Positions 1-30,399 of a stretch of DNA of 30,399 bases are shown in pieces (position 1 is the first letter of the stretch; each line of letters opens with the position of its first letter). A program made the position numbers and the translations under genes. This DNA comes from a virus, in the IMG/VR virus record IMGVR_UViG_3300028569_000120, positions 1 to 30,399 of that record; one strand, given 5' to 3'. The notes under the pieces were generated by a model. The model saw only the letters and a program-made list of their open reading frames with translations. It did not search any database and had not been told where the DNA came from.

Positions 1-5
1 TAATA

Positions 6-14
6 TGCTATAAT
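6..14 (+). promoter_or_regulatory. extended -10 promoter for a small RNA
   Basis: TGCTATAAT is a perfect extended -10 element (TGn plus TATAAT). The predicted start, 7 nt downstream at about 21, is exactly the first base of a stable hairpin. Any -35 box would lie outside the window, so the promoter is only partly visible. Confidence 0.45.
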
Positions 15-20
15 ATATAT

Positions 21-155
21 AGCCTTTAGCTTCGTCATAGTGTGCTAGAGGCTCAAGATATATTATTAGGGAGATATAATATATTTTGGAAATACATAGT
101 GTTCATATATTGAAATAGCATAAAAGACTAGATCCAACGACTAGTCTTTTATGTT
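21..155 (+). ncRNA. putative structured small RNA
   Basis: This gene-free stretch folds by eye into three hairpins. H1 has arms 21-30 and 44-53 (10 bp, one G-U). H2 has arms 55-66 and 76-87 (12 bp, one G-U). H3 has arms 122-131 and 142-151 (mostly AAAAGACTAG with CTAGTCTTTT) and looks like a terminator. The 8-mer CATAGTGT occurs twice, in the H1 loop (36-43) and in the unpaired linker (95-102). It is the exact complement of the ACACTATG start context of phage genes such as those at 2785, 2444, 1407 and 6614. Alternatively the region could hold tiny minus-strand ORFs starting at those same ATGs (about 102 and 38), but the first is only 14 codons and the second runs off the edge after 12. I do not recognise a known RNA family. 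Confidence 0.45.
122..155 (+). terminator. hairpin terminator of the small RNA
   Basis: A perfect 10-bp inverted repeat (AAAAGACTAG and CTAGTCTTTT, 9-10 nt loop) is followed by a T-rich tail. It lies between the small-RNA region and the next promoter and could act in both directions. The stem is only moderately GC-rich. Confidence 0.5.
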
Positions 156-158
156 TTA

Positions 159-167
159 TGTTATAAT
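159..167 (+). promoter_or_regulatory. extended -10 promoter
   Basis: TGTTATAAT lies just after the terminator hairpin and about 30 nt before the ATG at 196. No convincing -35 box is present, as expected for an extended -10 promoter. Confidence 0.5.
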
Positions 168-195
168 ATAAATGTAAACCTTGCTCCTTATAGCA

Positions 196-444
196 ATGGA
201 ACTGCTCCCTAAACCTCTCCGGTTTCTTTTTATCTACAAAGGTTATATTCAAATCAAAACAGAACTTCGGCTTGTTCGCTTTGAGAGTCCAGTTCGCAGA
301 TTAGAAAATGATCAATATTATGAGTGTGTGGACTTACTCAATAATAATATATATACAGTGCTTGGAGGGCATATCTTGAATTATAATCTCTATAATATGA
401 GACCGCTTACTAAGACAGATACGGAGTGTATTTCTGTTGCATAA
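196..444 (+). CDS. small protein, paralogue of the gene at 5134-5376
   Basis: An 82-aa protein of unknown function. I chose the ATG at 196; the frame is open from a TTG at 181, but the ATG lies better downstream of the TGTTATAAT promoter. The sequence has a hydrophobic beta-like core (LRFLFIYKGYIQI) and a YYECVDL motif. Both recur in the minus-strand protein at 5134-5376 (LRIIYLYVGYIYI and YYQCQDL), with shared GYI, R.V.F and D.YY.C.DL positions, so the two are diverged paralogues. It is the only plus-strand gene before 6265 and is preceded by the structured small RNA. It converges on the early minus-strand operon at a shared terminator. No catalytic motif is visible; a small beta-rich binding protein is a guess. 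Confidence 0.65.
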   Translation: MELLPKPLRFLFIYKGYIQIKTELRLVRFESPVRRLENDQYYECVDLLNNNIYTVLGGHILNYNLYNMRPLTKTDTECISVA

Positions 445-456
445 TCACATCTCAAT

Positions 457-487
457 AAAAAAAGGGAGTGTTTAGCTCCCTTTTTTC
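457..487. terminator. bidirectional rho-independent terminator
   Basis: An A-run plus GGGAG at 457-468 pairs with CTCCC plus a T-run at 476-487, around a 7-nt loop. The A and T tracts on both sides make it work for the plus gene ending at 444 and for the minus operon ending at 503. Confidence 0.85.
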
Positions 488-502
488 TTTAGATATATAA
501 AA

Positions 503-934
503 TTATTTTAAACAGTCGCTTTTTAGATTTAGTCTTTTATCTACATTTGGAGTTATAAATTTATTCAATTTCTCAATAGCTACAGTGCTATCTTCAATAT
601 ATGTAAACAAATCTCCTTTTTGAGCTGATACAGATATATTATCAAAATATATTGCTACTTTGTTTATAATCTCATCATCTAGATCAATCAAATCTTTACA
701 AGCTTGAGGAACAACTTCAACTTTCTTTTCAACTTCTTTTTCAACTACAACTTCTTTTTCAACTTCCTTTGTAATTACTTCCGGAGCCGGAGCATTAGTT
801 TGGGCTTTGGATAATTCATCTTTTAGCCTTGTAATTTCTGATTCTCTTCCTATAGCTGATATAATAAATACTACTAATAATACGGTTCTCCAGTTTCTTG
901 CTAATTTCTTTGTGATTCTCATTAGTGTACTCAT
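503..934 (-). CDS. membrane-anchored coiled-coil protein
   Basis: A 143-aa protein, last gene of the leftmost early operon. It has a basic N-terminus (residues 1-16), a short hydrophobic anchor (about 17-29), a charged helical stretch, then a lysine/glutamate/valine repeat (about 54-74, with KEVEKEV-type units) and a C-terminal domain with two cysteines. The layout suggests one membrane pass with a coiled-coil stalk. It starts 2 nt after the stop of the upstream HTH/membrane gene, so the two are probably co-translated. A role in lysis (spanin-like) or superinfection exclusion is conceivable, but no motif proves either. No SD is visible; the start context is AAGTATG. Confidence 0.7.
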   Translation of the reverse strand: MSTLMRITKKLARNWRTVLLVVFIISAIGRESEITRLKDELSKAQTNAPAPEVITKEVEKEVVVEKEVEKKVEVVPQACKDLIDLDDEIINKVAIYFDNISVSAQKGDLFTYIEDSTVAIEKLNKFITPNVDKRLNLKSDCLK

Positions 935-936
935 AC

Positions 937-1407
937 TTATATGTTCTTTATAATTAATAATGTTATGATTGATAATAAGATTATATATCCTATATATGAA
1001 AAGAATATAACTCTTATTAGATTCAAAATATCTTTTAGTGTATTTAGAATTCTGTTCTGATTATTGAAATGAGTGTCTTTATCAAAATCATCAAATGTAT
1101 ATTCTGTACCTCCAAAATCTTTGTCTGCAAATTCATCTATATTGTCTGTAATTTTTTCTTGAGTTTCTTTATTTGAATCAACTATATAGCCTTGATTTCT
1201 TAGTTCTTCATAAAAAAACTCTATCTTTTCTGCAGTGCTTTTTAAGATATATCTATTATGGTGCCTACCATATATTAATTCTCTAATAGTGCTGGCAGAT
1301 ACTCCGGAACCGTTTTCAATTTTTGTAGGCTTGAATCCATTAGATATCATTTTGTCTAGTAGTTCTATAGTCTTTTCTTTGTATGTATAATAGTGTCTCT
1401 TTTGCAT
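937..1407 (-). CDS. HTH protein with C-terminal membrane anchor
   Basis: A 156-aa protein. Residues about 12-60 look like a helix-turn-helix: a helix ending in MISNGFKPTKIENGSG, then VSASTIRELIYGR as the likely recognition helix. An acidic linker follows (about 80-115), then a strongly hydrophobic C-terminal segment (about 132-153) that should span the membrane. This resembles a small Cro/XRE-type DNA-binding domain tethered to the membrane by its C-terminus, which is uncommon for a phage regulator. The start codon sits in the ACACTATG context. It lies in one operon with the SSB-like and Sak genes. Candidate targets are the dyad-containing early promoters, but that is inference. Confidence 0.65.
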   Translation of the reverse strand: MQKRHYYTYKEKTIELLDKMISNGFKPTKIENGSGVSASTIRELIYGRHHNRYILKSTAEKIEFFYEELRNQGYIVDSNKETQEKITDNIDEFADKDFGGTEYTFDDFDKDTHFNNQNRILNTLKDILNLIRVIFFSYIGYIILLSIITLLIIKNI

Positions 1408-1483
1408 AGTGTATATTATAATTTATAATTGATATTAGTTCTAAGGACATTGTGTTCCATAGGCATATCTTTATTAATAATAT

Positions 1484-1777
1484 TTAAAAAGGTATTTCAT
1501 CTAAATTAATATCATCAGACTCAGGGGCTATTTTAGCCGGTTTGATATCATTTGAATTTGAACTAGGAGCCATTTGTTCTTTACTCAAACTATATGTATC
1601 TATTTGAGCATATTTATCTCCTTTCTTATTAGTCATTATAGATATATTGCACCATCCTTGATTATTTGAATATTGATTAATAATTTCTTTATCTTTAGGA
1701 GATATTGCAAAAGTTATAATCTCCCCATATTGAGTTTTAATTGTATTGAGTCTACCTATAAATATTTTAGTGTCCAT
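1484..1777 (-). CDS. single-stranded DNA-binding-like protein with acidic tip
   Basis: A 97-aa protein. The N-terminal ~60 residues alternate beta-like hydrophobic segments, compatible with a minimal OB-type fold. A linker rich in Ser, Asn and Pro follows, then an acidic C-terminus ending DDINLDEIPF. That ending matches the SSB C-terminal tip (acidic residues then a terminal I-P-F), which in bacterial SSB recruits partner proteins. It is directly downstream of the Sak-type annealing protein, a common pairing in phage recombination modules. It is shorter than bacterial SSB (about 150-180 aa), so I call it SSB-like. Start context is AAATATATG without an SD. Confidence 0.65.
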   Translation of the reverse strand: MDTKIFIGRLNTIKTQYGEIITFAISPKDKEIINQYSNNQGWCNISIMTNKKGDKYAQIDTYSLSKEQMAPSSNSNDIKPAKIAPESDDINLDEIPF

Positions 1778-1781
1778 ATAT

Positions 1782-2444
1782 TTAATCTACTAATATTATT
1801 TCTTCTAACTCCTCAGCCTGAATATAGGCATTAGATAAAGCTAATTCAACTTCTTCTGAAACCTCATATTTTGCTTTGACCATTTTGATTAATTTATCAT
1901 AAGGAGTATTAGGAACTTGCTTTAAAATATTGTAAAAGGTTTCTGAATCCATTACAACTTCTGGCTTAGGAGGTTTTACTGATGAAGGTTGAACTACATA
2001 TTCTTCTTGAGGAATTATATCTTCACCTCTATATAGGGATAATCCTAATCCAAATAGTGCTATATTTTTTACTAAACATCTCATAATAGAAGTGTTTATA
2101 TCAAACATAGTAGCCTTATTGACTGTATTATCTCCATATCTTGTAGTATATGTATAATCTCTGTTTAGCATAGCCTTATTTTTGTGATTTAAGACCGGTA
2201 AATACATATCTATAGTATTGCCTTCAATTGTGACTGAAGTATGAATCATATATCCTAAATCTGAATCTGCAATATAGGGCTTACCATCATATTGATAAAC
2301 TGTATAATTGCTATCTGGATAATTCTGAACTAGTAAAGTCCAAGCATTTGCCCACGATAAATAATTTAAAGTTTCTTTTTTTTCTACAGATTTGGATATA
2401 TCTAAATCAGATAATGTTTTGAATATTTCTTGCATTGTAGCCAT
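1782..2444 (-). CDS. Sak/DUF1071-type single-strand annealing protein
   Basis: A 220-aa protein. Family hallmarks of the DUF1071 (Sak-type) recombination mediators are visible: LNYLSWA at 26-32, GYMIHTSVTIEG at 64-75, MYLPVLNHKNKAM at 80-92, and a TMFDINTSIMRCLVKN block (112-127) followed by IALFGLGL and RGED (139-142). These proteins anneal complementary ssDNA and support recombination-dependent replication or repair. The C-terminal ~70 residues are a variable acidic tail. Its neighbour downstream is the SSB-like protein, which fits. Since the window has no polymerase, helicase or primase, this module may be the phage's main contribution to replication. Start context is ACACTATG. Confidence 0.88.
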   Translation of the reverse strand: MATMQEIFKTLSDLDISKSVEKKETLNYLSWANAWTLLVQNYPDSNYTVYQYDGKPYIADSDLGYMIHTSVTIEGNTIDMYLPVLNHKNKAMLNRDYTYTTRYGDNTVNKATMFDINTSIMRCLVKNIALFGLGLSLYRGEDIIPQEEYVVQPSSVKPPKPEVVMDSETFYNILKQVPNTPYDKLIKMVKAKYEVSEEVELALSNAYIQAEELEEIILVD

Positions 2445-2449
2445 AGTGT

Positions 2450-2785
2450 TTATTTATAATAGTGATTAATAATATCTTCCTCAGTTATAATTTGAGCTTC
2501 TAACAATTCTCCATATGTAGTTATAGATAACCAGTTTTGAATTATCCCTCGAACTCTATTTAGATGCATTGTATAGTTAGGCTTAGCATACATAAACATA
2601 TAGACTTTCATAATAATCCAGTTATCATAACCTTCTGAATCTACGGTTTCATCTTTGATGAATTCCATATTTCTTATAACTTCTTGTCTTCGTTCTTGTT
2701 CTTGTACATAATAGTCCCAGCTATCCTCAGGTTCTATAGGATATTTAGAATCATTTTGTAATAAATCAGTTGTATCTTGTGTCAT
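2450..2785 (-). CDS. acidic hypothetical protein, first gene of early operon
   Basis: A 111-aa protein rich in Glu, Asp, Tyr and Trp. The N-terminal ~35 residues look disordered and charged; the rest looks helical (EGYDNWIIMKVYMFMY). I recognise no family. It is the first gene downstream of the consensus promoter at 2822-2850 and is followed closely by Sak and the SSB-like gene. A DNA-metabolism accessory role is possible from context only. The ATG lies in CACACTATGAC, an 11-nt perfect complement of the loop region of the putative small RNA at 21-155. Confidence 0.7.
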   Translation of the reverse strand: MTQDTTDLLQNDSKYPIEPEDSWDYYVQEQERRQEVIRNMEFIKDETVDSEGYDNWIIMKVYMFMYAKPNYTMHLNRVRGIIQNWLSITTYGELLEAQIITEEDIINHYYK

Positions 2786-2821
2786 AGTGTGTATACATTA
2801 ATTAATACCTATTACATTTAT

Positions 2822-2850
2822 ATTATATCATAAATTATAAATCTTGTCAA
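2822..2850 (-). promoter_or_regulatory. consensus sigma70 promoter of the Sak operon
   Basis: On the minus strand: TTGACA (2850-2845), a 17-nt spacer, TATAAT (2827-2822), with TGA before it giving an extended -10. The spacer contains TTATAATTTATGA, a near-palindrome (TNATAAWTTATNA) shared with the promoters at 4179-4207, 5055-5083 and 6202-6230. Confidence 0.85.
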
Positions 2851-2989
2851 GTTATAATCATATTATAGCTTTTTTAAATAGCATTATAAAATACAATACC
2901 ATTAAAGCATACATTATCAATATTATATTCCATTTGAAACGGTATATAGTTTTTTTAGATAATGAGCGGTTAGATAATTTTCTAATATG

Positions 2990-3210
2990 TTTAATTTAAT
3001 AATAATACTCTTGCGAGTCAACAGTCGTAATCTGGGTATATAAGGCTCTTCCCTGACCTCCTAATTATTTCGTCTAAAGACCTTTTATGCAATAATTAGG
3101 TTATCTACTTAGCACATTATTCTTATGATAATGTTTATTAATAAGCATATAGACAGATATATGTATACTTATATCAAGTCAAGGAAAAGCCTTATATGTT
3201 AATGTACTGT
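2990..3210 (-). ncRNA. gene-free structured region, putative RNA
   Basis: About 390 nt between 2851 and 3241 hold no convincing gene. Within it are a 10-bp perfect stem (3060-3069 with 3091-3100) enclosing a small GTC/GAC hairpin, a 7-bp stem (3114-3120 with 3128-3134), and a hairpin closed by ACTC and GAGT whose minus-strand loop is GCAA (GNRA type, 3007-3018). The minus strand carries AATTAGGAGGT at 3066-3056 with no start codon nearby. A TGATATAAT extended -10 lies upstream at 3223-3215. The region could instead be a replication origin or a regulatory spacer; the strand is inferred from neighbours. Confidence 0.35.
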
Positions 3211-3214
3211 ACTT

Positions 3215-3223
3215 ATTATATCA
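3215..3223 (-). promoter_or_regulatory. possible extended -10 element
   Basis: The minus strand reads TGATATAAT, identical to the extended -10 of the early promoters at 2822 and 6225. There is no clear -35 box and the spacer dyad is absent. It would start transcription near 3208, into the structured region. Confidence 0.3.
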
Positions 3224-3241
3224 TAGGCGTTTATTTAATTA

Positions 3242-3304
3242 TTATTTACTCCATTTTAGGTTTGATAAAGGTTTTTTTAATAATTCTCGTTTTATGCTTT
3301 CCAT
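3242..3304 (-). CDS. possible 20-aa basic peptide
   Basis: A 20-codon ORF (begins MESIKRELLKK) lies 10 nt after the stop of the small membrane protein gene, with the start context CAAGTATG, much like that of the gene at 934. It is strongly basic. At this length it may be chance; the support is its position at the end of an operon and the familiar start context. Confidence 0.3.
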   Translation of the reverse strand: MESIKRELLKKPLSNLKWSK

Positions 3305-3314
3305 ACTTGTTATA

Positions 3315-3515
3315 TTATTTAAAAGGATGATTTATCCACTCATTGTAATATATATTATATAGCCAGTTAGATATTGAACATATCCAATAGCATATATATG
3401 TAATTACTACTAGAATCATACCTATAGGGAAGATAATTATTAATTTAATTAGCCACCATATTGTATGTACAATTAGTCCTATTATTATTATGATATCTAT
3501 TATTATATTGCTCAT
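3315..3515 (-). CDS. small two-pass membrane protein with a consensus SD
   Basis: A 66-aa, extremely hydrophobic protein, Ile- and Trp-rich, with two likely membrane segments (about 4-28 and 31-50) and a short polar C-terminus. It is unusual here because AAAGGAGG (minus strand 3531-3524) sits 8 nt before the ATG, a perfect Shine-Dalgarno, while neighbouring genes have none. It is third in the unit 4073-3315. Function unknown; small early membrane proteins of phages often act in host takeover or exclusion, but nothing here proves that. As the predicted best-translated gene of the early region, it may be needed in quantity. Confidence 0.65.
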   Translation of the reverse strand: MSNIIIDIIIIIGLIVHTIWWLIKLIIIFPIGMILVVITYICYWICSISNWLYNIYYNEWINHPFK

Positions 3516-3523
3516 AGTTTACG

Positions 3524-3531
3524 CCTCCTTT
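3524..3531 (-). promoter_or_regulatory. consensus Shine-Dalgarno site
   Basis: AAAGGAGG on the minus strand, 8 nt from the ATG at 3515. It is the clearest SD before a normal gene in this window and shows that the host anti-SD is probably functional. Confidence 0.75.
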
Positions 3532-3548
3532 CTAGGATATATTAATTA

Positions 3549-3851
3549 TTAATTTTTAATAAGATTAATTACATTATCTATAGCATTTTGAACAATTCCC
3601 TTGCTTTTCTTTAAGATATCTTTATTATGCTTTACAGTCTCATTATCTATAAGTTCTAAAGTTGTAATCAAATGTTCTCTATCTCCAAGCAAATCTGAGT
3701 GTGCTATCCATAGTACATTTATTCTATTTACAAATCCACTATAAGTAATAGTTTGTTCTGGAGTCCATCTTGCTGAATAAAAGTAGTTTTGTTCGTTCTC
3801 TAGATATTGTAGGCTTCTATGTAATGAGTGTAGGGCTTCGTTTTTAGTCAT
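3549..3851 (-). CDS. helical hypothetical protein
   Basis: A 100-aa protein, mostly helical, with several aromatic residues in the N-terminal half and a basic C-terminus. I recognise no motif. It lies between two small membrane protein genes in the unit transcribed from the promoter at 4179-4207. Start context is TATCATTATG without SD. Confidence 0.65.
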   Translation of the reverse strand: MTKNEALHSLHRSLQYLENEQNYFYSARWTPEQTITYSGFVNRINVLWIAHSDLLGDREHLITTLELIDNETVKHNKDILKKSKGIVQNAIDNVINLIKN

Positions 3852-3875
3852 AATGATATATAAATTAATTAATAA

Positions 3876-4073
3876 TTATTGCCAAATCCCGGGAGAAACA
3901 TAATCTAAGTACCACATAAATTCTAAAAATAAGAATATTGCTGGGATAACTATAATAGATATTGCAGTTATCCAAAATGCTCCTCTAAATAGATTAACTC
4001 CAAAATTATCTCCGTCTGTTATAAAACCCATATCCTTCCAGATTTGATTATATTGCTTTTTGAATTCTTCCAT
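3876..4073 (-). CDS. small single-pass membrane protein
   Basis: A 65-aa protein with an amphipathic N-terminal half and one clear membrane segment (about 32-56, with ITAISIIVIPAIFLFLEFMW). It is the first full gene after the promoter at 4179-4207, behind an about 100-nt leader that contains a short SD-led ORF (4099-4155). Function unknown. Confidence 0.65.
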   Translation of the reverse strand: MEEFKKQYNQIWKDMGFITDGDNFGVNLFRGAFWITAISIIVIPAIFLFLEFMWYLDYVSPGIWQ

Positions 4074-4094
4074 ATAAGTGTGTTATTTAGTTAT

Positions 4095-4108
4095 TAACCT
4101 ATAGAAGT
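4095..4108 (-). repeat. 14-nt leader repeat, copy 1
   Basis: TAACCTATAGAAGT on the plus strand, repeated exactly at 5416-5429. Both copies lie in leaders upstream of minus-strand genes and both include the CTATAG that closes or follows a short SD-led ORF. Confidence 0.6.
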
Positions 4109-4155
4109 TTGAGCTTTTGAATACGGTGGCTATATAATAATTGCACTCGATTCAA
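4099..4155 (-). CDS. possible 18-aa leader peptide (TTG start)
   Basis: On the minus strand, AAGGAG (4167-4162) is followed 6 nt later by TTG and an 18-codon ORF ending CTT CTA TAG. It lies in the leader between promoter 4179-4207 and the gene starting at 4073. An SD in a mostly SD-less genome makes it worth listing; a translated leader could regulate the downstream unit. Evidence is limited to the SD, the open frame and the end sequence shared with the leader at 5432-5455. Confidence 0.35.
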   Translation of the reverse strand: MNRVQLLYSHRIQKLKLL

Positions 4156-4178
4156 TTCACTCTCCTTCTTATAAATTA

Positions 4179-4207
4179 ATAATATCATAATTTATAAAAG
4201 TTGTCAA
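4179..4207 (-). promoter_or_regulatory. sigma70 promoter with spacer dyad
   Basis: On the minus strand: TTGACA (4207-4202), 17-nt spacer, TATTAT (4184-4179) with an extended -10 TG. The 17-nt spacer is identical to that of the plus-strand promoter at 6202-6230, which suggests a common bound regulator. Confidence 0.8.
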
Positions 4208-4264
4208 GTGTTTTTATAAATATTTTATCAAAATTATAAAATATCTAATAAACTATATGTATAC

Positions 4265-4407
4265 AGGTAGGCAAGGATTCGAACCTTGCATTAGGATGGT
4301 ATGGGAGCATATCTTTTACAACACACTTACTCCCACTAGTGGCTCTCGCTTGACTAGTCCTTAGTGTTAACTATTCACTGTGTTAGTTGCCTTTCTAACT
4401 TCTACCT
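4265..4407 (-). ncRNA. tRNA-like RNA with expanded middle
   Basis: The minus strand begins AGGTAG (4407-4402) and ends CTACCT (4270-4265), which pair as a 6-bp acceptor-like stem. The T-arm is textbook: GCAAGG, loop TTCGAAT, CCTTGC (4289-4271). A D-like arm is present: GTTAG, loop AAAGGCAA with the invariant GG, CTAAC (4399-4382). The expected anticodon arm is poor: AGTG and CACT flank a 9-nt loop containing TAGTT. About 70 extra nt follow, with stems at 4335-4340/4353-4358 and 4302-4307/4330-4335. No CCA is encoded. Total 143 nt, against 75-95 for a tRNA. It may be a tRNA with an insertion, a decayed tRNA, or a tRNA-mimicking RNA. It is not a tmRNA, since no tag ORF is seen. Confidence 0.55.
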
Positions 4408-4475
4408 ATTAGGGAATTTATCCCTAGCCTAACCTCCTAATTGAATAAGAGACTAGTGCTAGATTTACATCTAAA

Positions 4476-4724
4476 TTATCTATTAGCTAAGAATTCTAAA
4501 GCTTGTTTCATATTGTCAAAAAATATTGAGCTAAAATAATCTGTCATTAGATTGTCGGGGTCTTGATTATTTCTTATATGAATCAAAATAGCACTTTTAT
4601 ACTGGTCGTGAAACACTAAAGAATATTCAGCATTGTAATCTAATACATAGCAATTAGCATGTTCAATAGTAGGAGTTTTGCCGGTAGCCTTCTCAATTTT
4701 TTTAATAGCATTAGTAGTTTTCAT
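4476..4724 (-). CDS. small hypothetical protein
   Basis: An 82-aa protein with alternating strands and helices (an N-terminal basic helix, a central beta segment around YVLDYNAEYSLVFHD, a C-terminal helix). No motif recognised. It lies 22 nt downstream of the ArdC-like gene and upstream of the tRNA-like RNA, in one unit from the promoter at 5055-5083. Start context is TAACAATATG. Confidence 0.65.
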   Translation of the reverse strand: MKTTNAIKKIEKATGKTPTIEHANCYVLDYNAEYSLVFHDQYKSAILIHIRNNQDPDNLMTDYFSSIFFDNMKQALEFLANR

Positions 4725-4746
4725 ATTGTTATATTTAGATTAATAA

Positions 4747-5016
4747 TTAGAAAGTTATAGGTTCTGTTTGGGAGATATCAAATACTGATACCATACGATA
4801 ATTTGTGAGCTCATCTTGATTTGTCTTTTTATCTTTCTTGAAGTTAGGAACAAATATCTTGAAGCTTTTTTCTCCTTTTTTTACAACTCTACCATTAGCA
4901 AGCCATTGCTTGAAACCTCCAACGGTACCTTCAATCTGGACTTCTCTTTTGTCTGCTTGTTCAATTAGAACTTTAGAATTTACAGGGCTTAGTTGTTTAC
5001 CAGTTATCATTGTCAT
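4747..5016 (-). CDS. ArdC-like N-terminal domain mini-protein
   Basis: An 89-aa protein. Residues 34-50 (GFKQWLANGRVVKKGEK) and the C-terminal VFDISQTE (78-85) match the pattern of ArdC-type N-terminal domains (G.. QW...GR.V.KGEK ... V.VFDVSQTE), which bind ssDNA in plasmid and phage anti-restriction or primase-associated proteins. Full ArdC proteins are about 300 aa and carry a C-terminal metallopeptidase-like domain; here only the DNA-binding part is present. As an early gene with its own promoter only ~30 nt upstream, a role in protecting or handling incoming DNA is plausible. The first ATG (5016) fits the CACATTATG context. Confidence 0.68.
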   Translation of the reverse strand: MTMITGKQLSPVNSKVLIEQADKREVQIEGTVGGFKQWLANGRVVKKGEKSFKIFVPNFKKDKKTNQDELTNYRMVSVFDISQTEPITF

Positions 5017-5054
5017 AATGTGTAGTGATTAGTTATTATCCTTACTATAAATAT

Positions 5055-5083
5055 AGTATATCATAAATTATAAACCTTGTCAA
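5055..5083 (-). promoter_or_regulatory. sigma70 promoter of the ArdC-like unit
   Basis: On the minus strand: TTGACA (5083-5078), 17-nt spacer with TTATAATTTATGA, TATACT (5060-5055) with extended -10 TG. It lies between the terminator at 5093-5121 and the ATG at 5016. Confidence 0.82.
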
Positions 5084-5092
5084 GTATTTACA

Positions 5093-5121
5093 ACAAAAAA
5101 GGAGATAAAAGCTATCTCCTA
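5093..5121 (-). terminator. rho-independent terminator
   Basis: On the minus strand, AGGAGATA and TATCTCCT (5113-5120 with 5100-5107) form an 8-bp stem followed by a run of six T. It terminates the gene at 5134-5376. Confidence 0.85.
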
Positions 5122-5133
5122 TATGCCTAAAAG

Positions 5134-5376
5134 CTAGGCGGATTGAATTGTGTTTAGAAACTTGCAGTCGTAATAATAAGGCTTCATAATTTGAGTACCT
5201 CTTCGGATATAAAATTGTTTATCTTGCAAGTCTTGGCACTGGTAGTATTTATCTGATTGAAAAACAGAATTAAAGCTTGAAAACTTTACAATTCTGTCTT
5301 GTCTATTAATGTAAATATATCCCACATAAAGATAAATAATTCTCAAATTAGATTGAGTCACGATTTTAAAAGGCAA
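5134..5376 (-). CDS. small protein, paralogue of 196-444 (TTG start)
   Basis: An 80-aa protein related to the one at 196-444: shared L-R core, GYI.I, R.V.F.S and D.YY.C.DL. No in-frame ATG lies upstream, so the start is probably the TTG at 5376, giving MPFKIVTQ. It has its own promoter (5475-5503), a leader with an SD-led short ORF, and its own terminator (5093-5121). The branched structured element at 5528-5672 lies just upstream, parallel to the small RNA upstream of its paralogue. Function unknown. Confidence 0.6.
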   Translation of the reverse strand: MPFKIVTQSNLRIIYLYVGYIYINRQDRIVKFSSFNSVFQSDKYYQCQDLQDKQFYIRRGTQIMKPYYYDCKFLNTIQSA

Positions 5377-5415
5377 GGGAACATTAATATTATATACAAA
5401 ACATTTCTAATCTCC

Positions 5416-5429
5416 TAACCTATAGAAGT
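5416..5429 (-). repeat. 14-nt leader repeat, copy 2
   Basis: An exact copy of the sequence at 4095-4108, in the leader of the gene at 5134-5376. Confidence 0.6.
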
Positions 5430-5431
5430 CT

Positions 5432-5455
5432 TCATTTTGTGATTATATATATCAA
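5432..5455 (-). CDS. possible 7-aa leader ORF (TTG start, TGA stop)
   Basis: On the minus strand, AAGGAGG (5467-5461) is followed 5 nt later by TTG and six more codons to a TGA. In the same frame the sequence continues AGA CTT CTA TAG, the same ending as the leader at 4099-4155. The predicted transcription start (about 5468) is right at the SD. Too short to be sure it is translated. Confidence 0.25.
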   Translation of the reverse strand: MIYIITK

Positions 5456-5474
5456 GTTATCCTCCTTATGTCCT

Positions 5475-5503
5475 ATTAGATATATTGTTTATCAGATTGT
5501 CAA
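5475..5503 (-). promoter_or_regulatory. promoter of the paralogue gene, -35 inside a palindrome
   Basis: On the minus strand: TTGACA (5503-5498), 17-nt spacer, TCTAAT (5480-5475). The -35 lies in the perfect dyad CAGATT-GTC-AATCTG (5493-5507), a candidate operator. The spacer differs from the other early promoters. Confidence 0.6.
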
Positions 5504-5527
5504 TCTGTAGATTATGAATCTATTTTA

Positions 5528-5672
5528 TAAACTCTTCTAATATGCCTTTACCTCCAAAACATAGGATATTAGATAAGAACTTCACTCCTATATATACATA
5601 GCTGGGGAGATTATAGTGGAATAATGATTGCTCTATACTCCACCCCAACTATCTATATTTGGCAAGAGTTTA
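5528..5672 (-). ncRNA. branched structured element, putative RNA
   Basis: A closing stem of 9 bp (5528-5536 with 5664-5672) and GCC/GGC (5544-5546 with 5661-5663) encloses two hairpins. One is ATAGGA with TCCTAT (5561-5566, 5586-5591). The other is a longer arm, ATAG and TGGGG with CCCCA and CTAT (5598-5607, 5643-5652, one C-A mismatch), extended by TATAG with CTATA (5612-5616, 5633-5637). This multi-branch fold with GC-rich parts stands out in AT-rich DNA. On the minus strand GGAGGT (5555-5550) is unpaired in this model. No tRNA-like or known riboswitch motif is recognised. Strand is inferred from the flanking genes. Confidence 0.45.
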
Positions 5673-5744
5673 GGTTTGTTTAATTTTATTGAGCTAACCT
5701 TGTGAAAACCTCAATTGATATACATATTTGTATAAAAGCAAGAA

Positions 5745-5772
5745 AAGGGCATGACTAATTAGTCTTACCCTT
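5745..5772 (-). terminator. possible terminator overlapping the gene end
   Basis: On the minus strand AAGGG and CCCTT flank the palindrome GACTAATTAGTC, followed by TTTTCTT. It overlaps the last codons of the gene at 5755-6012. The T tract is short. Confidence 0.5.
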
Positions 5773-6012
5773 ATTTTTACCTTTATCTTCTATAATAATT
5801 TGAATTATCTTTGGAATATGTGCTTTTTGAATATATCCAACCTTAGCTTCAAAATTTTGTAATCTTTTAATTAAATCTGTAGCATCCATAATTGAGCCTT
5901 GCTCTTTTACTCCCCTATATACTAGTGGAAAAGCCTTACCTACTGATACTGCACTATTATTATCAATTTTATCTAATTCTTTTATTAATTGATTGTGCAT
6001 TTTATTCAACAT
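5755..6012 (-). CDS. small helical hypothetical protein
   Basis: An 85-aa, lysine-rich, helical protein; the C-terminus is basic (KGKNKGKTN). No family recognised. It is the first minus-strand gene after the divergent promoter region and is preceded by a 150-nt leader with a strong pseudoknot, so its expression is probably controlled at the RNA level. Start at ATG 6012 (alternative ATG 6000). Confidence 0.6.
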   Translation of the reverse strand: MLNKMHNQLIKELDKIDNNSAVSVGKAFPLVYRGVKEQGSIMDATDLIKRLQNFEAKVGYIQKAHIPKIIQIIIEDKGKNKGKTN

Positions 6013-6029
6013 ATATATAAACTAAAAAC

Positions 6030-6167
6030 CTTTTGAGAAGCCTCCCATATATCTACACAATATGAGAGAACCCTCAAAAGATTCTTAGAATTCAAGTTAT
6101 TTTGTGTAGATGTATTCATTTGGGCTTATTTATCTTCTCCCGTTTATAGACTTCGGCTGTCTGTAAA
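6030..6167 (-). ncRNA. structured 5' leader with pseudoknot
   Basis: Two long stems interleave. Arm A1 (6030-6037, CTTTTGAG) pairs with A2 (6073-6080, CTCAAAAG), 8 bp. Arm B1 (6047-6060) pairs with B2 (6102-6115), 14 bp with one G-U. The order A1-B1-A2-B2 is a pseudoknot, or two mutually exclusive folds. A third hairpin has arms 6143-6151 and 6159-6167 (9 bp, one G-U). The minus-strand promoter at 6171-6199 would place nearly all of this in the 5' leader of the gene at 6012. The leader carries GGGAGG (6047-6040 area). No known riboswitch class recognised. Confidence 0.55.
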
Positions 6168-6170
6168 TAC

Positions 6171-6199
6171 ATTATGCCTTATTTTTTAGAAAATGTCAA
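6171..6199 (-). promoter_or_regulatory. minus-strand promoter of the divergent pair
   Basis: On the minus strand: TTGACA (6199-6194), 17-nt spacer, CATAAT (6176-6171). It drives the structured leader and the gene at 5755-6012. It lies 2 bp from the -35 of the plus-strand promoter, so RNA polymerase binding at the two should interfere. Confidence 0.65.
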
Positions 6200-6201
6200 A
6201 C

Positions 6202-6230
6202 TTTACAACTTTTATAAATTATGATATAAT
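6202..6230 (+). promoter_or_regulatory. plus-strand promoter of the rightward arm
   Basis: TTTACA (6202-6207), 17-nt spacer, TATAAT (6225-6230) with extended -10 TG. The spacer is identical to that of the minus-strand promoter at 4179-4207. It is the only clear promoter found ahead of the whole rightward arm. Confidence 0.8.
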
Positions 6231-6264
6231 TATAGAGTACATTAAGACTATTAAAGATAATACA

Positions 6265-6600
6265 ATGATAATATTTAAAGGAAAAGAGTATTATACTAAT
6301 AGTGAAATGATTGGGATATTCGGAGGTAAATATGATTATAATAGCTACCCTACAAGATATGGAAGAATAAAAATAAGTATTTTTGAAAAGGAAAAAGTAG
6401 ATAATTATATTAAGTATAGAAAAAAGCATAACCGGATTATTGATAATGTAGATATATCTCTAATAAAAGATTTAAAGCATAAGAAAATAGCAATGGACAG
6501 GCTACAAAAAAGATATACATTGCAAAAGTTAGCAGATAAATACAATATGAGTAAACAAAACATATCCCTAATATTAGCTAAGTATAAGAAAAAAGATTAA
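6265..6600 (+). CDS. HTH regulator-like protein
   Basis: A 111-aa basic protein. The frame is open from an ATG at 6193, but the promoter at 6202-6230 lies inside that extension, so the ATG at 6265 (MIIFKGKEYY) is the likely start. The C-terminal third contains LADKYNMSKQNISLILAKY, a clear helix-turn-helix with a basic tail. The N-terminal part is beta-like and unrecognised. As the first gene of the rightward arm, beside divergent promoters, it may regulate the early/late switch or act on the promoter spacer dyad. DNA binding is inferred from the HTH only. Confidence 0.65.
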   Translation: MIIFKGKEYYTNSEMIGIFGGKYDYNSYPTRYGRIKISIFEKEKVDNYIKYRKKHNRIIDNVDISLIKDLKHKKIAMDRLQKRYTLQKLADKYNMSKQNISLILAKYKKKD

Positions 6601-6613
6601 TTAATAAAACACT

Positions 6614-7324
6614 ATGAAGACTAAATACGATATAAATCAATTTATGAAAAAAAAATTAAAGATTAATTTAGTTATCCCCACCCTTACTAGATTTGATTTA
6701 TTAAAAAGATTATTAGAAAGTGTAGATAAATTAAAAAGAAAGCCAGATAGAATAATTGTAATAGATAACAGTAATGGACAATTGCCAGATATAAAAGGAA
6801 TAGAGATTGTCCCAGCTAGTAATTTAGGAGTAGCTCAAAGTTGGAATTTGGGAATTCAAATGTCTAGTTGGGATGATATAGTAGTTATTTGTAATGATGA
6901 TAATATACTAAAAAATGAGGCTATAGCAGAGATTGAAAAGTTAGCTATAGAATATGAAAGACATCCGTTCTTTGCTTCGGCTGCAGGCGGATTTTCATTT
7001 TTTGCATTAAGAAAAAATATAGCTATAAACCTAGTAGGATATTTTGATGAAGGATTTTATCCGGCTTACTATGAAGATAATGATTATCACTATAGGATGA
7101 AACTAAAAGATTTAAATTTTATTTGTACAGATAAAGAGTTATATGAGTTAGGAGTAGATGGACAAGGTTCACAAACTTTAAATGGCAGTATAACCCCTCA
7201 ATATATAAAAGACTATATTAATGCTGGATTTTTATCTAATCAATACAGATATATTTGTAAGTGGGGAGGTATGCCAGATAGAGAACAATTTAAGATACCA
7301 TTTAATTTAGATAATAGTAAATAA
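6614..7324 (+). CDS. GT-A (family 2-like) glycosyltransferase
   Basis: A 236-aa protein with the GT2 layout: an N-terminal strand and nucleotide-binding start (INLVIPTLTRFDLLKRLLES), IIVIDNSNG, a mid segment NLGVAQSWNLGI, then VVICNDDN as the metal-binding DxD-type motif, and a C-terminal acceptor region with GYFDEGFYPAYYEDNDYHYR (the ED dyad as possible base). No signal or membrane segment, so it should act in the cytoplasm. It opens a run of tailoring genes ending in a TET/JBP-like dioxygenase, so modified DNA bases are a possible acceptor; glycosylation of virion protein is an alternative. Start context AAACACTATG. Confidence 0.85.
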   Translation: MKTKYDINQFMKKKLKINLVIPTLTRFDLLKRLLESVDKLKRKPDRIIVIDNSNGQLPDIKGIEIVPASNLGVAQSWNLGIQMSSWDDIVVICNDDNILKNEAIAEIEKLAIEYERHPFFASAAGGFSFFALRKNIAINLVGYFDEGFYPAYYEDNDYHYRMKLKDLNFICTDKELYELGVDGQGSQTLNGSITPQYIKDYINAGFLSNQYRYICKWGGMPDREQFKIPFNLDNSK

Positions 7325-7326
7325 TT

Positions 7327-7878
7327 ATGAGTTATAGTAAAAAAGTTATTCAAGAAAGAATTAAAAAATTATTAGAAACACCTAGAGTATATTGGAGTCC
7401 TTTATCTTATGAAAATAAAGTTGATGGGCTTGTAGATTTAGCTAAAAAATATATAACAGATAAAGATTTTGTAGTAGAGGTAGGTAGTTTCTCAGGAGTT
7501 AGTAGTCAAGTTTTAGCTTTACATTGTAAAGAATTACATTGTATAGACCCTTATCACTGGGAGGCTGTAATAGAAGCTGAAAAAATGTTTGATAAAATGT
7601 TATTAGATTATTCTAATATTACAAAGGTTAAAAAATTAAGTATAGAAGGATCCAAAGATTATGCAGATAATAGTATTGATGTAGTATATATAGACGGAGA
7701 CCACTCATATAGTTCCGTAGTAGAAGATATAAATGCTTGGAAAAATAAAGTTAAAAAAGGAGGATATATTGCAGGGCACGATTCATTTATGCCAGAGGTG
7801 CTACAAGCTGTAAAAGACACTTTAGGAGAACCTTTAGAAACATTTGATGATACTAGTTGGATAATAAAAATAAAATAG
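7327..7878 (+). CDS. class I SAM-dependent methyltransferase (Methyltransf_24 type)
   Basis: A 183-aa protein. Motif I is VVEVGSFSGVSS, followed by the acidic ELHCIDPYHW strand end. The later block DVVYIDGDHSYSSVVEDI and the GGYIAGHDSF segment are typical of Methyltransf_24 enzymes, which often methylate sugars or small molecules. It lacks DNA-methylase motifs such as DPPY or the PC of C5-methylases. It sits between two glycosyltransferase genes with 2-nt spacing, so its substrate may be a sugar added by them. Confidence 0.82.
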   Translation: MSYSKKVIQERIKKLLETPRVYWSPLSYENKVDGLVDLAKKYITDKDFVVEVGSFSGVSSQVLALHCKELHCIDPYHWEAVIEAEKMFDKMLLDYSNITKVKKLSIEGSKDYADNSIDVVYIDGDHSYSSVVEDINAWKNKVKKGGYIAGHDSFMPEVLQAVKDTLGEPLETFDDTSWIIKIK

Positions 7879-7879
7879 T

Positions 7880-8437
7880 ATGTATTTATATATAATTACA
7901 CCTTGTAGCCGTCCAGAAAATCTACATACTATAGCTTATTCTATAAACATCCCTAAAGAAAATTATAGTTGGATTGTAGTTCACGATAGTTTAGAGATAC
8001 CAGATAAAAAACTATTACCATATAATTCATTACATATAGCTAGTAAAGTTGAAGGGAGTGTAGTAGGACACGGGCAGAGGAATATTGGATTAGATCTTGT
8101 ACCACGAACAGAAGAAAATTGGATTTATTTTAATGATGATGACACTATAATTTATCAAGATTTATGGGATAATATTCAAGGGAAAGGAGCGGATTATGAT
8201 TTTATACATTTCCACCAAGAGAATAAAGACCATAGCATAAGATTAGATAGTGGATTAGTAGAGCTATGCCATATGGATAGCCATAATTTTATATTCAAAG
8301 CTAGTCTATTAGGAAATACAAAATTTATAATATCTGACTATTGTGCTGATGGTTATTTTGCTAAAGAAATTTATGAGAAAGCTAAAAGTCCACTATATAT
8401 TGAAAAAGTATTATCTACTTATAATGCTTTAAGATAA
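7880..8437 (+). CDS. GT-A glycosyltransferase-like protein
   Basis: A 185-aa protein. It starts with YIITPCSRPENL (GT-A nucleotide-binding strand), has a GQRNIGLDL helix, the metal motif YFNDDDTI, and a C-terminal HNFIFKASLLG plus YCADGYFAKEI region as acceptor and base. It is shorter than most GT2 enzymes, similar to compact phage GTs. It follows the methyltransferase by 1 nt and is co-transcribed with it. Donor and acceptor cannot be read from sequence. Confidence 0.78.
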   Translation: MYLYIITPCSRPENLHTIAYSINIPKENYSWIVVHDSLEIPDKKLLPYNSLHIASKVEGSVVGHGQRNIGLDLVPRTEENWIYFNDDDTIIYQDLWDNIQGKGADYDFIHFHQENKDHSIRLDSGLVELCHMDSHNFIFKASLLGNTKFIISDYCADGYFAKEIYEKAKSPLYIEKVLSTYNALR

Positions 8438-8441
8438 ACTT

Positions 8442-8576
8442 ATGAAAAAGAAAATATTATTTTACCTAAAATCATTTGTCAGAGCTGTAATATTTATAAT
8501 ATTAGCTCCTATAATGTTTGTAGTAGTCCTTATATCCCTTACATTATTATTAATAGCACCAGTTAAAGATAAATAG
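8442..8576 (+). CDS. 44-aa membrane peptide
   Basis: A short ORF between two glycosyltransferase genes: basic N-terminus (MKKK), a long hydrophobic segment (about 14-41) and a charged end. It starts 4 nt after the preceding stop and ends 1 nt before the GT4 ATG, filling the gap perfectly in the style of its neighbours, so it is probably real. One membrane span; function unknown. It could anchor the tailoring enzymes, but that is a guess. Confidence 0.6.
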   Translation: MKKKILFYLKSFVRAVIFIILAPIMFVVVLISLTLLLIAPVKDK

Positions 8577-8577
8577 T

Positions 8578-9798
8578 ATGAAATTACTTATATATGCAGA
8601 TACTCCAACTTGTAATACAGGCTTTGGGATAGTGTCTAGAAACATAATAACTCAATTATTAGAAAAAATACCAGATATAGAAATTGAAGTCTTAGGAATA
8701 AATGAAAGTGGAGAACACTCAGATTTAAGAAGGCACCCTAGATTAATTATCCACCCAGCTTTTGATGGGCGGGAGCTTCACGGTAGATTCAAATTAATAA
8801 AATTTTTATCTGAAGATAGATTTGACCAAGTGCTTATAATTCACGATATAGTCACTATGGTTCAAGCCTTAGACCCTAATGGAGATGGAGTAGCTAGTGC
8901 CATTGAAAAGATAAAACCTTTTACAAAAGCAAGATACCATTTTTACTTCCCTATTGATTCTAAGTTTGAATTAGATAAAAATTATGATTGGCTCAGAAAG
9001 CTCAATGCTTTTGACACCCTTATCCCGTACACTTATTTTGCTAAAGAACAAATGAAAATAGCAGGGATTAAAACGGCTGAACCTATGTACCACGGAGCAG
9101 ATACTAGTGTATTTTACCCAAAGGGAAGGGCAGAAAGAAAAAGGCTCAAGAAGGAGCTATTTGAGGCTAAATCGGATACTAAGATTATATCTATAATTGC
9201 CAGAAATCAATGGAGAAAAGATATCCCAGCCTCAATTGCTATATTTGCAGAATATAATAAGAAGATTAATTCTAATTCAAAACTATATATACACTCAAGG
9301 TTAGTGGATGTCGGTGGAAATCTAAAACAATATTTAGACTTGCATAATCTAGAAGAAGGAAAAGATTATTTGACGGCTAAAGATTTGAACCCAGCTAATG
9401 GAGTTGATGAATCAAGCCTCAATGATATATACAATGCTAGTGACTTATTATTATCCTCAGCTAGAGGAGAAGGCTTTGGATTACCATATCTAGAGGCTAT
9501 GGCAACAAAAACTTTAATTATGGCTAATAATTCATCAGTAGAAGAGGAGCTATTACCTATGGAATATTGGCACTGGCATAATTCTTATACCTATGTACCT
9601 TCAGGACAAGACGGATTGCCGTTCTTTAGAGCTACAGTGGATGAATTTTGGGCAGTAGCTTGTCAAATAGAGAAACTATTCAAAAAAGATACAGATGAAT
9701 TGACAAGCATAAAAGAAAAAGCATATAATAGGATTAAGGAAGACTTTGATTGGAGTAAGGAGATAGAAAAATTAGTTAAAATATTAGTTAAGAATTAA
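8578..9798 (+). CDS. GT4 (GT-B fold) glycosyltransferase
   Basis: A 406-aa protein with the two-domain GT-B arrangement. The N-terminal domain starts LLIYADTPTCNTGFGIVSRN (a glycine-rich loop). The C-terminal domain has IISIIARNQWRKDIP, then SLNDIYNASDLLLSSARGEGFGLPYLEAMA, the canonical GT4 donor-binding EGFGLPYLEAMA block including the E that contacts the nucleotide sugar. Length is normal for the family. Third glycosyltransferase in the cassette upstream of the dioxygenase. Likely cytoplasmic. Confidence 0.88.
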   Translation: MKLLIYADTPTCNTGFGIVSRNIITQLLEKIPDIEIEVLGINESGEHSDLRRHPRLIIHPAFDGRELHGRFKLIKFLSEDRFDQVLIIHDIVTMVQALDPNGDGVASAIEKIKPFTKARYHFYFPIDSKFELDKNYDWLRKLNAFDTLIPYTYFAKEQMKIAGIKTAEPMYHGADTSVFYPKGRAERKRLKKELFEAKSDTKIISIIARNQWRKDIPASIAIFAEYNKKINSNSKLYIHSRLVDVGGNLKQYLDLHNLEEGKDYLTAKDLNPANGVDESSLNDIYNASDLLLSSARGEGFGLPYLEAMATKTLIMANNSSVEEELLPMEYWHWHNSYTYVPSGQDGLPFFRATVDEFWAVACQIEKLFKKDTDELTSIKEKAYNRIKEDFDWSKEIEKLVKILVKN

Positions 9799-9808
9799 GA
9801 ATACAATT

Positions 9809-10426
9809 ATGGCAACTATAATTCATACAGATACAGTAAGTAAAATGAATATATCAGATTTAAAACTTAACGACCATAACCCTAGAGATATAACTATTGA
9901 ACAAAAGGAAAAACTCAAAAAATCTTTGATAGACTTCCCAGATATGTTAGAAGCCAGACCACTTATTATAGATGAGAATAATGTAGTCTTAGGAGGAAAT
10001 ATGAGACTTAGAGTCCTTCAAGAGTTAGGATATACAGAAGTTCCGGTAAAAAAAGTAGAAGGATGGACAGATAAACAAAAAAAGGAGTTTATAATAAAAG
10101 ACAATGTTAGTTATGGACAATGGGATTGGGAAGTATTAGGAAATGAGTGGGAAGCGGATGAATTGAGGAGCTGGGGATTGTTTATCCCTAATTGGGAGCA
10201 AGATGTAGACTATTCTGCATTAGACGAAGGAGATGATGAAATAGATGGCAATTTAGATAGTATGGCAGATGGAGTTAGAAAATCTATACAGATTGAATTC
10301 ACACCGGAAGATTATATGAAAGCATACCAGCTATGCCAGTATGCCAGAAGTAAAGATGTATATATTGGAGAACACCTTATAAACTTATTGCAAAATATTA
10401 AGGATGAATATGAATCAAAGAATTAA
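9809..10426 (+). CDS. ParB-like nuclease-domain protein
   Basis: A 205-aa protein. Residues about 12-95 are a ParB/sulfiredoxin-type domain: ISDLKLNDHNPRDI, then RPLIIDENNVVLGGNMRLRVLQELGYTEVPV, the hallmark V(V/I)xGGxxR loop. A tryptophan-rich segment (VSYGQWDWEVL) follows, then an acidic linker and a C-terminal helical region. Phage proteins of this kind are typically encoded with DNA-modifying enzymes (methylases, or TET/JBP and TAGT genes) near the terminase, as here. Its exact role, DNA recognition or NTP binding, is not shown by sequence. It overlaps the start of the next reading frame. Confidence 0.85.
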   Translation: MATIIHTDTVSKMNISDLKLNDHNPRDITIEQKEKLKKSLIDFPDMLEARPLIIDENNVVLGGNMRLRVLQELGYTEVPVKKVEGWTDKQKKEFIIKDNVSYGQWDWEVLGNEWEADELRSWGLFIPNWEQDVDYSALDEGDDEIDGNLDSMADGVRKSIQIEFTPEDYMKAYQLCQYARSKDVYIGEHLINLLQNIKDEYESKN

Positions 10427-10550
10427 GATTTGTATACCCAGCAAAGGTAGACCAGATACTAAAACCTATAAGATATTTGAGAAATTAGGATATGAAGTAT
10501 ATTTATTCTTAGAGCCTCAAGATATTAGAATTAAATGGAAAAATATATGA
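10404..10550 (+). pseudogene. N-terminal stump of a TAGT-like glycosyltransferase
   Basis: A 48-codon ORF (alternative ATG 10410) between the ParB-like and dioxygenase genes. The pattern IKICIPSKGRPDTKTYKIFEK followed by GYEVYLFLEPQD resembles the first beta-alpha-beta unit of TET/JBP-associated glycosyltransferases (IPSxxR...T...L), but the remaining ~150 residues of a typical enzyme are missing. It ends at a TGA within ATGA that overlaps the dioxygenase start codon. Either a deletion fused the two genes or the fragment persists as a coupling peptide. It overlaps the ParB-like gene by 23 nt. The family call rests on one short motif. Confidence 0.5.
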
Positions 10551-11338
10551 AAAGAGTAGACCTTATAAAAGTAGAACATAATGTAAAAATGGGAGATACT
10601 TGCCCTAGCTACGAACCTAATATAACAGAAGATTGTATCTTCTACGAAAACGATGAGCCAGTAGGATTCTATATTAAGGAAATGCCAGAGTATATGTGTA
10701 AATTGGCAGATATAGCTAATGCAGAAGTTCGAAGCGATAGAGTGCCAAAAAATTTAAATGCAAGAATGCCAACTGATGGAAAAGATGAAGCTACAGGAAA
10801 ATATAAGTATAAGAATGTTGTAGCTCAATACTCAGCTATTATAGGGGGTGTACCTCCAAAAGCTCACATGAAAAGACCATATCCAAGTATGAGTTCAGTT
10901 CACTTAGTACCCTCAGCTCAAACTTTTATTAGAGCTATGCTATTACTTGCTAATGAGTCTGAAAAGCTTATAAAAGAAATACTACCTACCCAGTGGGAAA
11001 AACAAACAGAGTTATTTAAGAGTGTCCCAAAGAAATGGAAGTTTGGTAATCTTTGGACAAGCTCAATTACTAACTGTAATATCTCTGCAGACTTTCACAG
11101 AGATAATGCTAATATAAAGGGAGCTTCAAATGTTATCATAACTAAAAGAAATAATGCCACAGGAGGTAATTTACATATCCCAGATTATAATGCAACTATG
11201 GATAGTGCTAATAATTCTATACTAGTGTATCCGGCTTGGAAGAATATGCACGGAGTTACACCTATAGTCCCAACTTATGAAGGAGGTTATAGAAACTCAC
11301 TCGTATTTTATCCTTTATCAGCTTTTAGGAAGAAATAA
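10547..11338 (+). CDS. TET/JBP-like 2-oxoglutarate/Fe(II) dioxygenase
   Basis: A 263-aa protein. The C-terminal third shows the iron and 2-oxoglutarate set in order: FHRD (H184 and D186 of the HxD motif), then N188, a double-stranded beta-helix stretch with ATGGNLHIPDY, the distal His in MHGVTPI (H235), and the 2OG-binding Arg in YRNSLVFYPL (R249). The spacing and the G-YR-SL ending match the TET/JBP branch that hydroxylates 5-methylcytosine or thymine in DNA. I took ATG 10547, which overlaps the previous TGA as ATGA; ATG 10535 is possible. Its position with ParB-like, TAGT-like and glycosyltransferase genes directly upstream of terminase is the known phage arrangement for base hypermodification. 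Substrate base unproven. Confidence 0.78.
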   Translation: MKRVDLIKVEHNVKMGDTCPSYEPNITEDCIFYENDEPVGFYIKEMPEYMCKLADIANAEVRSDRVPKNLNARMPTDGKDEATGKYKYKNVVAQYSAIIGGVPPKAHMKRPYPSMSSVHLVPSAQTFIRAMLLLANESEKLIKEILPTQWEKQTELFKSVPKKWKFGNLWTSSITNCNISADFHRDNANIKGASNVIITKRNNATGGNLHIPDYNATMDSANNSILVYPAWKNMHGVTPIVPTYEGGYRNSLVFYPLSAFRKK

Positions 11339-11362
11339 CTATACAACTAACTTACAACGATT

Positions 11363-11785
11363 ATGGGATATAAAAAAATTCAACCTAGATGGAAAAAAGG
11401 AGAAAGCGGAAATAAAAACGGTAGACCACGAAAGCTAGTCACTGAAACTATATTACAATTACAAGCTTTAGGGATAAAAGAAGTGACGGCTCAAGAAGTC
11501 AAGGCTGTATATATGTCTTTGATTAATGCCACTATAAAAGAATTAGAGACTTTAGGAAAAGATAAAACCCAACCGGCTATAGTTAGAATTGTTATATCTC
11601 AAATACTAAGTAAGAAAGGTTATGATATAATAGAAAGGATGTTAGATAGGAGTATAGGGAAAGCACAGATGAACATAGACCACACAACTCAAGGAGACAA
11701 AATTATCTCAGAGTTGAACATAAACATAATTGATGGTACAAATGGATATCAATCTACTGAAACCCTACAAGAAACTAATAACTAA
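11363..11785 (+). CDS. DUF5681-type small terminase-like protein
   Basis: A 140-aa protein. The N-terminus has the DUF5681 signature WKKGESGNKNGRPRK (a basic glycine-rich stretch), followed by helices. Proteins of this type sit directly upstream of TerL and are thought to act as small terminase or DNA-recognition subunits. The gene overlaps TerL by about 50 nt in another frame. DNA-end specificity cannot be predicted. Confidence 0.78.
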   Translation: MGYKKIQPRWKKGESGNKNGRPRKLVTETILQLQALGIKEVTAQEVKAVYMSLINATIKELETLGKDKTQPAIVRIVISQILSKKGYDIIERMLDRSIGKAQMNIDHTTQGDKIISELNINIIDGTNGYQSTETLQETNN

Positions 11786-12965
11786 TAATACAAGATATTA
11801 TTTGTTATATGGCGGAAGAGCCGGAGGTAGAAGCTATGCCGGTAGTCAAAAAGCTATTATAGACACAATTACAAGACCTTATAGCCGTATAGCTATTATG
11901 AGGCTTATAGCCGGAGATATCCGTTCAAGTATTTGGCAAGATGTAAAAGACAGATTAGAGGAGTATGGATTGCCAGAACCTACTGCTGATAGGGATATGA
12001 AATACAATTATAAAAATAATTCTATTGATTCAAAAGGATTTAAGCAGTCCTCAGGACAAAATAAAGCTAAATTAAAATCTTTAGCTGGTTATACTACAAT
12101 TATTATTGAGGAGGCTGATGAGATCACAGAAGAAGATTTTGATAACCTAGATACTTCTATTAGAACTACAAAAGCTAAGAACAATATTATATTATTGTTC
12201 AATATGCCAGATAAAAATCATTGGATTATAAGACGATGGTTTAACTTGCAAGACTCAGAGATTGAAGACTTCTATATCCCAGTGCCTAAAAATAGACCAG
12301 ACACAACTTATATTGAAGCTAGTTATAAAGATAATATAGTCAATTTATCTAAAGAGTCAGTAGATACAATGGAGTCTTTTATTCACAGGAGACCAGATTA
12401 TTATTACAATATGATTAAAGGTTATGTGCCGTCTGGTAAAAGAGGTAGAATATTTAAGAATTGGCACCCTATTACAAATGAAGAATTTGAGCAACTACCT
12501 TATTCATCAAGCTATGGATTAGATTTTGGATATTCAAATGACCCTACTGCTTTAGTTGAGATCAAAAAACATAATAATAAACTATATCTAAAAGAACTTA
12601 TTTATGAGAGGGGCTTATTGAATTCTCATATAGCCGGAAGGATGAGAACTTTAGGAGTAAACGGAACTATAATAGCAGATAGTGCAGAGCCTAAATCTAT
12701 TGAAGAAATAAGGCAATATGGATTTGATATTATGGGAGCAGATAAATCTAAGGGCTCAGTTTCTTTTGGGATCGGAGCTTTACAAGAAATAGAAGTATAC
12801 TATACAGAGGATAGTTTGAATTTAGCAAATGAATTACAAAACTATGTCTATAAACTAGATAAAAATAAAGAGCCTACAAATGAACCTATAGATGATTATA
12901 ATCATATTATGGATGCTATAAGATATGGAGCTATAACTAAAAAAATAGAATTTGTAATACTATGA
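11733..12965 (+). CDS. terL: terminase large subunit (TerL)
   Basis: A 410-aa protein. The ATPase has a Walker A variant GGRAGGRS (27-34) and Walker B TTIIIEEADE (121-130). The nuclease domain shows LDFGYSNDPTAL, IIADSAEPKSIEEI and the final acidic DDYNHIMDAIRYG, as in PBSX/Terminase_3-like large subunits. It packages DNA into the prohead with TerS and portal. ATG 11733 is used; ATG 11742 is a good alternative since the family's conserved start is near INLLKPYK. It ends in TGA overlapping the next ATG. Confidence 0.95.
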   Translation: MVQMDINLLKPYKKLITNNTRYYLLYGGRAGGRSYAGSQKAIIDTITRPYSRIAIMRLIAGDIRSSIWQDVKDRLEEYGLPEPTADRDMKYNYKNNSIDSKGFKQSSGQNKAKLKSLAGYTTIIIEEADEITEEDFDNLDTSIRTTKAKNNIILLFNMPDKNHWIIRRWFNLQDSEIEDFYIPVPKNRPDTTYIEASYKDNIVNLSKESVDTMESFIHRRPDYYYNMIKGYVPSGKRGRIFKNWHPITNEEFEQLPYSSSYGLDFGYSNDPTALVEIKKHNNKLYLKELIYERGLLNSHIAGRMRTLGVNGTIIADSAEPKSIEEIRQYGFDIMGADKSKGSVSFGIGALQEIEVYYTEDSLNLANELQNYVYKLDKNKEPTNEPIDDYNHIMDAIRYGAITKKIEFVIL

Positions 12966-13333
12966 ATTTATTAGAAGCCATAGAGGCTATAGAACAAAAC
13001 CCAGAACTAAAAGACAAATTTATAAATAGATGTATTGAGGAATTTGGAATATCAATTGAGACCACTCAAAAGAAAATATGGAAACACGAGTTCCTCCTAG
13101 AAGAAGATGATTGGGCTATAATGACTGTAGAGCCTACAAGAGAAATAGAAGATGTCCACGAGGAAATAATTCGCTCAACGGGATTAAAAGAGTATAATGA
13201 TATTAGAATAGCTCAAGATATTATTAATGAGAAACCTTTTGAAAAAATATCAGCAGAATACAATATTAACCTAAAGTATATAAGAACTATTAAGAAGAAA
13301 ATATATGAAGCCATTAAAACAAGAGAAGATTAA
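12962..13333 (+). CDS. hypothetical protein between TerL and portal
   Basis: A 123-aa acidic helical protein. The C-terminal part (FEKISAEYNINLKYIRTIKKKIYEAI) looks like a helix-turn-helix, so it may bind DNA or a packaging component. It overlaps TerL by 4 nt (ATGA) and the portal gene by 29 nt, so translation is coupled. No family recognised. Confidence 0.7.
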   Translation: MNLLEAIEAIEQNPELKDKFINRCIEEFGISIETTQKKIWKHEFLLEEDDWAIMTVEPTREIEDVHEEIIRSTGLKEYNDIRIAQDIINEKPFEKISAEYNINLKYIRTIKKKIYEAIKTRED

Positions 13334-14630
13334 AATACAGAAATTTAAAGCAGTAGTCTTAGATACTTTTGAAGAATCAGAAAATAAGACTCAAGGATTA
13401 ATTAAAAAGTGGAAAAATTCGGATTTAATATTTATATATGAAAGCCACGCTATAGTTTATGCCTTAGTCAATAAAATTGTAAACAGAATAGCTAATGGAG
13501 GCTATGAGTGGAAAAAAGACGGTAAACAAATAAAAGATGTAAACACAGAGGCTATTGAAAAAATATTCTCTGGAACTAGTGGGAATTCATCTACATTATT
13601 ACAGATTAGAGAAATGGTAAGGAATTTATTGATTGTAGGAGATACATATGTTGAAAAGATAGCTTTTAACCCTAGAGTAGTCAAACTAGATACAGTGTCC
13701 CCAAAATATATGAGAAAGAAAGTATCTGCTACAGGGGAGCTGTTAGAATATATACAGTACAGGAACGGAAGAGTATTGACCAGATGGGCACCAGAAGAAA
13801 TGTATAATGAATCATTGAATAACTCAGATGTCTATGGAGTGGGAAGAGTTGAGGCTATAATGAGAGAAATTCAAGCAGATTTAGGAGCTATTGTATTCAA
13901 TACTAAATTCTTTGAGAACTCTGCTACACCGGCTACAATTATAAAGCTAAAAGATGAGATTGCTCATAAATCTAAAGAAGAAAAAGAAGAATATAAGAAG
14001 CAATTATTATCACAATATCAAGGGGCTTTAAATAGTGGGAAACCTATGATAAATAACATTATAGAAGATGTTATAACTATTGATAGGGATTTAGATAAAA
14101 TGCAATTCACAAAAAGCAGGGATAAGTTTATAGAGAAGGCTTGTTCGGCTTTTGATATGTCTAAGTCTATGATAGGTATTACAGACTCTGCTAATGAAGC
14201 AACCGCCTCAAACACTATGCAGAAGGAGTTTTATCTTAATGCCGTAAGACCTTATGAGCAAACTATAGAAAGATTTGTCAATGATGAGATATTGGCAGAT
14301 TTAGGATTTGAGGGATATGAGCTACATATATTAGAACAAAAATTTGTAGATGAAACTCAAAAAGTAGATAGCATTATAAAGCAAAGAGATGCCGGATTAA
14401 TTAGCACAAATCAAGCCAGAAATATGTTAGGATTAGATAGTATAGAAGAAGATTGGGCAGATGAATTGCAAGTTCGCACTGGAACGGGATTTATATCCTT
14501 AGCACCTCAAGATTTAATGGACAGTCCTAGTTTAGATGTAGCTAATAATATGCCAGATGAAATAGAGGCTCAAAAGTCTGTATTTAAAAGAATAAAAGAT
14601 TTATTTAACACTAATGAAAGTAAAGAATAA
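13305..14630 (+). CDS. HK97-family portal protein
   Basis: A 441-aa protein. Typical features are an N-terminal clip-proximal region (ESHAIVYALVNKIVNRIA), VGDTYVEKI, the GVGRVEAI stretch, then FNTKFFENSATPATIIKL (the conserved FFxNxAxP motif) and a long C-terminal helical region with GITDSANEATASN. It forms the dodecameric DNA portal at the capsid vertex. It sits between TerL and the minor head protein, as in other siphoviruses. Confidence 0.93.
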   Translation: MKPLKQEKIKIQKFKAVVLDTFEESENKTQGLIKKWKNSDLIFIYESHAIVYALVNKIVNRIANGGYEWKKDGKQIKDVNTEAIEKIFSGTSGNSSTLLQIREMVRNLLIVGDTYVEKIAFNPRVVKLDTVSPKYMRKKVSATGELLEYIQYRNGRVLTRWAPEEMYNESLNNSDVYGVGRVEAIMREIQADLGAIVFNTKFFENSATPATIIKLKDEIAHKSKEEKEEYKKQLLSQYQGALNSGKPMINNIIEDVITIDRDLDKMQFTKSRDKFIEKACSAFDMSKSMIGITDSANEATASNTMQKEFYLNAVRPYEQTIERFVNDEILADLGFEGYELHILEQKFVDETQKVDSIIKQRDAGLISTNQARNMLGLDSIEEDWADELQVRTGTGFISLAPQDLMDSPSLDVANNMPDEIEAQKSVFKRIKDLFNTNESKE

Positions 14631-15342
14631 AAGGAGAGGTAAATTCATAACTGAATTAGAACTCAAGACTACTAATAAGATTACAAAATCATTTAACAAA
14701 ATGATTGCTAGTTTTAAGGGAGTGACTAAATTAGCTTTTGGTAAAAGTAATGGAGGTAGTCCTATAGATATGCTTGTAGATATTGGTTTTGAAGAGATAA
14801 CTCAAACCTTAGAGGGAGCTACTATTACAACATATGCCTATGCCTACCAAAATGTAGCTAATACCCTTGTATTTGATATAAACCTAGATAGAGTCAACAA
14901 ACAGGCTTTAAGAGAGATTGAAAAGAGAAAAGAGTTTGTTCAAGGGATGAAGAAATATACTAAATTAAAATTATACTCATCTTTAGAGGGAGCTTTGAAA
15001 GGAGATATAACCTATGAGGGATATCTAAAAGAAGCAGAAGATATATTTGTATTAAGTAAAAGTAGAGCAAGAAAAATAGCTGTAAATGAAATAGGGAGTG
15101 TATATGCTGAATCAACTGCTAATGCCGTGAGAGACTTCCAGATTCAAACAGGGGCTGTAATAAAAAAGAGATGGAGCTCAGTCGCAGATGGACGAGTTAC
15201 TCAAGGCTGTAAACATAATGAGAGTTTAGGATATGTACCTCAAGACTTTATATATCCAGATACAGACGGATTAGGCGGAGGGGATGTGCCACCTAGATTT
15301 GTCGGATGTAGATGTGCTTTAGATTATGATGTACAAGATTAA
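14614..15342 (+). CDS. Mu F-like minor head protein
   Basis: A 242-aa protein. The C-terminal half carries the Phage_Mu_F pattern: SRARKIAVNEIGSVYAES, then KKRWSSVADGRVTQGCKHNE and VPPRFVGCRCALDY, with the conserved cysteines and CRC end. Such proteins help assemble the prohead and may be injected or sit near the portal. It overlaps the portal gene by 17 nt. Confidence 0.88.
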   Translation: MKVKNKRRGKFITELELKTTNKITKSFNKMIASFKGVTKLAFGKSNGGSPIDMLVDIGFEEITQTLEGATITTYAYAYQNVANTLVFDINLDRVNKQALREIEKRKEFVQGMKKYTKLKLYSSLEGALKGDITYEGYLKEAEDIFVLSKSRARKIAVNEIGSVYAESTANAVRDFQIQTGAVIKKRWSSVADGRVTQGCKHNESLGYVPQDFIYPDTDGLGGGDVPPRFVGCRCALDYDVQD

Positions 15343-15374
15343 TTAGTATAATAAAAATATAACAACCTAAAATT

Positions 15375-16301
15375 ATGAATCAATTACAGTCTCAATTTAA
15401 CTTTAACTTACAATTTAAGAAAGCCGTTGGAACAGTCAACAGAGAGATAGAAGGATATGCTTCAACTAGTTCTGAAGACAGGGATGGTGAATACTTCCCT
15501 AAGGAACTATTACAAAAAGCCTCAGAGGAGTATATTAAAATGGGAACTTTGTTATTTGACCACGGGAACGACTCAGTTTATGGCAGGAGAACTATAGGAA
15601 AACTATTTGAGGCTAGTGTAGATGAGCAAGGTAGGATGTATGTAAAAGGGAGAATATCTGATGATTATATTTGGGAAAAGATTGAATTAGGAGAATTAAA
15701 AGCCTTCTCAATAGGAGGTAGAGCTAGTTGGGAGCCAAGAAAAGTAGGAGGAAAAATGATTGGAGTAGCTACTAGTTTAGAGATATATGAAGTCTCTATA
15801 GTCTCTGTACCAGCTAACCCAGAAGCCTTATTCTCTATAGCTAAATCATTTGAATTAAGTTATAAAGAAGCAACTGATAACTTAGACACTGAAAAAGTGT
15901 ATAATAAAGATATAGTAATTAACAATAACTCTATGGAGGAAATGATGAAAAATCTACACGAGAAAATAGACAACTTATTGACCGGAGATAAAGAGAAAGT
16001 AGAACTCAAAAAGTCAATTGAGACTTTAGAGGCAAGTAATGTAGAACTTCAAGCTAAAGTTGAAGAGCTAACAAAAAGTTTAGATGACAAACAAGCAGAA
16101 CTAGATTCTGAAAAAGATAATCTAAAAGTGCTAGAAGAAACTGTAAAAAGCTTTGACACAAAATTAGAAACTGTAATTAGCACCCAAAAGAAAGCTAAGA
16201 CAGATAAAGAGATTGAGAAAAGCACTAAAAATGAAGATGAGAAAGTAGAAGATATAGGCAAGGAAGCAGATAAAATCTACAATGCTATATTCAAGAGATA
16301 A
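15375..16301 (+). CDS. prohead protease with C-terminal scaffold
   Basis: A 308-aa protein. Residues 1-150 are an HK97-type prohead protease: LLFDHG with H63, LKAFSIGGR with S112, then LEIYEVSIVSVPANPEA. Residues about 170-300 form a long Glu/Lys coiled coil, as expected for a fused scaffolding domain. The second part could be expressed alone from the internal ATG near 15934 (ATGGAGGAA), giving a separate scaffold. It cleaves the scaffold and capsid N-terminus during maturation. Confidence 0.92.
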   Translation: MNQLQSQFNFNLQFKKAVGTVNREIEGYASTSSEDRDGEYFPKELLQKASEEYIKMGTLLFDHGNDSVYGRRTIGKLFEASVDEQGRMYVKGRISDDYIWEKIELGELKAFSIGGRASWEPRKVGGKMIGVATSLEIYEVSIVSVPANPEALFSIAKSFELSYKEATDNLDTEKVYNKDIVINNNSMEEMMKNLHEKIDNLLTGDKEKVELKKSIETLEASNVELQAKVEELTKSLDDKQAELDSEKDNLKVLEETVKSFDTKLETVISTQKKAKTDKEIEKSTKNEDEKVEDIGKEADKIYNAIFKR

Positions 16302-16326
16302 TTAATAATAAGATAAGAACAACTAT

Positions 16327-17454
16327 ATGAGTTTAAAATTCACTTACAATTCAAAAGGAGATGTACTACAAAAAGGAGCTATTGAAGCTAAAGATGCTTA
16401 TACAAGAGAGGTATTAGGAAAATTGAACAATGCTTTGATAAAAAATGCATCTGTACGAGCTGAAGCTTTAGATATGTACAAGGCTTTAGATACACAGACC
16501 GCCTCAGAAGGAGGAAACTTGATTGATAGAATTCTATTTAGAGGAGTATTAGAAAGAGTAAGGCAATTCGGAACAGTCGCACCTTTGTTTAGAGATTTAC
16601 AAATGCCAACCGCTATTTATGAACTACCTATTGAATTAGCAGATGCTATTGTATACCTAACCCCAGAAAATACAACTGTAGCTAATCAGGTTGCATATAG
16701 CTCAACTAACCCTACATTTAGCAAATCTACTTTGACTGCTAAAAAAATTACTGGTATGACTCATCTATCAGGAGAGATTGAAGAAGATTCTGTTATAGAT
16801 ATTATCTCATATGTAGTAGATAATCACTCTAAGGCTATTGCACTTGCACTTGACCAAGGAATTTTAGATGGAGATGCTGATGGAAGTCATCAGGACGGTA
16901 TTACAAACTCAAGAGATGTAAGAACTGCTTTTGACGGATTAAGAAAAATGGCATTAGGAATTGGTGCTTTAAGCATTGACGGAACCGGAGTTGCAGTTAC
17001 GGTTGCTAAGATTATGGAAGCTAAAGCTGCTATGGGAAAATATGCTCAAGGAATTGAAGCAGATAACCTAGCTATAATCTGTTCTGGACGAACCTACAGT
17101 CAGTTAGAGGGATTAGCATATGCTACAAACAATAACAATATGCAGATATTCGGATTCACTAATGGAAAATTAAGTTCATTATTCGGAGCTCCTATTATTG
17201 CTAATGAGCTTGTTAGAAATGACTTAGCTTCAACTGGACTATTCACTGGATCTGGAGCATTTTCTTACCTATTGCTTGTTAATACTTCAAGATTTATCAC
17301 TGGAACCAGAGCTTCTATTAGCTTTGAGAGTGATAGAGAGCCACGATTTGACCAGACTCAACTATATTCAAGATTGAGAAAAGGATTTACTTCAATTGGA
17401 GCTCCTTCTGCTACTGAAACTTCACTTGCTATTATTAGAAATATCTCAGCCTAG
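16327..17454 (+). CDS. major capsid protein (HK97 fold)
   Basis: A 375-aa protein with the phage_capsid layout: an N-terminal helical delta-like region (1-50), TASEGGNLIDRILFRGVLERVRQ as the N-arm start, the YELPIELADAIVYLTPENTT beta strand, ALDQGILDGD helix, then the A-domain and the C-terminal RFITGTRASISFESDREPRFDQ strand. The next gene is separated by a strong terminator, the usual place for extra capsid mRNA. Confidence 0.93.
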   Translation: MSLKFTYNSKGDVLQKGAIEAKDAYTREVLGKLNNALIKNASVRAEALDMYKALDTQTASEGGNLIDRILFRGVLERVRQFGTVAPLFRDLQMPTAIYELPIELADAIVYLTPENTTVANQVAYSSTNPTFSKSTLTAKKITGMTHLSGEIEEDSVIDIISYVVDNHSKAIALALDQGILDGDADGSHQDGITNSRDVRTAFDGLRKMALGIGALSIDGTGVAVTVAKIMEAKAAMGKYAQGIEADNLAIICSGRTYSQLEGLAYATNNNNMQIFGFTNGKLSSLFGAPIIANELVRNDLASTGLFTGSGAFSYLLLVNTSRFITGTRASISFESDREPRFDQTQLYSRLRKGFTSIGAPSATETSLAIIRNISA

Positions 17455-17462
17455 TCTAAGAT

Positions 17463-17500
17463 TTATCACCAGCCTCCTATGGAGGTTGGGATAAGTTTTT
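17463..17500 (+). terminator. rho-independent terminator after the capsid gene
   Basis: CCAGCCTCC (17469-17477) and GGAGGTTGG (17481-17489) form a 9-bp GC-rich stem with one G-U and a TAT loop. TTATC and GATAA extend it, and GTTTTTG follows. Partial termination here would raise capsid mRNA over tail mRNA. Confidence 0.88.
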
Positions 17501-17508
17501 GAAAAAAT

Positions 17509-18126
17509 ATGTATACTGCATACCAAGATATACGAAATAGATTTCCAGACATTGTATTAGATGTTAATTTAGTCAATACATACATTGCAGAGGCTCAAGA
17601 TTGGATTAATAGTTATACTGGAACTAGTTTTGCTCCCACTATATCTTCGGCTACTCCTAAGATCTATTCAACCAAACCTTTATCTACTAGAATAGTTATA
17701 GATTATACTTATGAGGTTGAAACAGTAGAGTTTTTAACAGCCAGAACTCAGCAAGGAGATAATTGGCAAGTTATAGACCCCACTTCATATAGGGTTACCC
17801 CAGAAAACACAACTCCTAAAATGGCAATTGAATTTATAGATAGTTTGGGATTGAATTATCCTATATACTTTGAAGGGAACGATGCTAATGTTAGAATCAC
17901 GGCTAAATGGGGATATTCTGGCACTGTGCCACCGGAAATTAAGAGAATAGCTACTCAATATGTAATAGCTATAATGAGACAGGACGGAGTTGTAGATAAT
18001 CTAGTTAGTAGTGAAAAAGTTGGGGATGCAAGTGTTAGCTATGCTTTAGGGCAGAGCTTTTATGATATTGGTAATTTAGCTATGCAGTTGAATAAATATA
18101 AAGACCACGGAGATATAACAATATGA
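17509..18126 (+). CDS. head-tail connector protein
   Basis: A 205-aa protein. The start YTAYQDIRNRFPDIVLDVNLVNTYIAEAQDWIN is the helical beginning of adaptor proteins (HK97 gp6/SPP1 gp15-like), followed by a beta-rich middle. It attaches below the portal. It ends in TGA overlapping the next ATG. Called from sequence pattern and position. Confidence 0.72.
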   Translation: MYTAYQDIRNRFPDIVLDVNLVNTYIAEAQDWINSYTGTSFAPTISSATPKIYSTKPLSTRIVIDYTYEVETVEFLTARTQQGDNWQVIDPTSYRVTPENTTPKMAIEFIDSLGLNYPIYFEGNDANVRITAKWGYSGTVPPEIKRIATQYVIAIMRQDGVVDNLVSSEKVGDASVSYALGQSFYDIGNLAMQLNKYKDHGDITI

Positions 18127-18446
18127 GCTTCTCAAGATTTTTAACTAGTTTTGGAACTATCAGGAGATTAAAACAGACTACAACCAGCGGGAGAGCCACA
18201 GAAGGTTGGGATACAGTCGCAGATAGAAATGTCAAGGCTTGTGTGCAACCAGTAGCAGAAGAATTAATCTCAGTTGGAGAAGGAGATTTTTATAATACAT
18301 TTACAATATACTTTGAGCCTAATACTGATGTTCAAGTTGGAGATAAATATTATATTGAAGATGTAGAGTTTATAATAAAAGGTATAAAAGCAAGAAATTA
18401 TGGTACTAGGATAAAATTGATTGAAACTAGTGCTATAAAAAAATAG
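18123..18446 (+). CDS. head-closure (stopper) protein
   Basis: A 107-aa small beta-barrel-like protein with VGDKYYIEDVEFIIKGI near the C-terminus, resembling phage head-tail joining/stopper proteins. Located between the connector and the gp10-like gene, the usual slot. No catalytic motifs. Confidence 0.68.
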   Translation: MSFSRFLTSFGTIRRLKQTTTSGRATEGWDTVADRNVKACVQPVAEELISVGEGDFYNTFTIYFEPNTDVQVGDKYYIEDVEFIIKGIKARNYGTRIKLIETSAIKK

Positions 18447-18447
18447 T

Positions 18448-18855
18448 ATGGCAAACAAGAAATTTAAAATAGATTTTATAGATGTAAGACAATTTGAAAA
18501 GAAATTAAGAAATGAAACTAAAGATACCCAAAATAATCTAAACATAGGATTATTGAAGGCTATAACATTGATTCACAGAGAGGCGGTAAACAACACTAGA
18601 GCCGGAGTAAAGTATTCGGACGGAGTTTATGAGGTTGGTAATTTAAGGAGGGCTTTATCTTTTGATATCATATCTCCTATAGCCGGACAAGTATTTATCT
18701 CAAAAGGACTAAAATACCCTTCATTTGTAGAGTTGGGAACTAAAAGGATGAGAGCTAAACCCTTTTTAAGTTTAGCAGTAAGTGATAATATAGATAAGGT
18801 TAGAGAAATATTTAAGACACTTATAAATAAAACATTTAAGAATTTATCAAAATGA
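18448..18855 (+). CDS. HK97 gp10-like tail-component protein
   Basis: A 135-aa protein. The middle KYPSFVELGTKRMRAKPFLSLAV is the family signature (Y..FVE.GT....A.PFL.PA). It acts in head-tail joining or tail completion. It overlaps the next gene by ATGA. Confidence 0.85.
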   Translation: MANKKFKIDFIDVRQFEKKLRNETKDTQNNLNIGLLKAITLIHREAVNNTRAGVKYSDGVYEVGNLRRALSFDIISPIAGQVFISKGLKYPSFVELGTKRMRAKPFLSLAVSDNIDKVREIFKTLINKTFKNLSK

Positions 18856-19280
18856 GTATACATACAATTGGAGCTTCAATAATAACATTATTAACTCCCC
18901 TAAAAAATGCAGGAAAAATAAAACAATTAGACCAGTTCTCATCTAATGAGATAACAGGATATCCTAGAGTTCAAGTATTATCTAAAGGAATAGAAACAGA
19001 GTATTTGACTAATGTGGAAAGGCTTTATACTTATAATTTTGATATAATCATCACTCAAGAAAAAACTAAGGAAAATACAACCTCTATTACGGCTGAAGAG
19101 ATATCTGATTTATTAGTTCAAGAGATTGTAGATTTATTCAATACTCAAATTAATACAAGCACTCCCTTAGGAGGTTCGGTTCATTTTATAAGACCGGTAA
19201 TAGTCTCAGAGCAAGAAGTTGTAGATGAATTAGCAGTAATTAGGAATACATTACAACTACAAGCTATAAAATCTGTATAA
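18852..19280 (+). CDS. tail terminator/completion-like protein
   Basis: A 142-aa alpha/beta protein (helix at about 46-75, strands around YNFDIIITQ), in the slot normally held by the tail terminator (gpU/Gp17-like), between gp10-like and tail tube genes. The family call is from position and length. Confidence 0.6.
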   Translation: MSIHTIGASIITLLTPLKNAGKIKQLDQFSSNEITGYPRVQVLSKGIETEYLTNVERLYTYNFDIIITQEKTKENTTSITAEEISDLLVQEIVDLFNTQINTSTPLGGSVHFIRPVIVSEQEVVDELAVIRNTLQLQAIKSV

Positions 19281-19306
19281 TAAAGATATAATCTAATAAT
19301 AATATT

Positions 19307-20284
19307 ATGGCAAATAACATAGGAGCATTAGTAAATGTAGGAATAGGGAAAGAATCTGTTAGAGGAACGGCGGTAGTTGCAGCTGATTGGCTACCTAAAA
19401 CAGAATTATCTTTTGATGAAAATGCAGAGTACATAAAGCAAGAAGCTCCCTATGGAGTAATTAATGAATTTATGGACGGTGATATTGCTAAAAATTGGGG
19501 AGCTGGCACGGTTGCCGGACCAGTATTTGTAGATGGTATTGGATATATTTTAGGAGCTACCTTTGGAGCTTTCCCCACCGCCTCAGGAAGTGCTTCTGCC
19601 GGATATACTCATACTTTTACACCAGCACAAAATTCAACTCATCAATCTTTAACTTTATATAGGAAAGACCCTAATGAAGATATAAGATTTGCTTTAGGTA
19701 TGGTAAATAGTTTAGAGCTAACCTATGAATTAGGCGATTATCTATCCTATTCGGTAGACTTTTTATCAAAGTCAGGAGAAGCTACTACTTCAACTCCTAC
19801 ATACACCTCAAGTGCTAAAATTAGACCGCAGGATGTGTCTGTAAAGATTGCAAACACTGTAGCAGGATTGGGAGCCGGAACTACACTAAATGTAGAGTCA
19901 GCTACAATTACAATTGAAAAAAATGCAATAGACTACCAAGCACACGGTAGCACAGGATTGAACGATATTTTTAATGGAACATTTTCTTATAGTGGTTCAT
20001 TTGTGATACTATGGGATAGTACAACTTATAAGGCTTTATGGAAAGCTGGAACAAAACAAGCTTTAAGATTCACGGCTACAAATACAAGCACTACAGTTGG
20101 ATCAGGAGCTACAACTAACCCCGGACTAACTTTTACAATAGTACCATCTTTATTGGAAGAATTCGGATTAGAGCAAGGGAACGGAGATATAGTGAAGCAA
20201 ACTATAGGTTTCACTGGACTATATGATTTAGCTACAGGGAAATCAATAACCGCAACACTAGTAAACGGAAAAGCATCTTATTAA
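19307..20284 (+). CDS. major tail tube protein
   Basis: A 325-aa beta-rich protein, Thr/Gly/Ser-rich, with GIGKESVRGTAVVAADWLPKT near the N-terminus and LRFTATNTSTTVGSG near the C-terminus. This is a large tail tube protein for a siphophage. It precedes the tail chaperone and tape measure genes, as expected. Confidence 0.78.
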   Translation: MANNIGALVNVGIGKESVRGTAVVAADWLPKTELSFDENAEYIKQEAPYGVINEFMDGDIAKNWGAGTVAGPVFVDGIGYILGATFGAFPTASGSASAGYTHTFTPAQNSTHQSLTLYRKDPNEDIRFALGMVNSLELTYELGDYLSYSVDFLSKSGEATTSTPTYTSSAKIRPQDVSVKIANTVAGLGAGTTLNVESATITIEKNAIDYQAHGSTGLNDIFNGTFSYSGSFVILWDSTTYKALWKAGTKQALRFTATNTSTTVGSGATTNPGLTFTIVPSLLEEFGLEQGNGDIVKQTIGFTGLYDLATGKSITATLVNGKASY

Positions 20285-20298
20285 TAACAATATAGATT

Positions 20299-20655
20299 AT
20301 GTATAATAACCTAATATCAATTCAAGTAAAAGATTTGAATAAGGAACTTAGTGGAACTCTAAAATTTAGAAAGCCTAGAGCCTCAGAGATGATAGAATTA
20401 TCTGAAGAACAAATCAAATTACAGGATGAAAATTCTAAAAGGGAGGCAGATGGGCTCAAGCCTAAAGAAGTCTCCTCAGGGATGGTAAAAATTATTGAAA
20501 AGCTAGTATGTGATTGTTATATATCTGGACAAAATGGAGAGGAAGAGGTAAGTCAGGAAGTCTTTGAGTTGAATTTCTTAGATATAGTCTCAGTTATGAA
20601 TATCTTCTCTAAATTGTCTGATACGGAGGGTTTAGGAGTAGGAAAGGCAGAATAG
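20299..20655 (+). CDS. tail assembly chaperone G
   Basis: A 118-aa acidic helical protein (LSGTLKFRKPRASEMIELSEEQIK). It sits between the tail tube and tape measure genes, as lambda G does. It is the zero-frame product; a -1 shift at 20628-20634 produces the G-T fusion. Confidence 0.82.
   Translation: MYNNLISIQVKDLNKELSGTLKFRKPRASEMIELSEEQIKLQDENSKREADGLKPKEVSSGMVKIIEKLVCDCYISGQNGEEEVSQEVFELNFLDIVSVMNIFSKLSDTEGLGVGKAE
20628..20634 (+). promoter_or_regulatory. -1 frameshift slippery site GGGTTTA
   Basis: G GGT TTA fits the X XXY YYZ rule exactly in the frame of the gene at 20299. The -1 frame has a TGA just upstream and then stays open to 20855, so this is the only canonical heptamer in the permitted window. 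Confidence 0.85.
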
Positions 20656-20855
20656 TAGTCTCAATTAGGACTGGGAAGATAAAAGATGAGGCATATCAGG
20701 TTTATAAGTATATGGAGAAGTTCCATTGCACCTATGAACAAATGATGAACGAGCCTTATGAGATAATTCAAACTAATCTGATGATAATGTCTTTGGAAGC
20801 TGAAGAGGAAAACAGGCAACAAAAAATGCAAAAGCTAAAAAGTAGAGTAAAATAA
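20634..20855 (+). CDS. tail assembly chaperone T segment (frameshift extension)
   Basis: After the -1 shift, 73 codons follow in frame (starting RSRKGRIVV, with VYKYMEKFHCTYEQMMNEP and a charged C-terminal helix), ending at TAA 20853-20855, which overlaps the tape measure ATG. The fusion is about 185 aa: 112 residues from G plus 73 here. This extension has no useful start of its own. G and GT in fixed ratio chaperone the tape measure protein during tail assembly. Confidence 0.8.
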   Translation, partial: RSRKGRIVVSIRTGKIKDEAYQVYKYMEKFHCTYEQMMNEPYEIIQTNLMIMSLEAEEENRQQKMQKLKSRVK

Positions 20856-22957
20856 TGGATACAACATTAAAAGCAGTAATTAGTTTAGATGACCAAATAT
20901 CAGGTTCTTTGAATAAAATTCAAGGTAATTTGAGTAAGTTCCAACAGGGAGCTACAAGTTCTGCCTCCAAAATAGATAAAGCTTTTGGAGGTACTTTTGA
21001 TAGATTTAATAATTTAGTAAAGACCACTGCTATTGGAACGGTTGGTATGGGAGCGGCTATAGCTGGTTTTGGAATTAAGACGGCTACAGAGCTTCAAGCT
21101 ATGTCAGCTAACTTTGAAACTTTAACTGGTAGTGCTGAAAAAGGGCAGAAAGTATTCTCTGATTTGAAGAAAATGGGAGCCTCAACTCCTTTTGAGACTC
21201 AAGATTTAGCTAAGGCTACTCAAACAATGTTAGCTTTTGGAATATCTGTAGAGGATAGCCAAAAATATTTAGGGATGTTAGGGGATATTTCTATGGGAAA
21301 TAAAGAGAAGCTAGGGAGTTTATCTTTAGCTTTTTCTCAAATGCAATCAACTGGAAGGCTAATGGGACAAGATTTACTCCAAATGATCAATCAAGGATTT
21401 AACCCATTGACTATAATAGCTCAAAAGACAGGTAAATCAATGGCAGTATTGAAAAAAGAGATGGAGGACGGTAAAATCACTACAGAAATGGTGACGGATG
21501 CCTTTAAGACGGCTACTTCGGAGGGCGGATTATTCTATAAAGGTATGGATAGAGGTTCTCAAACTTTAGCCGGAAGGTTCTCAACTTTAATGGACAATGC
21601 TAAAAATTTATCTGCCGGCTTTGTAGGATTAGCTGAAGATGGAACAGTAGTTGAGGGGAGCTTATTAGATTTAGTTCAAAAAGGAGTAAACAAACTTATT
21701 GAGGCTATGGAAAATGTAGATGTAGCTCAATTAAGTAAAGATGTAGCTAGTGGGATTGAATCTATAATAAAAGCCGTAAAAAACGGAATAGAATTTTATA
21801 AAAAATATGAGACGGCTATAAATGCTGTAGCAGTATTTTTAGCTACTCTAGTTGTGGGATTATATGCTTTTCATACGGCTATGAAAGTTATTCAAGGAGT
21901 TGGAGTTATATTTACTGCTTTAACTTCACCGGTAGGGCTTGTAGTATTAGCTATTGCCGCACTAGTAGCTATTGGCTATGTAGTCTATGAGAATTGGAAT
22001 ATTATAACAAAATTCTTAGGAGATTTATTTAATTCAATAAAAAACTCATTTATATCTGCTTGGACTGCTATTAGTAATTTCTTTAATTCAATTTGGAATA
22101 GTGTAAAAAATGCTATTCAAGCTGGTTGGAACTTTATAATAGGAGTTATAAATACTGCAATTCAATCTATAATATGGGCTTTTCAAAACTGGCAAACTGT
22201 ATTAGGATTTATAGTCGGAAGTATTATAGCAGTTATAGTATATGCTTTTATAGGGCTTATAGCTTTATTAAAATTTATATTTGTGGACGGAACAATGTTT
22301 ATAGTCAATACATTGATCTCTATCCCTAGCAGAATTGGGCAATTATGGGACTTCTTGGGTCAGTCTTTTGTCAATGGCTTGAATTGGCTCAAACAAATAG
22401 CTTGGGATGGAATAAATGCTATAATTAGCTTTTTTATAGCACTTCCCGGAAGATCGGTTGGGCTTTGGAACTCATTAAAACATATGTTTAGCACTGGTAT
22501 GGATTCATTAAAGAATTTTGTTTCATCTGGACTCAATGGGATTGTTAGCTTCTTCTCAGGGCTTCCCGAAAGAATTGCTAATGCTTTTGGCTCATTGTGG
22601 AACATAGGTAAAGATGCCGCTAAAAGTATGTGGAACGGATTAATATCTGGATTAGGTAAGTTTGGAGACGGAGTCAAGGCAGCACTTAGATTAGCCGGTA
22701 TTAGATTAGCTTCTGGAACAAACTTTGCTTTTGGAGGGCAGTATTTAGTTGGAGAGACCGGACCGGAATTAGTAACACTCCCACGAGGGGCTCAAGTGAG
22801 TAGAGCTTCGGAGACTAGTGATATGATCAAAGGGCAATCAATTAATATATCTATAAATAACCCTACAGTTAGAAATGACGGAGATATAGATATGATAGTT
22901 GAGCAAGTCACAAGAGCTTTGAATTCAACTCAAAGATTAAAAAGATTAGGAGTATAA
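20855..22957 (+). CDS. tail tape measure protein
   Basis: A 700-aa protein. N-terminal tape measure domain (about 80-250): ELQAMSANFETLTGSAEKGQ, ASTPFETQDLAKATQTML, the GLFYKGMDRGSQTLAGRFS region. The middle has several hydrophobic helices (about 325-375 and 440-490). The C-terminal part has FGGQYLVGETGPELVTLPRGAQV, a typical end of such proteins. Its length sets the tail length; 700 aa points to a tail of roughly 100 nm by the usual 1.5 angstrom per residue rule. Confidence 0.94.
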   Translation: MDTTLKAVISLDDQISGSLNKIQGNLSKFQQGATSSASKIDKAFGGTFDRFNNLVKTTAIGTVGMGAAIAGFGIKTATELQAMSANFETLTGSAEKGQKVFSDLKKMGASTPFETQDLAKATQTMLAFGISVEDSQKYLGMLGDISMGNKEKLGSLSLAFSQMQSTGRLMGQDLLQMINQGFNPLTIIAQKTGKSMAVLKKEMEDGKITTEMVTDAFKTATSEGGLFYKGMDRGSQTLAGRFSTLMDNAKNLSAGFVGLAEDGTVVEGSLLDLVQKGVNKLIEAMENVDVAQLSKDVASGIESIIKAVKNGIEFYKKYETAINAVAVFLATLVVGLYAFHTAMKVIQGVGVIFTALTSPVGLVVLAIAALVAIGYVVYENWNIITKFLGDLFNSIKNSFISAWTAISNFFNSIWNSVKNAIQAGWNFIIGVINTAIQSIIWAFQNWQTVLGFIVGSIIAVIVYAFIGLIALLKFIFVDGTMFIVNTLISIPSRIGQLWDFLGQSFVNGLNWLKQIAWDGINAIISFFIALPGRSVGLWNSLKHMFSTGMDSLKNFVSSGLNGIVSFFSGLPERIANAFGSLWNIGKDAAKSMWNGLISGLGKFGDGVKAALRLAGIRLASGTNFAFGGQYLVGETGPELVTLPRGAQVSRASETSDMIKGQSINISINNPTVRNDGDIDMIVEQVTRALNSTQRLKRLGV

Positions 22958-22960
22958 AAT

Positions 22961-23728
22961 ATGGCAGGGAAAAACATAACATACAACGGATATAATCTAC
23001 AGACTACAGATATAGTGATGACAGGTTTAGAATATCAGAGTATAGATAAAAATTTAAGTATGGCTAGGATATCTACAACTGATATAAATAAATTTATTGA
23101 ATCTTATGTAGCTAATAAAAGAATTGTATATTCTGGATATATAAAAGGGAGTAGTGCTTCGGATGCTGAAAATAAATTAGATACTTTGAAACAAAATGTA
23201 GTTTTAAATAATGTAGCTAATTTAGATATAGAATATTCTGGAGGTACTAGAAGATACAAATGTGTATGTCAAAATGTAGAATTAGAAGAAGAAACTCCGG
23301 CTTTAGATGTAAAAAATATTAAAATAACTTTTGAAACAGTTGAGCCTTTGGGCTTAGATACTTTTACAAATACTATAAATTATTTAACAGAGACAGCTAA
23401 CCCTATAAATAAGAATATAACCTTCTCAGGAACATATTTTACACTTCCTACATATACAATAACTGTGTCATCACAAAGTAATTTAAATAGCATATCTATA
23501 AAGTCTGTGCAAACTAATCAAGAGATAGTAATTCAAAAGACTTATGCTATAAATGATATTATAGAAATAGACACAAGGAATAAGACTGTAAAATATAATG
23601 GCAGTGTTAGTGATTATACTGGAATTTTTCCACTTGTAAATCAAGGAAATAATGACTTAGAATTTGGAGCTACAAGCTCAAGCCACTCATTAAATATTAA
23701 TATAGATTACATAACTAGATACTTGTAA
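22961..23728 (+). CDS. distal tail protein (Dit-like)
   Basis: A 255-aa protein with the Dit-like beginning (ITYNGYNLQTTDI), and a C-terminal beta domain after ITFETVEPLG. It lies directly after the tape measure gene. Dit forms the hub ring at the tail tip. Called from pattern and synteny. Confidence 0.78.
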   Translation: MAGKNITYNGYNLQTTDIVMTGLEYQSIDKNLSMARISTTDINKFIESYVANKRIVYSGYIKGSSASDAENKLDTLKQNVVLNNVANLDIEYSGGTRRYKCVCQNVELEEETPALDVKNIKITFETVEPLGLDTFTNTINYLTETANPINKNITFSGTYFTLPTYTITVSSQSNLNSISIKSVQTNQEIVIQKTYAINDIIEIDTRNKTVKYNGSVSDYTGIFPLVNQGNNDLEFGATSSSHSLNINIDYITRYL

Positions 23729-23729
23729 T

Positions 23730-24992
23730 ATGAGTTTAATAAGAAAAACATATTTATATAAGTTTTATAGAGTAGACGGAAGTTATATAGCTTCCTTTTA
23801 TTCAAATGGCTTTGATTTAGCCACTATCCCAACTTATAGTTGGAAAATCAATGGAGGTAAAGGAAATTTAGCTATAGAGTACATAGCTCCTATTCAAAAG
23901 TTTGTAGCTAATTCTGTAGGAATAAATTTACCTCAAAGAGTTAAAGTATATATGCACGATAAAGAAAGTGCCTCAACAGGACAACTTATTTATTCTGGGA
24001 TATTAGTAGATATTAATTATACATTGACTGGAGAAGGTTTTATTAAGCCAGATGGTTTTTTATATATTTCTGGAGAAAAAGATTTAGAAAATAAAATTGT
24101 AGAAAATGTTATAACAGGTGCCACTACTATATCTTACTCTAATATAGATATAGCAGATGTTATAAAAGATTTATTAAATAAATATCAATTAAAAGGAGGT
24201 TTAGTCACTTATAATAATTTATCTATACCTACGGTTGGAACAAATATATCTATAACTGTAAAAAATGAAACTTATTTAGGAGCTATAAAAAGAATTTGTG
24301 GATATTTACCTCAATTTTGGAGCTTTAATATAGATGGAGAAAATAAATTTAATTTAGTTTATACAGATTTAGAACAAGTAGACCATCAAATTTATATAGG
24401 CAGGGAAGGTATAGAGGGAAGCCTTAGATTATCTTTTGGAGAAGTCACGAACACTGTATTTTTTCACGGAGGAGATACAGGTGGAGGAGTAAAACTTTAT
24501 AAAAAATATAGTATACCTATATCTCAAGGTTTGTTTGGAATTAGTGAAACTATTATTAGTGATGAAAGAGTGACTAATGTGTCTACAGTAGATGTAAAAG
24601 CAGATCAGATATTAAGTAAAAAAGGTTTACCTATTAGATATTTAGAAGCTACAATCGTAGATAGCAATGGCAGTGAATTTGGCTATGATATAGATTCTAT
24701 AAAACCGGGAGATACACTTCAATTATTAAGCTCAGATATCCCTACTGAATTTACAACTTGGAGAGATAATTCTGGAGCTTTAGGAAATATGATATGGGAT
24801 GTAAGTCCTTGGGATTATTCTTTTGCTGGTATATTAGGTGTTCCACTACAAGTGCAAGAAATAAAATATAATCATAATAGAGTTACAATTATTGCTTCGG
24901 ACTTTATAGAAGATTTAGCTACTACAATTAATCAACTAGAAAAAAGGCAACAAGAATTAGAAACTATAGATTCGCCGTCTACTCCCTCCTAA
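23730..24992 (+). CDS. tail-associated hub protein (Tal/gp27-like)
   Basis: A 420-aa protein. The segment IADVIKDLLNKYQLKG, IKRICGYLPQFWSFNIDG, LRLSFGEVTNTVFFHGGD and the C-terminal coiled stretch (TTINQLEKRQQELE) match the hub-type tail proteins that follow Dit. No lysozyme or peptidase domain is fused. It forms the tail tip below Dit. Confidence 0.75.
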   Translation: MSLIRKTYLYKFYRVDGSYIASFYSNGFDLATIPTYSWKINGGKGNLAIEYIAPIQKFVANSVGINLPQRVKVYMHDKESASTGQLIYSGILVDINYTLTGEGFIKPDGFLYISGEKDLENKIVENVITGATTISYSNIDIADVIKDLLNKYQLKGGLVTYNNLSIPTVGTNISITVKNETYLGAIKRICGYLPQFWSFNIDGENKFNLVYTDLEQVDHQIYIGREGIEGSLRLSFGEVTNTVFFHGGDTGGGVKLYKKYSIPISQGLFGISETIISDERVTNVSTVDVKADQILSKKGLPIRYLEATIVDSNGSEFGYDIDSIKPGDTLQLLSSDIPTEFTTWRDNSGALGNMIWDVSPWDYSFAGILGVPLQVQEIKYNHNRVTIIASDFIEDLATTINQLEKRQQELETIDSPSTPS

Positions 24993-25021
24993 TGTGTATA
25001 ATATAAATATAATCTAACAAT

Positions 25022-25252
25022 ATGATAAAAGGGAATATTCACAACACAATACAAGCTAAAGTAAATAAGATAGCAACTAGAATACCTCATAGTTTAACTG
25101 AGGAGCAAGAAAAATTTGCTTTAATGATAGCTCAAGAAGTATTGTTAGATATAATAGAAGATTTAGATTTTGAGTCTCAAGACACAGAGAATAAAAAGAA
25201 ATTAGACAAAATACAAAAAGTTTGGAGTGAGTTTAATAAATTATTACAATGA
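25022..25252 (+). CDS. small helical tail-region protein
   Basis: A 76-aa acidic helical protein (LTEEQEKFALMIAQEVLLDIIED). It sits between hub and fibre genes and overlaps the fibre gene by ATGA. Unknown function. Confidence 0.6.
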   Translation: MIKGNIHNTIQAKVNKIATRIPHSLTEEQEKFALMIAQEVLLDIIEDLDFESQDTENKKKLDKIQKVWSEFNKLLQ

Positions 25253-26304
25253 CAATTAATAAACCTAATAAAACATATTCTTTTGTAGCTACTACAGTTG
25301 CTAAATCTGCAGAAGTCAACACAAATTTTGACAATGCTTTTAGTATGTATGATACAGACGGTTATTTGTATAGTGGTTGGTTTACTTTAGCTGGAGCTAG
25401 TTTAGAGTTTAACAGTTCTGACTCAGTTAAAACTACTGCTGATATAAATTTAACTGGTAAAATACAGGTTGGAGATAAAATGACTTTTGAAAACCCCGGA
25501 GAAAAGTTTTTTACTGTAATAACTATAAACTACAACTCAACTGTAGCTAATAGAACTTATATTCAATTATCTGGAAATACAGTAGCTAATTCTGCTATAA
25601 GTGCTAATTCTGTAGGTCTTTCAAGATATGCCAGACCATTAAAATATCCTACAACAACTCTTGCCTTAGAAATATATCCTATTGGTTCAATTTATACTTC
25701 GGTTGTAAATGTAAACCCTAACACTTATTTTGGAGGAACTTGGAGTGCCTTTGCTACTGGTAGAACATTAGTTGGAGTAGATACAGGACAAACTGAGTTT
25801 GACGCAATAGAAGAAACAGGTGGAGCTAAAACTCATACTTTGACTTCTGGAGAAATGCCGTCTCACACCCATACACAGAATAGCCATAACCATCTACAAG
25901 ATTCACACAATCACATACAGAATAGCCATAACCATCTACAAGACGCACACAATCACACACAAGATAGCCATAATCATACACAAAATTCACATACACATAG
26001 AACAGATATAGCACAACCATATAGCTCTAATCACACACAATTTACAGCAGTTCCTGGTGGTACAGGTGCATCTATAAATGCTGCTGATGGACTGCAATCA
26101 GGAAGTACAACTGCTACCAATCAAGCTACATTTGCTACCAATCAAGCTACATTTGCTACCAATCAAGCTGCATTTGCTACCAATCAAGCTGCATTTGCTA
26201 CCAATCAAGCTACAACCGCTACTAACCAAAATGCAGGTAGTGGAGCTGCTCACAATAACTTGCAGCCTTACATTACAGTTTACTTCTTTAAGAGAACAGC
26301 ATAA
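25249..26304 (+). CDS. tail collar/fibre protein with histidine repeats
   Basis: A 351-aa protein. N-terminal region (1-140) beta-like. Then YPIGSIYTSVVNVNPNTYFGGTW...TGRTLVGVD, the collar-type tip domain found in phage fibre and baseplate ends. Residues 205-253 are seven 7-residue units with an H-x-H core (SHNHLQD-like). Residues 289-330 are six 7-residue units ATNQATF-like. HxH pairs in fibre tips of other phages (T4 gp37 type) bind iron in trimers, so this may be a metal-bound needle. Likely receptor binding. Confidence 0.82.
   Translation: MTINKPNKTYSFVATTVAKSAEVNTNFDNAFSMYDTDGYLYSGWFTLAGASLEFNSSDSVKTTADINLTGKIQVGDKMTFENPGEKFFTVITINYNSTVANRTYIQLSGNTVANSAISANSVGLSRYARPLKYPTTTLALEIYPIGSIYTSVVNVNPNTYFGGTWSAFATGRTLVGVDTGQTEFDAIEETGGAKTHTLTSGEMPSHTHTQNSHNHLQDSHNHIQNSHNHLQDAHNHTQDSHNHTQNSHTHRTDIAQPYSSNHTQFTAVPGGTGASINAADGLQSGSTTATNQATFATNQATFATNQAAFATNQAAFATNQATTATNQNAGSGAAHNNLQPYITVYFFKRTA
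25861..26007 (+). repeat. seven 21-bp tandem repeats encoding H-x-H heptads
   Basis: In-frame 21-bp units give seven residues each: SHTHTQN, SHNHLQD, SHNHIQN, SHNHLQD, AHNHTQD, SHNHTQN, SHTHRTD. The units differ at third bases, so they are maintained by selection and are not a recent expansion. Confidence 0.9.
26113..26238 (+). repeat. six 21-bp tandem repeats encoding ATNQATF units
   Basis: The units are nearly identical at the DNA level (GCTACCAATCAAGC core), giving ATNQATF, ATNQATF, ATNQAAF, ATNQAAF, ATNQATT, ATNQNAG. High identity suggests recent expansion and possible copy-number change by slippage, always in frame. Confidence 0.9.
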
Positions 26305-26319
26305 TCTAACTATAAATAT

Positions 26320-26535
26320 ATGACAAACACACAATGGAACTGGAAAAAATGGCTCAATGGGGTAATCATTATCCCAGAGGATACAACTGACTTGATTAAG
26401 TATGGAACTGCTCTTGTAGTGGCATTATTAGCTAAATATGGCTATGGTGAGATAGGAGAGTTTGAAATGTTATTGATAGGCGGGATAGTAAAGGCTGGGA
26501 TAGATAGATTGCACTATTGGCTTAAATATGAATAA
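26320..26535 (+). CDS. small membrane protein, holin candidate
   Basis: A 71-aa protein with Trp-rich N-terminus, a hydrophobic segment (about 27-41, GTALVVALLAKYG) and a second amphipathic one (about 50-68). It overlaps the next gene by 8 nt. Its place after fibre genes and the later endolysin suit a holin, but the sequence alone does not prove it. Confidence 0.55.
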   Translation: MTNTQWNWKKWLNGVIIIPEDTTDLIKYGTALVVALLAKYGYGEIGEFEMLLIGGIVKAGIDRLHYWLKYE

Positions 26536-26944
26536 TATGAAATTAGATGTAACAAAAAAGTTAGATGATATTATAGAGAGTCCTACAAAATACACTCAGG
26601 AGGAAAAGTTAAATATTCTTTCAAGAGTAGTAAGAGATATATCTATGCAAGTAAGAGGGCATTATAATGATATATCTTTATTAAGGACTATTGTGGAAAA
26701 GGTACAAAAAACTATTGAAGAATTAGATAATAAACTATTTGGAGATAGAGAAAAAGAAGGGATTATATATGAATTATCTGCTTCAATTAAAGAGCTAAAT
26801 TCTAAAATGGCTATACTAGTATGGGTTGGGGTAATAGTAGCTGGGGCAATAATCTTAAATATAATAGGTAATGTATTATCTATTCCAGAAATAAAAAGTT
26901 TTGGTAAAGCAAATCAAGAAATAGTAGAAGTAATAAATAAATAA
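26528..26944 (+). CDS. coiled-coil protein with one membrane segment, holin-like
   Basis: A 138-aa protein, helical/coiled-coil for 1-95, then a clear membrane segment (about 95-120, ILVWVGVIVAGAIILNIIGNVL). Alternative start ATG 26537. With its neighbour it could form a holin/antiholin pair; other roles are possible. Confidence 0.58.
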   Translation: MNNMKLDVTKKLDDIIESPTKYTQEEKLNILSRVVRDISMQVRGHYNDISLLRTIVEKVQKTIEELDNKLFGDREKEGIIYELSASIKELNSKMAILVWVGVIVAGAIILNIIGNVLSIPEIKSFGKANQEIVEVINK

Positions 26945-26988
26945 TATGATGGATCAAGAGGAACACCTAAATTTGTTTAATTAAATAT

Positions 26989-27324
26989 ATGGCTACAAGA
27001 TATAACTTAACAGGAATAAGGGGAGACACAAGGACATTTGTAATAAATGTTCCGGATATTGATTTAACTGGATATGCTTTTAGGCTAACTGTTAAGGAAA
27101 TAGATGATATGTCTGCAAATGACACAAATGCTTTATTAGCTAAATCTTGGAATACCATTGTAACAATTAACCAAACCTCTATAATTTTGACTCCTGCTGA
27201 CACAGCTTTTAATGAAGGAATATACAAATATGATGTGCAAATGACAAGCCCACAAAGCAATGTATATACCCTTGTGTATGGGGATTGGAACCAAGTTAAT
27301 GACACAACTAAAACAACACCATAA
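26989..27324 (+). CDS. BppU N-terminal-like baseplate protein
   Basis: A 111-aa beta-rich protein with the start YNLTGIRGDTRTFVINV and LTGYAFRLTVKE, as in BppU N-terminal domains that attach receptor-binding proteins to the baseplate. It overlaps the next gene (TAATG). The protein is only the attachment domain; the fibre part is separate. Confidence 0.65.
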   Translation: MATRYNLTGIRGDTRTFVINVPDIDLTGYAFRLTVKEIDDMSANDTNALLAKSWNTIVTINQTSIILTPADTAFNEGIYKYDVQMTSPQSNVYTLVYGDWNQVNDTTKTTP

Positions 27325-28259
27325 TGGCTGATATAATAAATGCAACAATTGAAGAGATCCAAATTGATGTAACCCTTGAAGGAGCTATAATAGGACAGCA
27401 AGGGGGAGGGGGAGGAATTACTGACGGAGATAAAGGAGATATTTTGGTTTCTGGAAGTGGTGCAACTTGGACAATACAAAATATGTCTGAAAATGCTACT
27501 GTTACCACTGGAACTTATGTTTCTAATGTAAATCAAACTTTACTTATTAAAGCAAGTAAATCTACAGCTGGGACAATTACAAAAGGTCAAGTGGTGTATA
27601 TTGTCGGTTCTACAGGAAGTCATCTTACAGTTGAATTAGCAAGAGCTGATGTTGAGGCAACTTCTGCTTATACTATTGGGATTGCTGCCACAACTATAAC
27701 GGGAAGTGCTGATGGATTTATAATGCAATATGGTAGATTGAATGGGTTATCTACTTTGCCAACTGCTACATTTAGTGACGGAGATGCTATTTATTTATCT
27801 GAGACAACTGCTGGGGCATATAGAGTTGGAACTCCTATAGCTCCTAATCACGGTGTGTTATTAGGATTTGTAATAAGAGCTTCTAATGGGTCAGCTGGTG
27901 AAATTGATGTTAAAATACAAAATTATCAGGAACTTGAAGAGTTATCTGATGTATATATTACAAGCAAAACTGCTAATGATTTTCTTATTAGAAATGCTAC
28001 AAATACTAGATGGGAAAATACTACTCTTGCTAATGCAAAAACAGTATTAGGAATTAACAATACTTTTTCTACTATAACTGTATCTGGTCAATCTGATGTG
28101 GTAGCAGATACAACCTCTGACACCTTAACACTTGTAGCTGGTTCATATATAACCTTGACAACTAATGCTACAAATGATGAAATAACTATAGCTTCCACAG
28201 GAGGTGGCGGAGGCTTTACTTATCCTCAATTATTATCAGCAATATCATTAAGAATATAA
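27324..28259 (+). CDS. tail fibre/appendage protein
   Basis: A 311-aa, Thr/Ser/Gly-rich beta protein. A glycine-run linker near residue 30 and GDKGDILVSGSGATWTI are typical of fibre proteins; the middle (DAIYLSETTAGAYRVGTP) recurs in phage appendages. A second glycine run is near the C-terminus. Likely attached through the BppU-like protein. Receptor specificity unknown. Confidence 0.72.
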   Translation: MADIINATIEEIQIDVTLEGAIIGQQGGGGGITDGDKGDILVSGSGATWTIQNMSENATVTTGTYVSNVNQTLLIKASKSTAGTITKGQVVYIVGSTGSHLTVELARADVEATSAYTIGIAATTITGSADGFIMQYGRLNGLSTLPTATFSDGDAIYLSETTAGAYRVGTPIAPNHGVLLGFVIRASNGSAGEIDVKIQNYQELEELSDVYITSKTANDFLIRNATNTRWENTTLANAKTVLGINNTFSTITVSGQSDVVADTTSDTLTLVAGSYITLTTNATNDEITIASTGGGGGFTYPQLLSAISLRI

Positions 28260-28262
28260 AAT

Positions 28263-29108
28263 ATGATTGCATTAACAGCAACAAATCAAATACTAGGACT
28301 TAACACATCATCTGCTTCTAACATAGATGTAGTTGTATCTTACACAGACCACACAACTACTGGAGGAACTTTAGGAACTCAAGATGCTTTAATTACAACC
28401 GCTACAGATACAACTATTTTATCAGCTCCTGCTTCTTCTACTCAAAGGCAAGTAAAAATGATTTCAATCAATAATACTAGTGCTACAACAAATACAGTTA
28501 TTATTAAAAAAGATGTTGGAGGTACAGAATATGATATCATTAGAGTTGTTTTGTCTCAAAATGAAAGGTTAGAATATACAGATATGTTAGGTTGGGAAGT
28601 ATATGCTAATTCTGGAGGTAGAAAATCTTCTATCAATCAAGGTAATTCACCTACCTCATCTACTATTTCTGCTAGTGTATTAGCTTCAGAGGTAACTAAT
28701 AACAATGCAACAGCTAACACAATTCAAGATGTAACTGGATTATCTTTCCCAGTAATTGCTAATAAAAGATATTGGTTTCAGTTTCAAATTCAATATTCTG
28801 CTACTTCTGCAGGTACTACTGGTTCTAGGTGGTCAATTGACGGTCCTACTATTGGCAGACTTAATTATATGTCTGAATATTCTTTAAGTTCAACTACTAC
28901 TACACGAAATCCACAAAATACAGCTTATGATGTACCTTCAGCTTCTAGTGCTAGCTCAACTACAACTGGAAACAACTGGGCTACAATAGAAGGTATGATA
29001 ACACCTTCTGCTGATGGTATTGTTATAGCTAGATTTGCTTCTGAGGTTGCTTCTTCTCCTGTAACTGCTCTTGCAGGTTCTGTAGTGTATTATCAGCAAT
29101 TAAACTAG
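28263..29108 (+). CDS. tail fibre/receptor-binding protein
   Basis: A 281-aa Thr/Ser-rich beta protein. N-terminal half resembles an appendage domain (ISINNTSATTNTVIIKKD, ERLEYTDMLGWEVY). The C-terminal half (YWFQFQIQYSATSAGTTGSRW) is beta-sandwich like. Probably a receptor-binding or decoration protein of the tail tip. Confidence 0.68.
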   Translation: MIALTATNQILGLNTSSASNIDVVVSYTDHTTTGGTLGTQDALITTATDTTILSAPASSTQRQVKMISINNTSATTNTVIIKKDVGGTEYDIIRVVLSQNERLEYTDMLGWEVYANSGGRKSSINQGNSPTSSTISASVLASEVTNNNATANTIQDVTGLSFPVIANKRYWFQFQIQYSATSAGTTGSRWSIDGPTIGRLNYMSEYSLSSTTTTRNPQNTAYDVPSASSASSTTTGNNWATIEGMITPSADGIVIARFASEVASSPVTALAGSVVYYQQLN

Positions 29109-29154
29109 ACATTTAGAGTAAAATATGTTAGAGTATAACAAATAACTTCACTCT

Positions 29155-29496
29155 ATGTTTTATTCAAAATACAAAGCTAAAAAAACAGAAGTAGATGGAA
29201 TAACCTTTGACTCTAAAAGTGAGGCTAAGAGATACGAAGAATTGAAACTGCTACAAAGAGGTGGTGCAATACAAAACTTGTCTCTACAGCCTCGTTTTAT
29301 GCTTCAGGAGGGGTTTGTAAACATAGACACAGGTAAGAAAGAAAAAGCTATTGAATATGTATCAGATTTTATGTATAGTGAAGGAGATAGGATTGTGGTT
29401 GAAGATGTAAAAGGATTCAAAACATCTGACTATAAAATTAAAAGGAAGCTGTTTATACATAAGTATCAGTCCGAATATAAGCATATAGAAACATAA
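29155..29496 (+). CDS. DUF1064 nuclease-like protein
   Basis: A 113-aa protein matching DUF1064: SKYKAKKTEVDGITFDSKSEAKRYEELK, IQNLSLQPRF, YVSDFMY and VVEDVKGFKT. Conserved E23, D71 and D84-x-K86 fit a PD-(D/E)XK nuclease core (Vsr/Holliday-resolvase-like). Such proteins often occur in phage replication modules; here it is between fibre and lysis genes, unusual. A 46-nt gap with a hairpin overlaps its start. Confidence 0.85.
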   Translation: MFYSKYKAKKTEVDGITFDSKSEAKRYEELKLLQRGGAIQNLSLQPRFMLQEGFVNIDTGKKEKAIEYVSDFMYSEGDRIVVEDVKGFKTSDYKIKRKLFIHKYQSEYKHIET

Positions 29497-29498
29497 TT

Positions 29499-30197
29499 AT
29501 GAAACTACAAGATTGGCAAGATCATACCTATCACCCACCTTTACTAGATAATTATAAATTGGGTTTTAAGTTTGGACAAAAATATCCAGCTGGATTTGGA
29601 GATTTAACAGGTCAAAGACATTTAGGACAAGATTATATATTGCCAATAGGTAATCCAGTGTATGCTATTGCTGACGGTATAACAAGATCATCAACTGGTA
29701 GACACGGTGGCAATACTGTCGCATTAGTCACAAATAGGGGCTTATCTGTGAGATATATGCATTTAGATAGTTTTACTAAACTCAGCAATGCAAAGGTCTC
29801 TAAAGGGCAAATTATAGGTTATACTGGTAATACAGGAGTGAGTAATACGGGTGGGCATTTACATATGGATGTATTTAAGGGAGTGCCAACTAATATAAAT
29901 CAGTTCAGTAATTTTATTGACCCGCTATCATTAAATTATCAAATTAAAGAAGAAGATATGGAGACTAAAGAAATAAGAGCAATCGTAGAAGGTATATATT
30001 GGAGTTTTGCTATGAGACAACCTGACAAAGGAGGAGTGGACTTCTGGGTAGAAGAATATAAAAGAGAGGGAGAAAAAAGCAAGTGGCTAGGTAGAATACT
30101 AGAAGGGCTAAGAGGAGAAAAGACAAAGCAGGGAATAGGATTCTTAGATGCTGAGAAAAATGTTTGGAGAACTAAAGATGATATCCAAGGGAAGTAG
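29499..30197 (+). CDS. M23 endopeptidase endolysin with C-terminal DUF4214-like part
   Basis: A 232-aa protein. The M23 (lysostaphin-type) zinc site is complete: H41 and D45 in RHLGQDY, H88 in YMHLD, and the HxH pair H120/H122 in GGHLHMDVF. It cleaves peptidoglycan peptides. There is no signal peptide, so it needs a holin. The C-terminal region (about 160-200) has YWSFAMRQPDKGGVDFWVEEYK, which resembles the R.PD..G..FW pattern of DUF4214, perhaps wall binding. Confidence 0.88.
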   Translation: MKLQDWQDHTYHPPLLDNYKLGFKFGQKYPAGFGDLTGQRHLGQDYILPIGNPVYAIADGITRSSTGRHGGNTVALVTNRGLSVRYMHLDSFTKLSNAKVSKGQIIGYTGNTGVSNTGGHLHMDVFKGVPTNINQFSNFIDPLSLNYQIKEEDMETKEIRAIVEGIYWSFAMRQPDKGGVDFWVEEYKREGEKSKWLGRILEGLRGEKTKQGIGFLDAEKNVWRTKDDIQGK

Positions 30198-30198
30198 T

Positions 30199-30399
30199 AT
30201 GGATTCAAAAAAAGGATACATACTACAAGACGATAAAGATTTATGGCTAGTTATAGAGAACAAAAATAAAAGCATAACTACTAACTGGGAACATTTAAAA
30301 GATTTTATAGATGATGATAATGTAGCTTATCCCGTTATACACGAAAACATTGAAGCAATATTTTATGCTTGTAAAGCATATTTAGAGAATATAAACTAA
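30199..30399 (+). CDS. small hypothetical protein at the window end
   Basis: A 66-aa acidic protein (MDSKKGYILQDDKDLW). The ATG at 30199 follows the endolysin stop by 1 nt, in the TAGTATG style seen at 7880 and 8578; an open frame extends upstream to 30148. It ends on the last base of the window. No family recognised. Confidence 0.6.
   Translation: MDSKKGYILQDDKDLWLVIENKNKSITTNWEHLKDFIDDDNVAYPVIHENIEAIFYACKAYLENIN

Follow-up and report, generated by a model that had tools for sequence, protein, structure and literature searches.

In the base J system of kinetoplastids, the TET/JBP enzymes JBP1 and JBP2 hydroxylate thymine in DNA, a step that is followed by the action of the glucosyltransferase JGT, which has been linked to the TAGT group. 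TAGT proteins (PF20691) include the T6 beta-glucosyl-HMC-alpha-glucosyltransferase, and TAGTs of unknown function, occurring alone, are found in 288 of 753 genomes (PMC13216743). The dioxygenase clade studied here is very large in phages and has a fixed layout, in which a ParB-like gene, one or more cargo genes and the TET gene, joined by ATGA overlaps, are followed by the terminase. Within the window, i.e. the whole stretch of 30,399 nucleotides analysed here (IMG/VR record IMGVR_UViG_3300028569_000120), we lean with moderate confidence towards reading positions 9809–11338 as a hypermodification island of the known ParB–TAGT–TET/JBP type with a core-deleted TAGT, which would leave unsubstituted 5-hydroxymethyluracil (5hmU) at some thymines, and the glycosyltransferase (GT) block upstream as separate.

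All genes listed in a preliminary description of this DNA, in a single orientation up to the terminase, are indeed present on the plus strand (table 1). The record itself may be incomplete, because it is linear and has no end repeats. A genome scan for possible hosts yielded only four metagenome-assembled contigs (two of beta-proteobacteria, one of Oscillatoria and one of Flavobacteriaceae).

Table 1. Features of the GT block, the island and the adjoining terminase genes.
Feature	Position	Strand	Evidence
GT2-type glycosyltransferase (GT2a)	6614..7324	+	Pfam Glycos_transf_2 E 2.6e-7, above cut-off; phrog_29879 3e-30
SAM-dependent methyltransferase	7327..7878	+	Pfam Methyltransf_24 E 3e-17
GT-A-like protein (GTb), DDD motif	7880..8437	+	no family above cut-off; 59% identical homologue in L037
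GT4-type glycosyltransferase	8578..9798	+	Pfam Glycos_transf_1 E 7e-8; phrog_2170 8e-38
Sigma-70-type promoter, TTGACA-18-TATAAT	9700..9729	+	12/12 match; within GT4 3' end, facing ParB
ParB-like protein, first gene of the island	9809..10426	+	phrog_620 4e-25; phrog_498 (ParB-DNA methyltransferase) 2.5e-27
TAGT remnant, 46 codons, in frame	10410..10550	+	TAGT profile E 7.9e-11
TET/JBP-family Fe(II)/2-oxoglutarate dioxygenase	10547..11338	+	Pfam Tet_JBP E 5e-10; structure; catalytic residues
Probable terminase small subunit	11363..11785	+	Pfam DUF5681 9e-8; between dioxygenase and TerL
Terminase large subunit (TerL)	11730..12965	+	Pfam Terminase_3 2.8e-29

A ParB-like gene lies upstream of the dioxygenase in nearly every relative whose upstream region is in view, and in the window the ParB-like and TET/JBP genes likewise stand in one operon ahead of the terminase; the ParB-like protein of the window has no Pfam match. 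The commonest cargo is a TAGT or an FkbM-type methyltransferase, and sometimes the slot is occupied by the kinase, ADDT or PLP enzymes of thymidine hypermodification. Cargo switches at least 33 times on the dioxygenase tree, where the label 'otherGT' was given by eye to the 301- or 309-residue cargo proteins of L073, L074, L078, L135 and L143, which are best read as unassigned (that of L073 belongs to no Pfam family). The ParB–cargo–TET arrangement is an exchange site, with near-identical dioxygenases paired with very different second enzymes. Islands with ParB and TET and no cargo are rare (3 of about 96), two of them having a clean ATGA overlap (L006 and L033) and one a direct adjacency of the two genes (L144). 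The partnership of ParB and TAGT proteins with TET/JBP enzymes in a DNA-modification island, as proposed in the preliminary description, is borne out by this recurrent layout.

The dioxygenase is a TET-family 2-oxoglutarate enzyme. Its Tet_JBP match (PF12851) reaches 39.2 bits against a curated Pfam cut-off of 34.9, and the HxD motif (H184 and D186), the distal H235 and the 2-oxoglutarate residue R249 are invariant in 40 homologues and align with TET2. A comparison of its structure with TET/JBP enzymes, which had been put forward as a check, places it inside this group: the first 26 PDB matches of the predicted model (pLDDT 92) are TET2, CcTet, NgTET1 and CMD1, with FTO and AlkB coming only after these. 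TET2 was also found when the PDB was searched with a profile of the dioxygenase family; phmmer with the single sequence found no relative there. The assigned start, ATG at 10547, holds as well, since it forms an ATGA overlap with the stop of the preceding frame, as in relatives. The label 'queuine tRNA-ribosyltransferase' (PHROG, RefSeq) was dropped in view of the TET fold and the catalytic residues.

In its cargo slot, by contrast with an intact modifying enzyme, the window holds only a 46-codon remnant, in which the N-terminus of TAGT is fused in frame to TAGT's last codons. The 'TAGT-like fragment' noticed earlier is real, as it matches a TAGT profile built without it; compared with the PF20691 family, it keeps 35 matching N-terminal residues but lacks the catalytic core with its D-D motif. 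In the close relative L002, the C-terminus of TAGT survives and ends in the same codons as the remnant, and L002 was the only IMG/VR record in which our search found an intact TAGT tail; the deletion junction was found in no IMG/VR record besides that of the window. The core has probably been lost through deletion, although the junction, which occurs in this one record only, could also stem from misassembly or from a minority variant.

Having lost its cargo enzyme, the whole island could be decaying, the dioxygenase having become irrelevant with the loss of TAGT and the phage DNA being effectively unmodified. This we regard as highly improbable, because the catalytic residues are all intact and the dioxygenase is still under constraint, with a dN/dS of 0.073 against L002 (TerL, 0.098; a very recent loss might not yet have left signs of decay), and because L006, L033 and L144 keep ParB and TET without any cargo.

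As to the substrate, the gene partners favour thymine over 5-methylcytosine (5mC), which supports the earlier suggestion that thymine may be the target. Close kin hold ADDT, PLP enzymes and P-loop kinases in the cargo slot, carriers of these enzymes are interleaved with TAGT carriers on the dioxygenase tree, and the ADDT of L030 matches ADDT-like proteins of Salmonella ViI-like phages; no 5hmU kinase, ADDT or related enzyme was recognised among the selected window proteins scanned. TAGT relatives alone do not indicate thymine, since the T-even TAGT acts on glucosylated hydroxymethylcytosine (PMC13216743). The conservation of N189, which aligns with a base-contact residue of TET2, counts against thymine. 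In favour of thymine, all 40 homologues have L or I at the position of the cytosine-contact residue of TET2, which we take to be H1904.

A host C5-methylase may supply 5mC, and it is conceivable, if rather unlikely, that 5mC made by such an enzyme or by an unsequenced phage C5-methylase is oxidised by the dioxygenase to 5hmC. The closest solved structures are those of 5mC oxidases, and in 2021 Burke and colleagues reportedly published a phage TET enzyme active on 5mC. PF00145, the C5-methyltransferase family, is present in 5 of the 41 records carrying this dioxygenase, but the other 36, including the complete genomes of MED4-184, Tonitrus and LilMcDreamy, are devoid of it, and the partners in the cargo slot are enzymes of thymidine hypermodification (PMC11955845). 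In the window, too, no PF00145 match was found, in agreement with the preliminary description, with the proviso that the record may be incomplete.

The block of GT2a, methyltransferase, GTb and GT4 genes is probably a separate module with a different target, perhaps the virion, as its distribution among phages suggests. Such blocks are found without a TET/JBP gene in the sister phage L037 as well as in S-CBS4, TJE1 and phiPsal1, with GT2a homologues and a corresponding GT/methyltransferase trio in S-CBS4 and phiPsal1, both of which lack Tet_JBP; in phages without TET/JBP, the homologues often adjoin capsid genes. The island's own promoter before ParB, of a kind expected about 0.02 times per window of such composition on both strands, was also counted in favour of separation. 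The methyltransferase is probably a sugar O-methyltransferase; homologues with 62–66% identity adjoin GTb in L131 and L153–L157, and L118 has one too. A search of IMG/VR with GT2a returned nothing.

Alternatively, the block could have replaced the deleted TAGT and attach an O-methylated oligosaccharide to the hydroxymethyl base. It immediately precedes ParB in the same orientation, the island is otherwise incomplete while cargo-less islands are so rare, and T-even DNA is glycosylated by several phage glycosyltransferases in series (PMC13216743). We nevertheless judge such a replacement distinctly unlikely: in its 35.6 kb, L037 has GTb, GT4 (53% identical) and other probable GT genes, yet Tet_JBP, thymidylate-synthase-like and C5-methylase genes are all absent, homologous trios adjoin capsid genes in TET-less phages, and L131 holds GTb and the methyltransferase as an extra module beside an intact TAGT. 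Nor is GTb, whose DDD motif stands in an RN...NDDD context shared with the L037 homologue, demonstrably TAGT-like. None of the genes at 6614–9798 has a Pfam match to TAGT (PF20691), and as TAGT stand-ins GTb and GT2a were rejected, with hhalign probabilities against TAGT of only 13% and 8%, respectively. Where a phage has several DNA glycosyltransferases, their genes may form a cluster, and for this reason the block could still act on DNA. Its recruitment after the deletion, with GT2, methyltransferase, GTb and GT4 building an O-methylated multi-sugar chain on TET-made 5hmU, seems very unlikely, and we know of no earlier description of such a chain.

Of the hydroxylated and glycosylated bases proposed in the preliminary description, hydroxylation remains favoured, whereas glycosylated bases are not the leading prediction, because TAGT is reduced to a remnant and the GT block is found apart from TET/JBP. 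Likewise, its picture of three glycosyltransferases and a methyltransferase acting with the dioxygenase was given up as the leading reading.

In the island as we read it, the ParB-like protein would probably bind DNA and bring the dioxygenase there, which would hydroxylate a pyrimidine of the existing DNA at its 5-methyl group, most likely turning thymine into 5hmU; here the enzyme family is established and the substrate predicted. The enzyme in the slot would then add a sugar (TAGT) or perhaps a methyl group (FkbM) in some relatives; in others a kinase would add a phosphate, with amino-acid chemistry by ADDT and PLP enzymes coming next. With this cargo step lost in the window, virion DNA would probably carry bare 5hmU at some thymines, and the GT block would probably decorate a virion protein with an O-methylated glycan.

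The window may thus offer a natural knock-out, a widespread phage island for DNA modification that has lost its glycosylation step and in which the effect of hydroxylation alone could be separated from what glycosylation adds. Furthermore, with one exchange site and varied second enzymes, the alternative of thymine or 5mC becomes testable in isolated phages such as MED4-184, Tonitrus and LilMcDreamy. The island also offers a context for the solitary TAGTs of unknown function in many phage genomes.

Compared with described systems, base J is eukaryotic and does without ParB, and in the window it is the glycosyltransferase that has been deleted. Prochlorococcus phages MED4-184, P-HS2 and MED4-117 share the order of ParB-like gene, cargo, dioxygenase (49.6% identical; again named 'queuine tRNA-ribosyltransferase' in RefSeq) and terminase, but have an intact FkbM-type methyltransferase as cargo; the 'DNA methylase' annotated upstream of the MED4-184 dioxygenase is actually a ParB-like protein. 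In the actinophage DR cluster (PMC9302106) and Rhodococcus phage Tonitrus (PMC11955845), ParB-like, cargo and TET/JBP genes with short overlaps directly precede the terminase as they do here, with ADDT and a kinase as cargo where the window has its TAGT remnant. The island of the window is a degraded form of this already known system.

The genes listed between 6614 and 11338 in the preliminary description were all found again in the window, including the dioxygenase start at 10547; they are followed by the terminase and then by head genes. The record (30,399 bases, GC 32%) is classed as linear and has no end repeats, and may therefore be a fragment of a larger genome.

Features of the window and of related loci (L-numbers)
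Feature	Record	Position	Strand	Remark
GT block: GT2 glycosyltransferase, Methyltransf_24 SAM enzyme, small GT-A-like protein with DDD motif (GTb), GT4 glycosyltransferase	window	6614-9798	+	
ParB-like protein	window	9809-10426	+	
Tet_JBP dioxygenase	window	10547-11338	+	above Pfam cut-off
Near-identical sigma-70-type promoter repeats	window	2822-2850, 4179-4207, 5055-5083 (-), 6202-6230 (+)		
ORF ahead of GT block	window	6193-6600		
Small protein resembling N-terminal domain of anti-restriction factor ArdC	window	4747-5016	-	PF08401, 4e-9
Short tandem repeats within tail-fibre gene	window	25861-26235		21-base period
Sulfotransferase between TAGT and dioxygenase	L109	1684-2247		PF03567, 4e-16
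Four-gene cargo between ParB and TET	L117	5712-8014		
Four-gene cargo between ParB and TET	L122	4899-7189		
ParB-like protein preceding or fused to another DNA modifier	L046	1168-2577		TET-less phage
ParB-like protein preceding or fused to another DNA modifier	L055	10445-11488		TET-less phage
ParB-like protein preceding or fused to another DNA modifier	L037	11218-12486		TET-less phage

The reading of this region as a TET/JBP DNA-modification island is borne out by the fold and residues of the dioxygenase as well as by the ParB–cargo–TET–terminase layout. A structure outside the TET/JBP branch would have spoken against it, but when a dioxygenase model built from 40 homologues (mean pLDDT 92) was searched against the PDB, the first 26 matches were human TET2, CcTet, NgTET1 and CMD1, with FTO and AlkB appearing later. 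The family profile aligns to TET2 across HRDxxN and H...R...FY, and H184, D186, N189, H235, R249 and Y255 are invariant in 40 of 40 rows; by predicted fold and conserved residues, the enzyme belongs to the TET family. Its dN/dS against L002, a relative with a 95–96% identical dioxygenase, is 0.073 (most head and packaging genes, 0.08–0.11), and it is constrained across the window–L002 divergence, a span not confined to the time after the deletion discussed below. In phrog_6059 and in RefSeq records (MED4-184, several mycobacteriophages), this family carries the label ‘queuine tRNA-ribosyltransferase’, apparently a propagated error.

More than 560 relatives occur among the IMG/VR matches listed. 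Across the 120 dioxygenase loci examined, the order ParB–cargo–dioxygenase–terminase is seen where the upstream gene is visible, and cargo junctions are mostly ATGA overlaps in the loci with listed gap lengths. Among the approximately 96 loci with a visible upstream gene, near-duplicates included, the cargo is TAGT in about 50, an FkbM-type methyltransferase in 30 (with a PF05050 match in L020, the single locus tested), kinase-type in eight, an unassigned protein in five and absent in three (L006, L033, L144); L094, L117, L119 and L122, with kinase/ADDT-type cargo, lie outside this count. Pfam confirmed TAGT (PF20691) in L019, L028, L010, L012, L031 and L042 and ADDT (PF18724) in L030, L035, L036, L094 and L117, and a PLP-like enzyme in L030 and L097 falls below the cut-off. 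A tree built from 102 dioxygenases shows at least 33 switches of cargo (shuffled labels, 40.8), and cargo is therefore often exchanged; this is a quick tree with long branches (L030, L034, L035, L036, L144), on whose details we do not rely. L112 and L116 have near-identical dioxygenases, yet one carries a kinase/ADDT pathway and the other TAGT.

The FkbM-type gene, the second commonest cargo (L016, L017, L018, L020, L029, L034 and about 24 more loci), lies immediately upstream of the dioxygenase, also in isolated Prochlorococcus phages, and would predict an O-methylated hydroxymethyl base; among the papers searched, none links FkbM, phage, DNA modification and dioxygenase. The L109 sulfotransferase suggests a sulfated sugar on DNA. 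The four-gene cargo of L117 and L122 comprises glutamine amidotransferase-like and GNAT-like proteins (both by eye), ADDT, which Pfam recognises in L117, and a P-loop kinase. The DNA modifiers that this ParB-like protein precedes or is fused to in TET-less phages are a C5-methylase, an N6/N4 methylase and two proteins of the Mom family.

In the window, this cargo appears to be broken, with TAGT reduced to a remnant. The ‘TAGT-like fragment’ noted earlier is real: the first 39 residues of a 46-codon frame between ParB and the dioxygenase, MNQRIKICIPSKGRPDTKTYKIFEKLGYEVYLFLEPQDIRIKWKNI, match the TAGT N-terminus (E 7.9e-11 among all ORFs, with a profile built without this frame). The L002 record starts within its TAGT gene, whose C-terminal end reads ...GRIDIRIKWKNI, and from GATATTAGAATTAAATGG onward the two have their DNA in common. 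The simplest explanation is an in-frame deletion that removed the TAGT catalytic core; it may have taken place at GATATT, a short shared stretch, a repeat that we infer because an intact N-terminus copy of this exact lineage was not seen. Alternatively, the junction, which no second IMG/VR record holds, may be of chance or assembly origin.

That the three glycosyltransferases are partners of the dioxygenase, as initially proposed, is probably wrong. The sister phage L037 (portal 53%, capsid 44%, ParB 70%) carries GTb and GT4, along with other probable GT genes, upstream of a fusion of ParB with an N6/N4 DNA methylase; its 35.6 kb contain no Tet_JBP, C5-methylase or thymidylate-synthase-like gene. 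GT4 and GT2 plus methyltransferase sit among head genes in phiPsal1 and S-CBS4, and in TJE1 a GT4 homologue adjoins methyltransferase and sugar-nucleotide genes; Tet_JBP was not found in these three phages. The GTb–methyltransferase pair recurs in L153–L157, among several probable GTs in the longer records, with Tet_JBP absent from the three records tested, and in L131 downstream of TerL, where an intact TAGT is also present in the phage. A perfect sigma-70 promoter within the GT4 gene points toward ParB (expected number of such sites per window, about 0.02), and a second, sigma-70-type promoter precedes the GT block; since the latter falls inside the start of the ORF at 6193-6600, the true start of this ORF is probably later. 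Given these homologues in TET-less phages, the intact TAGT of L131 and the separate promoters, the GT block and the ParB–TET island look like two modules that are neighbours by chance. Phage glycosyltransferases are known to act in glycosylation of the virion (discussed in PMC12619734, which cites Freeman et al. 2023), and the block may act in this process.

As to the substrate, thymine, offered earlier as an alternative, is better supported than 5mC, by three indirect lines. First, kinase, ADDT and PLP enzymes of thymidine hypermodification occupy the same cargo slot in relatives, which points to thymine; the L030 ADDT resembles proteins of Salmonella ViI-like phages, and the Tonitrus authors likewise read their ParB/TET/ADDT/kinase set as thymidine hypermodification (PMC11955845). 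Second, PF00145 is scarce, being present in five of 41 dioxygenase records and not found in MED4-184, Tonitrus or LilMcDreamy, whose records are complete; this again points to thymine. Third, so does the residue aligned to TET2 H1904, a cytosine contact: it is L or I throughout. The retention of N189 and a phage TET reportedly active on 5mC weigh against thymine. The TAGT of T-even phages, whose substrate is glucosylated hydroxymethylcytosine (PMC13216743), also weighs against thymine. The system of the window is known in kind, a member in which the sugar-adding step appears to be lost.
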